A DNA stretch of 64,000 nt, taken from assembly GCF_034720595.1 (NCBI RefSeq), contig NZ_JAYESJ010000001.1, positions 1,886,001 through 1,950,000 of the forward strand, read 5' to 3'. Below, in pieces: positions 1 to 64,000 of this stretch (position 1 is the stretch's first letter; every line of letters begins with the position of its first letter). The position numbers and the translations under genes were made by a program. This stretch comes from Rhizobium sp. CC-YZS058 (GTDB taxonomy: Bacteria; Pseudomonadota; Alphaproteobacteria; Rhizobiales; Rhizobiaceae). The notes under the pieces are model-generated. The model was given only the letters and a program-made list of their open reading frames with translations. It had not been told where the DNA came from and did not search any database.

Positions 1-501
1 CTCTTGTTCTGGAATGCCGATTCGACCCGGATGGCGGCAGCGAACCACTCCTTCTATCTTCGCAACTGCTATCTGAACAACACGCTGAGCCGTGGCGAGA
101 TGGTGCTCGCGGGGAAGACCGTGTCTTTGAAGGACGTAACGATCCCGGTCTACAATCTCGCGACGCGGGAAGACCACATTGCCCCGGCCAAGTCCGTCTT
201 CCATGGCTGTGGGCTGTTCGGCGGAGAGGTGACCTTCGTCCTCTCCGGGTCGGGACACATCGCCGGCGTCGTCAATCCGCCGGACAAGCGCAAGTACCAG
301 TTCTGGACCGGTCCGAAGGCCGAGGGAGCGCTGGAGGACTGGCTGCCGCAGGCAGACGAGCATCCGGGCTCCTGGTGGCCGCACTGGCACCAGTGGATCG
401 AAGCGCAGGATGCGACCCGCGTTCCGGCGCGGCGCACCGGCGGCTCCATGAACACGCTGGAGGAAGCACCGGGATCCTATGTCCGGACAAGGGCCAGCTG
501 A
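1..501 (+). CDS. phaC: Class I poly(3-hydroxyalkanoate) synthase, C-terminal part (5' end outside window)
   Basis: The fragment gives 166 C-terminal residues of a class I PHA synthase, which polymerises (R)-3-hydroxyacyl-CoA into storage granules in the cytoplasm. The opening LLFWNAD, the YLRN motif, the catalytic aspartate in ATREDHIAP (residue 58 of the fragment) and the catalytic histidine in [12 protein letters not shown] (residue 86) are typical of the alpha/beta-hydrolase end of PhaC. The active-site cysteine lies upstream of the window. The ending WWPHWHQWI is also characteristic. The frame is open from base 1, so the gene is cut by the window edge and not visibly broken. The family call is firm. 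Confidence 0.93.
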
Positions 502-606
502 GAACGTCCATTGGGAAGCCGACCGTCGTCCTCTGACAGCCTGTTTCGGTGGACGGCGCGTGCCTCTCTGATCTAAGACAGGGCAGAACGCAACAAGGGC
601 CCGGGA

Positions 607-1455
607 ATGGTCACCTATATCGAAGCCGCGGCTGCGCCGCGCCGCAACACCGGCGTCATCCGGCTATACACGCCGGACGATTTCGACGGCATGCGCCGCG
701 CCTGCCAGCTGACGGCGCGCTGCCTCGATGCGCTCGCCGACATCGTCAAGCCGGGCGTGACCACGGACGAGATCGACCGCTTCGTCTTCACCTTCGGCAT
801 GGATCACGGCGCCCTGCCCGCGACGCTGAATTATCGCGGTTACACGAAATCCTCCTGCACCTCGATCAATCATGTCGTCTGCCACGGGATTCCGAACGAC
901 AAGCCGCTGCGCGAAGGCGATATCGTCAATATCGACGTCACCTATGTGCTGGATGGCTGGCATGGCGATTCGAGCCGGATGTATCCGGTGGGCGAGATCA
1001 AGCGGGCGGCCGAACGGCTTCTGGAGGTGACGCATGAATGCCTGATGCGCGGCATCGCGGTGGTCAAGCCGGGCGTGCGAACCGGGGCGATCGGCGAAGC
1101 CATCCAGAGCTTTGCTGAAGCCGAGCGCTGCTCGGTGGTGCGCGACTTCTGCGGGCATGGCGTCGGCCGCCTGTTCCACGACGCACCGAACATCCTCCAT
1201 TATGGCCGCGCCTCCGACGGACCGGAGCTGCGGGAAGGCATGATCTTCACCATCGAGCCGATGATCAATCTCGGCCGTCCGCATGTGAAAGTGCTGGCGG
1301 ATGGCTGGACGGCGGTCACGCGCGACAGGTCGCTCTCCGCGCAATACGAACATGCAATCGGCGTGACGGCTACGGGCTGCGAGGTCTTTACCCTCTCGCC
1401 GGCCGGACTGGACCGCCCCGGGCTGCCGGCGCGCCCGACTGCCCTGGCCGGGTGA
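607..1455 (+). CDS. map: Methionine aminopeptidase type I
   Basis: This cytoplasmic metalloprotease removes the initiator methionine from new proteins. The 282-residue product carries all five expected metal ligands: D110 and D121 (in [15 protein letters not shown]), H184 ([10 protein letters not shown]), E217 (FTIEPMIN) and E248 (QYEHAIGVT). Length fits the alphaproteobacterial enzyme. The ATG is preceded only by a weak purine stretch. Its stop codon overlaps the GTG at 1452 that opens the next frame, so map and radC are probably cotranscribed. Confidence 0.95.
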
Positions 1456-2282
1456 CCGCGGATGACGGGCAAGCCACCTCGCTTTCCCGATCCGCCGCCT
1501 CCCCCGGAGGACGACGACGCCGCGCCGCCCGACGAGCGCGGCTATTTCGCCGACCAGCCGACCAGCCGACCCGCCGTGCGACGCCGGCCTCCTTGCGCCC
1601 GCCGACCGAGGACCAGCATTACCATGGCCATCGCGAGCGCCTGCGCAGCCGGTTCCGTGACAATGGCGATACCGCCTTGGCCGATTACGAGCTCCTGGAG
1701 CTGCTGCTCTTCCGTCTCATTCCCCGCCGCGACACCAAGCCGATCGCCAAGGCGCTGCTCGATCGATTCGGAACGCTGGCCGGCGTGCTCGGCGCGCCGC
1801 CGGCCCTGCTGCAGGAGGTGAAGGGGATCGGAGACTCGGTGGCGCTCGATCTCAAGCTGATCGCGACGATCGGCCACCGCACCTTGAAGAGCGAGCTGCG
1901 CAACCGCACCATGCTCTCGTCTTGGGCGCAGGTGATCGACTATTGCCACGCGGCCATGGCGCACGAGACGCGCGAGCAGTTTCGCATCCTCTTCCTCGAC
2001 AAGCGCAACCAGCTGATCGCCGACGAGGTGCAGCAGACCGGGACGATCGACCATACGCCGGTCTACCCGCGCGAAGTGGCGCGGCGCGCGCTCGAACTCT
2101 CGGCGACGGCGCTGATCCTCGTCCACAACCATCCTTCCGGCGATCCGACCCCCTCCCGGGCCGATATCGATATGACACGGACGATTGCCGAGACGATTCT
2201 GCCGCTTGGCGTCGTGCTGCACGACCACATCATCGTCGGCAAGGACGGACATGCGAGCCTGAAGGGCATGAAGCTGATCTGA
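1452..2282 (+). CDS. radC: RadC family JAB-domain protein, with apparent N-terminal frame break
   Basis: The body is a RadC family protein: a helix-hairpin-helix-like region ([21 protein letters not shown] onward) and a C-terminal JAB/MPN metalloprotease-like domain with [16 protein letters not shown]. The biological role of RadC is unsettled. The open frame can start at GTG 1452, but its first 45 residues are arginine-rich and look like out-of-frame sequence. The ATG at 1462 in another frame gives a convincing acidic RadC-like start ([11 protein letters not shown], then [10 protein letters not shown]). The frames meet at a perfect 8-base tandem duplication, GACCAGCC, at 1552-1567; removing one copy joins them. 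The gene may be frameshifted, slip-corrected or misassembled; the family call itself is firm. Confidence 0.85.
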
Positions 2283-2410
2283 CCTGATGCGGGCCTTGCG
2301 CCGATGTCGTTTTCGGCGGCTTCGGGGTCGTTCACATGCGTTGCGCAATTGACCTGCTATGGGCGGGAGCGCAACACTCCCGCAACGCACAACGATTCAG
2401 TGGTTTCCTC

Positions 2411-3820
2411 ATGGCTCACTATGATCTCCTCGTCGTCGGCAGCGGTCCTGCCGGCCGCCGCGCCGCAATCCAGGCTGCCAAGCTCGGAAAGAAGGTGCTG
2501 GTGGTCGAACAGGGCAAGCGCGTCGGCGGCGTGTCCGTTCACACCGGCACCATTCCCTCCAAGACGCTGCGCGAGACGGCGCTGAACCTGACCGGCTGGC
2601 GGGAACGCGGCTTCTACGGACGCGCCTACCGGGTGAAGGAAGAGATTTCGGCGGAAGACCTGCGCCGCCGCCTGCTGATCACGCTCGACCACGAGGTGGA
2701 GGTTCTCGAACACCAGTTTGCGCGCAATCGCGTGGCCCATATGCGGGGACGCGCGAGCTTTCTCGATGCGCAGACCATGCAGATCGCCAAGGATGACGGC
2801 GAGGTCCTGCAGGTCAGCGCGACGAGCATCCTGCTTGCCGTTGGCACGAAGCCCTTCCGCCCCGATTACATGCCCTTCGACGGCAAGACCGTGTTGGACA
2901 GCGACGAGCTTCTCGAAATCGAGGAGCTGCCCCGCTCCATGGCCGTCATCGGCGCAGGGGTCATCGGCATCGAATATGCGACGATCTTCAGCGCGCTCGA
3001 TACGGCCGTGACGCTGATCGATCCGAAATCGACCATGCTCGACTTCATCGACAAGGAGATCGTCGAGGATTTCACCTACCAGCTGCGCGACCGGAACATG
3101 AAGCTCCATCTCGGCCAGAAAGCCGAAACCGTGACGCGGATGCCAGATGGCAAAGTGCAGATCAAGCTTGATTCCGGCAGGATGATCACGGTGGAAATGG
3201 TGCTGTTCGCGGCCGGTCGCATGGGCGCCACCGACACGCTGAACCTGCAGGCCGCGGGGCTCGAAGCGGACAATCGCGGGCGGCTCAGCGTCAACCCGGA
3301 AACCTTCCAGACCGCGGTGCCGAACATCTACGCGGCCGGCGACGTCGTCGGCTTCCCGAGCCTTGCCTCGACCTCGATGGAGCAGGGCCGCATCGCCGCG
3401 CGCGTAGCCGTCGGCGCAATCGCCAAGGAGCCGCCGAAGTTCTTTCCCTATGGCATCTATGCCGTTCCGGAAATCTCGACCTGCGGCCTGACCGAGGAAG
3501 AGGTAAAGACCCGCGGCATTCCTTATGAATGCGGCATTGCGCGCTTCCGCGAAACCTCGCGCGGCCACATCATGGGTCTCGATTCCGGCCTCCTGAAGCT
3601 GATCTTCTCGCTGAAGACGCGCCGGCTGCTCGGCGTCCATATCGTCGGCGAAGGCGCGACCGAGCTCGTGCACATCGGCCAGGCGGTGCTGAACCTTAAG
3701 GGGACGGTCGAATATTTCGTCGAGAACACCTTCAACTATCCGACGCTCGCGGAAGCCTACAAGATTGCGGGCCTCGATGCCTCCAACCGCATGGGAGACG
3801 TGGTGGCGAAGATCGCCTGA
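2411..3820 (+). CDS. sthA: Si-specific (soluble) pyridine nucleotide transhydrogenase
   Basis: This soluble flavoprotein moves hydride between NADPH and NAD+, balancing the two pools. The 469-residue product has an N-terminal FAD-binding GSGPAG (residues 10-15), a central NAD(P)-binding Rossmann motif VIGAGVIGIEY, a second FAD motif YAAGDVVGFPSLAS and a C-terminal dimerisation domain. The dihydrolipoamide dehydrogenase disulfide is replaced by GTIPSK, which is the diagnostic difference between SthA and lipoamide dehydrogenases. Start chosen at 2411 because MAHYDLLVVGSG matches the usual N terminus; an upstream in-frame extension to 2336 has no family support. Confidence 0.93.
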   Translation: MAHYDLLVVGSGPAGRRAAIQAAKLGKKVLVVEQGKRVGGVSVHTGTIPSKTLRETALNLTGWRERGFYGRAYRVKEEISAEDLRRRLLITLDHEVEVLEHQFARNRVAHMRGRASFLDAQTMQIAKDDGEVLQVSATSILLAVGTKPFRPDYMPFDGKTVLDSDELLEIEELPRSMAVIGAGVIGIEYATIFSALDTAVTLIDPKSTMLDFIDKEIVEDFTYQLRDRNMKLHLGQKAETVTRMPDGKVQIKLDSGRMITVEMVLFAAGRMGATDTLNLQAAGLEADNRGRLSVNPETFQTAVPNIYAAGDVVGFPSLASTSMEQGRIAARVAVGAIAKEPPKFFPYGIYAVPEISTCGLTEEEVKTRGIPYECGIARFRETSRGHIMGLDSGLLKLIFSLKTRRLLGVHIVGEGATELVHIGQAVLNLKGTVEYFVENTFNYPTLAEAYKIAGLDASNRMGDVVAKIA

Positions 3821-3890
3821 ACCCGGGGCAGCGCCTGCCTCGGTCCCGCCGAGGCGGCATCTGTTCAAGCTCGCCCGTCGCTGAGACAAA

Positions 3891-3930
3891 AAGAACCCCG
3901 CCGGCTTGCACCGGCGGGGTTCTTTCGTGT
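3891..3930. terminator. Bidirectional intrinsic terminator between sthA and tig
   Basis: A 14-base-pair stem (3891-3904 with 3911-3924) closes a six-base loop. The stem ends in AA/TT runs on both strands, so it can terminate both convergent genes. Confidence 0.85.
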
Positions 3931-3949
3931 CTTGCTGCGGGTGCGCCGA

Positions 3950-5449
3950 TTACTCGGCGCTGTCCTCGGCAGCTGCCTTCTTCTTGGAGGCTGCCTTCTT
4001 CTTCGGCGCGGCAGCCTCTTCGGCCTGAGCGCCTTCAGCGGCATCGGCCGTCTCGGCCTTGGCGGCCTTCTTCTTCGGAGCAGCCTTCTTGGCAGGCTTC
4101 TCGGCGCTGTCGTCCTCGTCGTCGGCCATCAGCTCGTCCTTGCTGACGGTCTTGTCGGTGACCGAGACTTCGCCGAGCAGGTGGTCGACGACCTTTTCTT
4201 CAAACAACGGCGCGCGCAGCGATGCGGCGGCACCCGGGGTCTTCTGGAAATAGTCGATGATCTGCTTTTCCTGGCCGGGGAACTGGCGCAGCTGCTGGAA
4301 CAGCGAGCGCTGCATTTCCTCGTCGCTGACCGTCACGCCAGCCTTCTCGCCGATCTCGGAGAGAACCAGGCCGAGGCGAACGCGGCGTTCGGCGAGCTTG
4401 CGATACTCGGCGCGCGCCTCTTCTTCCGTCGTGTCTTCGTCGGCAAAGGTCTTGCCGGCCTGTTCGAGGTCGGTGTTGATCTGGCGCCAGATATTGTCGA
4501 ACTCGGCATCGACGAGGCCCTGCGGCGTGTCGAACTGGTAGAGTTCGTCGAGCTGGTCGAGAAGCTGACGCTTGACCTTCTGGCGGGTCATCGAGCCGTA
4601 CTGGCTTTCGATCTGGCCGCGCACGACTTCCTTCAGCTTGTCGGCCGATTCGAGGCCGAGCTTGGTGGCGAGCTCGTCGTTGATCTCGACCTCGGCCGGG
4701 GTTGCGACGGCCTTGACCTTGATGTCGAAGGTCGCGTCCTTGCCCGCCAGATTGGCAGCCGGGTATTCGGCCGGGAAGGTCACCGTGATCACCTTCTCGT
4801 CGCCCGCCTTGGCGCCGACCAGCTGCTCTTCGAAGCCGGGGATGAAGCGGTTGGAGCCGAGAACCAGTTCGGCGTCCTCGTCCTTGCCGCCATCGAAGGG
4901 CTCGCCGTCGAGCTTGCCGAGATAGTCGATCGTGACGCGGTCGCCGTTTTCGGCAGCCCCGTCCTTGTCGCTATACGTGCGGGCGCTTTCGGCGATCTTG
5001 AGGATCTGCTCGGTCACTTCCTCGTCGGCGATGTCGACGACTTCGCGGGTGACCTTGATGCCGCTGACGTCCTTCAGTTCGAAGGTCGGAATGACTTCAT
5101 AAGCGAGCGTGAATTCGAAATCGGCTTCGGCGCTCAGGATCTTCTCGGCCTCGGCCTGATCCTCGGTCATGGCGATGTCCGGCTGGGTCGCCGACTTTTC
5201 GCCGCGCTCCTGCAGGATTTCGACCGGCTTGTCGCGCACCAGCTCGTTGACGAGCTCGGCCATGATCGACTTGCCATAGACCTTCTTGAGGTGAGCGACC
5301 GGCACCTTGCCCGGGCGGAAACCGTTGATGCGGACGCGATCCTTGGTTTCGGCGAGACGCTCGTTCATCCGCGCCTCCATGTCCTTGGCCGGGATCACGA
5401 CCTTCAATTCGCGCTTCAGCCCGTCCGCGAGCGTTTCGATAACCTGCAT
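3950..5449 (-). CDS. tig: Trigger factor, ribosome-associated chaperone and prolyl isomerase
   Basis: Trigger factor binds nascent chains at the ribosome exit tunnel. The 499-residue product shows the ribosome-binding N-terminal domain with the signature GFRPGKVP, the FKBP-type isomerase domain ([20 protein letters not shown] to about residue 250), and the helical C-terminal chaperone domain. The last 60 or so residues are a low-complexity Ala/Lys tail with repeated KKKAA blocks, longer than in enteric trigger factors. ATG 5449 is chosen over a TTG two codons upstream because GAAGG lies seven bases before it and MQVIETL is the usual start. tRNA-Leu lies upstream on the same strand. Confidence 0.95.
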
Positions 5450-5693
5450 GTTCAAACCTTCATTTCACGTTGCCGGGGCGCCGTCCGCGGACGGGCCGAT
5501 CCATGTGCCGGGAGTGGCTTTACTGAAACCGAGCGCCGTTTTGCAAGCAAAATGGCGAAAAGACCGATGTTCTGGGCAGAAACTTGCGCCGGCTCCTCTC
5601 CGTCTGCAGCTTCCGCGCGGCGCCTCCGGTCAGGTCTGGCACGGCGCTTCGCCTGTGCCATATGCCGGGCCGGCGCGCCCCTTGATCCTCGCC

Positions 5694-5778
<85 letters not shown>

Positions 5779-6069
5779 GGGACTGCGGCCCTTCGAAAAG
5801 GCCGTCCCAGGCGCGGCGTCTCTATAGCACCGACAGCGCCGCATTCAAGCAGAATCGGGTTCCGCAACGGCACGCACCAGGCATGCGGGCGCCTTGGGCC
5901 CTTGTGTCCCCGGTCGGCCGGCGCCATTTCCAGGCTGTGCACATGCTTGCGCCCCGCGACTGTTTCTTGGGCAGACCGCCCGTTCGTCTCGTCGAGCCAT
6001 GCATATCCGGCATGGGTGCCATTCGCAGCGAGCGCTGGCGGAACGAAAACCACTCTCCTATCTTATAGA

Positions 6070-6199
6070 CATATCGAGACGGCGCCCTCCTCCTCCCAAC
6101 GCCGCTCGATTGGGATCGACGACACCTCCTCCTCCCGGTCGTCGGTCAGTTTAGCAACGCTCGCCGGATCCTCCTCCCCCGGCGAGCGTTGTCTGTTTT
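6070..6199 (+). ncRNA. Cuckoo/alpha-r14-type sRNA with three anti-Shine-Dalgarno hairpin loops
   Basis: Three consecutive hairpins each expose the motif CCTCCTCCC. Hairpin 1 spans 6075-6108 (motif 6086-6097, one bulged A). Hairpin 2 spans 6114-6147 with a 10-pair stem. Hairpin 3 is a 13-pair stem (6155-6167 with 6179-6191) whose loop at 6168-6178 carries the motif, followed by TCTGTTTT, so it also terminates the transcript on the plus strand. This matches the alphaproteobacterial cuckoo RNAs (alpha-r14 of rhizobia, CcsR of Rhodobacter). The motif is complementary to the ribosome binding site. CcsR RNAs are known to be linked to a DUF1127 gene, and two such genes follow here. The 5' end is inferred from a TATCTT -10-like element at 6059. 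Confidence 0.82.
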
Positions 6200-6320
6200 G
6201 GGGGTTACTTCGAACATCGTCGCCGTGCTTAACGCTTGCCACCTGCGGGCCGCGTCGCGCTTTCGGTCCATCGGTCGCTCCGCTTCCCCGTCGATTCTGC
6301 TGACCGAGAGATCTGCGGAC

Positions 6321-6334
6321 TGTGCATAGGTGCA
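6321..6334. promoter_or_regulatory. Possible LysR-type operator upstream of first DUF1127 gene
   Basis: TGTGCA followed four bases later by TGCA lies about 115 bases before the ATG at 6438. A related, more symmetrical site precedes the second DUF1127 gene. Known: the LysR regulator VtlR/LsrB activates DUF1127 genes in Brucella. That this is such a site is inference. No other feature was seen in 6200-6437. Confidence 0.3.
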
Positions 6335-6437
6335 GTGCGGAATCCCGTCTGGAGAAGAGGCCTTCAAGAGCTTACATTCCAGCCATCGACGAAGGCCGGT
6401 TTGGATTGCCGGCACCCCTGACGGAAAGGAACCGGAC

Positions 6438-6581
6438 ATGAACATCACCCGCTCTCTCACCTCCTGGCGCAAGTATCGGCAGACCGTGGACGAACTGAGC
6501 CGCATGAGCGACCGCGAGCTGAGCGACCTCGGCATCGGCCGCTCGGAAATCCGCAGCGTCGCCCGCCGCGCCTCTCGCTAA
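6438..6581 (+). CDS. DUF1127 small protein (47 aa)
   Basis: A 47-residue basic protein made of two short helices with the DUF1127 core WRKYRQTVDELSRMSDRELSDLGIGRSEI. Family members of this size are common in rhizobia, Brucella and Rhodobacter; in Rhodobacter one (CcaF1) binds RNA and affects sRNA processing, and others have been tied to phosphate and carbon physiology. The gene has a clear ribosome binding site (GGAAAGGA), its own strong terminator, and sits just downstream of the three-hairpin sRNA. It is a paralogue of the gene at 6897. A molecular function cannot be read from sequence. Confidence 0.9.
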   Translation: MNITRSLTSWRKYRQTVDELSRMSDRELSDLGIGRSEIRSVARRASR

Positions 6582-6621
6582 GGATCGGCGGTCGACCGGC
6601 CGCTGCCGGATCTGAGTTTTG

Positions 6622-6658
6622 AAACGCCCCGCTGCGCCTGCAGCGGGGCGTTTGTGTG
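6622..6658 (+). terminator. Intrinsic terminator after first DUF1127 gene
   Basis: A 14-pair GC-rich stem (6622-6635 with 6640-6653) with loop GCCT is followed by T-rich sequence, about 40 bases after the stop. Confidence 0.85.
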
Positions 6659-6757
6659 TGCGGGCCTCGCGCACCCGCTCTGCTCGGACGGCGTGTCTGA
6701 AGGAGCCCTTGGGACGAACGGTCGGATTTTGGGCAAATGCGACGCTTGCGTGGTTCC

Positions 6758-6775
6758 TGTGCAATGACCTGCACA
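6758..6775. promoter_or_regulatory. Palindromic TGTGCA-N6-TGCACA site upstream of second DUF1127 gene
   Basis: A perfect six-base inverted repeat separated by six bases, 122 bases before the ATG at 6897. The spacing suits a dimeric regulator such as a LysR-type protein, but no regulator is named by the sequence. The rest of 6659-6896 shows nothing else clear. Confidence 0.4.
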
Positions 6776-6896
6776 AACGCATGGCAGTCGCACATTTTTT
6801 GCACTGCAGCTTTCCCGATAACAGGCGTAGAACAACGCTCAAGGAACCGGCCCGGTGGGGTGCGGTTCGAACCGTGCAAGAACAAGGACAACCGAC

Positions 6897-7040
6897 ATGA
6901 ATCCGATCCGTATCGCCCGCAACTGGATGAACTATCGCCGCACCGTTTCCGAACTCGGCAGCCTGTCGAACCAGGCCCTGTCCGACATCGGCATCACCCG
7001 GTTCGACATCCGCAACATCGCAGCGCGCTCCTTCCGCTAA
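6897..7040 (+). CDS. DUF1127 small protein (47 aa), second copy
   Basis: A 47-residue DUF1127 protein, MNPIRIARNWMNYRR onward, aligning without gaps to the protein at 6438 (shared pattern WxxYRxTVxELxxxSxxxLSDxGIxRxxIRxxAxRxxR). The upstream AAGGACAACCGAC supplies a ribosome binding site. It has its own palindromic upstream site and its own terminator, so the two copies are separate transcription units. The duplication may allow different control of the same activity; that is inference. Confidence 0.9.
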   Translation: MNPIRIARNWMNYRRTVSELGSLSNQALSDIGITRFDIRNIAARSFR

Positions 7041-7067
7041 AGCGCAGCAGCCTCTGTTGAAACGACC

Positions 7068-7096
7068 AACGGCGCCCACGAGGCGCCGTTTTTTAT
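7068..7096 (+). terminator. Intrinsic terminator after second DUF1127 gene
   Basis: A nine-pair stem AACGGCGCC/GGCGCCGTT (7068-7076 with 7082-7090) with a five-base loop and a run of six or more T residues. Confidence 0.88.
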
Positions 7097-7139
7097 TGTC
7101 CGGATGATGAGAATGAGGGGGCGGAGCCGGGGCTCGACC

Positions 7140-8420
7140 CTACTCCGCGTCGACCTTCGAGACCAGGATCTTGTCGATTCGCCGCGCATCCATGTCGATG
7201 ACCTCGAAGCGGTAGCCATAGGCTTCCGTCACGTCACCCTCTTCCGGCGTCTTGCGGAGTTCCTGCACCAGGAACCCGGCGATGGTCTCGTAATTGCCGT
7301 CGGAATCGATTTCCTCCAGCCCGATGGTGAAGTGGATCTCGTCGATCGGGGTTCGCCCGTCGACCAGGAAGCTGCCGTCTTCCCGCTGGCGGATCAGCGC
7401 ATGTTCGAGATCGTCATAGTTCGACGGCAGCACGCCGACGATCGCCTCGAGAATATCGGCGATGGTGATGATGCCCTCGATGCTTCCATATTCGTCGACG
7501 ATCATCGCCATGTTGATGCGTGACGACTTGAACGCCTCCAGCGCCTTCAGGCAGGACGCCGTCTCCGGCAGCGTATGCAGTTCCTTCACGAAACTGCGGA
7601 TGTCGAAGGCGCCCGAATTGGCGTTGAGCACTTCCTTGACCAGAACTGCGCCCAGAACCTCGCCGCTCGCCGTGTCCATGACAGGATAGCGTGAGTGCGA
7701 GGTTTCCTTGACCTTTTCCTGCACGGTCTCCAGCGTGTCATGCACCTCGAAGAAGCTGACCTCGGTGCGGTGGGTCATGATCGACTTCACATTGCGATCG
7801 CCGAGCCTGATGATCCGCCGCAGCATCTCGTGCTCGGATTTTTCGATTGCGCCGCTTTCGACGCCTTCGGCCATGATCGCCTGCACCTCTTCTTCGGTCA
7901 CCGCATCCTTGTTGCGGGACACGCCGAAGATGCGCATGACGAGGCTGGCGGAGCCTTCGAAGAGATAGACGACCGGCGCCACGATCTTCGACAGGAGCAG
8001 CATCGGCCGCGCCACGAACATGGCAATGGCTTCGGAATTGGTCAGCGCGAACTGCTTGGGGATCAACTCGCCGATGACGACGGAGAGATAGGTGATCAGG
8101 GAGACGACCAGCGCCACGGCGACGGTGCTGCCGTAAGGGGCGATCCACGGGATTTCGTTGAGAATGGGCGCCAGCTTGTCGGCGATGGTCGCACCGCCAT
8201 AGGCGCCGGCCAGCGTACCGACCAGCGTGATGCCGACCTGAACGGTGGAAAGAAATTTGCCGGGATCTTCCGCAAGATTGAGCGCCAGTTCGGCGCGGGC
8301 ATTCCCCTGCTTGGCCATCTGCCGCAGCAAGGGGCGGCTGGCAGAGACGATCGCCATTTCCGACATGGCGAAGAAGGCATTGATCAGCAGAAGAACGAAG
8401 ATAACGATCAGTTCGGACAT
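7140..8420 (-). CDS. CNNM/CBS/CorC_HlyC-domain membrane protein (UPF0053, hemolysin-like)
   Basis: A 426-residue inner-membrane protein. Residues 1 to about 200 form a CNNM transmembrane domain with several hydrophobic helices (MSELIVIFVLLLINAFFAMSE at the start). A cytoplasmic CBS pair follows (VKSIMTHRTEVSFFEV, then MAMIVDEYGSIEGIITIADILE), and then a C-terminal CorC_HlyC transporter-associated domain. CNNM proteins act in magnesium or cobalt efflux or homeostasis; the older name hemolysin is a family label, not evidence of toxin activity. It has no close operon partner. Confidence 0.9.
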   Translation of the reverse strand: MSELIVIFVLLLINAFFAMSEMAIVSASRPLLRQMAKQGNARAELALNLAEDPGKFLSTVQVGITLVGTLAGAYGGATIADKLAPILNEIPWIAPYGSTVAVALVVSLITYLSVVIGELIPKQFALTNSEAIAMFVARPMLLLSKIVAPVVYLFEGSASLVMRIFGVSRNKDAVTEEEVQAIMAEGVESGAIEKSEHEMLRRIIRLGDRNVKSIMTHRTEVSFFEVHDTLETVQEKVKETSHSRYPVMDTASGEVLGAVLVKEVLNANSGAFDIRSFVKELHTLPETASCLKALEAFKSSRINMAMIVDEYGSIEGIITIADILEAIVGVLPSNYDDLEHALIRQREDGSFLVDGRTPIDEIHFTIGLEEIDSDGNYETIAGFLVQELRKTPEEGDVTEAYGYRFEVIDMDARRIDKILVSKVDAE

Positions 8421-8619
8421 GAACCCTCAGAAACCGGCGGCCCGCCTTAGTGTGGTTCACAAGGGGCGCATCGCGGTATCTCTATGAAATAGGCGGAACA
8501 GCCAGGACCAGCAAGCGGCCGGACCAAGAAATGCCCTGTTTCGTGCTTCGCAGTTGCGAAAAACTTGCTGGCCGACAGGCTTGACGCGCGGTGACATCCC
8601 TTCCGCTGTCGTGGACCCT

Positions 8620-9363
8620 TCAACGCTCCCCGTCGATGGCGCGCTGCACGCGATCATGGCCTTCCCGGATCACCGCCTCCATCGCCGCACGCGCGCCCGC
8701 CTCGTCGCGGCGCGAGATCTGCTCGACGATGCGGATATGGGTGCGCGACACATCGCCGATCCGGTCCCGCTCGGATGCGGGCGAACTGAGCTTGAAGACG
8801 CCGACCAGCGCCGCCTCGATCAGGCTGCCGACGGTGCGCATGAAGGGGTTGGCCGAAGCTTCGGCGACGGCCAGATGGAATTTGAGATCGGCGAGCGCCA
8901 GCGTTTCCGCGGTATGGTTCGGATCGCCCATCGCCACGGCAAGCCGCATCATATGAGCGATCTCGGCCTCGCTGGCGTGGACGGCGGCGAGCGCTGCGGC
9001 ATGCGGCTCGAAGGCCATGCGTACTTCGCTCAAGTGCTGCAGGAACATCTTGTCCATGCCGTCATGGAAATGCCAGGTGAGGATATCGCTGTCGAAGAGG
9101 TTCCACTCGTTGCGGGCCGTGACGCGCGTTCCGATCCGGGCGCGGGGCACGATCAGGCCCTTCGCCGCCAGTGTCTTCATCGCCTCGCGCAGAACGGTGC
9201 GCGACACGTTGAAGCGCAGCGCCAGCTCGCTGTCGCCCGGAAGGATGGAGCCGACCGGGAATTCGCCGTTGATGATCGCCCGGCCCAGCGCGTCCACCAC
9301 CTGGGAATGGCTCGTGCGCGTGTCGACACCGGTGATCACGGTCTGCAGCGGCCCCTTCTTCAT
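8620..9363 (-). CDS. FadR/GntR-family transcriptional regulator (FCD domain)
   Basis: A 247-residue regulator with an N-terminal winged helix-turn-helix (SQVVDALGRAIINGEFPVGS, then LRFNVSRTVLREAMKTLAAKGL) and a C-terminal all-helical FCD ligand domain. In this subfamily the ligand is often a sugar acid. It resembles the DgoR type most, but the inducer cannot be read. Start 9363 is chosen because GGGGGAGAG lies just upstream; an extension to 9429 is possible. The gene is downstream of, and on the same strand as, the BMP-type importer operon, separated by a strong hairpin, so control of that importer is only a guess. A palindrome upstream (9446-9458) may be its own operator. Confidence 0.88.
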   Translation of the reverse strand: MKKGPLQTVITGVDTRTSHSQVVDALGRAIINGEFPVGSILPGDSELALRFNVSRTVLREAMKTLAAKGLIVPRARIGTRVTARNEWNLFDSDILTWHFHDGMDKMFLQHLSEVRMAFEPHAAALAAVHASEAEIAHMMRLAVAMGDPNHTAETLALADLKFHLAVAEASANPFMRTVGSLIEAALVGVFKLSSPASERDRIGDVSRTHIRIVEQISRRDEAGARAAMEAVIREGHDRVQRAIDGER

Positions 9364-9445
9364 GATGGTCTCTCCCCCGAGATATCGGCTGATGGCGTTT
9401 GTCCCGCCGGCGGTCACCGGCTCCTCCACGGACCCCTCTAAAAAA

Positions 9446-9458
9446 TCATATAATATGA
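9446..9458. promoter_or_regulatory. Perfect palindrome upstream of the GntR-family gene, probable operator
   Basis: TCATAT-A-ATATGA is a perfect six-base inverted repeat around one base, in an AT-rich patch about 80 bases before the regulator's start. Autoregulation through such sites is common in FCD-type GntR regulators; binding here is inferred. Confidence 0.45.
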
Positions 9459-9581
9459 CTAGAGTAAACCTGGACTAACCATTGCATACAGAATTTCTAT
9501 TATAAGCGCCAGCTTGTGCGGAACATGCGTTCTATTTCGCTTACGTAAAAGCTGTCGAGCCTGTTCTCCCATGCCGGAAAC

Positions 9582-9613
9582 CAGTGACCCGGCGGTTTCC
9601 CGCCGGGTCACTG
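9582..9613 (-). terminator. Strong hairpin downstream of BMP importer operon
   Basis: A perfect 14-pair stem (9582-9595 with 9600-9613) with a four-base loop lies 34 bases beyond the stop of the binding-protein gene. The T-run on the minus strand is short, so efficiency is uncertain. Confidence 0.6.
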
Positions 9614-9647
9614 TCTCTTTCGTTCCGCTGCCTGGTCCTCCGGGACC

Positions 9648-10721
9648 TTACTGCGGAAGTTTGTCGTCGATGCCTTCGACATAGAAGTTCATGCCGAGCA
9701 GCGTGCCGTCGTCGGCCTTTTCGCCCTCCTTCAGCCAGGCAGAGCCGTCCTGCTTGTTGATCGGGCCGGTGAAGGGGTGCAGAGCGCCCGATTCGATCTT
9801 CGCCTGGGTTTCCTCGGCCATTTTCTTCACGTCGTCCGGCATGTTGGTATAGGGCGCCATGGTCAGGATGCCGTCCTTCAGGCCGTCCCAGGACGATTCG
9901 CCGCCCTTCCAGCTGCCATCCATCACCATCTTGATGCGCTTGACGTAGTAGGGACCCCAAGTGTCGATGATCGCCGTCAGCTGCGCCTTCGGGCCAGCCT
10001 TGATCTGGTCGAAGGCCTGGCCGAAGGCATGGATGCCGCGCTCTTCGGCGATCTGCATCGGGGCGGCGGAGTCGGTGTGCTGGGTCAGGATATCGACGCC
10101 CTGGTCGATCAGCGCCTTGGCGGCATCGGCTTCCTTGCCGGCATCATGCCAGGTGTTCACCCAGACGACCTTCATCTTGAAATTCGGGTTGACCGACTTG
10201 GCGCCCTGCTCGAAGGCGTTGATGCCCATGACGACTTCCGGGATCGGCACGGAGGCGATGTAGCCGGCAACGCCGGTCTTCGACATCTTGGCGGCGATCT
10301 GGCCGATGATGTAGCGGCCTTCGTAGAAGCGCGAATTGTAGGTGGTGACGTTCGGCGCGGTCTTGTAGCCGGTCGCGTGTTCGAACTTCACGTCGGGGAA
10401 CTTCTTCGCCACCTGCAGGGTCGGATCCATATAGCCGAAGGACGTGGTGAAGATGATCGAGCAGCCGGAGCGTGCGAAGCGCTCGATGGCGCGGGCGGAG
10501 TCGGGACCTTCCGGAACGTTTTCGACGAAGGCCGTCTCGACCTTGTCGCCCAGCTCCTTCTCGACATATTGCCGGCCAACGTCATGGGCCTGCGTCCAGC
10601 CGCCGTCCGTCTTGGGGCCGATATAGACGAAGCAGGCCTTCGTCTTGTCCTGGGCCTGGGCGGAGACCGCCGCCGTCGAGGCCGCCAGCGCGACCGCAAG
10701 ACCGAAGATCAGCTTTTTCAT
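9648..10721 (-). CDS. BMP-family ABC transporter substrate-binding protein
   Basis: A 357-residue periplasmic binding protein of the BMP/Med family, which binds nucleosides or related purines. A classic signal peptide opens the protein (MKKLIFGLAVALAASTAAVSAQAQ, cut after about residue 24). BMP hallmarks include GGWTQAHD, FTTSFGYMDPT, TYNSRFYEGRYIIGQIAAKM and ILTQHTDSAA. Start 10721 is set by the signal peptide and the GAGGAACG ribosome site; the upstream extension is not plausible. It is the last gene of the importer operon, unusual only in that binding proteins often come first, and that may help set its own level. Confidence 0.92.
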   Translation of the reverse strand: MKKLIFGLAVALAASTAAVSAQAQDKTKACFVYIGPKTDGGWTQAHDVGRQYVEKELGDKVETAFVENVPEGPDSARAIERFARSGCSIIFTTSFGYMDPTLQVAKKFPDVKFEHATGYKTAPNVTTYNSRFYEGRYIIGQIAAKMSKTGVAGYIASVPIPEVVMGINAFEQGAKSVNPNFKMKVVWVNTWHDAGKEADAAKALIDQGVDILTQHTDSAAPMQIAEERGIHAFGQAFDQIKAGPKAQLTAIIDTWGPYYVKRIKMVMDGSWKGGESSWDGLKDGILTMAPYTNMPDDVKKMAEETQAKIESGALHPFTGPINKQDGSAWLKEGEKADDGTLLGMNFYVEGIDDKLPQ

Positions 10722-10767
10722 GGTTTCGTTCCTCTCGAGGGTTGTTCGATGTCTTTTTGGGTCGCGG

Positions 10768-11688
10768 TCAGCGATCCGGCACGAAGGGTCGGCCAAGCGA
10801 GGCCGGTGTATTGACCATCATCAGCCGCTTGTTGCGCGACATCAGCACGAGAACGACGACGGTGGCAAGATAGGGCATGGCGGAGAGCAACTGCGAAGGC
10901 AGCCCGAAGCCGAGCGCTTGGGCATGCAGCTGGCCGATGGTGACGCCGCCGAACAGATAGGCGCCGATGGCGACGCGGGCTGGCCGCCACGAGGCGAAGA
11001 CGACGAGCGCCAGCGCGATCCAACCGCGCCCCGCGGTCATGTTCTCGACCCACTGCGGCGTATAGACGAGCGACAGATGCGCGCCGGCAAGTCCTGCGCA
11101 GGCGCCGCCGAACAGCACCGCCAGATAGCGGTAGCGGATGACCGGAATGCCGAGCGCATGCGCCGAGCCTGGATTGTCGCCGATCGAGCGCAGCGTCAGG
11201 CCGGTGCGGGTGCGAAACAGGAACCAGGCCACCCCGATGGTGAGAATGACCGACAGGTAGAAGATCGGGTCCTGCCCGAACACCAGCCGGCCGACGATCG
11301 GCAGCTCGGTAAGGCCGGGAATGAAGAGGCTCGGCAGCTTCGATCCCGCCTCGCCGACAAAGGGTTCGCCGATCATGCCGGACAGGCCGAGGCCGAGCAG
11401 GGTCAGCGACAGGCCGGTTGCCACCTGGTTGGTGGCGATGGAAAGCGTCAACACCGCAAAGAGCTGGGAGAACAGCGCACCGGCCGCGACACCGGCGAGA
11501 AGGCCGACCCAGGGGGAGCCCGAAAGGCTGGCGCCGGCGAAGCCGCAGACGGCGCCCATGATCATCATGCCCTCGACGCCGAGATTGAGGACGCCCGAGC
11601 GCTCCACAACCAGCTCGCCGATCGCCGCGATCAGCAGCGGTGTGGCGGCGGTCGCGATCGTCAGGAGGACGCTTTCGAAAATGCCCAT
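10768..11688 (-). CDS. BMP-type ABC transporter permease (BPD_transp_2)
   Basis: A 306-residue integral membrane permease with about eight hydrophobic helices, of the branched-chain/nucleoside permease class. The motif ERSGVLNLGVEGMMIMGA near residues 29-46 is the signature of the YufQ-like partner in nucleoside importers. It follows the other permease with a five-base gap and precedes the binding protein by 46 bases. The two permeases are expected to form the heterodimeric channel. Confidence 0.92.
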   Translation of the reverse strand: MGIFESVLLTIATAATPLLIAAIGELVVERSGVLNLGVEGMMIMGAVCGFAGASLSGSPWVGLLAGVAAGALFSQLFAVLTLSIATNQVATGLSLTLLGLGLSGMIGEPFVGEAGSKLPSLFIPGLTELPIVGRLVFGQDPIFYLSVILTIGVAWFLFRTRTGLTLRSIGDNPGSAHALGIPVIRYRYLAVLFGGACAGLAGAHLSLVYTPQWVENMTAGRGWIALALVVFASWRPARVAIGAYLFGGVTIGQLHAQALGFGLPSQLLSAMPYLATVVVLVLMSRNKRLMMVNTPASLGRPFVPDR

Positions 11689-11693
11689 GGCGC

Positions 11694-12773
11694 TCAGGCC
11701 TCCTTCGCCGGCGCAGCGGCCGCAACGCGCAGACGGTAGGTGGCAAGCGTATCGCAGGCCAGAACGAAGAACAGCAGCATGCCCTGGAAAACCCGGACCA
11801 CCTTGTCCGATACGTTGAGCTCGATCTGCGCCCCCTCGCCGCCAAGATAGGTCAGGCCGAGCACGACGCCCGCCACGATGACGCCGAGCGGGTTGAGGCG
11901 GCCGAGAAAGGCGACGATGATGGCCGTGAAGCCATAACCGGGCGAAATCTCCGGCTGCAGCTTGTTGATGGTGCCGGACACCTCGCAGATCCCTGCAAGC
12001 CCGGCGAGCGCACCGGACAGCATCATCGAGAACCAGATCATGCCCTTGCGCGAAAACCCTGCGAAGCGCCCTGCCCGCTCCGAGGCGCCGATCACCTTGA
12101 TCTCGAACCCTTTCAGCGTGTAGCGCATCATGAACCAGACCGCGAGCGCCGCGAGGATGGCGAAGACGATGCCGAGGTTGGCGCGGCCGGAGGACAAGAG
12201 CTCCGGCAGGATCGCCTCGTCCTGGAACTGCTGCGTTACCGGAAAATTGAAGCCCTGCGGATCCCGCCAGGGCCCGCGCACCAGCCAGTCGAGAAAGAGC
12301 TCCGCCACATAGACCAGCATCAGGCTGGTCAGGATCTCGTTGGTGTTGGTCTGCGCCTTGAGAAAGGCGGGGATGGCAGCATAGAGCGCGCCGCCGATCA
12401 TGCCCATCACGAGGATCAGGGGAAGCACGAGCGGCGAATGCCAGTCGTTGAAGAAGACCGGCACGATGGAGCCGGCGATCGCCCCCATGACCAGCTGCCC
12501 CTCGGCGCCGATGTTCCAGTTGTTGCAGCGGTAGCAGACCGAGAGGCCGACCCCGATCAGGATCAGCGGCGCAGCCTTGACCGCGAGCTCGTGCAGCGAC
12601 CAGACCTCGGTCAGCGGGCTGATGAAGAGCACGGTGAGCGCCTGCAGCGGGTCCTTGCCGAGTGCGGCGAACAGGATGGCGCCGGCCACCAGCGTCAGCG
12701 CCAGCGCGATCACGGGGGAAAGCAGCGAGAAGAGGCGGGAGGGCTCAGCGCGCTTTTCGAGTTCAATGCGCAT
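11694..12773 (-). CDS. BMP-type ABC transporter permease, second subunit
   Basis: A 359-residue inner-membrane permease of the YufP type, with the motif YRCNNWNIGAEGQLVMGAI and about nine hydrophobic segments. Its start overlaps the end of the ATPase gene by 11 bases, evidence of translational coupling. Together with the neighbouring permease it forms the membrane part of the purine/nucleoside-type importer. Confidence 0.92.
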   Translation of the reverse strand: MRIELEKRAEPSRLFSLLSPVIALALTLVAGAILFAALGKDPLQALTVLFISPLTEVWSLHELAVKAAPLILIGVGLSVCYRCNNWNIGAEGQLVMGAIAGSIVPVFFNDWHSPLVLPLILVMGMIGGALYAAIPAFLKAQTNTNEILTSLMLVYVAELFLDWLVRGPWRDPQGFNFPVTQQFQDEAILPELLSSGRANLGIVFAILAALAVWFMMRYTLKGFEIKVIGASERAGRFAGFSRKGMIWFSMMLSGALAGLAGICEVSGTINKLQPEISPGYGFTAIIVAFLGRLNPLGVIVAGVVLGLTYLGGEGAQIELNVSDKVVRVFQGMLLFFVLACDTLATYRLRVAAAAPAKEA

Positions 12774-14340
12774 GGGCGCTCTCCGTTTGCCCGTTGAGGC
12801 CGCCCATCAGCAGCCCGATCCGTTCGCGCGTCATGTCACCGGTGGGGAAGGCTTGCGAGAGCCGTCCGTCGCTGATCACGGCGATCTCGGTCGCCACCTC
12901 GAAGATCTCGTCGAGATCCTGGCTGATGACCAGGACCGCGGACCCCGATTTGGCGAGATCGACGAGCGCCTGGCGGATGCGGCTTGCAGCGCCGGCATCG
13001 ACACCCCAGGTCGGCTGGTTGACGATCAGCACGGCTGGCTGGCGGTCGAGCTCGCGACCGACGATGAATTTCTGCAGATTGCCGCCCGACAGCGAACCCG
13101 CGGCCGGATCCTCGCCGCTCTTGCGCACATCCATGGCGGCCGCGATGCGCCGGGCGGCACTGCGCACGGCACTCATGCGGATCAGCCCCAGCGGGCTCTT
13201 GAGGAACGCTTTGCGATCCGACCAGTAGCGGGAAAGCACGAGATTGTCGGACAGCGACAGCGCGGACACGGCGGCATGGCCGTGCCGCTCTTCAGGCACG
13301 AAGCCGGCGCCGAGCGATCTGCGGGCATTGATGCCCTTGCGCCCGACCGACTGGCCGCGGATCTGCACCGTCTGATCGTCCTCCACCGGATATTCCCCGG
13401 ATAGCGCATCGAAGAGCTCGCCCTGTCCATTGCCGGCAACCCCGGCGATCGCCAGCACCTCGCCGGCCCGGACCTTCAGATCGACCGATTTCAACGAGAC
13501 GGCAAAGGGCGTGCGGGCGTCCGCGGAGAGGGCGCGCGCCTCGAGCAGGACGTCGCCGCGCAGGCTGGTGCCGGCAGCGGAAACATGCGCGACCTCTGCG
13601 CCGACCATCATGCGCGCGAGGGAGGCCGGCGTCTCCTGTTTCGGGTCGCAGGCGCCGGTCACCTTGCCATGGCGCAGCACCGTGGCGCGGTCGCAGATCC
13701 GCTGCACCTCCTCCAGCCGGTGGCTGATGTAGAGAACCGAGCGCCCTTCGCCGCGCAGCGTGTTCAGCGTCTCGAACAGGCGGTCGGCTTCCTGCGGCGT
13801 CAGCACCGAGGTGGGCTCGTCGAGGATGATCAGTTGCGGGTTCTGCAGGAGCGCGCGGACGATCTCGATGCGCTGGCGCTCGCCGACGGAAAGGTCCGCC
13901 ACATGGGCATGGGGATCGAGCGGCAGGCCGTAGCTGCGCGAAAGCGCCGCCGCTTCGTCGGCCACCTTTGCAAGCGAGATGCCGGGGGGAAGCGACAGCG
14001 CGATGTTCTCCGCCACCGTCAGCGCCTCGAACAGCGAGAAATGCTGGAACACCATGCCGATGCCGAGCCGACGCGCCTCGAAGGGGCTGGCGATGCGCAC
14101 CGGCGCGCCCTTCCACAGGATCTGCCCGCTGCTTGGCGCCAGAACGCCGAACAGCATTTTCACCAGCGTCGACTTGCCGGCGCCGTTTTCGCCGAGAAGC
14201 GCATGGATTTCCCCGGGCGCGATATCGAGATCGATGGCATTGCAGGCTGCGAACGAACCGAACAGCTTCGTCAGATCTTTGACGGACAAAAGGGGGCTGT
14301 CCGCGGGTCGTCCCTCACTCGGCACGCCTGTTCCTCGCAT
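12763..14340 (-). CDS. BMP-type ABC transporter ATPase with two nucleotide-binding domains
   Basis: A 525-residue fused ATPase. The first domain has a full Walker A (GENGAGKST, residues 50-58), an LSVGERQRIEI signature and Walker B LIILDEPTSVLTP. The second has a degenerate Walker A (GVAGNGQGELF), a good LSGGNLQK signature and a Walker B ending in VNQPTWGVD, so the catalytic Asp-Glu is replaced by Asn-Gln. One-sided degeneracy is usual for nucleoside/BMP ATPases and not a defect. It is the first gene of the importer set and lies 35 bases after the quinone reductase gene on the same strand. Confidence 0.92.
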   Translation of the reverse strand: MRGTGVPSEGRPADSPLLSVKDLTKLFGSFAACNAIDLDIAPGEIHALLGENGAGKSTLVKMLFGVLAPSSGQILWKGAPVRIASPFEARRLGIGMVFQHFSLFEALTVAENIALSLPPGISLAKVADEAAALSRSYGLPLDPHAHVADLSVGERQRIEIVRALLQNPQLIILDEPTSVLTPQEADRLFETLNTLRGEGRSVLYISHRLEEVQRICDRATVLRHGKVTGACDPKQETPASLARMMVGAEVAHVSAAGTSLRGDVLLEARALSADARTPFAVSLKSVDLKVRAGEVLAIAGVAGNGQGELFDALSGEYPVEDDQTVQIRGQSVGRKGINARRSLGAGFVPEERHGHAAVSALSLSDNLVLSRYWSDRKAFLKSPLGLIRMSAVRSAARRIAAAMDVRKSGEDPAAGSLSGGNLQKFIVGRELDRQPAVLIVNQPTWGVDAGAASRIRQALVDLAKSGSAVLVISQDLDEIFEVATEIAVISDGRLSQAFPTGDMTRERIGLLMGGLNGQTESAHAH

Positions 14341-14375
14341 GATGCCTCGTTCCCGCCGCCGTGGCCCGGCTTTGG

Positions 14376-15350
14376 TCAGGGAATGAGAAGCGTTGTTCCA
14401 CTCGTTTTTCGTGCTTCCAGATCCGCATGGGCCTGTGCCGCATCGGCCAGCCCATAGGTCTGGTTGATATTGATACGCACTTTGTTGCTCCGCACAACAT
14501 CAAAGAGCGAGTTTGCACACGCCTCCAGCGCCGGCCGGGTGCTGACATGGGTGAAGAGCGTCGGCCGCGTGGCGAAGAGCGAGCCCTTCTGCGCCAGAAG
14601 GCCGATCGGAAAGGCATCGACCGCGCCGGAGGAATTGCCGAAGCTGACCCAGAGCCCGCGCGGTTTCAGGCAGTTCAACGAGCCTGGAAATGTATCCCGG
14701 CCCACGGAGTCATAGACGACGTCGACGCCCTTGCCGTGCGTGATGTCGCGCACGCGCGCCACGAAATCTTCCGTCCTGTAGTCGATCACATGGTCGTATC
14801 CGTGGGCGAGCGCCAGCGCGATCTTGTCCGGCGAACCGGCCGTGCCGATGACGGTTGCGCCGAGCGCCTTGGCCCACTGGCCCGCGATCAGCCCCACGCC
14901 GCCTGCGGCCGCGTGGAAGAGCAGCACGGTGCCGGGGCCGACCGGGAAGGTCTGGTTGAGCAGATATTGCGCGGTCATGCCCTTCAGCATCATCGCCGCC
15001 GCCGTATCGAGGCCGATCTCGTCCGGCACCTTGACGAGCTGGGACGCATCGGCGTTGCGCTCGCTCTGATAGGCGCTGTCGAGCGTCGCATAGGCCACGC
15101 GATCGCCGATCTCGAACTCCCGCACACCGTCGCCAAGCGCGGTGACGATGCCGGCGCCCTCCTTGCCGGGCACGAAGGGCAGGCTTTCGGATTTGTACAG
15201 CCCGGTGCGGAAATAGACGTCGATGAAGTTGACGCCAATCGCCTCCTGCCGGATCTGCACCTCGCCGGGGCCCGGCGGCGGCAGGGTCACGCCTTCGAGC
15301 TTGAGAACCTCCGGCCCGCCCAGCTGGCGGATGACGATTGCCTCGGCCAT
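14376..15350 (-). CDS. Quinone oxidoreductase, zinc-free MDR family (NADPH:quinone reductase)
   Basis: A 324-residue medium-chain reductase without the zinc ligands of alcohol dehydrogenases. It has a GroES-like N-terminal domain (IGVNFIDVYFRTGLY) and a nucleotide-binding domain with AAAGGVGLIAGQWAKALGA. This is the QOR pattern; the enzymes reduce quinones or enals using NADPH. It lies 13 bases after phosphatidylcholine synthase and 35 bases before the importer ATPase, so a common transcript is likely, though no functional link is obvious. Confidence 0.88.
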   Translation of the reverse strand: MAEAIVIRQLGGPEVLKLEGVTLPPPGPGEVQIRQEAIGVNFIDVYFRTGLYKSESLPFVPGKEGAGIVTALGDGVREFEIGDRVAYATLDSAYQSERNADASQLVKVPDEIGLDTAAAMMLKGMTAQYLLNQTFPVGPGTVLLFHAAAGGVGLIAGQWAKALGATVIGTAGSPDKIALALAHGYDHVIDYRTEDFVARVRDITHGKGVDVVYDSVGRDTFPGSLNCLKPRGLWVSFGNSSGAVDAFPIGLLAQKGSLFATRPTLFTHVSTRPALEACANSLFDVVRSNKVRININQTYGLADAAQAHADLEARKTSGTTLLIP

Positions 15351-15363
15351 CGCGGCACTCCTC

Positions 15364-16086
15364 TCATTTTCCGAGATTGGGGAAGATCTGCAGAATGAAT
15401 CCGATCACATAGAGGTAGAGCCCGGTGATCACCACGCCCCAGACCACCCAGGCCGGCGTGATGAAATGCATGAACAGGGCGGTGATGCTTAGCGCCGACC
15501 AAAGCGCGAAAACCGTCAGGTTCAAGGCACGCAAGCGAACCACGCGCACCGGATGCAGGAAGTTGATCGGCAGGAAGGTCAGGATCACGGAGACGAAGAC
15601 GACGATCGAGGCCGCCATCTCGCTCGGCTGGATGACGAAAAGCGTGAAGACGACCATGTTCCAGACGACGGGGAAGCCGGAGAAGAAGTATTCGTCGGTC
15701 TTCATGCCCATATCGGCATAGTAGATCGCGCTGGAGACGACGATCGCACCTGCGGCGACGAAGGACCAGGGTTCCCCGATCATGCCGCTCTGATAGAGCG
15801 CAAAGGCCGGCAACAGAACGTAGGTCACATAGTCGATCACATTGTCGAGCGTGTCGCCCGACCAGTTCGGCAGCACTTCCTTGACCCGGACCTTGCGGGC
15901 GATCGGCCCGTCGATGCCATCGACCGCGAGCGCCAGCGCCAGCCACCAGAACATGTCGACGAAGCGATGCTCGGCCGCGGCCACGACGCCGAGAAAGGCC
16001 AGGAACGAACCCGAGGCGGTCAGAACATGGACGGAAAAGGCGCGGATCTCCGCATAGGGAACCCGCCTGTAATTGAAGAACCTCAT
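15364..16086 (-). CDS. pcs: Phosphatidylcholine synthase (CDP-diacylglycerol-choline O-phosphatidyltransferase)
   Basis: This inner-membrane enzyme condenses choline with CDP-diacylglycerol to make phosphatidylcholine directly, a pathway typical of rhizobia and Brucella. The 240-residue length matches the Sinorhizobium enzyme. The CDP-alcohol phosphotransferase signature is visible as DGIDGPIARKVRVKEVLPNWSGDTLDNVID (given in parts: DGIDGPIARK, then GDTLDNVID), with six or more hydrophobic helices. The start MRFFNYRRVPY at 16086 is chosen; the reading frame stays open far upstream but only antisense to the next gene. First gene of a six-gene minus-strand run. Confidence 0.93.
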   Translation of the reverse strand: MRFFNYRRVPYAEIRAFSVHVLTASGSFLAFLGVVAAAEHRFVDMFWWLALALAVDGIDGPIARKVRVKEVLPNWSGDTLDNVIDYVTYVLLPAFALYQSGMIGEPWSFVAAGAIVVSSAIYYADMGMKTDEYFFSGFPVVWNMVVFTLFVIQPSEMAASIVVFVSVILTFLPINFLHPVRVVRLRALNLTVFALWSALSITALFMHFITPAWVVWGVVITGLYLYVIGFILQIFPNLGK

Positions 16087-16335
16087 TCCGCTCCCTGCCA
16101 AGCCATCCGCGTTTGACGCTCCCGCGCCCTGCGACCTCCGCCATTCCGCCACTATGCACCCTTTCCCGCAGCAGGGAAGCGAAAGCAAGCTTTTGCCGCC
16201 GTCAGGTGCCGTTTCGCCTGTGGACGCAGGGCATGGCAGCTGCGCCATCGCGCCCCATTCCCATTCCACGAGCCTGCGCCTAGATAGAGCATGGCTTCGC
16301 CGCTGCGAGGCCCAACCTTGAGCTTGGAGGCCGCC

Positions 16336-17547
16336 ATGGATCATTTCGACATCGTCGTCGTCGGCGCTGGTCTTGCCGGCGCGCTGACCGCGCTCAGCCT
16401 GGCTGCAACGGGCCGCTCCATCGCGCTCGTGGCGCCGGAGGCCGGCCCGGAAGATGGGCGGACGACGGCGGTCATGGACCCGGCCTTCGGCCTCCTGCGC
16501 ACTCTCGGCCTGGCCGAGGCGCTGGAAGAGGCAGGCGCGCCGCTTTCCTCCATGCGCATCATCGACGGGACGGACCGGCTGCTGCGCGCGCCGGTCGTCA
16601 CCTTCCGCGCAAGCGAGATCGGCCTGCCCGCTTTCGGGATCAACATTCCCAACACAGCTTTCAACCGCGTTCTGAAAGAGCGAATTGCGGCGACCCCTTC
16701 CGTCACCCGCATCACCGCCGCCCTGTCCTGCCTGCACCTGACGGACGAAAAGGCCGTTCTGCACTTGAGCGACGGGCAGCTTCTTTCGGCCGACCTGGTG
16801 GCGGGTGCTGACGGCAAGCGTTCCAAGGTGCGCAAGGCGGCGGGCGTCGAGGCGCGGGAATGGTCCTATCCGCAGACGGCTTTGGTCATGAATTTCGCAC
16901 ACGAGCAGCCGCACATGACCGTCTCGACCGAGTTCCACACGGCCGATGGGCCCTTCACGCAGGTGCCGCTGCCGGGCGATCGGTCGAGCCTCGTCTGGGT
17001 CATGAAGCCGCTCGATGCCGCGCGCATCGCCGCCTTGCCGCTGACAGAGCTGTCGCTTGCCGTGGAGCGGCGCATGCAGTCCATGCTCGGAAAGGTGACA
17101 GTCGAGGCTGCGCCGCAAAGCTTCCCGCTTTCCGGGCTGACGGCGCAACGTCTCGGTGCCGGCCGCGCCGTCTTTATTGGCGAAGCGGCGCATGCCTTCC
17201 CGCCGATCGGCGCGCAGGGGCTCAACCTCAGTCTCCGCGATGTCACGGCGCTGAGCGAGCTCGTGGCGCAGACATCGCAGCTCGGCGCCGAGTTCGGTGC
17301 CCGCTACGATGCGCGCCGCCGCGCCGATGTCGTCAGTCGGACCATGAGCGTCGATCTGCTCAATCGCTCGCTTCTGACCGGCCTGCTGCCCGTGCAGCTT
17401 CTGCGCGCCGGCGGGTTGCAGGCGCTGGCCTCGGCCCCGCCGCTGCGCAACCTGCTGATGCGCGAAGGGCTCCGGCCTGGCGCGGCGCTGGAGGAGATTG
17501 GTCGCACGCTGCGCGACGCCCTTCCCCGCTTCTCGCGCCGCGCCTAG
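16336..17547 (+). CDS. UbiH/UbiF/VisC/COQ6-family FAD-dependent monooxygenase
   Basis: A 403-residue flavoprotein hydroxylase that most likely acts in ubiquinone ring hydroxylation at the inner membrane. Visible motifs are the N-terminal FAD-binding VVGAGLAGALTAL (about residues 8-20), the GADGKRSKVRKAAG (DG) motif in the middle, and the second FAD motif GEAAHAFPPIGAQGLNLSLRD. Start 16336 is set by AGCTTGGAGG seven bases upstream. Which ring position it hydroxylates cannot be told. Its TAG stop shares a CTAG tetranucleotide with the stop of the convergent AEC gene. Confidence 0.88.
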   Translation: MDHFDIVVVGAGLAGALTALSLAATGRSIALVAPEAGPEDGRTTAVMDPAFGLLRTLGLAEALEEAGAPLSSMRIIDGTDRLLRAPVVTFRASEIGLPAFGINIPNTAFNRVLKERIAATPSVTRITAALSCLHLTDEKAVLHLSDGQLLSADLVAGADGKRSKVRKAAGVEAREWSYPQTALVMNFAHEQPHMTVSTEFHTADGPFTQVPLPGDRSSLVWVMKPLDAARIAALPLTELSLAVERRMQSMLGKVTVEAAPQSFPLSGLTAQRLGAGRAVFIGEAAHAFPPIGAQGLNLSLRDVTALSELVAQTSQLGAEFGARYDARRRADVVSRTMSVDLLNRSLLTGLLPVQLLRAGGLQALASAPPLRNLLMREGLRPGAALEEIGRTLRDALPRFSRRA

Positions 17548-18512
17548 CGGAGCGCGGTCGGCAAGATGCCGGCATGCAGGAGATAGATCAGCCCGCTCAC
17601 GGTGACGACCGAGAGACCGGTCGAGATGAGGATGGTCGCCGAGGCTCTCTGCTGCCAAAGCTGATATTGCTCGGCGATGACATAGACGCTGGCCGCCGTC
17701 GGCAGGGCGGCCATCAGCACCGCCGCCTCAACCCAGAGCGGGTCGAAGCCGCCGACCAGCAGCAGAGCGAGACCGACGAGGATCGGGTGGAGGAGCAGCT
17801 TGGCCGGGACGATGTAGAAGATTTCGGCCGGCACGCGCGTCAGCGGCCGCAGGCCCAGCGTCACGCCCATGGCAAACAGCGCGCAGGGTGCCGCCGTTGG
17901 CGAGAGCATGGCAATCAGCCGGTCGAGAGCGGCCGGCGGCTGCAGGTGCAATCCGGCGGCGCCGACGCCGATCAGGGTCGCCAGGATGAAGGGATGCAGC
18001 AGGATGCGCCGCGCCACCTGGCCGGCCAGCCGAAGCGGGCGAGCGGTCTCTCCGCCGGCGAGCGCCATCATCGCCGGAGCGGCGATGAAATGGGCGACAT
18101 TCTCGAAGGAGAAGATGAGGGCAACCGGCACGGCCGCCTTCTCGCCAAGCGCCAGCAGCGCAATACCCGGTCCCATATAGCCGATATTTCCATAGCAGCC
18201 GGCCAGGCCCTGAACCGTCGATCCGGCGATTCCATTGCCGCGCACCAGCCGGGAGAGAAGAAAGACCAGAAGGAAGACAGCGTAGGTGGCCGCCAGATCG
18301 ACCGCGATGAAATCGAACCGCGCGAGTTCCTCGATCGGCGTACGGGAAATGAGCGTGAAGAACAGGGCCGGCAGGGCGAGGTAGAGGACATAGGCGTTCA
18401 GCCAGGCAAGACCATCGGCCCCGGCATGGCGCAGCGGCGTGAAGCGCGCGGCGAGATAGCCAAGCAGGATGAGGCCGAAGAACGGGAGAACGAGCGCGAG
18501 AAGCGAGGCCAC
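17544..18512 (-). CDS. AEC (auxin efflux carrier) family transporter
   Basis: A 322-residue membrane protein with about ten hydrophobic helices and the AEC-family pattern GYLAARFTPLRHAG near the start and GCYGNIGYMGPGIALLALGE in the middle. Bacterial members export or import small organic acids such as malate or malonate; the substrate cannot be read. It starts seven bases after ccdA on the same strand. Its stop overlaps that of the convergent UbiH-family gene. Confidence 0.88.
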   Translation of the reverse strand: MASLLALVLPFFGLILLGYLAARFTPLRHAGADGLAWLNAYVLYLALPALFFTLISRTPIEELARFDFIAVDLAATYAVFLLVFLLSRLVRGNGIAGSTVQGLAGCYGNIGYMGPGIALLALGEKAAVPVALIFSFENVAHFIAAPAMMALAGGETARPLRLAGQVARRILLHPFILATLIGVGAAGLHLQPPAALDRLIAMLSPTAAPCALFAMGVTLGLRPLTRVPAEIFYIVPAKLLLHPILVGLALLLVGGFDPLWVEAAVLMAALPTAASVYVIAEQYQLWQQRASATILISTGLSVVTVSGLIYLLHAGILPTALR

Positions 18513-18519
18513 GGTCGCC

Positions 18520-19269
18520 TCACCCGATTTTCATCAGGATGGGAAAACTCTCCTGGAACCAGATCGCGACGCTGCTGACGAAGCCGAACAGGAAGGCGAG
18601 GCCGGAAAGCACCAGCAAAGCGCCCATGATCTTTTCCACCAGTCCCAGGTGTCGGCGAAAGCGGGTGAGGAAGCCCATGAAGGCGCCGGAGAACCCGGCC
18701 GCGATCCAGAAGGGAACGGCGAGGCCGAGCGAATAGACGGCGAGAAGCGCGGCACCCTGCCCCACAGTGTCGCGTGCCGCGGCAACGCCGAGAATGGTGC
18801 CGAGAACCGGACCGATGCACGGCGTCCAGCCGAAGCCGAAGGCGAGACCCATCACATAGGCGCCGGAAAGCGTCGCCGGCTTGCCTGCGCCCTGGAATCG
18901 GGCCTCTCGGGCAAGCAGGGGGATGCGGAGGACGCCCAGAAAATGCAGACCCATCAGAATGACGACGAAGCCGCCGAGCCGCGACAGCACGTCCATGTGC
19001 TGGCGCAGCAGCATGCCGAGGCTCGACGCACCGACCCCGAGCGCGACGAAGACCGTGGCAAAACCGAGCGTGAACAGCACCGCGGTGACGAACACCGCCC
19101 GCCGCACCTGACCCGCAGCCGCCGGGCCGCCGCCTTCGCGGAACTGATCCATCGATACGCCCGCCATATAGCAGAGATAGGGCGGGACCAGCGGCAGCAC
19201 GCAAGGTGACAGGAAAGAGAGCGCCCCGGCGAGAAGCGCATAGACGATCGGGATTTCGGCAATGGCCAC
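18520..19269 (-). CDS. ccdA: Cytochrome c biogenesis protein CcdA
   Basis: CcdA carries reducing power from cytoplasmic thioredoxin across the inner membrane for cytochrome c maturation or periplasmic thiol reduction. The 249-residue product has six hydrophobic helices and the two redox cysteines: one in SFLSPCVLPLVPPYL (helix 1) and one in FGWTPCIGPVLGTIL (helix 4). GTG 19269 is chosen because AGGAG lies six bases upstream and the product then begins at the first membrane helix; longer starts add an unlikely basic stretch. Confidence 0.92.
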   Translation of the reverse strand: MAIAEIPIVYALLAGALSFLSPCVLPLVPPYLCYMAGVSMDQFREGGGPAAAGQVRRAVFVTAVLFTLGFATVFVALGVGASSLGMLLRQHMDVLSRLGGFVVILMGLHFLGVLRIPLLAREARFQGAGKPATLSGAYVMGLAFGFGWTPCIGPVLGTILGVAAARDTVGQGAALLAVYSLGLAVPFWIAAGFSGAFMGFLTRFRRHLGLVEKIMGALLVLSGLAFLFGFVSSVAIWFQESFPILMKIG

Positions 19270-19637
19270 CGGCAACTCCTGGCATGTCAATCGAACCGAC
19301 GTCGCGCCGCGCCAAGCCCGCGCCGGCATGAAGTCACTGGCGGGACCGACCATGGCCGCACCCCTGCCAGCCCCTCCCCTCTACCGCTCCCATCGCCCCT
19401 TGGAAACCGTCTCACCCTCCCTGCGGCAACACGACCGGGGATCGCGCGACGAGGGATTGGACGATCAGGATGAACGGCGTCGCGAAGGTCCGCCGGCGGA
19501 ATGCTGCTGGGGAGTCGCGCTCGGTCGCTGCCGAGAGAGGCCGATGGAAAAACAGCGAAGAGGCTTTTATGGGTTGACCCCGCGGGCCGGCCTATGCATA
19601 TCTCCGCCCACTTTCGCCGGCCGTGCCGGATCTGGAA
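19270..19637. other. Non-coding interval before tRNA-Lys
   Basis: No convincing gene was seen on either strand. A TTGACC element at 19574 with GCATAT 16 bases later (19596) makes a plausible sigma-70-type promoter for tRNA-Lys. Confidence 0.4.
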
Positions 19638-19713
19638 GAGCGCGTAGCTCAGTCGGTAGAGCAACTGACTTTTAATCAGTAGGTCCAGGGTTCGAATCCC
19701 TGCGCGCTCACCA
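19638..19713 (+). tRNA. tRNA-Lys (anticodon UUU)
   Basis: Acceptor arm GAGCGCG pairs with CGCGCTC and CCA is encoded. The anticodon loop reads CTTTTAA, giving UUU; D arm and GGTTCGAATCC T arm are standard. Length 76 bases. Confidence 0.97.
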
Positions 19714-19858
19714 TCTTCGTCAAATTACGAAAAAAACACGCAAATTGAACGGGACTGGCGGGCATCGTTTGCGGAGCCGGGAGATGCGCCGTCCCCTTCG
19801 CGGATGGCGCGGCCAAACGATGGCAACAATCAAACTTCTATCATGATGTGGAGAGTTT

Positions 19859-19932
19859 TGGAGGCCTCGCCCGGAATTGAACCGGGGTACAAGGATTTGC
19901 AGTCCTCTGCGTCACCACTCCGCCACGAGGCC
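19859..19932 (-). tRNA. tRNA-Cys (anticodon GCA)
   Basis: On the minus strand the acceptor GGCCTCG pairs with CGAGGCC, the discriminator is U and CCA is encoded. The anticodon loop reads CTGCAAA. Length 74 bases. Confidence 0.96.
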
Positions 19933-20053
19933 TCACAGGCTCATAAACAAGCCGTGGCGTGCGTTTAGAGCCATCCGCGAGAAATCGCAAGAGGCAAGCC
20001 GGTGCGGGCCGCACTTTTCCCCGCCCGCGTCTCCTCGCCCATGACGCGACGGA

Positions 20054-20176
20054 TCAGAGGCTCGAAACCGCCTGCGGGTTCATCAGCGGCACTGCCTGAC
20101 CGATGTCGTTGTTGGCGTATTTCAGCGCAAGGATGGAAAGGACGGAGACGATCATGCCAACGAAGATGAAACGCAT
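20054..20176 (-). CDS. Small hypothetical membrane protein (40 aa)
   Basis: The 40-residue product MRFIFVGMIVSVLSILALKY and onward has one N-terminal hydrophobic helix followed by a short polar tail. AAGGG lies about ten bases before the ATG. It was not recognised as a named family. The pattern of a single helix plus a short exposed end fits a small inner-membrane protein. Confidence rests on the ribosome site and composition only. Confidence 0.45.
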   Translation of the reverse strand: MRFIFVGMIVSVLSILALKYANNDIGQAVPLMNPQAVSSL

Positions 20177-20288
20177 GGAGATACCCTTTCGGCAGGCCGC
20201 GCCAGGGATGGCAGCGGGAGGCAAACTGGAATGGTGTGTGGTCGTGTTCTGAAGAAGCGAACGGCAGCAGTGGATCGGGACGATCCCG

Positions 20289-20531
20289 CTAGTCGAAATC
20301 GCCGATCTCGCCGGCTTGGAACAGAACGACGGGCGCGCTGCTTTCACCGACGGCCGGGCTCGTGTCCCGGCGCAGCGCGACAGCGCCGGCATGCTGGTCA
20401 GCCAGGCGAAGGGCAACGTGCCTCGCTTCATCTTCGCTCGCCGCGGAAATCGTCGGCTCGACCAGGGCCAAGCCGCCATCCGGGGCGCGGTCGAAGGCAA
20501 GCACTTCTAGGACGGCGTTTGTGCCGGGCAT
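20289..20531 (-). CDS. Conserved hypothetical protein (80 aa)
   Basis: The 80-residue product has an N-terminal beta-like stretch (TNAVLEVLAFDRAPDG), an acidic-to-basic helix (EDEARHVALRLADQHAGAVALRR) and a C-terminal VVLFQAGEIGDFD. Small proteins with the pattern AGxxAxxRxxxPxxGExxxPxVLFxxGE occur widely in rhizobia but have no assigned role. Start 20531 is chosen because GGGGA lies seven bases upstream; a second ATG two codons earlier is too close to it. Confidence 0.6.
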   Translation of the reverse strand: MPGTNAVLEVLAFDRAPDGGLALVEPTISAASEDEARHVALRLADQHAGAVALRRDTSPAVGESSAPVVLFQAGEIGDFD

Positions 20532-20893
20532 GGTCATGTCCCCATCCGGCGATCATCATGTCCGCCGTTCGAATTCGAGCAGCAAACGTGCCAAAGGGCT
20601 TGCGGTTCCGCAGCCAGGCACGATCCCTGCACAAGCTTGCCGTGCAACAAGCGAATGGCTCGCTTCGATGAGCGCGGACGGACGGGCGCGAGAGTGGATG
20701 CGGGAGACCGGTCGCAAAGCCCGCAATGCCGGGAAGGCGAAACGCAGGCTCTCTCGTCCAGCATCGGTCGCGGAGATCGCCATCACCCGCGCCACCCTTC
20801 TAAGGGACGGACGGCGCGCTAGGTCTGGTCGAGGAGCGAGCGCGCCGCGATCGTAAGCAGTAGGCAGCAGCAGGCGCGCCCGGGAGGTTCGGC
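20532..20893. other. Interval without a convincing gene
   Basis: Several short frames are open on both strands, but all are arginine- and alanine-rich with no family resemblance and no good ribosome binding site. Nothing else was seen. Confidence 0.4.
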
Positions 20894-20995
20894 ATGGCAC
20901 AGGAATGGCCAATGTTTATTCTGCAGGCCGTCGTCGTCTTCGGCGCCGTTGGCATGCTGTTCATCCGCGGCGATGGCGATATCGACCGACGGTGA
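20894..20995 (+). CDS. Very small membrane protein (33 aa)
   Basis: The 33-residue product MAQEWPMFILQAVVVFGAVG and onward is one hydrophobic helix with a charged C-terminal end (RGDGDIDRR). A strong GGAGG ribosome site lies six bases before the ATG, and a terminator follows within 35 bases, so the unit looks complete. No family was recognised. It stands back to back with lexA's 3' end. Confidence 0.5.
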   Translation: MAQEWPMFILQAVVVFGAVGMLFIRGDGDIDRR

Positions 20996-21025
20996 CGGTC
21001 TGAAAGGCGGACCGAGCAGGCTGGG

Positions 21026-21052
21026 AGGCAGGCACGGCCTGCCTGCCCTTTT
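21026..21052. terminator. Terminator between the 33-aa gene and lexA
   Basis: An eight-pair stem AGGCAGGC/GCCTGCCT (21026-21033 with 21037-21044) with loop ACG is followed by CTTTT on the plus strand. Confidence 0.6.
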
Positions 21053-21063
21053 CCCGTGAACCG

Positions 21064-21801
21064 TCAGTGGTAGCGGCGGATCAGGCCGACCAGAAGGCCC
21101 TGGATCTTGACCCGCTCGGGGCCGAAGATTCGCGTCTCATACGCCGGATTGGCGGCTTCGAGTGCGATGGAGGCGCCCTTTCGGCGGAAGCGCTTCAGCG
21201 TCGCCTCCTCGTCATCGACCAGCGCCACGACGATCTCACCGGGGCTCGCGCTGTTGGCGTTGCGGATGATGACCGTATCGCCGTCGAGAATACCGGCCTC
21301 GATCATCGAATCGCCTTTGACCTCGAGCGCGTAATGTTCGCCGACGCCGATCATGTCGAGCGGCACGGCGATGTCATGCGTGTTGTTCTGGATCGCCGAG
21401 ATCGGCACACCCGCTGCAATCCGGCCCATGACCGGAACGGAGACGCTGTTGTTGTCGTTGCCCGGCGCAACGGGCCGACCCCGCGCGGACGGTGCGGCGG
21501 CGGGCGCGGCCGGCTCCTGCCCCAAGCTTCCCTGAATGACGCTCGGCGAAAAGCTGCGGCGCGGTTCCTTGCTCGGGGCGCCATAGGCCTCCGGCAGCCG
21601 TATCACCTCCAGCGCACGAGCCCGGTTCGGCAGACGCCGAATGAAGCCGCGCTCCTCCAGCGCGGTGATCAGCCGGTGAATGCCGGATTTGGAAGCGAGC
21701 GCCAGCGCGTCCTTCATCTCGTCGAAGGAGGGGGGAACACCGGATTCCTTCAGCCGCTCATGGATGAAGATCAAGAGTTCCTGTTGCTTGCGCGTCAGCA
21801 T
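21064..21801 (-). CDS. lexA: SOS repressor LexA
   Basis: LexA represses DNA-damage genes and cleaves itself when RecA is activated. The 245-residue product has an N-terminal winged helix ([28 protein letters not shown]), a long Ala/Pro linker, the A130-G131 cleavage site in GRIAAGVPI, catalytic S165 (GDSMIEAG) and K203 (EEATLKRF). Start 21801 matches family starts; a further 11 residues upstream lack support. An alphaproteobacterial SOS box lies upstream, indicating autoregulation. Confidence 0.96.
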
Positions 21802-21848
21802 GGCGAGGCTCCGGAATCGCTGGAAACAAATCAAGAACGAGACTAGCT

Positions 21849-21863
21849 GTTCCTTATGTGTTC
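21849..21863 (-). promoter_or_regulatory. SOS box of lexA (GTTC-N7-GTTC)
   Basis: GTTCCTTATGTGTTC is an exact match to the direct-repeat operator recognised by alphaproteobacterial LexA, 48 bases before the lexA start. Confidence 0.88.
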
Positions 21864-21924
21864 CACAAGGCCCTCAATCAGCGAAAAACGGATCGCGTTT
21901 CGAGCCCACGAGCACCGGCCGACG

Positions 21925-22143
21925 CTAATGGTAGAAAAAGCAGACGCAGTCCGCCCTCTCCTCATTCTCGCGTCCCCACACCCGCGCCGCCAGCCTGTTG
22001 CTGGCGCCCGTCTCGTCGAGGGGCACGCCGAGCAGCGTGACAGCGGCGAGCTTGGCGTTGACCGCCTCGACGGCAATGGTCTGGCCAACCTGGTGCACGC
22101 CCTCGCGCGGGGTCCATGTAAAGAATTGAACGGAATACTGCAT
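21925..22143 (-). CDS. Hypothetical protein (72 aa)
   Basis: The 72-residue product begins MQYSVQFFTWTPREG, followed by a helix rich in small residues (VEAVNAKLAAVTLLGVPLDETG) and ends VCFFYH. A GGGAGG ribosome site lies six bases before the ATG. It resembles uncharacterised rhizobial small proteins but no domain was recognised. It lies upstream of lexA, on the same strand, separated by the SOS box. Confidence 0.6.
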   Translation of the reverse strand: MQYSVQFFTWTPREGVHQVGQTIAVEAVNAKLAAVTLLGVPLDETGASNRLAARVWGRENEERADCVCFFYH

Positions 22144-22340
22144 GTCGTCCTCCCGAATGCAGACAGGTCGCCCGCTTGCTCCTCCGCAAATCAGCGACAT
22201 GCTTTCTCTATCACGAATCGAGTCGCGACGAAATGGGAAGGGAGAGAGACTCGCGATGCCGAGGCCTGCGGGAACACAACAGGCTTGGTTGCGTTCTTCC
22301 AGCAATCAAACCGCCGGCTGAGCCGGCCTGAGGAGACATC

Positions 22341-22712
22341 ATGGCCAAGGTAGTCGACGAGCGCGGCGACGTGCGCAACACCAGCGAACTGAACAAGAAG
22401 GTGACCCTTTCCCCGACGGAAGCCCGGCAGGGCAGACAGGGTTCGCCGGTCTTGAAGGTGCTGATCGGCGGACTGGTGCTCGCAGCCCTCGCGTGGGGAA
22501 TCGCGGAATTTTACGGCGAAAGCGTCGACAACGACGCCGCGACCACGCGGCAGACGGCTCCGGCAGCGACACCGAACGATACGAGCGCCACAACCCCGAA
22601 CCAAGGCACGGTCGATAATACGCCGCCGGCTGGCGAAGCCATGCAGCCGGCTCCCGCCGATCGCGATCCTACACCGCAGACCGGGAGCGGCGGCGCGGCG
22701 CAGCAGCCGTAA
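22341..22712 (+). CDS. Hypothetical single-pass membrane protein (123 aa)
   Basis: The 123-residue product has a charged cytoplasmic N terminus, one membrane helix (VLKVLIGGLVLAALAWGIAE, about residues 37-56), and a long low-complexity C-terminal tail of Thr, Pro, Ala, Asn and Gln predicted to lie in the periplasm. GAGGAGA precedes the ATG. No catalytic motif is visible and the family is not recognised. Confidence 0.65.
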   Translation: MAKVVDERGDVRNTSELNKKVTLSPTEARQGRQGSPVLKVLIGGLVLAALAWGIAEFYGESVDNDAATTRQTAPAATPNDTSATTPNQGTVDNTPPAGEAMQPAPADRDPTPQTGSGGAAQQP

Positions 22713-22767
22713 GCTCTCTGGTTGACGGGTACACCGGCCCGTAGCAGCTACGGTCGTGAAGTCTCAC

Positions 22768-22797
22768 ATGGCCCGCCTCGTGCGGGCCATTGCCTTT
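22768..22797. terminator. Intrinsic terminator between two convergent small genes
   Basis: A nine-pair stem ATGGCCCGC/GCGGGCCAT (22768-22776 with 22782-22790) with loop CTCGT is followed by TGCCTTTT on the plus strand. Confidence 0.75.
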
Positions 22798-22817
22798 TCA
22801 GCGCTTCAATCGGTGAC

Positions 22818-23099
22818 TTATGACGATGCCTGTTCCTTCGCCTGCCGGCGTCGACCCCACCAGACGGCAAAGCGGCGGCGTCGGCGCCTGACGCTGGCGA
22901 AGTCGTGCGACAGGACGATCAGGCCGACGGGGATCATCCAGAAGCCGAGGATCGGCAGGAAGCCGAGACAGCCGAACAGCACGAACAGGACCCCGATCAG
23001 CACCCGCAGCCAGCGGGAGCGCGGCAAGCGAATCCGCCATGACCCCAGCTGAAGATGCGGCGGCGCCGCGGGACGAACCCGGTTTTCGGCATCCGACAT
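22818..23099 (-). CDS. Small PGPGW-like transmembrane protein (93 aa)
   Basis: The 93-residue product has a short polar N terminus, two hydrophobic helices joined by a tight turn (WLRVLIGVLFVLFGCLGFLP, then FWMIPVGLIVLS), and a strongly basic tail with runs of arginine. This resembles the putative transmembrane PGPGW-type proteins common in alphaproteobacteria, of unknown role. AGGAAGAGG precedes the ATG at 23099. Confidence 0.72.
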   Translation of the reverse strand: MSDAENRVRPAAPPHLQLGSWRIRLPRSRWLRVLIGVLFVLFGCLGFLPILGFWMIPVGLIVLSHDFASVRRRRRRFAVWWGRRRQAKEQASS

Positions 23100-23252
23100 G
23101 CCTCTTCCTTTCATTTCGTTTCACACGGCATCCCGCGCCTGCGTGGGCGCGCCGCCGTCTCGCGCGGCAATAGCCCGTCTCTCGGGCCGCGCGGGATGCG
23201 CAGCGAAGATGGGCATTCATCCACAGGGCGGCAAGTTTTTTTGAAAAAGCGC

Positions 23253-23281
23253 TTGGCAAATCGAGAAAGCGTTTGTAATAG
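23253..23281 (+). promoter_or_regulatory. Probable promoter of tRNA-Asn
   Basis: TTGGCA at 23253 and TAATAG at 23276 are 17 bases apart, about 27 bases before the tRNA. Confidence 0.45.
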
Positions 23282-23307
23282 CAGCATCACTTCTGCGGCG
23301 CAGATGT

Positions 23308-23382
23308 TCCCTGGTAGCTCAGCGGTAGAGCATTCGACTGTTAATCGACAGGTCGCCGGTTCGAATCCGGCCCGGGGAGCCA
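23308..23382 (+). tRNA. tRNA-Asn (anticodon GUU)
   Basis: Acceptor TCCCTGG pairs with CCGGGGA (one G-T pair), CCA is encoded, and the anticodon loop reads CTGTTAA. Length 75 bases. Confidence 0.96.
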
Positions 23383-23478
23383 TTTACTGGCTCTTTCCTT
23401 CCCTAATCCCTTCATCCATCCTCTCCGGGAACTATCCGTGCAGTCCCGCCTTCCTCTTGTCTTTGACGGAGGTGGACG

Positions 23479-23658
23479 ATGGTGGATGAGAAGCGGACGG
23501 ACGTCGAACAATCGTCGCCGAAAGACGTGATTGAGCGAGCGGATGAGGCCGAGCAGAAAGAAGATGCGCCTGTCGCACCTCCTTTCGCAGTCCCCAGCGG
23601 CACACCGGACGAGGCGGAACGACCAGTGGTCAACCCTGTGACGGGCGGGGCGCTCTGA
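23479..23658 (+). CDS. Small acidic hypothetical protein (59 aa)
   Basis: The 59-residue product begins MVDEKRTDVEQSS and is rich in Glu, Asp and Pro, with no hydrophobic core, so it is probably disordered. CGGAGG lies seven bases before the ATG. No family was recognised. It sits between tRNA-Asn and the promoter of the photolyase operon. Confidence 0.5.
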   Translation: MVDEKRTDVEQSSPKDVIERADEAEQKEDAPVAPPFAVPSGTPDEAERPVVNPVTGGAL

Positions 23659-23742
23659 CGTCTGCCGTCTCAGTGAGCTCGGCATCATTCTTGAAAAGTC
23701 GTTTCGGATAAACGCAGCAACATCTTGTTTTTCCGTGATCCC

Positions 23743-23772
23743 TGATCCACCCCTTCTCGTCTGCCGTAGACA
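23743..23772 (+). promoter_or_regulatory. Candidate ECF11/sigma-E (RpoE-ChrR type) promoter of the phr operon
   Basis: TGATCC at 23743-23748 and TAGACA starting at 23767 are separated by 18 bases, close to the TGATCC...TAAGA-type promoter of the Rhodobacter singlet-oxygen sigma factor. The same -35 and spacing occur before chrR. It lies about 20 bases before the photolyase start. Confidence 0.65.
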
Positions 23773-23786
23773 GCGGCGGATAGAGG

Positions 23787-25247
23787 ATGGCGGGGACAAT
23801 GGCGAAGGCACAGCGGGCGGAGACGGGAACGGTCATCCTGTGGTTCCGAAAGGACCTGCGGACCGATGACAATCGTGCGCTCGCCGCCGCGGTCGCTTCC
23901 GGGCGCGCCGTCCTCCCTCTTTACATCCTCGAGCCTGGCGAATCCGGCCCCTTGGGCGAGGCACAGGCCTGGTGGCTGCATCATTCCCTCGCCGCCCTCA
24001 GCGACGACCTGAAACGCCTTGGCGCGCCGCTGATCCTGCGCCGTGGCGAGGCGATCGACATCGTGCCGAGATTGGTCGAACGAACCGGTGCGTCCGCCGT
24101 CTACTGGAACCGCCGCTACGACCCGGCGGGCGCAGAGATTGATACGGCGCTGGAGGCTGCGCTTCGCGAGAAGAGCATCGAAACGGAAAGCTTTGCCGGC
24201 GCACTTCTCCACGAACCTACCAAGGTCCGCACCAAGACGGGCGGGCCCTACCGCGTCTACACCCCGTTCTGGCGGGCGCTCGAAGCTGCGGGCGAGCCGG
24301 AGGAGCCGATCGAGGCGCCGCGATCGATCACCGCCCCAAAACATCTGCCGAAGTCCGATGCGCTCGAGGCTCTCGCTCTGCTGCCGCGGCTTGACTGGGC
24401 CAACGCCTTTTCCGACCTCTGGACGCCGGGCGAAAAGGCCGCTCAAGCCCGGTTGAGACATTTCCTCGACGATCTCATCGGTGGCTACACGGCAGCGCGC
24501 GAGAACACCTGGGAGGACGGCACCTCCCGCCTCTCGCCCCATCTGGCATTGGGCGAACTCTCGCCTCGCCGCGTCTTTCACGCCACCCGCGGCCTCAAGC
24601 ACGCGCCCGAGCGCGAGGTCGTCACCTTCCGCAAGGAGCTGGTCTGGCGCGAGTTCGCCTACCACCTTCTGGTCCACAATCCGGACATGCGGTGGGAGAA
24701 TCTCAACCGAAAATATGACCGGCTCGGCTGGCAGGATCACTCCGGAGACTTTACCGCCTGGACGAAGGGCCTCACCGGCTATCCGATCGTCGATGCCGGA
24801 ATGCGCCAGCTCTGGCGGCACGGGATCATGCACAATCGCGTGCGGATGATCACCGGCTCCTTCCTCGTCAAGGACCTGTTGATCGACTGGCGGCGCGGCG
24901 AGGCCTGGTTTCGCGATACATTGGTGGATGCGGACCCGGCCAGCAATGCCATGAATTGGCAGTGGGTGGCGGGCTGCGGCGCCGATGCCGCCCCCTTCTT
25001 CCGGGTCTTCAATCCGACCACGCAGGGCGAGAAGTTCGACCCGCAGGGCCGCTATGTGCGCGAGCACGTGCCGGAACTGGCCCGCCTCCCCGACAAATAC
25101 ATCCACCGGCCTGCCGAGGCACCGGCATCGGTGCTGAAGGAAGCCGGCATCACGCTCGGTAAAACCTATCCCTCGCCGATCGTCGATCATTCCAAGGCCC
25201 GCGATCGTGCGCTGGCCGCTTATCGCACTCTCAAGGACGCCGCATGA
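23787..25247 (+). CDS. phr: Deoxyribodipyrimidine photolyase (class I CPD photolyase)
   Basis: This flavoprotein repairs UV-induced pyrimidine dimers using blue light. The 486-residue product has an N-terminal photolyase alpha/beta domain (VILWFRKDLRTDDN) and a C-terminal FAD domain with the family signatures TSRLSPHLALGELSPR, GYPIVDAGMRQL, WRHGIMHNRVRMITGSFLVKD (given in part: MHNRVRMITGSF) and DADPASNAMNWQWVAGCG. The conserved MNWQW and trailing Trp residues fit CPD repair. It leads a plus-strand operon and its stop overlaps the next start (ATGA). A homologous gene belongs to the sigma-E singlet-oxygen regulon in Rhodobacter. An alternative start is the ATG at 23799. Confidence 0.94.
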   Translation: MAGTMAKAQRAETGTVILWFRKDLRTDDNRALAAAVASGRAVLPLYILEPGESGPLGEAQAWWLHHSLAALSDDLKRLGAPLILRRGEAIDIVPRLVERTGASAVYWNRRYDPAGAEIDTALEAALREKSIETESFAGALLHEPTKVRTKTGGPYRVYTPFWRALEAAGEPEEPIEAPRSITAPKHLPKSDALEALALLPRLDWANAFSDLWTPGEKAAQARLRHFLDDLIGGYTAARENTWEDGTSRLSPHLALGELSPRRVFHATRGLKHAPEREVVTFRKELVWREFAYHLLVHNPDMRWENLNRKYDRLGWQDHSGDFTAWTKGLTGYPIVDAGMRQLWRHGIMHNRVRMITGSFLVKDLLIDWRRGEAWFRDTLVDADPASNAMNWQWVAGCGADAAPFFRVFNPTTQGEKFDPQGRYVREHVPELARLPDKYIHRPAEAPASVLKEAGITLGKTYPSPIVDHSKARDRALAAYRTLKDAA

Positions 25248-26602
25248 CACTGTCTCCGCCCCTCGCCTTTTCGAGCAACGGCCCTTCGGCGGACACGGGA
25301 CGACGACTGTCGATCGCGGTGATCGGGTCGGGCGTCTCGGGCACCTCGGCTGCCTGGGCGCTGGCCCCGGTCCATGACGTAACCCTTTACGAGAAGGACC
25401 ACCGGCCGGGCGGCCATACGGCGACCGTGGACATCGACTATGACGGAACGCCGATTTCGGTCGACACCGGGTTCATCGTCTACAATGAGGCGAACTACCC
25501 CAACCTCACCGCGCTTTTTGCCGAGCTCGGGGTCGTCACCCATCCCAGCAGCATGAGCTTTTCCCTCTCGCTCGATGAAGGCGCGCTCGAATGGCGGGGA
25601 GGACCCTTCTCTGGCCTCTTCGCGCAGAAGCGCAATATGCTGCGCCCCTCCTTCCTGTTGATGCTGCGCGAAATCCTGCGCTTCAACCGCACCTGCCTGG
25701 CAGACCGGAGCGCCGGCGTGCTCGGAGATCGCTCGATCGGGGATTATCTGAACTGGCGCGGCTTCTCGCCCGGCTTTACCAACAACTACCTGATCCCCAT
25801 GGCAGCCGCCATCTGGTCGGCGCCGGCCGCCCGCATGCTGGATTTCCCCGCCGAGCGCTTCGTGCAGTTCTTCGACAATCATCGCCTGATCTATGCCAAG
25901 CCACACCCCTGGCGGACGGTGGCGGGCGGCAGCCGTGTCTATCTCGACAAGTTGTTGGCGCGGCTCGGCGACCGGCTGAAGCTCAATGCGCCCGTTCGCG
26001 GTATTCGTCGCGAAGGCGGACGCGTCGCGGTCACGGAGGCGGATGGCACCCTGCGCCTGTTCGACAAGGTCATCCTCGCCAGCCACAGCGACCAGTCGCT
26101 GGCGCTGCTGCAGGATGCTACGGGCGAGGAACGGGACCTGCTGTCCGCCGTTCCCTACCAGCCGAACCGCGTCATTCTCCACCGCGATCCGGCGCTGATG
26201 CCGAAGCGGGAGAAGGCCTGGGCCTCGTGGAACTATCTGCGCTCGACCAAGCCCGGCGCGGACCAGAGCGTTGCCGTCACCTACTGGATGAACAGTCTCC
26301 AGGCGATCGACCCGGCGTGCCCGCTGTTCGTCACGCTGAACCCGGATCGCGAGCCGGCGGCCGACAAGGTCTTTGCCGAGTTTTCCTACAATCATCCGCA
26401 GTTCGATGCGCGGTCTGTGGAGGCGCAGCGGCGGCTTGGCGGGATCCAGGGCGATCGCAACACCTTCTTTGCCGGCGCCTGGACCGGCTACGGCTTCCAT
26501 GAAGACGGTCTCGCATCCGGTCTTGCGGCAGCGGAACTGTTGGGGGGAATTATCCCCTGGCGGCGCCCGCCTGCCCTTCCCTTCGCGGAAGCGGCGGAAT
26601 AG
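25244..26602 (+). CDS. FAD/NAD(P)-binding oxidoreductase (amine-oxidase-like)
   Basis: A 452-residue flavoprotein with the N-terminal dinucleotide fold VIGSGVSGTSAAWALA and YEKDHRPGGHTATVDIDY, placing it among amine oxidase/desaturase-like FAD proteins. It overlaps phr by four bases and is followed closely by a DUF1365 gene and a cyclopropane fatty acid synthase. This set is conserved across proteobacteria and is induced by singlet oxygen in Rhodobacter, where the proteins are needed for furan fatty acid production or fatty acid modification. A role in oxidising membrane fatty acids is inferred from this context. Confidence 0.88.
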   Translation: MTLSPPLAFSSNGPSADTGRRLSIAVIGSGVSGTSAAWALAPVHDVTLYEKDHRPGGHTATVDIDYDGTPISVDTGFIVYNEANYPNLTALFAELGVVTHPSSMSFSLSLDEGALEWRGGPFSGLFAQKRNMLRPSFLLMLREILRFNRTCLADRSAGVLGDRSIGDYLNWRGFSPGFTNNYLIPMAAAIWSAPAARMLDFPAERFVQFFDNHRLIYAKPHPWRTVAGGSRVYLDKLLARLGDRLKLNAPVRGIRREGGRVAVTEADGTLRLFDKVILASHSDQSLALLQDATGEERDLLSAVPYQPNRVILHRDPALMPKREKAWASWNYLRSTKPGADQSVAVTYWMNSLQAIDPACPLFVTLNPDREPAADKVFAEFSYNHPQFDARSVEAQRRLGGIQGDRNTFFAGAWTGYGFHEDGLASGLAAAELLGGIIPWRRPPALPFAEAAE

Positions 26603-26611
26603 GACACGCTT

Positions 26612-27460
26612 ATGGCGTCGCAGGATCGGGCAGAAGAGGGGAGAACGAGCGCCGCGGCGGCGCTTTACCGCGGGCATGTCATGCATCAGCGGATGAAGCC
26701 GCTCGGGCACCGGTTCCGCTACTCGGTCTTCTCGCTGCGGCTCGATCTCGACCGCCTCGCCGAAGCCGACCGTCAAAGCCGGCTCTTTTCGGTCGATCGC
26801 TTCAATCTCCTCTCCTTCCACCAGGCCGATCACAGCGATCGGCCGGGCGTGCCGCTGCGGCGCTATGTCGAGTCGCTTCTCGAAGGTCTGGAGCTGGAGA
26901 TCGCAGCAAGGCGCATCGTGCTCGTCGCCTATCCCCGCATCCTCGGCTGGGTGTTCAACCCGATCGCGCTCTACTACGTTTATGACAAGCACGATCGGCT
27001 GGCGGCGATGATCTACGAGGTGCGCAACACCTTCGGCGAGCGACACACCTATGTCTGCCCGCTCGAAGCAGGCGAGCAGTCTGCGGCTGGCATCCGGCAG
27101 AGCTGCGACAAGATCTTTCACGTCTCCCCCTTCATGCCGATGGCGATGCGCTACCACTTCCGCATCAGCGAGCCGGGGTCGCAGATCCGCTGGCGAATCC
27201 TGGAGACGGATGCGGAAGGCCCGATGCTGGCGGCGACCTTTTCCGGCAGCCTCCTGCCGCTGACGAGCGGGAGCATCCTCGGTTCCGTCGCGCGCATTCC
27301 GAACCTGACGATCAAGATCCTGGCCGGAATCCACTGGGAAGCGCTGAAACTCTGGGTCAAGGGCGCCCGTTATATCCCGAGACCGGCTCCGCCCGGCCGC
27401 AGCAGCCTCTGGCGACAGGGGCGTCGCCAGGATCACGAGGCTTGCGAGGCGGCGGAATAA
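26612..27460 (+). CDS. DUF1365 family protein
   Basis: A 282-residue DUF1365 protein: LYRGHVMHQRMKPLGHRFRY near the N terminus, then SVDRFNLLSFHQADHSDRPG, RILGWVFNPIALYYVYD and HVSPFMPMAMRYHFRISEPG. No reaction is established. It starts nine bases after the FAD oxidoreductase and belongs to the same operon as cfa, supporting a part in membrane fatty acid modification. The YVYD and HVSPF blocks look like conserved functional sites, but no cofactor motif is clear. Confidence 0.88.
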   Translation: MASQDRAEEGRTSAAAALYRGHVMHQRMKPLGHRFRYSVFSLRLDLDRLAEADRQSRLFSVDRFNLLSFHQADHSDRPGVPLRRYVESLLEGLELEIAARRIVLVAYPRILGWVFNPIALYYVYDKHDRLAAMIYEVRNTFGERHTYVCPLEAGEQSAAGIRQSCDKIFHVSPFMPMAMRYHFRISEPGSQIRWRILETDAEGPMLAATFSGSLLPLTSGSILGSVARIPNLTIKILAGIHWEALKLWVKGARYIPRPAPPGRSSLWRQGRRQDHEACEAAE

Positions 27461-27502
27461 GGTTATTTTGTGGTACGCGGCAATGATTGTCGGGGGTGGA
27501 GA

Positions 27503-28756
27503 ATGAGTTCAGCGGACGCCTTTTGCAGCAGTGAGTCGAAGATCGAGCGGCTCTCCAAGGACAATGTGACCCGCTACATGGCGGGCCTGCCCGCCAAGGC
27601 GCAGATGGTTTTGAAGGGCCTCGTTCACATGGAAGCGGGCACCTTGGCGCTGACGCTTCCCGACCGCCGCACCGTGCTGATCAAGGGCCGCCTTCCGGGG
27701 CCTGCGGCCGAAGCGACGCTTCACAACTGGAACCTGCCGCAGCGGGCGTTGACCGGGGGCACCATCGGCGTCGCCGAAAGCTATATGGACGGCGACTGGG
27801 AAAGCCCGGACGTCGGCACGTTTCTGGAACTCTTTCTGGTGAATGCCGAGCTCGGCCGCCGCTTCCCGAACGGTGCCCGCGGCGTCCTTCGCTTCGTCGA
27901 AAAGCTCCGCCATTGGCGCAATGCCAATACCAAGGCCGGATCGAAGCGCAACATCTCCGCCCATTACGACCTCGGCAACGCCTTCTATTCCTTGTGGCTC
28001 GATCCCTCGATGACCTATTCCTCCGCGCTTTATGCCAACGGGGCCAAGGATCTGGAGGACGCGCAGCGGGCCAAGTATCAGGCGCTGGCGCAGGCGGCGC
28101 AGATCGGTCCGGGCGATCATGTGCTCGAGATCGGCTGCGGCTGGGGCGGCTTTGCCGAATATGCGGCAAGCGAGATCGGCTGCCGGGTGACGGGTCTGAC
28201 GATCAGCCGCGAACAGCTGGACTTTGCCCGGGCCCGCATGCAGAGCAAGGGCCTCTCCGACAAGGTGGACATCAAGTTCCAGGATTACCGGGACGAGACC
28301 GGCCTCTACGACCGGATCGTCTCGATCGAAATGTTCGAGGCTGTCGGCGAGAAATATTGGTCGACCTATTTCTCGCAGGTTCGCCGCTGCCTGAAGCCGG
28401 GCGGGCGTGCCGGTCTGCAGATCATCACCATCAAGCCGGAATCCTACCGCGACTACCGCGCCAATCCGGATTTCATCCAGAAATATGTCTTCCCCGGCGG
28501 CATGCTGCCCACGCGCGATCATTTGACGGATCTCGGCCGCAAGGCAGGCCTCGCCATGGTCGGCGATCTGGGCTTCGGTCTCGACTATGCCCGCACGCTT
28601 GCCGAATGGCGTCTGCGCTTCTGGAAGGTGTGGGACAAGATCGAGCCGCTCGGCTTCGATCTGCGCTTCCGGCGTCTCTGGGAGTTCTACCTGTTCTATT
28701 GCGAGGCCGGCTTCCGCGCCCGCAACATCGATGTGCGGCAGGTCGTCTACGAATAG
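27503..28756 (+). CDS. cfa: Cyclopropane-fatty-acyl-phospholipid synthase family methyltransferase
   Basis: This SAM-dependent enzyme methylates unsaturated phospholipid acyl chains to cyclopropane or related forms at the membrane. The 417-residue product has the N-terminal lipid-binding domain (GTIGVAESYMDGDWESPD) and a Rossmann SAM domain with VLEIGCGWGGFAEYAA and the CFA motif IVSIEMFEAVGEKYW. Start 27503 follows GGGGGTGGAGA. Position in the phr operon suggests induction by photo-oxidative stress; in Rhodobacter an equivalent CfaS-type protein is in the same regulon. Confidence 0.92.
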   Translation: MSSADAFCSSESKIERLSKDNVTRYMAGLPAKAQMVLKGLVHMEAGTLALTLPDRRTVLIKGRLPGPAAEATLHNWNLPQRALTGGTIGVAESYMDGDWESPDVGTFLELFLVNAELGRRFPNGARGVLRFVEKLRHWRNANTKAGSKRNISAHYDLGNAFYSLWLDPSMTYSSALYANGAKDLEDAQRAKYQALAQAAQIGPGDHVLEIGCGWGGFAEYAASEIGCRVTGLTISREQLDFARARMQSKGLSDKVDIKFQDYRDETGLYDRIVSIEMFEAVGEKYWSTYFSQVRRCLKPGGRAGLQIITIKPESYRDYRANPDFIQKYVFPGGMLPTRDHLTDLGRKAGLAMVGDLGFGLDYARTLAEWRLRFWKVWDKIEPLGFDLRFRRLWEFYLFYCEAGFRARNIDVRQVVYE

Positions 28757-28827
28757 GCATCCGCGCGCGTCTGTCCGGCGTAGGAGAGGGTCGATAGGCA
28801 ATCCTCACACCTCCTTCCGGCTTCGCG

Positions 28828-30204
28828 ATGACCACGTCCCCTGCTCCCCATCGTCGCACGGCGGCCGACCCAGCCCCGGCGGCCGCCCTGCCTCGGCGGA
28901 CGGCGTTTTTCTATTGCCTCCCCGCCGCGCCGCTCGCAGCCCTCGGCCTGCCGCTCTACACGCTGGTGCCGACCTATTATACCGAGACGCTGGGCGTGCC
29001 GATCGCCGCGGCCGGATGGGTGGTGCTGTTGATCCGCCTGGTCGATGCCCTGTCCGACCCGCTGGTCGGGGCTCTGGCGGATGGCATCCGGCCGTCCTTC
29101 GGGCGGCGCCGCCTGCTCTTTCTCTGCGCCTTGCCGATCGCGGCTCTCGCGGCGCTCATGCTCTACTGGCCGGGTGACGGCGCCGGGGCCGGCTATCTGC
29201 TGCTCTGGGGATCGGTCGCCTCGCTCGGCTTCACTCTTGCCATGGTGCCCTACTCCGCCTGGGGCGCAGAACTCGTCAGCGACTATCATGGACGCACGGC
29301 TCTCTCCGCCCTGCGCGAGGGGGCGACGCTGGTGGGCACGCTGATCGCCATCGTCCTTCCCTTCGCCATCGGCTTCGAAGCGCTGGGCTTCTCGGGACTG
29401 GCGGTTCTGGGCCTTTCCGTCAGTGTCGCTCTGCTGCTGCTGGGAGGGCTCACGGTCCTGCGGGTTCCCGAGCCCGATGATCGGACAAAAGTGCGCCTCG
29501 GGCTGCTGCCGGGCCTGCGGTTCCTCGCCGCCAACCGGCCGTTCCGCAGGCTCGTTGCTGCCTACCTCGCCAACGGGCTTGCCAATGGCATTCCGGCCAC
29601 GCTGTTCCTGTTCTTCGTGTCGGCGCGTCTCGATCTTCCGGAGATGCGGGGGCCGCTGCTGTTTCTCTATTTTCTCTGCGCCATCGCCGGCGTGCCACTG
29701 GCAACGGTCGCGGCGCGCCGGTGGGGCAAGCACCGCGCCTGGTGTCTGGCCATGTCTGCCGCCTGCGCAATCTTCGCGCTCGCGCCGCTGCTGCCGCCCG
29801 GCAGTCTCTACGGCTTCGGGGCGATCACCCTGATGACCGGCGTGTTGCTGGGCTTCGATCTCGCGCTGCCGCCTTCGATTCAGGCGGATGTGATCGACGC
29901 TGATACGGCCGCGACCGGCGCCCAGCGCAGCGGTCTCTATTTCGCGGCCTGGGGGCTTGCCACCAAGCTCGCGCTCGCGCTCGGCGCCGGCATCGTCTTC
30001 CCGCTGCTCTCTGCAGCCGGTTTCGATCCGGCACGGGGGGCGGGAAACAGCGAAAGCAGCCTGTTCACGCTGGCGGCCATCTATGCCTGGCTGCCGGTCG
30101 CTCTCAAGCTGGTCGCCGTTGCGTTGATGTGGAATTTCCCGCTGGACGAACGCATGCAGCGCGACCTGCGCCAGAGCATCGGCAGAGGGTCGCCGCGGCC
30201 ATGA
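28828..30204 (+). CDS. MFS transporter, GPH/MelB-like family
   Basis: A 458-residue carrier with about twelve hydrophobic helices. Family marks are VVLLIRLVDALSDPLVGALADG near residues 66-85 and FGRRRLLFL at the first cytoplasmic loop, as in glycoside-pentoside-hexuronide/MelB carriers. It follows cfa by 71 bases. A carrier of this type also sits in the sigma-E locus of Rhodobacter. The substrate cannot be read; given the setting, a lipid or lipid-derived compound is as likely as a sugar. Confidence 0.87.
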   Translation: MTTSPAPHRRTAADPAPAAALPRRTAFFYCLPAAPLAALGLPLYTLVPTYYTETLGVPIAAAGWVVLLIRLVDALSDPLVGALADGIRPSFGRRRLLFLCALPIAALAALMLYWPGDGAGAGYLLLWGSVASLGFTLAMVPYSAWGAELVSDYHGRTALSALREGATLVGTLIAIVLPFAIGFEALGFSGLAVLGLSVSVALLLLGGLTVLRVPEPDDRTKVRLGLLPGLRFLAANRPFRRLVAAYLANGLANGIPATLFLFFVSARLDLPEMRGPLLFLYFLCAIAGVPLATVAARRWGKHRAWCLAMSAACAIFALAPLLPPGSLYGFGAITLMTGVLLGFDLALPPSIQADVIDADTAATGAQRSGLYFAAWGLATKLALALGAGIVFPLLSAAGFDPARGAGNSESSLFTLAAIYAWLPVALKLVAVALMWNFPLDERMQRDLRQSIGRGSPRP

Positions 30205-30217
30205 CGGCCGTCGTGAC

Positions 30218-31069
30218 CTAGCTTGCCTCTCGCGATTCGGCAGGAGGAGTGTGAGCGTCGGGAGCGCCTCGGCTCGTGACAGGCGGGCGCGTCTTCCAGC
30301 CGGTTGCCCGGTTGATGGCCCAGAAATAGGCACCATAGGGGAGAAGCCGGAGCAGCTTCAGCACATAGGTGAAGCGCCTCGGAAAGGTGATCTCGAAGCC
30401 GGAGGCGTTGAGGCCGGCAACGATCCGCTCTGCCGCCACCTCCGGCGTCACCAGCGCCGGCATCGGGAAGGCGTTGTTCTTCGTGGCCGGTGTGTCGACG
30501 AAGCCCGGGTTGATGATCTGGATCCGGATCCCCTGCTTGTCGAGATCGAACTTCAGACTCTCGGCCAGATTGATCAGCGCCGCCTTCGTCGCGCCATAGG
30601 CCGCGCTGGTCGGCAGCCCACCATAGCCCGTTACCGATGAGACGATGGCGATCTGCCCCTGACCGCGCGCCTTCATGTGGCGGATGGCCGGCAGCAGACA
30701 ATTGACGACGCCGTTGAGGTTGACCGAGAAGGTCTTTTCGAAATCCTCGCGGTGCAGGTCTTCGCCATGGACGGGCAGATAGACCCCGGCGTTCAGCACC
30801 GTCAGCGCCAGCGTCCCGTGCTCATATTCGATCGCGGCGAGAAGGCGCTCCATGTCCTCGGGGTCTGTGACATCGCCGTCGAGCACGATGATCCGTCCCG
30901 GGCCTTTGGCCGCATGCTGAAGGGCGACGAGCTTATCGTGGTCGCGCGCCGTGACGACGACCGAGAACCCCTTTTCCACCAGCTTCAGTGCCAGAGCTCG
31001 ACCGATCCCCGAACTCGCGCCGGTGACCCAGGCGAGGCCATGATCCGGGCGTGCGGTGAAGTCGGTCAT
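30218..31069 (-). CDS. Short-chain dehydrogenase/reductase
   Basis: A 283-residue classical SDR with the cofactor motif TGASSGIG (residues about 16-23), the NAG motif (LNAGVY), the catalytic serine in IVSSVTGYGG and YGATK. Its C-terminal part extends beyond the core with an amphipathic region. It converges with the MFS gene, 13 bases apart, and lies 110 bases downstream of chrR on the same strand, so both may come from the chrR promoter. SDR genes recur in this oxidative-stress cluster. A start at 31093 is also possible. Confidence 0.88.
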   Translation of the reverse strand: MTDFTARPDHGLAWVTGASSGIGRALALKLVEKGFSVVVTARDHDKLVALQHAAKGPGRIIVLDGDVTDPEDMERLLAAIEYEHGTLALTVLNAGVYLPVHGEDLHREDFEKTFSVNLNGVVNCLLPAIRHMKARGQGQIAIVSSVTGYGGLPTSAAYGATKAALINLAESLKFDLDKQGIRIQIINPGFVDTPATKNNAFPMPALVTPEVAAERIVAGLNASGFEITFPRRFTYVLKLLRLLPYGAYFWAINRATGWKTRPPVTSRGAPDAHTPPAESREAS

Positions 31070-31179
31070 GTCAGGCGTCTCCCATTCGGCCATCTACCGG
31101 GGAAACCTAGCGTGCAATGCCCCGGCTTCGATCCTCCGACCCGATCACATTTGCGCTTCGCGGGCCGGAACACGCGGCT

Positions 31180-31827
31180 TCACCCGATCAGGTCGCCCAG
31201 GCGCTGGCGGAACGATCCGGTCAGTTTCAGCGGTGCATCGGTGACGGAAAAGACGATGCACGGCTCGCCTTCTTCCGCCACCGGACGATGGTCGAGGCCG
31301 TCATCGGCAACGGAAATATCGCCGCGCGCAAAGCGTCCGCGCGCATCGTTGAAGGCACCGGTCAACACCAGCGACAGTTCGAAGCCTTCATGCGTATGCG
31401 CCGGCACGGCGCGGCCCGGACGGATCCAGAAGAAGCCGACTTCGCAGCCGTCCATCTTGCCGATCACATGCTCCTTGAGACCCGGCAGCTTGGTCTTCCA
31501 GGCGAGGTCGTCGAGATCACGGCCGACGAAATCTCGAATCGCCTGCGGCAGGACGGCACCCTTCGAGGGGGGCGCGCGCGGCAGGTCGATCGTCAGCGGC
31601 GGCGCTTCGAGGATCTGGCGCAGAAGGGCGTCGCGGTTGCTTAGCGCAGCCGGTTCGACCCGATCCAGCATATCCCCCCCCGCAGCCTCATACTTCGCCA
31701 CGACCGGCCGATTGTCCGGCTTGATCTCGAGATGTGCCTCAATGAGCACACGAACGGGCTCAGGCAGCATGCCCGCCGCATAATGCGCCAGCAACGCATC
31801 CACCGTATCGAACTCCTGTCGTGTCAT
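31180..31827 (-). CDS. chrR: ChrR-like anti-sigma factor lacking the N-terminal zinc cysteines
   Basis: The 215-residue product aligns with ChrR, the zinc anti-sigma factor that frees sigma-E on singlet oxygen. Its cupin-like C-terminal domain keeps all expected metal ligands: H144, H146, E150 and H180. In the N-terminal anti-sigma domain, the zinc pattern HxxxCxxC is altered: H32 remains, but K36 and N39 stand where the two cysteines should be. No ECF sigma gene is adjacent, whereas ChrR is normally encoded right after its sigma factor. The start is set by GGAAAGGGG and a sigma-E-like promoter 24 bases upstream. Whether it still binds a sigma factor is open. Confidence 0.82.
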   Translation of the reverse strand: MTRQEFDTVDALLAHYAAGMLPEPVRVLIEAHLEIKPDNRPVVAKYEAAGGDMLDRVEPAALSNRDALLRQILEAPPLTIDLPRAPPSKGAVLPQAIRDFVGRDLDDLAWKTKLPGLKEHVIGKMDGCEVGFFWIRPGRAVPAHTHEGFELSLVLTGAFNDARGRFARGDISVADDGLDHRPVAEEGEPCIVFSVTDAPLKLTGSFRQRLGDLIG

Positions 31828-31850
31828 GGGCCCCTTTCCTGGTCTTCCCT

Positions 31851-31880
31851 TCCCTACGATGCGGATGGACGAGCGGATCA
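31851..31880 (-). promoter_or_regulatory. Candidate ECF11/sigma-E promoter of chrR
   Basis: On the minus strand TGATCC (31875-31880) and TAGGGA (31851-31856) are separated by 18 bases, the same arrangement as at phr. The rest of 31881-32134 holds only a TGGTC-GCGT-GACCA inverted repeat at 32006-32019, about 115 bases before cysK. Confidence 0.65.
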
Positions 31881-32134
31881 TCGCACGGTGCATTTCCGAA
31901 GAACGCGGTTTGTTTTACCCTGAGACTTCACGGCTGCGAAACAGAATTTCTTGAAGTCTTTGCCGGCCGCGTCGAAAATGCGTCATTCCCTTGATGATCC
32001 CCATCTGGTCGCGTGACCATGCTCCTCATCTTCAGCGCCGTCCCGTCCGGCCTTGCCGCCACCCAGGTGCATGATTATGTCACACCCAGCCTGCCCTGCG
32101 CTAACCGCGCTTCTTTCGTGAGGTTCCCCGCCCG

Positions 32135-33175
32135 ATGTCTGCCCTGCCCACCGTCCTCGATGCCATCGGCAACACGCCGCTCATCCGCCTCAAGGCTGCC
32201 TCCGAGGCGACCGGCTGCGAGATTCTCGGCAAGGCCGAGTTCCTCAATCCCGGCCAATCGGTGAAGGACCGTGCGGCGCTCTGGATCATCCGGCAGGCGG
32301 AGCGTGAGGGCAAGCTGAAGCCGGGCGGCGTCATCGTCGAAGGCACGGCCGGCAATACCGGCATCGGGCTGGCTCTCGTGGCCCAGGCGCTCGGCTATCG
32401 CACCGTCATCGTCATCCCGGAGACGCAGAGCCAGGAAAAGAAGGATGCGCTGCGCCTGCTCGGCGCCGAGCTCGTCGAGGTGCCGGCCGCGCCCTACAAG
32501 AACCCGAACAATTACGTCCGTCTCTCCGGCCGTCTCGCCGCCCAACTGGCCGAAAGCGAACCGAACGGCGCGATCTGGGCGAACCAGTTCGACAATATCG
32601 CCAATCGCCAGGCGCATATCGATTCGACCGCACCGGAGATCTGGCGCGATACAGACGGCAAGGTGGACGGCTTCGTTTGCGCCGTCGGTTCGGGCGGCAC
32701 CTTGGCCGGGGTTGCGGAAGGCCTTCGCCGCGTCAAGCCGGACGTGAAGATCGGCCTCGCCGATCCGGAGGGCGCTGCGCTTTATTCCTATTACACGACC
32801 GGCGAATTCGCCTCCCCCGGCTCGTCGATCACCGAAGGTATCGGCCAGGGCCGGATCACGGCCAATCTAGAAGGTTTTACGCCTGATTACGCCTACCGCA
32901 TCGCCGACAGCGAAGCGATCCCGCTCGTCTTCGACCTCATCGAGCAGGAAGGCCTGTGCCTTGGCGGGTCCTCGGGCGTGAACATCGCCGGGGCCATCCG
33001 CCTCGCCAAGGATCTCGGGCCCGGCCACACGATCGTGACCATCCTGTGCGACTATGGTAATCGCTATCAGTCGAAGCTGTTCAACCCGGACTTCCTGCGG
33101 TCGAAGAGCCTGCCGGTCCCGTCCTGGCTCACCCGGGCGTCGACCATCACCGTCCCTTACGAGCCTGTTGGATAA
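32135..33175 (+). CDS. cysK: Cysteine synthase A (O-acetylserine sulfhydrylase)
   Basis: This PLP enzyme makes cysteine from O-acetylserine and sulfide. The 346-residue product has IGNTPLIRLK, the PLP lysine in NPGQSVKDRAALWII, the substrate loop EGTAGNTGIGLAL, the phosphate-binding GSGGTLAGVAEGL and the late GGSSGVNIAGA. It is longer than CysK of enterics by about 20 residues at the C terminus, as in some alphaproteobacterial enzymes. The gene opens a run of sulfur- and amino-acid-related genes (alaX-like, sseA) with short gaps. Confidence 0.92.
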   Translation: MSALPTVLDAIGNTPLIRLKAASEATGCEILGKAEFLNPGQSVKDRAALWIIRQAEREGKLKPGGVIVEGTAGNTGIGLALVAQALGYRTVIVIPETQSQEKKDALRLLGAELVEVPAAPYKNPNNYVRLSGRLAAQLAESEPNGAIWANQFDNIANRQAHIDSTAPEIWRDTDGKVDGFVCAVGSGGTLAGVAEGLRRVKPDVKIGLADPEGAALYSYYTTGEFASPGSSITEGIGQGRITANLEGFTPDYAYRIADSEAIPLVFDLIEQEGLCLGGSSGVNIAGAIRLAKDLGPGHTIVTILCDYGNRYQSKLFNPDFLRSKSLPVPSWLTRASTITVPYEPVG

Positions 33176-33183
33176 CCCGCCGC

Positions 33184-33918
33184 ATGACCGCCACCGATGC
33201 CCTTTTCCGCGACGATTTCTATCTTTCGACCGCGGAGGCGCGGGTGGTGGCGGTGCTGGAGGATGGCGGCATCGTGCTGGACCGCACCTGCTTCTACGCC
33301 ACCTCCGGCGGCCAACCCGGTGACAGCGGCACGCTGGAGCGCGCGGACGGGTCGATGATCGGAATCGTCACAACGCGCACCGGCGAGACCAAGAACGACA
33401 TCGTGCATATGCCGGCCGAGGGGGCAGCGCGGCCGGAAGTCGGCGAGGCGCTGACGCTGCATATCGACTGGCCCCGCCGCTACAGGCTGATGCGCATGCA
33501 CACCGCCTGCCACCTGCTCTCCGTCGTGCTCCCCTACCCCATTACCGGCGCGGCTGTCGGCGAGGAGGAGAGCCGGGTCGATTTCGACCTCAGCGATCTC
33601 GTCGACAAGGATGAGATCACCCAACGGCTGATGCAGCTGGTGCGCGAGAATCATCCGGTCTTTCTCAAGTGGATCACCGATGGGGAGCTGGCCGCCAATC
33701 CCGGCATCGTCCGCTCCAAGAACGTCCGCCCGCCGATGGGCCTCGGCCGGATCAGCCTCGTGTGCATCGGCGAGGACTCCGCGATCGACAGCCAGCCCTG
33801 CGGCGGCACCCATGTGTCGGAGACGCAGGAAGTGGGCGAGATCTACATTTCCAAGATCGAGAAAAAGGGCAAGGAAAGCCGGCGGCTGCGCATCCGCTTC
33901 GGCACCCCCGCCGCCTGA
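33184..33918 (+). CDS. Alanyl-tRNA editing protein (AlaX-like)
   Basis: A 244-residue free-standing relative of the AlaRS editing domain, which hydrolyses Ser-tRNA(Ala) or Gly-tRNA(Ala) in the cytoplasm. Zinc-binding motifs are in place: HTACHLLS (HxxxH) and CGGTHV with the following segment. The N-terminal part (CFYATSGGQPGDSGTLE) matches the AlaX-M/L type. It starts eight bases after cysK and is followed by a sulfurtransferase. Confidence 0.92.
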   Translation: MTATDALFRDDFYLSTAEARVVAVLEDGGIVLDRTCFYATSGGQPGDSGTLERADGSMIGIVTTRTGETKNDIVHMPAEGAARPEVGEALTLHIDWPRRYRLMRMHTACHLLSVVLPYPITGAAVGEEESRVDFDLSDLVDKDEITQRLMQLVRENHPVFLKWITDGELAANPGIVRSKNVRPPMGLGRISLVCIGEDSAIDSQPCGGTHVSETQEVGEIYISKIEKKGKESRRLRIRFGTPAA

Positions 33919-33953
33919 CCGCGCCCGCCCCGTCTTTTGAGGAGGAGACTGCC

Positions 33954-34808
33954 ATGACTGCCGAGAAAAGCCCCTTCGTCGTGTCTGCCGATTGGCTCCA
34001 GCAGAGGCTGGGCGCTCCGAACCTTCGGATCGTCGATGCGTCCTGGTACCTCCCGGCCCAGAAGCGCGACGCCAAGGCGGAGTATGATGCCGGCCACATT
34101 CCGGGCGCCGTGTTCTTCGACCACGAGGGCTTGTCGGACCCCACCAGCGGCCTGCCGCATACGTTGCTCTCGCCCGTCGGATTTGCCGGCGGCGTCGGCG
34201 CGCTCGGCCTGTCGGAGACGGATACGATCGTCGTCTATGATGGACCGGGCCTGTTCTCCGCGCCGCGCGTCTGGTGGATGCTGCGCACCATGGGGGCAGA
34301 GACGGTCTATCTTCTCGATGGGGGTTTCGATGCCTGGAAGGCGGAAGGGCGGCCGGTGACGGCGGAGCGCACCGTCATCGACATCGCGACCTTCACGCCC
34401 CGCTTCGACGAAACGGCTGTCACCTCCTTCGAGGAGATGACCCGGATCGTCGACGACCAGAGCCGGCAGATCGCCGATGCGCGCAGCGCCGGCCGCTTCA
34501 CCGGCGAGGAGCCCGAGCCCCGCGCCGGCATGCGGTCCGGCCATATGCCGGGCGCACGCAGCCTGCCGGCCACCGCCTTTGCCGACCAGGGGCGGCTGAA
34601 GCCTCTGCCCGCGCTGAAGGCCATGATCGAAGAGGCGGGGATAGACCTGACGAAGCCGGTGGTGACAAGCTGCGGCTCCGGCATCACCGCCGCGGTGCTT
34701 TCGCTGGCGCTGCAATCGATTGGACACAAGAACAATTCCCTTTACGATGGCTCCTGGTCGGAATGGGGCAGCCGGCCGGAGACCAAGGTCGTCACAGGCA
34801 AGGCCTGA
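33954..34808 (+). CDS. sseA: 3-mercaptopyruvate sulfurtransferase (two rhodanese domains)
   Basis: A 284-residue protein of two tandem rhodanese domains; the second carries active-site C240 in the loop CGSGITA, the mercaptopyruvate-type signature (CGSGVTA) rather than the thiosulfate type. The first domain is inactive, as usual. Conserved YDAGHIPGAVFFD and SGHMPGARSLP are visible. A strong GGAGGAG site precedes the ATG at 33954. It transfers sulfur from 3-mercaptopyruvate, linking to cysteine catabolism beside cysK. Confidence 0.93.
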   Translation: MTAEKSPFVVSADWLQQRLGAPNLRIVDASWYLPAQKRDAKAEYDAGHIPGAVFFDHEGLSDPTSGLPHTLLSPVGFAGGVGALGLSETDTIVVYDGPGLFSAPRVWWMLRTMGAETVYLLDGGFDAWKAEGRPVTAERTVIDIATFTPRFDETAVTSFEEMTRIVDDQSRQIADARSAGRFTGEEPEPRAGMRSGHMPGARSLPATAFADQGRLKPLPALKAMIEEAGIDLTKPVVTSCGSGITAAVLSLALQSIGHKNNSLYDGSWSEWGSRPETKVVTGKA

Positions 34809-34837
34809 CGGCGGAGCGATGCACGGAAAGGGCTGAC

Positions 34838-35455
34838 GTGACGGACAATGCAGATGCGAGCGAGGCTCTGGGCCTTGCGGGTGATGATGGGGCGATTGAT
34901 GCAACGCCGGACCCCATCGCGGTCCATATCACCAGGCTGGAAATGGTGGCGCCGCCCAAGCAGAGCCTGCCCTTTCCGGCCAATATCCAGACTGCCCTGA
35001 TGCGCGTGCCGGAAATTCCGCTCGCCTATTACCGCTTCCTCTATCTGCAGGTCGGCCGCCGCTGGCAGTGGGTGGACCGGCTGCGGCTGAGCGAGGAGGC
35101 GCTGACCGCGCATCTCCACGACAAGCGCAACTGCGTGACCGTTCTCTATGTCAACGGCGCGCCGGCCGGCTTCTTCGAGATCTTCCACAAGGACGAGGAC
35201 ACGGTCGAGCTGACCCATTTCGGCCTGTTCGAGCGCGCGCTCGGCCTCGGCCTTGGCAAGTGGTTTCTGCTGCAGGCGCTCTATGCCTGCTGGAGCTATG
35301 GGCCCAAGCGGGTGACGGTCGAGACCAACGATCTCGACCATCCCCGCGCCCTGCAACTCTACCAACGCTTCGGCTTCAACCCCATCTCCACCCACCAGGC
35401 CGAGCTCGCACCCCTGACCGACGCCGAACTCCTCGCGCTCGCACGCGGGCTTTGA
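34838..35455 (+). CDS. GNAT family N-acetyltransferase
   Basis: A 205-residue GNAT protein with the acetyl-CoA-binding part LTHFGLFERALGLGLGKWFL and a late LDHPRALQLYQRFGFNP. The N-terminal half has the pattern MRVPEIPLAYYRFLYLQVGRRWQW seen in a group of uncharacterised alphaproteobacterial acetyltransferases (given in part: YYRFLYLQVG). The GTG at 34838 is chosen because GGAAAGGG lies six bases upstream. The acetyl acceptor is unknown. It converges with ald 15 bases away. Confidence 0.88.
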   Translation: MTDNADASEALGLAGDDGAIDATPDPIAVHITRLEMVAPPKQSLPFPANIQTALMRVPEIPLAYYRFLYLQVGRRWQWVDRLRLSEEALTAHLHDKRNCVTVLYVNGAPAGFFEIFHKDEDTVELTHFGLFERALGLGLGKWFLLQALYACWSYGPKRVTVETNDLDHPRALQLYQRFGFNPISTHQAELAPLTDAELLALARGL

Positions 35456-35470
35456 TGGACGGCTGAGCCG

Positions 35471-36589
35471 TTACGCGCTCTTCAGCAGCGTCTCCGGCGC
35501 ATGGCCCTCGTAGCCGAGGGCTTCGGCGACTGCGAGGTTGGTGACGCGGCCGCGATGGACGTTGAGGCCGTTGCGCAGGTGGCGGTTTTCGGTCAGCGCG
35601 GCGAGGCCGCGGTCGGCGAGCTGCAGTCCGTAGTGCAGCGTCGCATTGTTGAGCGCTGCCGCGGACGTTACCGGCACGGCGCCCGGCATGTTCGCCACGC
35701 AGTAATGCACGACACCGTCGACCTCAAAGGTGGGGTCGGAATGGGTCGTGGCTTTCGAGGTTTCGAAGCAGCCGCCCTGGTCGATCGCCACGTCGACGAT
35801 GACCGAACCGCGCTTCATGCCCGACAGCATCTCGCGCGTCACGAGCTTCGGTGCCGCTGCGCCCGGAATCAGCACCGCGCCGATCACGAGATCGGCCGAG
35901 AAGACCTCTTCCTCCAGGGCGTCGATCGTCGAATAGCGGGTATGGACACGTCCGGCGAAAAGTTCGTCCAGCTGGCGAAGACGCGGGAGGGAGCGGTCGA
36001 GAATCGTCACGTCCGCGCCGAGGCCGACGGCCATGCGCGCCGCATGCAGGCCCACGACACCGCCGCCGAGCACGGTGACCTTGGCCGGCAGAACGCCCGG
36101 CACGCCGCCGAGCAGGATGCCGCGGCCGCCATGGGCCTTCTGCAGCGCCGTCGCCCCGGCCTGGATCGCCAGGCGGCCGGCCACTTCCGACATCGGCGCC
36201 AGCAAGGGCAGGCCGCCACGCTCGTCGGTGACCGTTTCATAGGCGATCGCCGTGACGCCGGAGCCGAGCAGGCCCTCCGTCTGACGCGGATCGGGCGCGA
36301 GATGCAGATAGGTGTAGAGGAGCTGCCCCTCCCGCAGCTGCGCCCATTCCTCCGGCTGGGGCTCCTTGACCTTCACGACCATGTCGGCCTTTTCGAAGAT
36401 CTCCCTAGCCGACGAAACGATCTTGGCGCCGGCCGCGCGATAGGCATCGTCTTCCGCGCCGATCCCTGCCCCGGCCTTGGTTTCGATCACCACCTCATGG
36501 CCATGGGCCACATATTCACGGACTGCGCCGGGGGTCAGCCCGACGCGATATTCATGGTTCTTGATTTCCTTCGGGCAACCAACGCGCAT
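35471..36589 (-). CDS. ald: Alanine dehydrogenase
   Basis: A 372-residue cytoplasmic enzyme that interconverts L-alanine and pyruvate plus ammonia using NAD. It starts [20 protein letters not shown], typical of the AlaDH/PNT family, and has the NAD fold [25 protein letters not shown], the catalytic His/Asp region and [18 protein letters not shown]. Divergent from an Lrp/AsnC regulator (36723), which is the usual arrangement for an alanine-responsive activator. Confidence 0.95.
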
Positions 36590-36722
36590 CCTGTCCTCCT
36601 GCGTGTCCTCGTCCGACAGTCAAGCAGCTTCGACGCCTCATGTCCTTGCAAAGATGCGCTTGCGAACCAGCGCAAATGATCGTTTCTTGCGTGAAATGGG
36701 ACATTCGTCGAAGGATCCACAC

Positions 36723-37184
36723 ATGAGTGCGCTCGACAGCATCGATCAGGCCATCTTACGCACCTTGCAGCGAGAGGGCCGGATCTCCAACGCCGAGCTC
36801 GCCGAACGTGTCGGCCTCTCCGCTTCCGCCTGTTCGCGTCGGCTCGACATGCTGGAGCGATCGGGGGTCATCACCGGCTACCACGCCCGCCTGTCTCACA
36901 AGGCGCTGGATTACAAGATCATGGCCATCGTCCATATCTCGCTGTCCGGCCAGTTCGCCCGCACGCTCTCGGAGTTCGAAGCGGCGGTGAAGCTCTGTCC
37001 GAACGTGCTGGTCTGCTACCTGATGTCAGGCGAGTATGACTATATCCTGCGCGTTGCCGCCCGCGACCTGGAGGATTACGAGCGCATCCACCGAGACTGG
37101 CTTTCCGCCCTGCCGCATGTCGTGCGGATCAACTCCAGCTTTTCTCTGCGCGAAGTGATCGACCGGCCGAATGTCGGGATATAA
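36723..37184 (+). CDS. Lrp/AsnC-family regulator, probable alanine dehydrogenase activator
   Basis: A 153-residue regulator: N-terminal helix-turn-helix (LDSIDQAILRTLQREGRISNAELAERVGLSASACSRRLDML; key part NAELAERVGLSASACSRR) and a C-terminal RAM ligand domain. It is divergent from ald across 133 bases, suggesting it controls ald in response to alanine. Family and context are firm; the effector is inferred. Confidence 0.9.
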   Translation: MSALDSIDQAILRTLQREGRISNAELAERVGLSASACSRRLDMLERSGVITGYHARLSHKALDYKIMAIVHISLSGQFARTLSEFEAAVKLCPNVLVCYLMSGEYDYILRVAARDLEDYERIHRDWLSALPHVVRINSSFSLREVIDRPNVGI

Positions 37185-37222
37185 CAGTGCCTTGTGAGCG
37201 AACGCTCAGAGGATGATGAAGC

Positions 37223-37540
37223 TCAGACCTGCCGCTTGGGCTCCGGATCGGCGAAGAGCGAGGGGCCCGTCTGGTCGACGATCTGCCGCCCTTTGCGCAG
37301 GCTGGCCTCGGTCGCGTCGTCGAGCGAGGCGAACAGATCGGCGCGAATGAAGCTGCGCACGCGCAGCGCTCCATCCACCTCTTTCTCGATCGCGCCGGCA
37401 AGGCGGTACTGGCTGGCCTCCTTCATCGGCGCCGCCCGGATCAGGCAGTCGCCATAGCGCTCGGTCGAGCCGGCCGCCGCGGTGTCTGTCGTGTCGCCGG
37501 TGCCGGACCGGCTGAAAAGGCGCGAGAAGAAAGAAGCCAT
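37223..37540 (-). CDS. HlyU-family protein
   Basis: A 105-residue protein with the HlyU pattern: MASFFSRLFSR, then a strand YGDCLIRAAPMKEASQYRLAGAIEKE and the helix FIRADLFASLDDATEASLRKGRQIVDQ. In Vibrio HlyU is a winged-helix activator of hemolysin; rhizobial members are small proteins of unknown role with the same fold. No hemolysin gene is adjacent, so no target is proposed. Confidence 0.82.
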   Translation of the reverse strand: MASFFSRLFSRSGTGDTTDTAAAGSTERYGDCLIRAAPMKEASQYRLAGAIEKEVDGALRVRSFIRADLFASLDDATEASLRKGRQIVDQTGPSLFADPEPKRQV

Positions 37541-37748
37541 GCCTTTGATCTAGCGGCGCTCGCGCCGGAAGTCAAAGCCAGGGCACACCCCTTGCGCCGC
37601 TCGCATGTCGCAAAACTGTGACCTTGGCACCGTATGGCCTTGCGCATTGCCAGAGCGGGGGCGCGACGGCAGACATCGCAAGCCTTGATCCCCTGCGGGC
37701 ATGTCCGCGGCGCGTCGTGCCGCCGTTTCAACGATCAGGAGAACCGAT

Positions 37749-39770
37749 ATGGCCGATCTGCTGTCCCAAAGCATGTTCCCGACCTCCCAGCTGGAAGAAG
37801 CCGACCACGACGGTCACAACGAGACCGCCAATCCGACGATGGGCGAGATCATTTCGCGGCGCTTCTCCCGGCGCGGCCTTCTGAAGGGCTGTCTCGCGGT
37901 GTCCGCCATCTCGGCCACGGTCAGCCCGCTGGCGCTGTTGACGGCCGATGAGGCCCGCGCTGCCGGAGGCTCGGCCTTCACCTTCCCGGAAGTCGAGGCC
38001 GGCGTCGATCAGACCCATCACGTCGCCGACGGCTATGATGCCGACGTGCTGCTGCGCTGGGGCGATCCGCTGTTTGCCGATTCGCCGGAGTTCGATCCCG
38101 CGAACCAGTCGCCAGAAGCCCAGGCGCGCCAGTTCGGCTACAACAACGACTATGTCGGCTTCATCCCGCTCGACGGCTCCTCCGAGCACGGCCTCCTCGT
38201 CGTCAATCACGAATATACGAACGAACACTTGATGTTCCCGGGCATCGTGAAGGTTGTAGAGAAAGCCGACAGCAAGGACCCGAGCAAGATGGTCAAGGCG
38301 CTCGACATCGCTGCGGCCGATCAGAAGCGCGTCGACATCGAGATGGCCGCTCATGGCGGCACGATCGTCGAGATCCGCAAGGTGGACGGCAAGTGGCAGG
38401 TCGTTCGCGACGGCAAGATGAACCGCCGCATCACCGCGATGACCGAGATGGCGATCCACGGCCCTGCAGCCGGTCATCCGCGCCTCCGGACCAAGGCCGA
38501 CCCGACGGGAACACGCGTGTTTGGCACGATCAACAATTGCGCCGGCGGCGTCACCCCCTGGGGCACCTATGTCATGGCCGAGGAGAACATCCACGGCTAC
38601 TTCATGGGCACTCTGCCGGCGAACCATCCCGAGGCGCAGAACTACAAGCGGCTCGGCCTCCCCGAGGGCACCTATGCCTGGGGCCAGTTCCACGAGCGCT
38701 TCGACGTATCCAAGGAGCCGAACGAGGCGAATCGTTTCGGCTGGCTGGTCGAGGTCGACGCCATGGACCCGACCTCGACGCCGAAGAAGCGCACCGCGCT
38801 GGGCCGCTTCAAGCATGAGGGTGCGGAATCGATCGTCGCCAAGGATGGCCGCGTGGTCTTCTACCTCGGCGATGACGAGCGTTTCGATTATGTCTACAAA
38901 TTCGTGACGGCCGGCACGTTCAACCCGAACGATCGGGCGGCCAATATGGACCTGCTCGATGACGGCACGCTTTATGTCGCGAAGTTCGGCGAGGATGGGT
39001 CCGTGACCTGGATGCCGCTGACCCACGGCACAGGCCCCCTGACGGAGGCGAACGGCTTCAAGAGCCAGGCCGACGTGCTGATCGAGGCGCGCCGGGCCGG
39101 CGACCTGCTGGAAGCCACGAAGATGGACCGTCCGGAAGACATCCAGCCGAACGGCACCAATGGCCGTGTCTATGTCATGCTGACCAACAACACCAAGCGC
39201 AAGGACGACCAGATCGACGCCGCCAATCCGCGCGCGAAGAACGCCTTCGGCCACCTGATCGAAATCGCAGAAGAGAATGGCGATTTCGCAGCGACGAAGG
39301 GCACTTGGGAGATTTTGCTCAAGTGCGGCGACCCCTCCGTTGCCGAGGTCGGTGCAACCTTTTCGACTGAAACCACCAAGAATGGCTGGTTCGGCATGCC
39401 GGACAACTGCTCGGTGGATGCCGACGGCCGTCTCTGGGTTGCGACGGACGGCAACTCGCCCTCCGGGACCGGCCGCACCGATGGCCTCTGGGCGGTCGAT
39501 ACGGCAGGCGCGGCGCGCGGCACCTCCAAGCTGTTTTTCCGCGTGCCCGTCGGCGCCGAAATGTGCGGCCCGCTGATGCTGCCCGATCTCAAAACCGCTT
39601 TCGTGGCCGTGCAGCATCCGGGCGACGGCGGCGATGACTGGGAAGGCTTCGGCCGCCTCTCCTATTACGAGGATCTCTCCACCCGCTGGCCGGACTTCAA
39701 GGACAGCATGCCGGTCCGTCCCTCGGTGGTGGCGATCACCAGACAGGACGGCGGCAAGATCGGCGTCTGA
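37749..39770 (+). CDS. phoX: PhoX-family (DUF839) phosphatase with Tat signal
   Basis: A 673-residue PhoX-type alkaline phosphatase exported folded to the periplasm. The twin-arginine signal is SRRGLLKG (residues 40-47), followed by a hydrophobic stretch and a cleavage site near ARAAGG. Conserved PhoX segments are VVNHEYTNEHLMFPG, NNCAGGVTPWGTYVMAEEN and VQHPGDGGDDWEGFG. The start at 37749 has AGGAG. No clear pho box was seen upstream, so phosphate control is not supported by the sequence. Confidence 0.93.
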   Translation: MADLLSQSMFPTSQLEEADHDGHNETANPTMGEIISRRFSRRGLLKGCLAVSAISATVSPLALLTADEARAAGGSAFTFPEVEAGVDQTHHVADGYDADVLLRWGDPLFADSPEFDPANQSPEAQARQFGYNNDYVGFIPLDGSSEHGLLVVNHEYTNEHLMFPGIVKVVEKADSKDPSKMVKALDIAAADQKRVDIEMAAHGGTIVEIRKVDGKWQVVRDGKMNRRITAMTEMAIHGPAAGHPRLRTKADPTGTRVFGTINNCAGGVTPWGTYVMAEENIHGYFMGTLPANHPEAQNYKRLGLPEGTYAWGQFHERFDVSKEPNEANRFGWLVEVDAMDPTSTPKKRTALGRFKHEGAESIVAKDGRVVFYLGDDERFDYVYKFVTAGTFNPNDRAANMDLLDDGTLYVAKFGEDGSVTWMPLTHGTGPLTEANGFKSQADVLIEARRAGDLLEATKMDRPEDIQPNGTNGRVYVMLTNNTKRKDDQIDAANPRAKNAFGHLIEIAEENGDFAATKGTWEILLKCGDPSVAEVGATFSTETTKNGWFGMPDNCSVDADGRLWVATDGNSPSGTGRTDGLWAVDTAGAARGTSKLFFRVPVGAEMCGPLMLPDLKTAFVAVQHPGDGGDDWEGFGRLSYYEDLSTRWPDFKDSMPVRPSVVAITRQDGGKIGV

Positions 39771-39787
39771 TCCTCGAATGGCAACGT

Positions 39788-39812
39788 GCCGCGCCCCTTC
39801 GCGGGGCGCGGC
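39788..39812. terminator. GC hairpin between phoX and ilvA
   Basis: A ten-pair stem GCCGCGCCCC/GGGGCGCGGC with a five-base loop separates the convergent genes. There is no good T-run. Confidence 0.45.
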
Positions 39813-39823
39813 GTCATGGCGCG

Positions 39824-41131
39824 TCAGATGACGAGATTGGACAGGATTTCGTTGTCGGTGATGTCCTGGTAGCGCAGCCCCGCCTCGTCGAAGACGGTCT
39901 TGAGGCGCACGAAATTTTCTGGCCGCTTGGTTTCGATGCCGATCAGGATCGAGCCGAAGTTGCGGGCCGATTTCTTAAGATATTCGAAGCGGGCAATGTC
40001 ATCCTCCTCGCCCAGCAGGGCGAGGAAGTCCTTGAGCGCGCCGGGGCGCTGCGCCATGCGCAGGATGAAGTATTTCTTCAAGCCCAGATGCCGCATGGCT
40101 CGCTCCTTCACATCCGGCAGACGTTCGAAATCGAAATTGCCGCCGGACGTGACGGCGACCACGGTCTTGCCGGCCAGCCGGTCGTGGCCCAGTTCCTCCA
40201 GCGCCGCAATCGACAGCGCGCCCGCAGGCTCCAGCACCATGCCCTCGAGATTGAGCATTTCGGTGATCGTCACGCAGATGGCGTTCTCCGGGAGAAGCAG
40301 GGTCTGCTCGGCGGAGAAGCGGCGAAGGCGTTCGAAGTTGAGGTCGCCGATGCGCCCCACCGCTGCGCCGTCGACGAAATTGTCTACCTGATCGAGCGTC
40401 ACCACATGGCCGCTCTCCAGGCTTCGCTTCAGGCTGGGCGCACCCTCCGGTTCGCAGAACAGGAAGCCGGACGGGTCCACCCGGTCCGCGAGGTAACCGG
40501 TCATGCCGGCCGAAAGCCCGCCGCCGCCGACCGGCATGACGACCAGATCCGGCGTCACGCCCTCCGGCAGCTGCGCGACGAGCTCGGCAGCCACGGTCGC
40601 CTGCCCTTCGATGATGTCGGCATGGTCGAAGGGCGGCACCATCACGCCGCCCGTCGCCTCCACATGGTCGCGGGCCGCCTTGTAGCATTGGTCGAAAATA
40701 TCGCCGACCAGGCGGATGGTGATGAAGGGTCCGCCGAACATGCGGGTCTTGTCGATCTTCTGCTGCGGCGTGGTGACCGGCATGAAGACCACCCCGTGGA
40801 CGCCGAAATGGCGGCAGACGAAGGCAAAGCCCTGCGCGTGATTGCCGGCGGAGGCGCAGACGAACACCCGCCCCTCGGCGCCAGCCGCAATCGCCTTGCG
40901 GAAGAAGTTGAAGGCGCCGCGGATCTTGTAGGAGCGGACAGGTGAAAGGTCCTCCCGCTTGAGGAAGATCTGCGCCCCGTAGCGGGCGCTGAGATGCTCG
41001 TTGAGCTGCAGCGGCGTCGGCGCGAACAGCGCCCGCAGCGCCTCCTGTGCCGCGTCGACGCCGGCGATGAAATCGCGCTCCGCGGCCGTCGCTTGGCCGG
41101 GGCTGAACTGGCCTGCGGGGTGAGCGGTCAT
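39824..41131 (-). CDS. ilvA: Threonine ammonia-lyase (threonine dehydratase)
   Basis: This PLP enzyme makes 2-oxobutanoate from threonine, the first step to isoleucine. The 435-residue product has the PLP lysine in SYKIRGAFNFF, the ASAGNHAQGFA loop, PVGGGGLSAGM and a C-terminal regulatory domain of the ACT-like type (after about residue 340). Start 41131 (MTAHPAGQ) is set by CAAGGAGC just upstream; the open frame upstream is not coding. Length fits the one-ACT-unit form common in rhizobia. Confidence 0.92.
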   Translation of the reverse strand: MTAHPAGQFSPGQATAAERDFIAGVDAAQEALRALFAPTPLQLNEHLSARYGAQIFLKREDLSPVRSYKIRGAFNFFRKAIAAGAEGRVFVCASAGNHAQGFAFVCRHFGVHGVVFMPVTTPQQKIDKTRMFGGPFITIRLVGDIFDQCYKAARDHVEATGGVMVPPFDHADIIEGQATVAAELVAQLPEGVTPDLVVMPVGGGGLSAGMTGYLADRVDPSGFLFCEPEGAPSLKRSLESGHVVTLDQVDNFVDGAAVGRIGDLNFERLRRFSAEQTLLLPENAICVTITEMLNLEGMVLEPAGALSIAALEELGHDRLAGKTVVAVTSGGNFDFERLPDVKERAMRHLGLKKYFILRMAQRPGALKDFLALLGEEDDIARFEYLKKSARNFGSILIGIETKRPENFVRLKTVFDEAGLRYQDITDNEILSNLVI

Positions 41132-41376
41132 GGCTTGCTCCTTGTCTTTGCTTTCGCTCCTCATGCCACAAGGCCACGCGAGAGGCCATCGCGGGCTGAC
41201 CAGAAGGGTGCGAAAGGGTGCGGGCGGCGCGCTTGACAGGGGGGTGGAAATGCCGAAACTGGCAATTCTTTCAACGTCCTTCAATCGACGATGGAGCGAT
41301 GGATGAAGCCCGCAACAAGGGATCGGCGCCAGGCGGCAGGAGGAGCGGCCGGAGCCGATCCGGGAGGAGAGCGCGC

Positions 41377-41961
41377 GTGAAGAACCCACTCATTCTGTCG
41401 GTGCTGCTGGCGCTGTCAGGCCCCACCCTCGCGGTGGCCGGATCGCTCGCCGATGCGGCGACCAAGGCCGAGCAGATGGCCGCGAGCGGCGATGCGACCG
41501 GCGCCCGCACGCTGATGCGCACCGCGCTGTCCGACTTTTCCGCCAGCCTGCCCTTTGCCATCGGCAAGGCGGTCTTCGTCTCGGCCGAGCCGACTGGATA
41601 CGAAATGTATCAGCCGCGCGAGACCAAGCCCTTCGCGATTGGCGAGCAGCTTGTGTCCTATGTCGAGCCGGTCGGACTTACCTGGAAGCCGGCGGCAGCC
41701 GGTGCCGGCAAGATGGAAACCCACTTCACCGTGGATTTCGACATTCTCGATCCGAAGGGGCAGGTGCTGGCCGGACAGAAGGGTTTCGGAGACTTTACCT
41801 TCGCCGGCTTCGCCCGCAACCAGGAGATCTTCGCGACCCTGACGCTCGATCTCTCCGGCGCCACTGCCGGCGACTATGTCCTGCGCTACCATTTCAACGA
41901 CCTGCACGGCAGCCGTCAGGCAAGCGTCGATCTCCCTTTCACGATCGCCGTCAAACCCTGA
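41377..41961 (+). CDS. Secreted hypothetical protein (194 aa)
   Basis: The 194-residue product starts with a signal peptide (KNPLILSVLLALSGPTLAVAG, cut near residue 22) followed by a helical segment and a beta-rich domain (HFTVDFDILDPKGQVLAGQK, LTLDLSGATAGDYVLRYHFND), suggesting an immunoglobulin-like periplasmic domain. GTG 41377 follows GGGAGGAGAG. No named family was recognised; similar fragments occur in proteobacterial proteins of unknown role. No operon partner. Confidence 0.68.
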   Translation: MKNPLILSVLLALSGPTLAVAGSLADAATKAEQMAASGDATGARTLMRTALSDFSASLPFAIGKAVFVSAEPTGYEMYQPRETKPFAIGEQLVSYVEPVGLTWKPAAAGAGKMETHFTVDFDILDPKGQVLAGQKGFGDFTFAGFARNQEIFATLTLDLSGATAGDYVLRYHFNDLHGSRQASVDLPFTIAVKP

Positions 41962-42084
41962 CGTCGGAAGGCGCCTCTCCTTTCATAATTTTAGCGCTTG
42001 GTGACGGAACCGAAGCGGCGCCCGCGCCGTTTTCTGAAAAGCGCTGCCTATGGACCGGCGCGCCAACGCCCAAAGGAACCCGCC

Positions 42085-42618
42085 ATGAAGGAACGCAAGC
42101 TCAATCTCGCTTCGGTCAATGATCGTCTGGATACCCCGACCGATCTCGACCCGAAGGCGACGGCCGAAATCGCGCAGGAACTCACCGTTCTCCTGTCCGA
42201 CCTGCTGGCCCTTTATGTAAAGACCAAGAATTTCCACTGGCATGTCAGCGGCCCGCACTTCCGCGACTACCACCTGATGTTCGACGAGCAATCCGCCGAG
42301 ATCTTCTCGATCGTCGACGATGTCGGCGAGCGCGCGCGCAAGATCGGCGGCACCACGCTGCGCTCGGTCGGCCAGGTTGGCAAGCTGACGCGCATCAAGA
42401 ACAACGATGCCGACTATGTCGGCGCCCGCGACATGCTGGCCGAGCTGCGCGACGACAACAAGGCGCTGACCGCCAACATGCGCGCCCTGCACGAAAAGAC
42501 CAGCGACGCCAAGGACGTTACCACCACCAGCATGCTGGAAGAGTGGATCGACCAGTCGGAGAAGCGCACTTGGTTCCTGTATGAGGCCTCGCGCAATGCC
42601 GAGGATGCCGGGCACTGA
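42085..42618 (+). CDS. dps: Dps-family ferritin-like DNA protection protein
   Basis: A 177-residue Dps protein, forming dodecamers that oxidise iron with peroxide and shield DNA. The ferroxidase residues are in KNFHWHVSGPHFRDYHLMFDEQSAEIF (key part FHWHVSGPHF, then DYHLMFDEQ). Start 42085 follows AAAGGAA. A terminator lies 25 bases after the stop. It is about ten residues longer than E. coli Dps, with a lysine-containing N terminus. A peroxide/iron-control site was not seen with certainty. Confidence 0.95.
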   Translation: MKERKLNLASVNDRLDTPTDLDPKATAEIAQELTVLLSDLLALYVKTKNFHWHVSGPHFRDYHLMFDEQSAEIFSIVDDVGERARKIGGTTLRSVGQVGKLTRIKNNDADYVGARDMLAELRDDNKALTANMRALHEKTSDAKDVTTTSMLEEWIDQSEKRTWFLYEASRNAEDAGH

Positions 42619-42642
42619 CTTCAGTCTTTCTCGTCTTGAGGC

Positions 42643-42673
42643 AACGCCGGATGGAGATCCCATCCGGCGTTTT
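42643..42673. terminator. Bidirectional terminator between dps and the MoaB-like gene
   Basis: A 12-pair stem AACGCCGGATGG/CCATCCGGCGTT (42643-42654 with 42660-42671) with a five-base loop and a T-run on the plus strand. Confidence 0.88.
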
Positions 42674-42712
42674 CATCTGTGCTGAGTCCCAAATCTCGGA
42701 AGGCCGTCCGGC

Positions 42713-43507
42713 TCAGCCGAGGTCGGGTGCGGCTAGCCCCTTCGCGGCCGCAACCTCCTGCAGCATGGAGCGGACCGCGGCTTCCGCCGCGTCGAGCGCC
42801 TCCTGCTTGCGGGCGCGTATCACGAGTTCGGTGGAGAAGGACTGGCCGTCGAACTTCGGATAGGAGCCGATGCTGGTGTCCGGATGGGCCTTCTGGACGG
42901 CGCCGAGCGGCCCGCCAATATCGCCCTCGCCGAAGGGGGAGCGAACCGAGGCGGAAAGGATCCTGGCACCCTTGGTGAGCGACGGCAGCACGGCCTCCAT
43001 CATCGCCTGGAAGACCTGCGGCACCCCAGCCATGACATGGACATTGCCGATGATGAACCCCGGCGCCGTGGACACGGCGTTCGGAATATGGGTGGAGCCG
43101 TTCGGCATGCGGGCCATGCGGCGGCGCGCCTCGGTAAATTCGAGTCCGCGTCGGGCATACATGTCGCCGAGCAGGGTCATCGCCTCCGGGTCGTGCACGC
43201 ATTCCACGCCGAAAGCACGGGAGATCGCGTCGGCGGTGATGTCGTCATGGGTCGGGCCGATGCCGCCAGAGGTGAAGACATAGGTGTAGCGGCCACGCAG
43301 CGCATTCACCGCCTCGACGATCGCCTCCTCCTCGTCCGCCACGATCCGCACCTCCTTGAGGTCAATCCCGGAGAGCGTCATCAGATCGGCGAGATGGCCG
43401 ATGTTCTTGTCCTTCGTGCGGCCGGAGAGCAGTTCGTCACCGATCGCGAGCATTGCCGCCGTCACGGGCTCCGACTGGGTCTCTGCGCCCGCCTCTACAC
43501 TGTCCAT
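42713..43507 (-). CDS. CinA-like competence/damage-inducible protein, MoaB/Mog domain only
   Basis: A 264-residue protein with the molybdopterin-binding-like fold: AIGDELLSGRTKDKN, SGGIGPTHDDIT and MPNGSTHIPNAVSTAPGF. It is the N-terminal half of CinA; the amidase (PncC) half is absent. Such short forms are widespread in alphaproteobacteria; proposed activity is ADP-ribose/NAD pyrophosphate processing. The label competence-damage is historic. It converges with dps and is back to back with wrbA. Confidence 0.88.
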   Translation of the reverse strand: MDSVEAGAETQSEPVTAAMLAIGDELLSGRTKDKNIGHLADLMTLSGIDLKEVRIVADEEEAIVEAVNALRGRYTYVFTSGGIGPTHDDITADAISRAFGVECVHDPEAMTLLGDMYARRGLEFTEARRRMARMPNGSTHIPNAVSTAPGFIIGNVHVMAGVPQVFQAMMEAVLPSLTKGARILSASVRSPFGEGDIGGPLGAVQKAHPDTSIGSYPKFDGQSFSTELVIRARKQEALDAAEAAVRSMLQEVAAAKGLAAPDLG

Positions 43508-43685
43508 GCGTCACTCCTCGTCTCGTTCGGCGGATCGAACTCAAATCGTCGATCCGCACTTACGTTGATTGTCAAACTTTCCTAAACAGTCTGTCGCCGC
43601 GCGCCCTTCTGACAGGGCGATGGCGAGCTGCTACATCACCCATATGCAACCCAGCGCCGACGCGTGCTGCCCACAGGAGAAGACG

Positions 43686-44282
43686 ATGGCAAAAGTTCTG
43701 GTCCTTTACTATTCGGCTTATGGCCATATCGAAGCCATGGCCAATGCCGTGGCCGAAGGCGCCCGCGCGGAAGGTGCCGAGGTGACGGTCAAGCGCGTGC
43801 CCGAACTCGTGCCCGAGGATGTCGCCAAGGCCTCGCACTACAAGATGGATCAGGCCGCCCCGATTGCAACGCCGGACGAGCTGGCCGACTACGACGCGAT
43901 CATCTTCGGCTGCGGCACGCGCTTCGGCACGGTCGCCTCGCAAATGCGCAACTTCATCGACCAGACCGGCGGCCTCTGGGCCAAGGGTGCGCTGATCGGC
44001 AAGGTCGGCTCGGTCTTCACCTCCACCGCGACCCAGCATGGCGGCCAGGAATCGACCATCCTCTCCTTCATCCCGACCCTGCTCCATCACGGCATGGTCG
44101 TCGTCGGCCTGCCCTATTCCTTCCAGGCGCAGATGGGCCTCGACGAAATCCTCGGTTCCTCGCCCTATGGCGCGGCAACGATCACCGGCGGCGACGGCTC
44201 GCGCATGCCGTCGGAAACCGAACTGGCCGGTGCCCGCTTCCAGGGCGGCCACGTCGCCAAGATCACGGCCAAGATGGCCTGA
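43686..44282 (+). CDS. wrbA: NAD(P)H:quinone oxidoreductase type IV, WrbA
   Basis: A 198-residue flavodoxin-like FMN protein that reduces quinones by two electrons, limiting semiquinone formation. FMN phosphate loop [16 protein letters not shown], the [16 protein letters not shown] region and [14 protein letters not shown] are all typical. GGAGAA precedes the ATG, and a terminator follows within 30 bases. It is single-gene. Confidence 0.94.
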
Positions 44283-44310
44283 TTGTCGCGACGCGACCGT
44301 CGGAAACACG

Positions 44311-44340
44311 AAGCCGCCCTCGCCGGGGCGGCTTTTTTTA
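44311..44340. terminator. Terminator between wrbA and the metallophosphoesterase gene
   Basis: A nine-pair stem AAGCCGCCC/GGGCGGCTT (44311-44319 with 44326-44334) with a six-base loop runs into seven T residues on the plus strand. Confidence 0.88.
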
Positions 44341-44350
44341 TGTGGCGATA

Positions 44351-45427
44351 TCACCTGACCGGGAGGGCCTTGGTAAAGCCGGTGGTGAAGCGGACATGGC
44401 CGTTGGCGTCGGACGCCTCGCCAAGGGCCACTTCCAGCAGCGTCTGCGACACCCGCACCAGCGCGAAGCCGCCCTTGAAGGCGGCCTTGGGCTTGAAGAC
44501 GTCAACTCCCTCCACCCGGTAGGCCATGGGCGTATCATGCTCGTGTCCGTGGAACAGACCGATCACATTGTAGTCCTTCAGGACCGCCAGCAGGCTCTCC
44601 CGCTCGCTCTCGCTCCACCAATGCGGCTCGCCCGTGCCGCTGTCGTCGAAGGTCGTATGGCCGGCGTCCCACCGTTCGATCGAGAAGCTGTCCCAGCCGT
44701 AATGCTGGAAGAGGATGACCGGACGACCATCGGCGGCGTTGGCCTCCAGATCCTGCTTCAACCAGTCGAGCCCGCTGACCGCGCCCTTGCGGGTATCGCC
44801 GCCGAAGCGCTGCAGCTGGACGAGATGCAGCCGGCCCCAGTTCCAGGAGTAATTGTCCGATTCCACATCATAATTGTCGGCCGGCAGCGATGGTGTGAAG
44901 AAGACGCTTGGCCGATGATTGACCTCGACATAGTCGCGCAGTTCGCGGCGGTACCAGTCGGGATGCGACGGTGGCCCATCCTGGTCGAGATCGTGATTGC
45001 CGAGGCCGACATAGACCGGCATGTGCACATGCGCCTCGTCCGTGCCCTGCACGTAGCGCTGGCTGAACTGGCGAAGCTGCCACCCCTCGCCCGGCAGCAC
45101 GACCTGCCCGCCGCCATCATCGGTAAGGTCGCCACCCATGACCAGACCACGCGGCACCCCGATCGGGCGCCCGGCCTGCGAGAAGGAGACGCCGGCGAGA
45201 TCGTTCGGCCAGGAGACGTTCGGGAGGCTGTTCAGCGCGCGAATGTGGCGGAGCAGGTTTTCATCCGTCTTGCCCTCCTGCGCGCAGTCGGGGGACAGTC
45301 CTTCCGCCATGCGGCAGGCATGCACATCGGTCGCGAAGAGGAAGGTCACGGCCTCGTCCGCCCGCGCCGCCTGCGCCAGCCCCGCCAAAGCCAGGCATAC
45401 CAGAATCCCGCTCTTTACGCTCGCCAT
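44351..45427 (-). CDS. Secreted metallophosphoesterase
   Basis: A 358-residue calcineurin-like phosphoesterase with an N-terminal signal peptide (SGILVCLALAGLAQAARA) and the metal-binding blocks TDVHACR, GGDLTDDGGG, GLGNHDLD and FHGHEHD. Most similar proteins act in the periplasm on phosphate mono- or diesters. Start 45427 is chosen because the signal peptide then opens the protein; the longer frame upstream is antisense to the next gene. The substrate cannot be told. Confidence 0.87.
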   Translation of the reverse strand: MASVKSGILVCLALAGLAQAARADEAVTFLFATDVHACRMAEGLSPDCAQEGKTDENLLRHIRALNSLPNVSWPNDLAGVSFSQAGRPIGVPRGLVMGGDLTDDGGGQVVLPGEGWQLRQFSQRYVQGTDEAHVHMPVYVGLGNHDLDQDGPPSHPDWYRRELRDYVEVNHRPSVFFTPSLPADNYDVESDNYSWNWGRLHLVQLQRFGGDTRKGAVSGLDWLKQDLEANAADGRPVILFQHYGWDSFSIERWDAGHTTFDDSGTGEPHWWSESERESLLAVLKDYNVIGLFHGHEHDTPMAYRVEGVDVFKPKAAFKGGFALVRVSQTLLEVALGEASDANGHVRFTTGFTKALPVR

Positions 45428-45604
45428 CCCCGCTCGCTCCCCACTCCGTTCCCGCTGAGGAAGAAGGGTAGCCTCTTCCGACCATGCGGAGAAGCGCAGC
45501 GACGCGAAAAGGAACGAAAGAGCGGCGCGCGACGTTTCGACAGGCTGGCGGCATAAGACCCGTCCTGCCGGCGTGAACCCATCGTTTGAGGAGAGGGAAA
45601 CACC

Positions 45605-45856
45605 ATGGTCAAGCTCACCTACCACATCGTCGAACATGACGGCGGCTGGGCCTACAAGCTCGGCGACGTTTATTCCGAGCCGTTCGCCACGAGCGAGCTG
45701 GCGCTGAAGGCCGCAAAGACCGCGGCGGCCGAGCAGCAGGTCGGCGGCGAGGACGAGGAGATCAGTTTCCAGGATGAAAAGGGAAACTGGCACTATGAAC
45801 ATGCAGAAGGCGGCGACCGTCCCGAAGTTGTCGTGGACGAGCCGCACGCCTCCTGA
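45605..45856 (+). CDS. DUF2188 family protein (83 aa)
   Basis: An 83-residue acidic protein starting MVKLTYHIVEHDGGWAYKLG with the DUF2188 pattern: a strand-rich start, then helix FATSELALKAAKTAAAEQQ, then strand ISFQDEKGNWHYEH. Function unknown; in other bacteria related proteins sit in stress loci. GAGGAGAGGG precedes the ATG. A terminator follows. Confidence 0.82.
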   Translation: MVKLTYHIVEHDGGWAYKLGDVYSEPFATSELALKAAKTAAAEQQVGGEDEEISFQDEKGNWHYEHAEGGDRPEVVVDEPHAS

Positions 45857-45913
45857 TGCCGTGCGAAAACTGCACAGCCTGCGTCAGTGAAAACGGAAGT
45901 TGAAAATTTTGGG

Positions 45914-45950
45914 CCCCCCTTGCCTAACAGCAAGGGGGGTAGATTTTTAC
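45914..45950. terminator. Strong hairpin terminator after the DUF2188 gene
   Basis: A perfect ten-pair stem CCCCCCTTGC/GCAAGGGGGG (45914-45923 with 45930-45939) is followed by TAGATTTTT. Nothing further was seen in 45951-46176. Confidence 0.85.
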
Positions 45951-46176
45951 GTAATGAAAAGCCGCGGCGGTCGGCGCCGGCAAAAACAGTAAGCCCGTTG
46001 TTTCGTCGCGATTCAAGTGTAACCCTCTGTTAAGCTTGCTGCTTAAGGTTACCAACTCGCTCGAATTTCGCTCGAATTGTTTGTACTTCGCTCTTGGCTG
46101 TCCGGGGAATGGGCCAGGTTTTTGCACGCCCCACCCTTCCCCTCGCTTTCCGGCCGGGCTACAGCGAAGAGGCGCT

Positions 46177-46261
46177 GCGGGCGTGGCGAAACTGGTAGAC
46201 GCAAGGGACTTAAAATCCCTCGGCTTATGTCATGCGGGTTCGATCCCCGCCGCCCGCACCA
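46177..46261 (+). tRNA. tRNA-Leu (anticodon UAA)
   Basis: Acceptor GCGGGCG pairs with CGCCCGC, CCA is encoded, a long variable arm is present, and the anticodon loop reads CTTAAAA. Length 85 bases. Confidence 0.96.
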
Positions 46262-46362
46262 TGCCGGGCCCATGCCTGGCAGAATCGGGGCCGGCGCCGG
46301 GCGCTTGAAATTCCTTTGCAGTTGGATCAGAACCAGAGCCCGTCGAACGCCAGCCGGAGCCC

Positions 46363-46866
46363 ATGCCGATGTCCCTCCCCGATAAAGCCTTTCCCGTTTC
46401 CTGGGACCAGTTCCACCGCGATGCCCGTGCGCTGGCCTGGCGGCTGGCGGATGCGAACACCGATTGGAAGGGCATGGTCTGCATCACCCGCGGCGGCCTT
46501 GTCCCCGCGGCCATCATCTCGCGCGAACTCAACATCCGAATGATCGAAACCGTCTGCGTCGCCTCCTATCACGACTATTCGTCGCAGGGCGAAATGCACG
46601 TGATCAAGGGGATCACCGACGAGCTGAAGGAGAATGACGGCGAAGGCATTCTGATCGTCGACGACCTGACCGACACCGGCAAGACCGCCGCCATCGTGCG
46701 CGCCATGCTGCCGAAGGCGCATTTCGCCGCCGTCTATGCCAAGCCCAAGGGCCGGCCGCTGGTCGATACCTTCGTCACCGAGGTCAGCCAGGATACCTGG
46801 ATCTACTTCCCCTGGGACATGGGATTCACCTATCAGGAGCCGATCGCCAAGGGCTCCCGCGGCTAA
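46363..46866 (+). CDS. gpt: Xanthine(-guanine) phosphoribosyltransferase
   Basis: A 167-residue purine salvage enzyme that attaches phosphoribose to xanthine or guanine. It has the PRPP motif [14 protein letters not shown] and, earlier, [16 protein letters not shown], with the C-terminal WIYFPWDMG typical of XGPRT. The ATG at 46363 or the one at 46369 may be used; GGAG lies upstream. Purine salvage fits with the nucleoside-type importer in this window, but they are 32 kb apart. Confidence 0.92.
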
Positions 46867-46894
46867 GGCTGTCCCCCTCCCCTCCCTCCTCCCG

Positions 46895-46926
46895 CGGCCG
46901 CCTCTTTCAAAGGGCGGCCGTCTTCG
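46895..46926 (+). terminator. Terminator after gpt
   Basis: An eight-pair stem CGGCCGCC/GGCGGCCG (46895-46902 with 46913-46920), followed by TCTTCGTTT. Confidence 0.55.
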
Positions 46927-47456
46927 TTTCCCACATCTTGTGGGTGGAGGGCCTTGCTCCTACCAATTTCTTCTCCACAAGAAATTGGGGAACAAAGAGC
47001 CGGGTCTGGCTGCGACCCCGCCAAGGTTTTGATTTCCTTGAGTCACCTAGATTCTGACCTTTATCCACAACATCTAGCGACGGTGGACGGATGGATAACA
47101 AGGTCTTGACGCTCCGGTCAGACTCGCGATTAATCTTTTCCACGCTCGCATGACGACGGGCGCGACAGGGATCGCCACCGCGGCGACCGCTTGCCAAGCC
47201 TTGAGAACTGATGGACCAGGCACCGGAGCGACGGTGCGCCGCATGGGTGAGCATGAGAGACAAAAAAACTTCACCGCCCATGGAACCATTGGCCAAAGGC
47301 ACAGTTGCCACTACATATAGTGGTCCGCTCTGAAAAATTAACTAAATAGAGCGCATTATTGCTGCGCTTCCATCATGCGAGCCGGCAGGTTTCCTGTCGG
47401 ACAGGGACAGTGCGTGCCAGGCCGAGCCTGCCATGCGAGAACAAGGATCGGGACAG
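46927..47456. other. Long untranslated leader of nrdJ
   Basis: No coding sequence was seen in this interval. It contains a CCCACA/TGTGGG hairpin (46930-46944), a ten-pair hairpin CCAATTTCTT/AAGAAATTGG (46963-46972 with 46979-46988), an exact TTATCCACA DnaA-box-like nonamer (47061-47069) and an NrdR-like palindrome (47308-47323). No full cobalamin riboswitch could be made out. Confidence 0.5.
47308..47323. promoter_or_regulatory. NrdR-box-like palindrome upstream of nrdJ
   Basis: CCACTACATATAGTGG is a near-perfect palindrome close to the NrdR box (ACACTATATATAGTGT type), 134 bases before the start. NrdR represses ribonucleotide reductase genes when dATP is plentiful. A second box, usual in tandem, was not clear. 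Confidence 0.6.
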
Positions 47457-50400
47457 ATGAAGATCGAGCGTCGTTTCACCAAAGCCGGGCAGTCCGCCTA
47501 TGCCGATATCGCCTTCCGCAAGGCGGTGAGCGAGATCAAGAACCCGGATGGCTCGATCGTCTTCCGGCTGGCCGATATCGATGTTCCCGCCCAGTTCAGC
47601 CAGGTTGCCGCCGATATTCTCGCCCAGAAATATTTCCGCAAGGCCGGCGTGCCGGCGCGGCTGAAGCGCGTCGAGGAGAATTCCGTCCCCTCCTGGCTGT
47701 GGCGCTCGGTTGCCGACGAGGCCGCGCTCGCCAGCCTTCCCGCCGAAGAACGCTACGGCTCCGAAACCGATGCCCGCCAGGTTTTCGATCGCCTGGCTGG
47801 CACCTGGACCTATTGGGGCTGGAAGGGCAACTACTTTGCATCGGAAGAGGATGCGGCGGCCTTCCGTGACGAGCTTGCCTACATGCTCGCCACCCAGCGC
47901 GTGGCGCCCAATTCGCCGCAGTGGTTCAACACCGGCCTGCACTGGGCCTATGGGATTGATGGCCCCGGCCAGGGCCATTTCTATGTCGACCCCTTCACCG
48001 GCAAGCTGGTGAAGTCGAAGTCGGCCTATGAGCATCCCCAGCCGCATGCCTGCTTCATCCAGTCGGTCGGCGACGATCTCGTCAACGAAGGCGGCATCAT
48101 GGACCTCTGGGTGCGCGAGGCGCGCCTGTTCAAATATGGCTCCGGCACCGGCTCCAATTTCTCCTATCTGCGCGGCGAAGGCGAGAAGCTCTCCGGCGGC
48201 GGCAAGTCCTCCGGCCTGATGAGCTTCCTGAAGATCGGCGACCGCGCCGCCGGCGCCATCAAGTCGGGCGGCACGACCCGCCGCGCCGCCAAGATGGTCG
48301 TCGTCGATATCGACCATCCGGATATCGAGGACTACATCAACTGGAAGGTGAAGGAAGAGCAGAAGGTCGCAGCCCTCGTGACCGGCTCGAAGATCGTCGC
48401 CCGGCATCTCAAGGCCATCATGAAGGCCTGCGTCAATTGCGACGGCCCGGACGGCGCCTGCTTCGACCCGAACGAGAACCCGGCGCTCAAGCGCGAGATC
48501 AAGGCCGCCAAGAAGGACCAGGTTCCGGAAAACTATATCGGCCGCGTCATCCAGTTCGCCCGCCAGGGCTACAAGGACATCGAGTTCAAGACCTATGACA
48601 CCGACTGGGATTCGGAAGCCTATCTGACCGTTTCCGGCCAGAACTCCAACAATTCCGTTTCGCTGAAGGACGACTTCCTGCGCGCTGTCGAAGCCGATGG
48701 CCCGTGGAACCTGACCGCCCGCAAGGACGGCAAGGTGATGAAGACGCTGAAGGCGCGCGAGCTCTGGGAACAGATCTCCTACGCCGCCTGGGCATCCGCC
48801 GATCCGGGCCTGCATTTCAACACGACGATGAACGACTGGCACACCTGCCCGGCGGCCGGCCCGATCCGCGCCTCCAATCCGTGCTCGGAATATATGTTCC
48901 TCGACGACACCGCCTGCAATCTTGCCTCGCTGAACCTGCTGCAGTTCAAGGATGCGGCGACTAAGAACATCGACATCGCCGATTACGAACATGCCGTGCG
49001 CCTGTGGACGCTGGTGCTCGAGATTTCGGTCATGATGGCGCAGTTCCCCTCGCGCCAGATCGCCGAACTCTCCTATGAATACCGCACGCTCGGCCTCGGC
49101 TATGCCAATATCGGCGGCCTCTTGATGTCGTCCGGCATTCCCTATGATTCCAAGGAAGGCCGTGCCATTGCCGGCGCGCTCACCGCGATCATGACCGGCG
49201 TCTCCTATGCGACCTCGGCCGAAATCGCCGCCAAGCTCGGCCCCTTCCCCGGCTTCAAGCCGAACCGGGAGAACATGCTGCGCGTCATCCGCAACCATGC
49301 CCGCGCCGCCCGCGGCGAAACCCAGGGCTATGAAGGCCTGTCGGTCGATCCCGTGCCGCTGCAGCACGGCGAATGCCCGGATCAGGCGCTGATCACCCAT
49401 GCCGTCGCCGCCTGGGACAAGGCGCTTTCGCTCGGCGAGGCGCATGGCTATCGCAACGCCCAGGTCTCTGTCATCGCGCCGACCGGCACGATCGGCCTCG
49501 TCATGGATTGCGACACGACCGGCATCGAGCCCGACTTCGCGCTGGTGAAGTTCAAGAAGCTTGCCGGCGGCGGCTATTTCAAGATCATCAACCGCGCCGT
49601 GCCGGAAGCGCTGCGCACGCTCGGCTATTCGGAAAGCCAGATCGCCGAGATCGAGGCCTATGCCGTCGGCCATGGCAACATCAACCAGGCCCCGTCGATC
49701 AACCCGGGCACGCTGCGCGCCAAGGGCTTCACGGACGAGAAGATCGAAGCCGTCAACGCCGCCACCAAGGCTGCCTTCGACATCAAGTTCGTCTTCAACC
49801 AGTGGACGCTCGGCGCCGACTTCCTCAAGGAGACGCTGAAGGTTTCCGACGAGCAGCTCGCCGATATCAGCTTCAACCTGCTCGACCATCTGGGCTTCAG
49901 CCGCAAGGAGATCGAGGCTGCCAACATCCATGTCTGCGGCGCGATGACGCTGGAAGGCGCGCCCTTCCTCAAGGCCGAGCACCTGCCGGTATTCGACTGC
50001 GCCAATCCCTGCGGCAAGATCGGCAAGCGCTACCTCTCGGTCGAAAGCCATATCCGCATGATGGCGGCTGCCCAGCCCTTCATCTCCGGCGCGATTTCCA
50101 AGACGATCAACATGCCGAACGAAGCGACCGTCGAGGATTGCAAGAGCGCCTATATGCTGTCCTGGAAGCTGGCGCTGAAGGCCAACGCGCTTTATCGCGA
50201 TGGCTCGAAGCTCTCCCAGCCGCTCAATGCCTCGCTGATCGAGGACGAGGACGAGGAGGATGCCGTCGAGGAACTGATCCAGGCGCCTGCGGCCGCCCAG
50301 GCCGTGACCGTCACCGAGAAGATCGTCGAGCGCGTCATCGAGCGCATCACCCGCGAGCGGGAAAAGCTGCCGAACCGGCGCCAGGGCTACACCCAGAAGG

Positions 50401-51260
50401 CGATCGTCGGCGGACACAAGGTCTATCTGCGCACCGGCGAGTTCGGCGATGGCCGGCTTGGCGAGATTTTCATCGACATGCACAAGGAAGGGGCCGCCTT
50501 CGGGGCGATGATGAACAACTTCGCCATCGCCATCTCGATCGGCCTGCAATATGGCGTGCCGCTCGAGGAATATGTCGACGCCTTCACCTTCACCAAGTTC
50601 GAGCCAGCCGGCATGGTCCAGGGCAATGATGCGATCAAGAACGCCACGTCGATCCTCGACTATGTGTTCCGCGAACTTGCCGTCTCCTACCTGAACCGCC
50701 ACGACCTCGCCCATGTCGACACCTCCGACTTCGGCAACACCGCGCTTGGCAAGGGCATCCAGGAAGGCAAGACCAACCTGATCTCGACCGGCTGGACCCG
50801 CGGCCACAAGCCGACGCTCGTGTCCGGCAACGACCGGGCGGCCGGCGAGCCCAAGGGCTCGGCCACAGCCGCCCCGGCCCGCGCCTCGGCCGGCGGCTCC
50901 GTCACGCCGTTTGCGGGTGCCGCAGCCCGCAAGCTCGAGCCGACGGTTGCCATCTCCACCTCGGAGATCGTCGCCTTCAAGCGCGACTATGAGGAACGGG
51001 CTGCCGAGCGGATCGAAGCGATCGAGGAGGTGGCGACCGAAGAGGCGCAGGACGTGACCGCCCTCTTCTCCGACAAGGCCGCCGCCGAAGCCGCCGCCGC
51101 CAAGGCGGACGCCAAGAAGCTCGAAGCCGAACGCCGCGCCCGCTCGATCGCGCAAGGCTATACCGGCAACATGTGCTCCGAGTGCCAGAACTTCACCATG
51201 GTGCGCAACGGCACCTGCGAGAAGTGCGACACATGTGGCGCGACGAGCGGGTGCAGCTGA
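47457..51260 (+). CDS. nrdJ: Vitamin B12-dependent (class II) ribonucleoside-diphosphate reductase
   Basis: A 1267-residue adenosylcobalamin-dependent enzyme that makes deoxynucleotides, in the large NrdJ form of alphaproteobacteria. Visible are the substrate/allosteric core with [39 protein letters not shown], a variable Ala-rich linker near residues 1140-1220, and the redox cysteine pairs at the C terminus (CSECQNF, then [13 protein letters not shown]). The start [12 protein letters not shown] at 47457 is chosen over the ATG at 47433 because this is the family start. Requires cobalamin; it is the only ribonucleotide reductase in the window. Confidence 0.96.
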
Positions 51261-51693
51261 GAGATGGAGGGTAGAGTCCTCCATGCCGTCACAGCAAAAC
51301 CCCAGGCACGATCCGCCTGGGGAGAAGATGAGCAAGGACAATTGAAGCGAGGCGAATTCGGCACCATGGATTACCGATCTCGCTTCAATTACCAATCGGT
51401 CAGCTACGAAGCCGACTATTTGTCATGCTTTACTTTAATAGAGCGGGGGAATACTTTCGAATCATCTCTGCGATTCGTTTGGGTCGCAAACAGATACTAG
51501 GGCTCCGGAGGTCAATATCCTCCAGAGTGTCGTAGCCGAGTTCGAGCTCGGCTACGACATCTTGCGAACAACAGTCTGGTATTCGCAGGGCACGCGGACC
51601 GAAATCCTCTGCCACTTTGCAAAGGCACTATGGAGGATTCGGAATTCGGTGTCGAGGTGACCAGTCATTATACATGCCGAAAGGGTATGCAAA
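51261..51693. other. AT-richer spacer after nrdJ with hairpins
   Basis: The interval is visibly richer in A and T than its neighbours. CCCCAGGC/GCCTGGGG near 51300 may end nrdJ transcription. A short frame at 51366-51500 (44 codons) has no recognised family. At 51528-51559 lies a perfect 13-pair hairpin (TGTCGTAGCCGAG/CTCGGCTACGACA), preceded by a small GGAGG/CCTCC hairpin. No convincing gene was found. Confidence 0.4.
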
Positions 51694-51852
51694 ATGGGTG
51701 ATAGGAAAACATTCGATGTCGGACGTGACTCAAAATCGGGTCAGTTCATTACCGTAAAGGAAGCAACTCGCCGCCCTGCTTCGACAACCGTCGAGCGAGT
51801 TCCGAAGTCCGGCTATGGGGACACCAAGGGCCAGCCAAGCCGTCGCAAGTGA
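51694..51852 (+). CDS. Small conserved hypothetical protein (52 aa), partner of the next gene
   Basis: A 52-residue basic protein starting MGDRKTFDVGRDSKSGQFIT and carrying the pattern FDVGRDxKxGxFxxVKEAxRRPxxTTVE, seen in small bacterial proteins of unknown role. The upstream ribosome site is weak (AAAGG about 14 bases before). It is followed at 51983 by a 221-codon gene on the same strand. Base composition is lower in GC than in the core genes, suggesting transfer. Confidence 0.55.
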   Translation: MGDRKTFDVGRDSKSGQFITVKEATRRPASTTVERVPKSGYGDTKGQPSRRK

Positions 51853-51982
51853 ATGGGGGGGCGCCATCATTGGCGTCCCCTCCTCACAGCCTCCAAATGT
51901 GGAATTGCGGCATCGACTTATCTCTCTGCCAGTTTTCTACGCAAGGTCGGCAGCTTCCGCTTCATCATTAGAAGGTCCTGGT

Positions 51983-52648
51983 ATGTCTGTTCCCAAGTTT
52001 GGTTTCTCGGCGTTTCTGAAGATCATAAACGCCAACCCTCGCCCTCAGCGAAGCAGCGTTAGGGAACGCTGCGGTCCCAGCTCCGGAGGATATGATTTTC
52101 ATAGAAGCCTGCGACATCGAGTCCGACAAGTCTCGTTCGATGGAATGTCCAGGGAAGAGGCTCTAGAATCGACGCTTAGCATCAAGCGTTTGCCAGAACG
52201 AAATTCTGCAGCACAAGCTCTTCAGCAGTTTTTCGCCTGGAAAGACGAGTACCGCGGTACATTCGAGCAGAATGCGCCCATTACCTTCCTCAGCCCTGGC
52301 GGGTTTTACAAGGTAGAGTTCAAGCCAGATTTCATGATCGAGATTGACGGTCGCCGAACTGCGGTTCATCTCTGGAACACTAAACACCCGCTCGACGGCC
52401 GACTGGTGCGAGCTATGCTGAGTACCGTCGCTGCCCGTTACCCGGTTGACATCAGACCGGATGACTTTGCAGTCCTCTCGCTCAGAAACCGAACGCTCTA
52501 CCGATGGTCTGAAGCCGATCGCGACACAAGGGCCTTGGGGGAGCGCCTCCTCAAATTGCTGGACATGCAATTCGCGACCGCGAGGGTAGAACTGGGTCTC
52601 CCTGCATCGCCGGACCTAGACGAACCCAAGCCCCGTCCCGCAATCTAG
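51983..52648 (+). CDS. Hypothetical protein (221 aa), possible degenerate PD-(D/E)XK-like fold
   Basis: The 221-residue product was not recognised. An N-terminal basic region leads to a helical stretch (AAQALQQFFAWKDEYRGTF), then GFYKVEFKPDFMIEIDGRR and AVHLWNTKHPLDGRLVRAML. The PD at 115-116 and the WNTK at 131-134 recall a PD-(D/E)XK nuclease core with the acidic residue of the second motif replaced by Asn. A later strand-rich part contains PDDFAVLSLRNRTLYRWSEAD. Start 51983 follows AAGG; a longer frame begins at 51815, overlapping the upstream small gene. This nuclease idea is inference. Confidence 0.5.
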   Translation: MSVPKFGFSAFLKIINANPRPQRSSVRERCGPSSGGYDFHRSLRHRVRQVSFDGMSREEALESTLSIKRLPERNSAAQALQQFFAWKDEYRGTFEQNAPITFLSPGGFYKVEFKPDFMIEIDGRRTAVHLWNTKHPLDGRLVRAMLSTVAARYPVDIRPDDFAVLSLRNRTLYRWSEADRDTRALGERLLKLLDMQFATARVELGLPASPDLDEPKPRPAI

Positions 52649-52712
52649 GCTCAGTCCGAGAATGTGATTGAGAAGTTGACAGCATCGATTGTCCAATAGT
52701 TTGCCGTAGAAA

Positions 52713-52749
52713 TTCGCAGCTGCGACGTGCGTTAGCACTTCGCAGCTGC
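52713..52749. repeat. Long imperfect hairpin with 11-base direct repeat TTCGCAGCTGC
   Basis: TTCGCAGCTGC occurs at 52713-52723 and 52739-52749. As an inverted structure, 52716-52730 pairs with 52735-52749 over 15 positions with one mismatch around a GTTA loop. There is no T-run. It marks the end of the AT-richer patch. Confidence 0.6.
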
Positions 52750-52818
52750 CACAGTGATACGGTTGGAGCCACACTTGTCCCCATGCTATGTCGCGCGCTC
52801 CCGCTACAGGATGCGCCG

Positions 52819-53328
52819 ATGCCTGCCTTTAAGCTTAGCCCCGCCACCACCCCCGCCGATTTCGCCGCCGCCGAAACCCTCCTCTCCGCCTTCGCCGCGT
52901 GGGATGCCGCCCAAGGTGCCGCGGTCGGTCTCTCGCCCGATACGGTCATCTCGCTCTTCCATGGAGACACCGCGGAAAGCCTCGCGCGCAAGTTCGGAGC
53001 GCCCGACACGCAGTTGATCCTCGCTCGGCAAAACGACCGCCCGATCGGCTGCCTCGGCATCACGCCTTTCGATGAGACGCGGATGGAGCTGCATTCCTTC
53101 TATGTCGATCCGTCAGCCCGCGGCCTCGGGGTCGGCACGGCGCTGATTCGGGCCGTGGTCGACTTCGCGGCCGCGACCGCGCGGCCGACGGTGCTGGTGC
53201 AGACCACGGTCTATATGGAGGGCGCGATCCGGCTCTATGAGGCGGCAGGCTTCGTGCCCTGCCCGCCCTTTCGGGAGATCCCGGACATCGTTCGCAAGAC
53301 CGAGCGGTTCTTCGCCCGCCCCGCCTGA
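52819..53328 (+). CDS. GNAT family N-acetyltransferase
   Basis: A 169-residue GNAT with the acetyl-CoA motif VDPSARGLGVGTALIRAVVDFA and RLYEAAGFVPCPPF. The N-terminal half begins FKLSPATTPADFAAAETLLSAFAAWD, a pattern in a group of uncharacterised bacterial acetyltransferases (key part PADFAAAETLLSAF). ATG 52819 follows AGGATG. Acceptor unknown. It converges with the L,D-transpeptidase gene, six bases apart. Confidence 0.88.
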   Translation: MPAFKLSPATTPADFAAAETLLSAFAAWDAAQGAAVGLSPDTVISLFHGDTAESLARKFGAPDTQLILARQNDRPIGCLGITPFDETRMELHSFYVDPSARGLGVGTALIRAVVDFAAATARPTVLVQTTVYMEGAIRLYEAAGFVPCPPFREIPDIVRKTERFFARPA

Positions 53329-53334
53329 GCGCCG

Positions 53335-54393
53335 TCACTGGCCGGCGAAGGGATCGGCAAGCGCCGCTTCCGGACGGCTGATCGGATATTTGGTGCCGGA
53401 AATGCTGGCGGCGAGTTTCTGCGGCCCCTTCTGGCGCAGGAGCGCGCGGAAGCTTGGATGCATGCCGCCGTCGAGATAGGCGCTGGCCGCACTCGTGGTC
53501 GGCAGGCTGCCGGTGATCTCGCCGCTCGAAAGGGCTGCGGTCTTGGCCTGTTCGGCTTCGAGCTTCGCCGTCAGTGCGCCGTCCAGCGTGCTGGTCGAGG
53601 GCGGGCAGGCAGCCAGCGGATCAGCAGGCTCGGCGCCGCCGAAATCGCGGTTGAAGACATAGCGGCCGCCGCAGGCGGAGACCTTCGGCTCGCGCTTCGT
53701 CATCTGGAAAGCATCGTAGCCGGTCTTCAGATCGGTCCAGAAACCCATGTCCTCCTCGCCCCGATGGGCCGCCATGTTCGCCGCCGTCATGCGGAAGGGG
53801 TAGGCCTGGACCTGGAAGCTCGGCTGGCCGCTTTCGAGCGCCTTGGCGACGATCGCGTAGATCTCGCCGATGCCCTGGTCGGTCATCGCGTAGCAGCCGG
53901 AGGAGGAGCAGGCGCCATGCACCATCAGCGCTTCGCCGGTATAGCCGAGCGCGCGCTCCAACCGGTTCGGATAGCCGAGATTGAACGAGACGTAATATTG
54001 CGATTTCGGGTTCAGCGCGCCCTTGCCTACCTGGTAGAAGCCTTCGGGCGCGTGCCGGTCGCCGCTCTTGCGCTTCGGGCCGAGCTGGCCGGACCAGCGG
54101 CAGATCGGATAGGTTTTCAGCAGCGCATAGCTGCCGCCGCGGTCGACCTTCCAGATTTCCAGCTCGCTCTCCTGTTTGAAGATGCGCACGAGCACTGGGC
54201 TTTCCGGCTTCATGCCCTTGGCGCGCATCTGCGCCACCATCTTGTTGGTGAGCGTCGGCGGTGCATCGGCAAGGTCGTCCAGCGTCGTGCAGGCGCTCAA
54301 GGCTGCGCCGACAAGGAGAACGGCGGAGAGGCGCGAGACCATGGCGCGGATCCCGCGGCCGGGGCGGGAGGCTGGGGAAAGCGAAGATGGCAT
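53335..54393 (-). CDS. L,D-transpeptidase (YkuD) lipoprotein
   Basis: A 352-residue murein transpeptidase anchored as a lipoprotein: the lipobox is LSAC with cysteine 35, after a hydrophobic h-region (AVLLVGAA). The YkuD domain includes the active-site block VHGACSSSGCYAM with His159 and catalytic Cys167. It makes 3-3 crosslinks or links proteins to peptidoglycan; polar-growing rhizobia have many such enzymes. Start 54393 is chosen because GGAGG lies four bases upstream; the ATG at 54342 would also keep the signal. A C-terminal extension after the domain is Ala/Thr-rich. Confidence 0.88.
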   Translation of the reverse strand: MPSSLSPASRPGRGIRAMVSRLSAVLLVGAALSACTTLDDLADAPPTLTNKMVAQMRAKGMKPESPVLVRIFKQESELEIWKVDRGGSYALLKTYPICRWSGQLGPKRKSGDRHAPEGFYQVGKGALNPKSQYYVSFNLGYPNRLERALGYTGEALMVHGACSSSGCYAMTDQGIGEIYAIVAKALESGQPSFQVQAYPFRMTAANMAAHRGEEDMGFWTDLKTGYDAFQMTKREPKVSACGGRYVFNRDFGGAEPADPLAACPPSTSTLDGALTAKLEAEQAKTAALSSGEITGSLPTTSAASAYLDGGMHPSFRALLRQKGPQKLAASISGTKYPISRPEAALADPFAGQ

Positions 54394-54590
54394 GCGGCCT
54401 CCATGCAGTGGGATCGCGACGAAGTTGTGTCCAATGGCGAGGAGTCGTCGCACGCACGGACGCCCCGCCCCAGCCTTCGCGCTACAGGGTTAATCTTTCG
54501 CTAAGCGTGCGCCCATTGCCATGATCGGGGCCGCCGGTCGGAACCCTCCTCGCCCAAGCCAGTTTTGCCGGCGAACCTGGAGACCGTTTT

Positions 54591-54860
54591 ATGCCACCCT
54601 TCGTCCGTTTCACCCCCAGCAGTACCCGCCCCGGCGATATCATCGTCCGGCTCTACCATTCCGGCGATCAGATCCGCGGCTATGTTCGCACCGCCGCAGA
54701 GGCGCCCGGCGATGACGTGATCTTTCCCGGCGAAGAGATGGAGCCCGACGCCGCCTTCACCTTGGCCCGGACCCATGCGCGCGCGACCGCGCCGATCTTC
54801 GTCGAGCTTTCGGAAGGGCTCCGCTGGGATTCCGCCTGGGGAGACCTGCCCGGCGCGTAG
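54591..54860 (+). CDS. Hypothetical protein (89 aa)
   Basis: The 89-residue product MPPFVRFTPSSTRPGDIIVR and onward has alternating strand/helix composition and an acidic middle (GDDVIFPGEEMEPDAAF). GGAG lies nine bases before the ATG. No family was recognised. Its position between ldt and mscS gives no hint. Confidence 0.5.
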   Translation: MPPFVRFTPSSTRPGDIIVRLYHSGDQIRGYVRTAAEAPGDDVIFPGEEMEPDAAFTLARTHARATAPIFVELSEGLRWDSAWGDLPGA

Positions 54861-54916
54861 TCGGAAAAACGCCGAGCGGCCCTTCCCAATGCTGCAGCGC
54901 ACTCTACCCTTTTCGC

Positions 54917-56029
54917 ATGAGCGAATTGGCGATGACGATCGACGGCGCCTTGCGCTGGTTACCGGATTGGGCGGCGAGCCTGATCATCCTGACGATGCTG
55001 TTCCTGATCGGCCTCGGCCTGCATCGCCTTGTCTTCACGGCGGCGACGCGGATCGTCGCGGAGCGGGATCTTTTCTGGCGTTCGCTGGTGGCGCGCTCGC
55101 GCCGCCCGCTGCGGCTGCTCATCCTTTGCCTCGCCCTCTCCTTCGGTGCCACAATCGCGCCCTTGACCGGCGACCAGGCGGAGCTGATCCGCCATGTGCT
55201 GCTGATCGCCTTCATCCTCGTCACGGCCTGGATCGCCAAGACGACGCTCCATATCTGGATGACGGTCTATCTGCGTCGCTTCAAGCTGGATGCGGAAGAC
55301 AACCTTTTGGCGCGCAAGCATGTCACGCAGTCGCGGATCATGGAGCGCATCGCCGGTCTCCTGATCATCCTCCTCGCCGCCTCCGCCTGCCTGATGACCT
55401 TTCCGGCCGTGCAGCAATATGGCGTCAGCCTGCTCGCCTCCGCCGGCGTCGCGGGCATCGTCCTCGGTCTCGCCCTTCAGCCGATCCTCAAGAACCTCGT
55501 CGCCGGCATCCAGCTCGCCATCACCCAGCCGATCCGGCTCGACGATGCGCTGCTGGTGGAAGGCGAGTGGGGCAATGTGGAAGAGATCACCGCCACCTAT
55601 GTCGTGGTCAAGCTGTGGGACTGGCGGCGCATGGTCCTGCCGCTCTCCTATTTCATCGAAACGCCGTTCCAGAACTGGACGCGCGAAACGGCATCGCTCA
55701 TCGGCACGGTCATGATCTATCTCGATTACAGCGTGCCGGTGGACCGGATCCGCGCCAAGGCCGAAGAGATCGCCCGCGCCTCGCCGCTCTGGGATGGCCA
55801 GGTGATCAATGTCGCCGTGACGGATCTCAAGCCCGAGACGGTCGAGATCCGGGTTCTCTGTTCGGCGTCGAATGCCGGCCGCGCCTTCGACCTGCGCTGC
55901 GAGATGCGGGAGAAGCTCGTCGCCTATGTCGCCGAGGCCTATCCCGCCGCCCTGCCCCGTCTGCGTGCCGAGCTGCGAGACGGGCAGGACGCGCGGCAGG
56001 CGCCGCGGGCAGCCGCCATGGCCCGCTAG
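54917..56029 (+). CDS. Mechanosensitive ion channel, MscS family
   Basis: A 370-residue inner-membrane channel that releases solutes during osmotic downshock. Four to five hydrophobic helices are followed by the MscS pore helix (SAGVAGIVLGLALQPILKNLVAG) and the cytoplasmic beta domain (LDDALLVEGEWGNVEEITATYVVVKLWDWRRMVLPLSYF; key part GNVEEITATY). Gly/Ala packing in the pore helix is normal. It converges with the copper chaperone gene at 19 bases. Confidence 0.92.
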   Translation: MSELAMTIDGALRWLPDWAASLIILTMLFLIGLGLHRLVFTAATRIVAERDLFWRSLVARSRRPLRLLILCLALSFGATIAPLTGDQAELIRHVLLIAFILVTAWIAKTTLHIWMTVYLRRFKLDAEDNLLARKHVTQSRIMERIAGLLIILLAASACLMTFPAVQQYGVSLLASAGVAGIVLGLALQPILKNLVAGIQLAITQPIRLDDALLVEGEWGNVEEITATYVVVKLWDWRRMVLPLSYFIETPFQNWTRETASLIGTVMIYLDYSVPVDRIRAKAEEIARASPLWDGQVINVAVTDLKPETVEIRVLCSASNAGRAFDLRCEMREKLVAYVAEAYPAALPRLRAELRDGQDARQAPRAAAMAR

Positions 56030-56048
56030 AAGCGGCTGTAGAGGCGCC

Positions 56049-56516
56049 CTACCGGCCGGAGGCGCTGCCGACGGTGAACATCGTCTCGATCGGACCGGCC
56101 TTTTCGAAGGTCAGCGTCACGGGCACGCGCTCGCCGGTTTCGAACGGCTTCGCGACCTTCATGAACATCAGGTGCTGCGCGCCATTCAGGGTCACGCTGC
56201 CGCCGGGGGGAATCGCGATGCCGCCTTCGATCCGGCGCATGCGCATCACCTCCCCCTCCATCGTCATCTCATGCAGCTCCACCATGCCGGCGGCGGGGCT
56301 CGAAACGGAGAGGAGCCGGTCGGGTTCGCTGCCCTTGTTGGCGATCGTGATTGCGCCGCCGCCCACCTTGGCACCCGGCACCATGGCCTTGAGGGTCGCG
56401 TCGGTCAGCGTGATCGCGCCGTTCGCCACGCGTCCCCCATCCGCCGCCAAAGCCGGTGCTGCGAGTGAAACGAGCAGCGCCAGCAGGCCCGCCGTCGCGA
56501 AATTTGGTCTTGCCAT
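56049..56516 (-). CDS. Periplasmic copper chaperone PCu(A)C
   Basis: A 155-residue periplasmic protein delivering Cu(I), often to cytochrome oxidase. A signal peptide (FATAGLLALLVSLAAPALA) is followed by a cupredoxin-like domain with the copper ligands in ELHEMTMEGEVMRM and NGAQHLMFM (the HxxMx10Mx21HxM pattern). Single gene, with no Sco or oxidase gene beside it. Confidence 0.9.
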   Translation of the reverse strand: MARPNFATAGLLALLVSLAAPALAADGGRVANGAITLTDATLKAMVPGAKVGGGAITIANKGSEPDRLLSVSSPAAGMVELHEMTMEGEVMRMRRIEGGIAIPPGGSVTLNGAQHLMFMKVAKPFETGERVPVTLTFEKAGPIETMFTVGSASGR

Positions 56517-56705
56517 CGTCCTCTCCTCGTCAGGGCTGTCGCATCAGCCCTGCTCTGACGACCTCCCTAGCCGATTAGCGGCGCCTGGCAAAGGTCGCAC
56601 GTCCGAGGGTGGAGCGGCAGGATGCGACAAGCGACGGAAATCTTTCCCGGCGCGACATTTTCTCCTTGCCAAGCCCGCCCTATCCTTCTTATCTGAGCCC
56701 GATCT

Positions 56706-56862
56706 TGTTGGGAGAATCCGGCCGTCGCGCCGGTGCCGAAGGAGCAACCGCCCCGGAAACTCTCAGGCCAAAGGACCAGCAGGATGCCGGCAGGACTCTG
56801 GAGAGAAGCATTCCGCTCGCCGAAGGGATAACAATCTCAGGCACAGGAACAGAGGGGGCTCA
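56706..56862 (+). promoter_or_regulatory. Tandem glycine riboswitch of the gcv operon
   Basis: Two glycine aptamers lie in line. The first (about 56709-56805) contains the conserved GCCGAAGGAGCAACC and GAAACTCTCAGGC and ends in GGACTCTGGAGAG. The second (about 56806-56860) contains GCCGAAGGGATAAC and ATCTCAGGCACAGGAACAG. This is the classic form that switches on glycine cleavage when glycine is plentiful; it ends about 65 bases before gcvT. Confidence 0.92.
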
Positions 56863-56928
56863 CATAAGGCGGTCGCACTGCGTCCGCCGTTCTGAGCCGG
56901 CGCTTGTGCGCCAACCTGGAGACCGGAC

Positions 56929-58068
56929 GTGGATCAACAGACTTCCCTGAAGCGCACGCCGCTTCACGACCTTCATCTGGAGCGCGGCGCACGCATGGTG
57001 CCCTTCGCCGGCTATGACATGCCGGTGCAGTATGCCGCAGGCGTGATGAAGGAGCATCTCCACACCCGCGCGGCTGCCGGTCTCTTCGATGTCTCGCATA
57101 TGGGCCAGATCTCGCTGAAGGCGAAGACCGGCCGGATCGAGGATGCGGCACTCGCGCTGGAAACGCTTGTTCCGGTCGATGTGCTGGGCCTGGCCGATGG
57201 TCGCCAGCGCTATGCGGTCTTTACCAATGACGAGGGCGGCGTGCTCGACGATCTGATGATCGCAAGGCTCGGCGATCGCTTCTTCATCGTCGTCAATGCC
57301 TCGCGCAAGGACGAGGATTTCGCCCATCTCTCCTCCCATCTCGGTTCGCTGTGCGAGATCGATCGGCTGGAGGATCGGGCGCTGCTGGCGCTCCAGGGGC
57401 CGCGCGCCGAGGGTGTGCTCGCCGAACTCTGGGCGGATGTCGCCTCGATGCGATTCATGGATGTGGTGGAGGCCGAGATCCACGACGTGCCCTGCATCAT
57501 CTCCCGCTCCGGCTATAGCGGCGAGGACGGCTTCGAGATCTCCATCCCCGCCGACCGCGCCGCCGATGTCGCCCGTCGCCTGCTCGACCATCCCGATGTC
57601 CTGCCGATCGGCCTCGGCGCGCGCGATTCGCTCCGGCTCGAAGCCGGCCTCTGCCTCTACGGCAATGATCTGGATGTCGAAACCACCCCTGTCGAAGCGG
57701 CGCTCGAATGGGCGATGCAGAAGGTGCGCCGCAGCGGCGGCGCGCGGGTCGGCGGCTTCCCTGGCAGCGCCGTCATCCTGCGCCAGTTCGAGGCGGGCGC
57801 CAGCCGCCGTCGCGTCGGCCTGAAGCCGGACGGCAAGGCGCCCGTCCGCGCCCATGCCGCGCTCTTTGCGGATGCGCAAGGCGGCACGCCGGTTGGCGAA
57901 GTCACCTCGGGCAGCTTCGGCCCCAGCGTCGAAGGTCCCGTCGCCATGGGCTATGTGGCGACCGAGCACGCGGCGCCCGGCACGCTTCTTTTCGCGGAAG
58001 TGCGCGGCAAATATCTGCCGGTCACCGTTGCGGCCCTGCCCTTCATCTCCCCCACCTACAAGCGCTAA
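56929..58068 (+). CDS. gcvT: Glycine cleavage system T protein (aminomethyltransferase)
   Basis: A 379-residue enzyme that takes the aminomethyl group from the lipoyl arm of H protein to tetrahydrofolate. It starts [15 protein letters not shown], has [33 protein letters not shown] and the C-terminal barrel ([12 protein letters not shown]). The GTG start at 56929 is preceded by GGAGACC. First gene of gcvTHP, under the riboswitch. Confidence 0.95.
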
Positions 58069-58115
58069 ACGACGGCGCCGGATCCCACACATCACAATCC
58101 CCGAGAGGAACGACC

Positions 58116-58478
58116 ATGCTGAAATTCACCGACGAACATGAGTGGCTGCAGATCGAAGGCGACGTTGCAACCGTGGGCATTACCCGCCATGCCGCCGACC
58201 AGCTCGGCGATCTCGTCTTCGTCGAACTGCCGGATGCAGGCACGGCGCTGACCAAGGGCGCCACGGCGGCAACCGTCGAATCCGTCAAGGCTGCCTCCGA
58301 TGTCTACACGCCTCTCGATGGCGAGATCGTCGCGGTCAACGAGGCGATCGTCGCCGATCCGGCGCTCGTCAACAGCGACCCGCAGGGCAATGGCTGGTTC
58401 TTCAAGCTGAAGCTCTCCGACCCCTCTGCCGCCAATGCCCTGCTCGACGAGGATGCCTATAAGGAGCTGATCGCGTAA
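58116..58478 (+). CDS. gcvH: Glycine cleavage system H protein
   Basis: The 120-residue lipoyl carrier that shuttles the aminomethyl intermediate among P, T and L proteins. The lipoylated lysine is K58 in [18 protein letters not shown] precedes the ATG. It lies 47 bases after gcvT and overlaps gcvP by one base (TAATG). Confidence 0.96.
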
Positions 58479-61345
58479 TGACCGACGCCGATTTCACCTT
58501 TACCGACTACCAGCCCTACGACTTCGCCAACCGCCGCCATATCGGCCCTTCGCCGTCCGAAATGGAGGCGATGCTGAAGGTGATCGGGGCGGACAGCCTC
58601 GATGCGCTGATCGACGACACCGTTCCGCCGTCCATCCGCCAGCAGACCCCGCTTGCCTGGGGCGCGCCGATGACCGAGCGCGAGGCGCTCGACACGCTGC
58701 GCGAGACGGCCAACATGAACACGGCGCTCGTCTCGCTGATCGGCCAGGGCTATTACGGCACGATCACGCCGCCGGTCGTCCAGCGCAACATCTTGGAAAA
58801 CCCGGCCTGGTACACGGCCTATACGCCCTACCAGCCGGAGATCAGCCAAGGCCGCCTCGAAGCGCTGCTCAACTACCAGACCATGGTCTGCGACCTGACC
58901 GGCCTCGACGTCGCCAATGCCTCGCTTCTTGACGAAGCCACGGCGGCGGCCGAGGCCATGGCCATGGCCGAGCGCGTCTCGAAGTCCAAGGCGAAGGCCT
59001 TCTTCGTCGACGAGAATTGCCATCCGCAGGTCATTGCGCTGCTCAAGACCCGCGCCGAGCCGCTCGGCTGGGAGATCGTCATCGGCGATCCGGAGAGCGC
59101 GCTTGAGGCTTCCAATGTCTTCGGCGCGATCTTCCAGTATCCCGGCACCTATGGCCATGTGCGCGACCTGACCGCCGCAATCTCGGCGCTCCACGCCGCG
59201 GGCGCCATTGCCGTCGTGGCGGCCGACCCGATGGCGCTGGCGCTCTTGAAGGCACCGGGCGAAATGGGCGCCGATATCGCCATCGGCAACACCCAGCGCT
59301 TCGGCGTGCCGGTCGGCTATGGCGGTCCGCATGCGGCCTATATGGCCGTCAAGGACGCCCACAAGCGCTCCATGCCTGGCCGCCTGGTCGGCGTCTCGGT
59401 CGACAGCCGCGGAAACCGCGCCTATCGCCTGTCGCTGCAGACGCGCGAGCAGCATATTCGCCGTGAAAAGGCGACCTCGAACATCTGCACCGCCCAGGTT
59501 CTCCTGGCGGTCATGGCCTCCATGTATGCGGTCTTCCACGGGCCGGAAGGCATCAAGGCAATCGCGCAGAACATTCACCAGAAGACCGTGCGGCTTGCCA
59601 TGGGTCTCGAAAAGCTCGGCTATACCGTCGAGCCAGAGGTGTTCTTCGACACGATCACTGTCAATGTCGGCCGCCTGCAGGCCGTCATTTTGAAGGCGGC
59701 CGTCGCCGAAGGCGTCAACCTGCGCAAGATCGGGTCCGACCGTATCGGCATCAGCCTCGACGAGCGCTCGCGCCCGGTGACGCTGGAAGCCGTGTGGCGT
59801 GCCTTCGGCGGCGATTTCAAGGTCGCGGATTTCGAGCCGGCCTATCGCCTGCCGAAGCCGCTGCTCCGCCGCTCGGCCTTCCTGACCCATCCGATCTTCC
59901 ACATGAACCGGGCGGAAAGCGAGATGACCCGCTATATCCGCCGGCTGTCGGATCGCGACCTCGCGCTCGACCGGGCGATGATCCCGCTCGGCTCCTGCAC
60001 GATGAAGCTGAACGCCACCGCCGAGATGCTGCCGATCACCTGGCCGGAATTCGCCGAGATTCATCCCTTCGTGCCGGCCGACCAGGCGCGCGGCTACAAG
60101 CGGATGATCGACGATCTCTCCGACAAGCTCTGCGCGGTCACCGGCTATGACGCGATCTCCATGCAGCCGAACTCCGGCGCGCAAGGGGAATATGCCGGAC
60201 TCTTGACGATCCGCGCCTATCACCTCGCGAACGGCGACGCACATCGCGACATCTGCCTGATTCCGACCTCGGCCCATGGGACGAACCCGGCTTCCGCGCA
60301 GATGGCCGGCATGAAGGTGGTGGTCGTCAAGGTCAGCCCCAACGGCGATATCGACATGGACGATTTCCGCGCCAAGGCGGAAGCACATGCCGATAATCTT
60401 TCCTGCTGCATGATCACCTATCCCTCGACCCACGGCGTATTCGAGGAAACGGTACGGGAGATCTGCGAGATCACCCACCGGCACGGGGGCCAGGTCTATC
60501 TCGACGGCGCCAACATGAACGCCATGGTCGGCCTCTCGCGTCCGGGCGATATCGGCTCGGACGTCAGCCACCTCAACCTGCACAAGACCTTCTGCATTCC
60601 GCATGGCGGCGGCGGGCCGGGCATGGGGCCGATCGGCGTCAAGGCGCATCTCGCCCCCTATCTGCCGCGCAACCCGGCCGACGAGATGAGCGAAGGCACG
60701 GGCGCGGTCTCGGCCGCCCCCTTCGGCTCGGCCTCCATCCTGCCGATCTCCTGGAGCTACTGCCTGATGATGGGCGGGGAAGGGCTGACGCAGGCGACCA
60801 AGGTGGCGATCCTCAACGCCAACTACATCGCCGCCCGTCTGAAGGGCGCCTATGACGTGCTCTACACCTCCAAGACCGGCCGCGTGGCGCATGAATGCAT
60901 CATCGACACGCGCCCGCTGATGGAGAGCGCCGGGGTCAGCGTCGACGACGTCGCCAAGCGCCTGATCGATTGCGGCTTCCATGCGCCGACCATGAGCTGG
61001 CCGGTGGCCGGCACGCTGATGGTCGAGCCGACGGAATCGGAGACCAAGGCGGAGATCGACCGCTTCTGCGATGCGATGCTGGCGATCCGCGAGGAGGCCC
61101 GCGCCATCGAGGAAGGCCGTCTCGACCGGACCAACAACCCGCTCAAGAACGCGCCGCATACGGTGGAGGATCTTGTCGGCGAATGGGACCGCCCCTATTC
61201 GCGCGAACAGGCCTGCTTCCCCCCCGGCGCCTTCCGCGTCGACAAATACTGGTCCCCGGTCAACCGCGTCGACAATGTCTACGGCGACCGCAACCTCATC
61301 TGCACCTGCCCGCCGCTTGAGGAGTATGCGGAGGCGGCGGAGTAG
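58478..61345 (+). CDS. gcvP: Glycine dehydrogenase (decarboxylating), P protein
   Basis: A 955-residue PLP enzyme that decarboxylates glycine and loads H protein. It is the single-chain form, with two homologous halves. PLP lysine K703 lies in [16 protein letters not shown]; the first half contains [18 protein letters not shown] and [11 protein letters not shown]. The L protein (dihydrolipoamide dehydrogenase) is not in this operon and is presumably shared with other complexes. Confidence 0.96.
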
Positions 61346-61357
61346 GCCCGGACCGAG

Positions 61358-61382
61358 ACCCCGGCGCCTCGCGCGCCGGGGT
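61358..61382. terminator. GC hairpin after gcvP
   Basis: A ten-pair stem ACCCCGGCGC/GCGCCGGGGT (61358-61367 with 61373-61382) lies between gcvP and the convergent kinase gene; no T-run. Confidence 0.45.
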
Positions 61383-61425
61383 GCTCCCGCTCAGCGTGGG
61401 GCAGTGCGGGAACCGCTGCGAGACG

Positions 61426-63246
61426 CTACAGCGCCGGCGGCAGGGTGACGAGGAAGCGGGCGCCGTTTTCGTAGGTCTTGTCGAGGGCAATCGTGCCTTC
61501 ATGGCTGGTGGCGATGCGCCGCGCCAGTGCAAGGCCGATGCCGGTGCCAGGATAGACGGCCTCGTCGCGGTGCAGGCGCTGGAAGACGTCGAAGATCTTT
61601 TCCGCATGACGCGGATCGACGCCGATGCCGTTGTCCTCGAAGGTCAGAACCACTCTCCCGTCCCGCTCTTCCCCGAAGATGCGGATGACCGGCGCCTCGT
61701 CCTTGCGGCGATATTTGATGGCATTGCCGATCAGGTTCTGCACGAGGCGCTTGAGCAGTTCGGGATCGCCCCGCACGTCGGGAAGTGGACCGATGGTAAT
61801 GCGCGCTGCGGTTTCCTCCACCAGGCTCTCCAGATCGTAGAGCACATCGTCCACCACCTTGCGCGCGGAGACGCGGTGCCAGGTGACGATCCGGTCGGCG
61901 ATCTGCGCGTAATCGAGAAGGCTGTTGATCAGTTGCTCCATGCGCCGGGCGCTTTCACGCAGATGTTCGGCATAGAGGCCGATTTCGGAATAATCCTTGC
62001 TGGCCACATCCTCCGCCATCATCTGGGCGAACATCGACATGTGGCGGATCGGCGCCTTCAGGTCGTGCGAGACGGTGGCGGTGAACTGGCTGAGCGCGGC
62101 ATTCTTGCGCTCGAGCTCGGCGCTCTGGTCGGCAATGCGCGCCTGCTGCGCCTTGATCTCCGTGATATCCCGGCCGACCGTGACATATTCCACCAGCCGG
62201 TTCTTTTCAAAGACGGCAATGTTGGACCACAGGATCCAGCGATGTGTGCCGTCGCTCAAGGTCCGGCGCTGCTCGCGCGGCGTCACGGGATGGTCGGCCG
62301 TCAGCGAACGCAGCGTCTCCTCGACGATTTCGCGATCGGCCTTCGGCACGAAGTCGAGCATCGGCTGGCCGATCAGCGCCTCCGGAGGCAGTCCGACGAA
62401 GGCGGCATAGCTGCGATTGACGAAGGTGAAGGTGAGGTCGGGCGAGGCACGGGTAATGAAATCCGGCATGTTTTCGACAAGCGCCGCATAGTCCAGCCGC
62501 TGGCGTTCCAGCGCCAGCTGCGTTTCCTGCAGATCGGTGACATCGACACGCAGCGCAACGATGTTTCCATCGCTGGCGCGGCTGTTCTGCACCCGCATCC
62601 AGCGGCCGCGGCCATAGCGAATGATCGAGGTCTCGCCGCTCGCCTCGCGGATCATCGTCGTCAGGCGCTCGACCCAATCGCGCGTGTCCTTCGAGCCGAC
62701 GGCGCTCGGGGCGGAATCGACCGCGCCGATCGCCAGTTCGGCGACCTCATCCATGCTCATGCCCAGCGAAAGACGCTGGGCATTGCTGCCGTAAAGCGTC
62801 CGATAGGTCTTGTTGAAGAGGATCAGCCGCTCCTTGGCGTCGAAAATTGCGATGCCTTCGTGGATGGCGTCGAGCGCGGTCGCGAAAATTCGCCCGGCCT
62901 CGCGCTGCGCGGCCTGCAGGTTGGCGACATCGCTGATATCATGGATGAAGTCGATCCGCCGGAGCGGCGTCGCATCATGCGCTTCGACCACACGGCTCGC
63001 CGTACGGCCGGGGAAGAGGCTGTCGTTCTTGCGGCGGAACAGGGTGATCCCGTCCTCCGCTTCGATCGCGGCCGTCGCCAGCAGGATCTCGCGGCTTCGG
63101 CCGATCATCTCCTCCCGCGCATAGCCGAAGGCCGAGACGGCGGCGCTGTTGACGGAGAGGATGCTGTCTGCCTCGTCCAGGATGATCACCGGATCGGGCA
63201 GGCTGTCATAGATCGCCAGGAGAACATGCTTGTCGGCTGTCGGCAT
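61426..63246 (-). CDS. Soluble PAS-domain sensor histidine kinase, orphan
   Basis: A 606-residue kinase without membrane helices. Three PAS domains span about residues 1-105, 118-240 and 248-365; a HisKA domain has the phosphorylatable H394 in TVSHDLKAPIRH, and the HATPase domain ends the protein (NLIGNAIKYRRKDEAP, FEDNGIGVDPRHAEKIF, GTGIGLALARRI). The form resembles phytochrome-like or light/redox PAS kinases, but no heme- or flavin-binding cysteine motif (NCRFLQ) is present. No response regulator is nearby. Signal and partner unknown. Confidence 0.9.
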   Translation of the reverse strand: MPTADKHVLLAIYDSLPDPVIILDEADSILSVNSAAVSAFGYAREEMIGRSREILLATAAIEAEDGITLFRRKNDSLFPGRTASRVVEAHDATPLRRIDFIHDISDVANLQAAQREAGRIFATALDAIHEGIAIFDAKERLILFNKTYRTLYGSNAQRLSLGMSMDEVAELAIGAVDSAPSAVGSKDTRDWVERLTTMIREASGETSIIRYGRGRWMRVQNSRASDGNIVALRVDVTDLQETQLALERQRLDYAALVENMPDFITRASPDLTFTFVNRSYAAFVGLPPEALIGQPMLDFVPKADREIVEETLRSLTADHPVTPREQRRTLSDGTHRWILWSNIAVFEKNRLVEYVTVGRDITEIKAQQARIADQSAELERKNAALSQFTATVSHDLKAPIRHMSMFAQMMAEDVASKDYSEIGLYAEHLRESARRMEQLINSLLDYAQIADRIVTWHRVSARKVVDDVLYDLESLVEETAARITIGPLPDVRGDPELLKRLVQNLIGNAIKYRRKDEAPVIRIFGEERDGRVVLTFEDNGIGVDPRHAEKIFDVFQRLHRDEAVYPGTGIGLALARRIATSHEGTIALDKTYENGARFLVTLPPAL

Positions 63247-63361
63247 GAAAAGCGCCTGATGAAGCGTTGGGCAGGGCTTCTAATTTAACGCAGTACCGAC
63301 AAAAGGGAACTCGGAGCTTCGCGATTGCGTACGTCAGAAACGGACGCGAGTGCCGAAAAGC

Positions 63362-63757
63362 TCACCCGGCTGTTCTCACAACCGCATCGCCACGGGCGGC
63401 CAGCGCCGCGAGATCCGCGGGCTTCAGTTCCACCGACTCGCCGCAGCCGCAGGCCGAGGTCTGGTTCGGATTGGTAAAGGTGAAACCGGCGCGCAGCGTC
63501 GTGACTTCATAATCCATCCGCGTGCCGAGCAGATAGAGCACCGCCTCCGGCGCGACCCAGACGCGGGCACCGCCGAGCTCGATCAGGTCGTCCTTGGCGT
63601 TCGGCTCGGTCACCATGTCGATGGCATATTCCATGCCGGCGCAGCCGCCCTTCTTGATCGACAGGCGAATGCCCTTGGCGTCGCCGCCGGCATTGTCCAC
63701 GATCGCCTTCACCCGGTCTGCGGCTGCCTCGGTGAGGCTCATGACTGCAAAGCCCAT
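63362..63757 (-). CDS. sufA: HesB/IscA/SufA-family iron-sulfur assembly protein
   Basis: A 131-residue A-type carrier that passes Fe-S clusters to apoproteins. The three conserved cysteines are present: KKGGCAGMEY and TSACGCGESV near the C terminus. ATG 63757 follows GGGAGACG; the frame upstream of it is not coding. It is followed on the same strand (upstream in transcription) by a MIP18/SufT-like gene, as at the end of rhizobial suf operons. Confidence 0.93.
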   Translation of the reverse strand: MGFAVMSLTEAAADRVKAIVDNAGGDAKGIRLSIKKGGCAGMEYAIDMVTEPNAKDDLIELGGARVWVAPEAVLYLLGTRMDYEVTTLRAGFTFTNPNQTSACGCGESVELKPADLAALAARGDAVVRTAG

Positions 63758-63834
63758 CGGCTCGTCTCCCTGTCCCGCGCGGGGGTCAAGATCCCGCCGT
63801 TCCATGATTGATGTAAGCGCGCAACCTTGCGCGA

Positions 63835-64000
63835 TCAATACCAGCCGATCGCCACCTGCGCCTCTTCCGACATGCGGTCCGGCGTCCATGGCGGATCGAA
63901 AGTCATGCTCACCTCGACGCCAGAGACGCCTTCCACCGCGCCGACGGCGTTCTCCACCCAGCCCGGCATTTCGCCTGCCACCGGGCAACCGGGCGCCGTG
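63835..64000 (-). CDS. MIP18/DUF59-family Fe-S assembly protein (SufT-like), C-terminal part
   Basis: The minus strand translates to APGCPVAGEMPGWVENAVG and, later, VSMTFDPPWTPDRMSEEAQ before the stop. The TAPGCP and FDPPWTPDRMS motifs are those of the SUF-associated DUF59 protein that ends rhizobial suf operons and helps Fe-S maturation. The start lies beyond the window. It runs 77 bases ahead of sufA in the same direction, indicating one operon. Confidence 0.92.
   Translation of the reverse strand, partial: TAPGCPVAGEMPGWVENAVGAVEGVSGVEVSMTFDPPWTPDRMSEEAQVAIGWY

What the first reader, a model, noticed from the sequence alone, without database searches (positions are those of the whole stretch)
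6070..6199. Three-loop anti-Shine-Dalgarno sRNA (cuckoo/alpha-r14 type) next to two DUF1127 genes
Seen directly: three hairpins in line, each with CCTCCTCCC in the loop, and the last one doubling as a terminator. Known: such cuckoo RNAs occur in alphaproteobacteria, and in Rhodobacter the CcsR RNAs are processed from a transcript that also encodes a DUF1127 protein. Here the RNA has its own terminator and lies upstream of two separate DUF1127 genes, so the linkage exists with a different order and without cotranscription. That suggests a functional pairing rather than operon chance.
Basis: partly seen in the sequence, partly recalled or inferred. Interest (0 to 1): 0.7.

Follow-up and report, generated by a model that had tools for sequence, protein, structure and literature searches.

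The report
NfeR1-type sRNA with co-controlled DUF1127 gene
This is a known kind of bacterial small RNA that can block the translation start of messenger RNAs, and here it sits beside a small-protein gene that appears to be switched on by the same regulator, which suggests the two work together.

Summary
Window 6069-6194 (+) matches Rfam ar14 (RF02344), 96.2 bits against a threshold of 58.8: three hairpins, each with an anti-Shine-Dalgarno loop. Two 47-aa DUF1127 genes follow (6438-6581, 6897-7040).

Synteny (tig, ar14, DUF1127, DUF1127) and promoter make it the likely ortholog of Sinorhizobium NfeR1: the published LsrB site TGCA-N6-GCAT lies at 6000-6013, about the published distance from the predicted start. 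NfeR1's NtrC site was not found.

ar14-DUF1127 linkage is already published as 'CIN1 locus', so the pairing is not new. Added here: (1) DUF1127 lies beside tig in at least 48 of 61 sampled genera, nearly always with ar14; (2) DUF1127 gene 1 carries the same LsrB-type box (one mismatch here; at most one in 76 of 77 named relatives; gene 2 in 3 of 75, chance level); (3) 35 of those 48 have DUF1127 first, with ar14 usually right behind it, whereas ar14-first is confined to one clade. Co-transcription appears to have been replaced by co-regulation.

Best reading: LsrB-activated trans-acting sRNA plus a co-activated DUF1127 protein. Expression, LsrB binding here and protein-RNA contact are untested.

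The parts
6069..6194 (+). ar14 / cuckoo sRNA, likely ortholog of NfeR1: hairpins 6073-6110, 6114-6147, 6152-6195, each loop with CCTCCTCC(C); hairpin 3 probably serves as terminator
   Evidence: RF02344 96.2 bits, GA 58.8; fold z -6.5; motif triple 0 in 100 shuffles
6000..6013 (+). LsrB-type box TGCATATCCGGCAT upstream of the sRNA (extended match 6000-6019)
   Evidence: Exact match to TGCA-N6-GCAT (PMC10746234); the one exact match of TGCANNNNNNGCATRGGTGC in the genome (the extension was taken from nfeR1-type promoters, this one included); coordinates
6058..6063 (+). candidate -10 CTATCT (weak -35 GCTGGCG at 6034-6040, spacing 17) of the sRNA promoter
   Evidence: Layout as CTTAGAC-N17-CTATAT of nfeR1 (PMC10746234); coordinates; inference. 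The generic sigma-70 scan found no promoter in 5780-7140
6314..6333 (+). LsrB-type box TGCGGACTGTGCATAGGTGC upstream of DUF1127 gene 1 (one mismatch)
   Evidence: conserved in relatives
6438..6581 (+). DUF1127 gene 1, 47 aa
   Evidence: PF06568 59.0 bits; start and stop checked
6622..6653 (+). hairpin after DUF1127 gene 1 (terminator; possibly a decayed third hairpin of a lost second ar14)
   Evidence: 14-bp perfect stem; terminator scan 6634-6651; weak ar14-model match at window 6546-6655, 22.2 bits
6897..7040 (+). DUF1127 gene 2, 47 aa, without LsrB-type box
   Evidence: PF06568 49.7 bits; best match to the extended box has 4 mismatches; start and stop checked
7068..7090 (+). terminator of DUF1127 gene 2
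3953..5455 (-). tig, trigger factor; the neighbour used as synteny anchor
   Evidence: Trigger_N, Trigger_C and FKBP_C over cut-off; relatives
5694..5778 (-). tRNA-Leu between tig and the sRNA
   Evidence: ARAGORN; RF00005 at 5697-5778

Best explanation
The locus encodes the NfeR1 ortholog of this Rhizobium-like genome: a ~125-nt trans-acting sRNA with three redundant anti-Shine-Dalgarno loops that bind purine-rich ribosome-binding sites and stop translation. It is transcribed from its own promoter, activated by the LysR regulator LsrB at the box at 6000-6013, and ends at hairpin 3. DUF1127 gene 1 is a separate transcription unit activated by the same regulator from its own box at 6314, so sRNA and small protein rise together. 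In most related genera examined the same two parts form one box-DUF1127-ar14 unit. The best-supported history is a doubled DUF1127-ar14 unit that lost its leading DUF1127 gene in this lineage, so that shared promoter control replaced a shared transcript. Shown here: family match, synteny, shared box, distribution of the two orders. Known for orthologs from papers: aSD silencing, LsrB/VtlR activation. Inferred: activity and LsrB binding in this strain, the history, and that the DUF1127 protein acts on the RNA as CcaF1 does on CcsR.
For: Rfam match and fold. Synteny: of 80 named tig loci, 77 carry DUF1127 next to tig and 69 of these show motif-defined ar14 before it; the covariance model, run on 30 of the 80 including all 8 motif-negative ones, adds L083, L097, L101. 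S. meliloti 4H41 (L073) has ar14-ar14-DUF1127-DUF1127, and its DUF-proximal ar14 has the exact box and CCTAGCA-N17-CTATAT. In S. meliloti 1021 smrC14/SmelC397 (NfeR1) shares an intergenic region with sm7' beside SMc02051 (PMC2573895, PMC2873474, PMC7143759; passages). Box, 80 named loci, 150 nt upstream: gene 1 exact 61/77, at most one mismatch 76/77 (mononucleotide shuffles 0.10 and 4.2); DUF-proximal ar14 21/56 and 46/56 (0.10, 2.85), 41 of the 46 at -74 to -68; gene 2 0/75 and 3/75 (0.05, 3.85). 48 genera, dinucleotide shuffles: head DUF1127 16/35 and 33/35 (0.35, 4.8); gene 1 after ar14 6/13 and 12/13; adjacent ar14 4/13 and 12/13; ar14 downstream of DUF1127 0/52 and 3/52 (0, 1.65). Own genome: two of seven one-mismatch extended boxes precede DUF1127 genes (P about 7e-7 with a 250-nt limit set afterwards). 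A LysR gene lies just upstream of tandem AbcR-type RNAs, the place of lsrB in S. meliloti. VtlR binds the promoter of atu1667, whose Brucella orthologs are DUF1127 proteins (PMC7486931, PMC12595884); LsrB binds and activates nfeR1.
Against: No transcript or protein data for this strain. The box at gene 1 has one mismatch here, the -35 of the sRNA is poor, and the generic promoter scan found nothing. The NtrC site of nfeR1 (TGC-N11-GCA) is absent at 5801-6070. Other, non-adjacent ar14 also show more near-matches to the short motif than shuffles (20/62 with at most one mismatch, expected 3.7, mostly near -140), and later DUF1127 genes of the 48 genera have 4/25 exact (expected 0.18), so the short motif is not perfectly specific. 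A duplex test does not single out ntrB as target here (24% of 33 window genes pair as well with the loop). NCBIfam gives the LysR gene no family over its cut-off among the 25 best of 55 shown. Four of five ar14 matches in this genome are not near DUF1127. RNA binding by DUF1127 is contested: YjiS shows none, and A. tumefaciens DUF1127 proteins act through PhoR (PMC12501420).
Confidence: 0.7

Rival explanations
1. Co-regulation without molecular contact: sRNA and DUF1127 protein are two independent outputs of LsrB. The RNA silences transporter and metabolic mRNAs while the protein binds sensor kinases such as PhoR. They stay neighbours because they descend from one operon. (This differs from the best reading only in the last, inferred step.)
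For: A. tumefaciens DUF1127 proteins bind PhoR and heterologous ones complement (PMC12501420, passages); Salmonella YjiS shows no RNA binding (same passages). Four of five ar14 matches and five of seven DUF1127 matches in this genome are not linked to each other.
Against: In R. sphaeroides CcaF1 matures its CcsR RNAs and binds RNA (PMC10253847, passages). DUF1127 with ar14 stays beside tig in most of the 61 genera through rearrangement.
Confidence: 0.4
2. The linkage is only inherited position beside tig with no selection for it: the order changed by neutral duplication and loss, and the shared boxes are duplication leftovers.
For: Architectures look like tandem duplication with loss; ar14-first is confined to one 17-genus clade of the tig tree.
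Against: The box is within one mismatch at 76 of 77 gene-1 promoters while gene 2 next door is at chance. DUF1127-first linkage also occurs in four other families of the order (G067, G070, G072, G075; only G075's RNAs are over the Rfam cut-off), so it is probably older than this family.
Confidence: 0.2
3. The sRNA is a silent copy: of six NfeR1-type loci in S. meliloti only one was reliably detected, so this copy might be inactive.
For: Review statement on the S. meliloti copies (PMC7143759, passage); weak -35 and missing NtrC site here.
Against: This is the syntenic counterpart of the expressed copy, with an exact LsrB box and intact structure.
Confidence: 0.07

Closest known systems
NfeR1 (SmelC397/smrC14) of Sinorhizobium meliloti, founding member of alpha-r14 (RF02344)
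   Same: Three hairpins with aSD loops, ~123 nt, LsrB box about 70 nt upstream of the predicted start, same block beside tig
   Different: The second, upstream ar14 copy of S. meliloti is absent here; NtrC site not found; different -35; expression here untested
CIN1 locus / ccaF1-CcsR1-4 of Rhodobacter sphaeroides
   Same: Small DUF1127 gene next to aSD-loop RNAs
   Different: There DUF1127 comes first, is co-transcribed with four RNAs and has an RpoHI/RpoHII promoter (PMC10253847); R. sphaeroides RS0680a is described with two stem loops (PMC3927594; that RS0680a is CcsR is recalled). Here the RNA is first, has three hairpins and its own terminator, and both parts carry LsrB-type boxes. RF02791 (CcsR1) scores 30.1 bits here, below its threshold of 65.3
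VtlR/LsrB regulon: atu1667 and AbcR1 of A. tumefaciens; three DUF1127 genes and AbcR2 of Brucella
   Same: LsrB/VtlR activation of DUF1127 genes together with an aSD-type sRNA
   Different: There the named sRNA is AbcR, encoded beside vtlR, and it interacts with Hfq in S. meliloti; here sRNA and DUF1127 are neighbours and NfeR1 is called Hfq-independent

Membership tests
ar14 / cuckoo RNA (RF02344) | Covariance-model score over the curated threshold, full length | tested here: met
   96.2 vs 58.8 bits, positions 1-123
ar14 / cuckoo RNA (RF02344) | Three hairpins with CCUCCUCCC unpaired in each loop | tested here: met
   Fold, Rfam alignment; loop columns nearly all invariant in an alignment of 32 members
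ar14 / cuckoo RNA (RF02344) | Expressed as a discrete ~115-125-nt transcript | not testable with these tools
   No expression data
NfeR1 (ortholog) | Same genomic position as in Sinorhizobium | tested here: met
   tig-linked block in S. meliloti 4H41 and other Ensifer/Sinorhizobium loci. That the 4H41 DUF-proximal copy is NfeR1 is inferred from its promoter and from the 1021 tables
NfeR1 (ortholog) | LsrB box TGCA-N6-GCAT at about -72 to -60 | tested here: met
   6000-6013, about 70 nt before the predicted start; start not mapped
NfeR1 (ortholog) | NtrC site TGC-N11-GCA at -116 to -101 | tested here: not met
   None at 5801-6070. The paper suggests this promoter feature is restricted to plant symbionts, so I do not treat it as defining the RNA
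NfeR1 (ortholog) | Silences ntrB through the aSD loops | tested here: inconclusive
   Duplex energy of ntrB not exceptional: 24% of 33 window genes as low
CIN1 locus (DUF1127 + CcsR-like RNA) | DUF1127 gene adjacent to cuckoo RNA | tested here: met
   243 nt between the Rfam match end (6194) and gene 1 (6438); definition known only from PMC10253847's sentence
ccaF1-CcsR operon type | RNA co-transcribed downstream of the DUF1127 gene | tested here: not met
   Order reversed, terminator-like hairpin and a separate box between; transcript not measured
DUF1127 (PF06568) | Pfam score over cut-off | tested here: met
   59.0 and 49.7 vs 23.3 bits; NCBIfam has no match for either
LsrB-activated promoter | LsrB binds and activates | not testable with these tools
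   Only the box was tested here; binding is reported for nfeR1 and for atu1667

The most novel reading that the evidence does not exclude
NfeR1 is the descendant of a DUF1127-ar14 operon whose leading protein gene was lost. LsrB keeps the separated sRNA and its DUF1127 partner co-expressed through twin boxes, and the DUF1127 protein is the missing chaperone or maturation factor of this Hfq-independent sRNA.
Probability: 0.3. Interest if true: 0.72.

Novelty: new member of a known kind. Interest (0 to 1): 0.45.

Why it matters
PMC10746234 leaves the RNA chaperone of NfeR1, 'if any', as an open question (passage), and PMC12501420 calls the RNA-versus-protein binding of DUF1127 an intriguing puzzle (passage). 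A DUF1127 gene beside nfeR1 with the same LsrB-type box, conserved across genera, makes both directly testable in S. meliloti. The order change also suggests how a protein-sRNA operon can split while keeping common control.

Tried and rejected
Rejected: chance occurrence of the loops. CcsR1, ar7 and 6C families: all below threshold. DUF1127 mRNAs as sRNA targets: loop pairing with the start regions of genes 1 and 2 unremarkable (42% and 76% of 33 window genes as low). An ntrB target in this genome: not supported by duplex energy, though this cannot exclude real pairing.

Errors corrected: one search translated both DUF1127 genes out of frame (corrected). The alignment mixed strands (redone). 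The model built lacks hairpin 1, probably because the stems align poorly, so it served only to find copies. The first tig tree used antisense translations for many genes; one search replaces it. Searches list 150 rows each, so counts are lower bounds. The tig tree used 53 of 61 genomes; I left out G001, G005, G006, G026, G031, G043, G044 and G056. One search ran the model on 13 of the 48 tig loci, on 22 and on 30 of the 80 named loci; for the others ar14 rests on the loop motif.

Not read: Reinkensmeier and Giegerich 2015 (cuckoo RNA) and Grutzner 2021 are not held; Robledo 2017 and del Val 2012 were not looked up. They may already describe parts of this context. Of the papers cited I saw passages, plus one whole section of PMC3927594. 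A search for papers with at least three of atu1667, DUF1127, trigger factor, NfeR1, LsrB found none; nine papers hold two of LsrB, DUF1127, VtlR, NfeR1, and I saw passages of seven of them.

Full report
What is there. Window 6069-6194 (+) is a full-length match to Rfam ar14, 96.2 bits. The strand folds into three hairpins with the aSD motif in each loop, z -6.5, and the triple motif occurs in none of 100 shuffles of the window. Downstream lie two 47-aa DUF1127 ORFs, 6438-6581 and 6897-7040, each followed by a hairpin (6622-6653 and 7068-7090). Upstream lie a tRNA-Leu and the trigger-factor gene tig, both on the other strand. The genome holds five ar14 matches, three over threshold, and seven DUF1127 matches, six over cut-off; only this ar14 is near DUF1127.

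Linkage beyond this genome. In 61 genomes of the family, one per genus, 90 of the 150 listed ar14 matches lie within 1 kb of a listed DUF1127 match, 89 on the same strand; for 69 the nearest DUF1127 is upstream, for 20 downstream, and one is on the opposite strand; 60 are unlinked (both lists are cut at 150 rows). Chance would give well under 1% (my estimate from about five 2-kb neighbourhoods per 4.5 Mb). This agrees with the published 'CIN1 locus': PMC10253847 (passages) credits Reinkensmeier and Giegerich 2015 for it; I could not read that paper.

One syntenic locus, two orders. tig was found in 61 of 61 genomes. A DUF1127 gene lies beside tig, on the opposite strand, in 46 of 61 within 6 kb, and in two more (G018, G046) at 10.6 and 13.8 kb. 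ar14 accompanies it in 46 of these 48 by motif or model; G052 has only a match cut off by the contig end, and G017 has none. Thirteen of the 48 have ar14 first and 35 have DUF1127 first. In the 31 DUF1127-first loci with motif-defined ar14, the first loop starts 19-33 nt after the preceding DUF1127 stop codon in 25, which leaves little room for a promoter between; one inside the coding sequence is not excluded. A tig tree of 53 genomes, rooted on five genera without the block, puts all 13 ar14-first genera in one supported clade of 17 (99/98). DUF1127-first G012, G013, G046 and G017 also lie in it. Order needs two changes without G017, three with it. So ar14-first is a local, derived state, though not strictly a single event. 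G013 and G046 have DUF1127-ar14-DUF1127-DUF1127; G019 and G024 are interleaved.

Outside the family I looked at 39 genomes of other families of the order. Twelve gave 17 ar14 matches, only the two of G075 over the Rfam cut-off. Eight of the 17, in G067, G070, G072 and G075, have DUF1127 just upstream; the other nine have no listed DUF1127 nearby. DUF1127 first is therefore the likely ancestral state. A degenerate ar14 remains after gene 1 in G029 (33.9 bits; sequence), and a very weak one in the window (22.2 bits); in a run over 22 named loci, matches after gene 1 were rare and no stronger than 13.8 bits. This fits a doubled DUF1127-ar14 unit that lost the first DUF1127 and let the second ar14 decay, but the relic evidence is thin.

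Identity. In 80 named tig loci, 77 carry DUF1127 beside tig; motif scanning shows ar14 in 69 of them, and the model, run on 30 loci, adds L083, L097 and L101. L042, L046, L047, L051 and L081 carry the DUF1127 genes without ar14 by either method. L065, L071 and L112 have neither by my scan; L071 and L112 are cut short on that side. S. meliloti 4H41 (L073) has ar14-ar14-DUF1127-DUF1127; its DUF-proximal ar14 carries the exact LsrB box and CCTAGCA-N17-CTATAT. S. meliloti 1021 tables place smrC14/SmelC397 (NfeR1) and sm7'/SmelC398 in one intergenic region beside SMc02051 (PMC2573895, PMC2873474, PMC7143759; passages). The window RNA has the same box, TGCATATCCGGCAT at 6000-6013, about 70 nt before the predicted start, against -72 to -60 in the paper (PMC10746234, passages). 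The NtrC site is absent.

Shared control. I tested the published motif TGCA-N6-GCAT in 150 nt upstream of each element, giving exact matches and then matches with at most one mismatch. In the 80 named loci (mononucleotide shuffles in brackets): gene 1 61/77 and 76/77 (0.10, 4.2; L066 is the exception); DUF-proximal ar14 21/56 and 46/56 (0.10, 2.85), 41 of the 46 at -74 to -68; other ar14 2/62 and 20/62 (0.10, 3.7), mostly near -140, an excess I cannot explain; gene 2 0/75 and 3/75 (0.05, 3.85). In the 48 genera (dinucleotide shuffles): DUF1127 heading the block 16/35 and 33/35 (0.35, 4.8); gene 1 after ar14 6/13 and 12/13 (0.08, 1.5); adjacent ar14 4/13 and 12/13 (0.08, 1.8); farther ar14 0/6 and 1/6; later DUF1127 4/25 and 6/25 (0.18, 2.45), a class that includes gene-1-like genes of mixed loci; ar14 downstream of DUF1127 0/52 and 3/52 (0, 1.65), though 35/52 with at most two (19.1 expected). 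Species are related, so these are not independent trials; gene 2 and downstream ar14 are the internal controls.

In the own genome the extended box TGCANNNNNNGCATRGGTGC has one exact site, at this sRNA, and seven one-mismatch sites, two of them upstream of DUF1127 genes: gene 1 here and the gene at C1:1357043. With up to two mismatches there are 55 sites against 26 for the reversed pattern. Chance of two of seven is about 7e-7 with a 250-nt limit set afterwards; the extension was drawn from nfeR1-type promoters including this one, so the exact hit is by construction. A LysR-family gene lies directly before the tandem AbcR-type RNAs at C1:1158205 and 1158467, as lsrB does in S. meliloti (PMC8844928, passage); no NCBIfam family among the 25 best of 55 reaches its cut-off for it.

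How it works. From papers (passages only): NfeR1 is Hfq-independent, silences ntrB and transporter mRNAs by occluding the ribosome-binding site through redundant aSD loops, and is activated by LsrB (PMC10746234). VtlR/LsrB binds the promoter of atu1667 in A. tumefaciens (PMC7486931), an ortholog of Brucella proteins that PMC12595884 lists as VtlR-activated DUF1127 proteins. CcaF1 with RNase E matures CcsR RNAs (PMC10253847). Against RNA binding: PhoR binding in A. tumefaciens and no RNA binding by YjiS (PMC12501420). The combination seen here, one LsrB-type box each at nfeR1 and at its DUF1127 neighbour, I did not find described in the searches listed, with the limits given under Tried and rejected.

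Verdict. The RNA is a member of a known family and the gene pairing is known. New in this analysis, as far as I could check, are the identification as NfeR1 ortholog, the shared LsrB-type box with gene 1 but not gene 2, and the derived gene order with a plausible path. Target silencing of ntrB in this genome was not supported by simple pairing energies, and every functional step remains to be measured.

Noticed in passing
Own genome C1:1357043-1357153 (L007), outside the window: Another DUF1127 gene carries an nfeR1-like box (TGCGACTGCCGCATGGGTGC) 146 nt before the domain match, so the predicted LsrB set includes a third, unlinked member.
   Followed up: partly
window 6546-6655; G029 C668:98094-98174: Weak ar14-model matches right after DUF1127 gene 1 (22.2 bits; 33.9 bits), possibly relics of a second ar14; G029 still shows one CTCCTCCC hairpin by eye.
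   Followed up: partly
window 56699-56862 (+): Tandem glycine riboswitch aptamers (61.2 and 40.5 bits).
   Followed up: no
L042, L046, L047, L051, L081: Rhizobium-type tig loci that keep both DUF1127 genes and a gene-1 box within one mismatch but have no ar14 by motif or model.
   Followed up: partly
upstream of non-adjacent ar14 copies in the named tig loci (L042-L121): 20 of 62 have a near-match to TGCA-N6-GCAT, mostly near -140 rather than -70, against 3.7 expected; unexplained.
   Followed up: no
L218 (G070): A DUF1127 gene followed by eight CTCCTCCC-type loops in the stretch printed, a longer cuckoo array than usual.
   Followed up: no
L214 (G077): An ORF that looks DUF1127-like by eye precedes a sub-threshold ar14 match, although PF06568 did not list it.
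   Followed up: no
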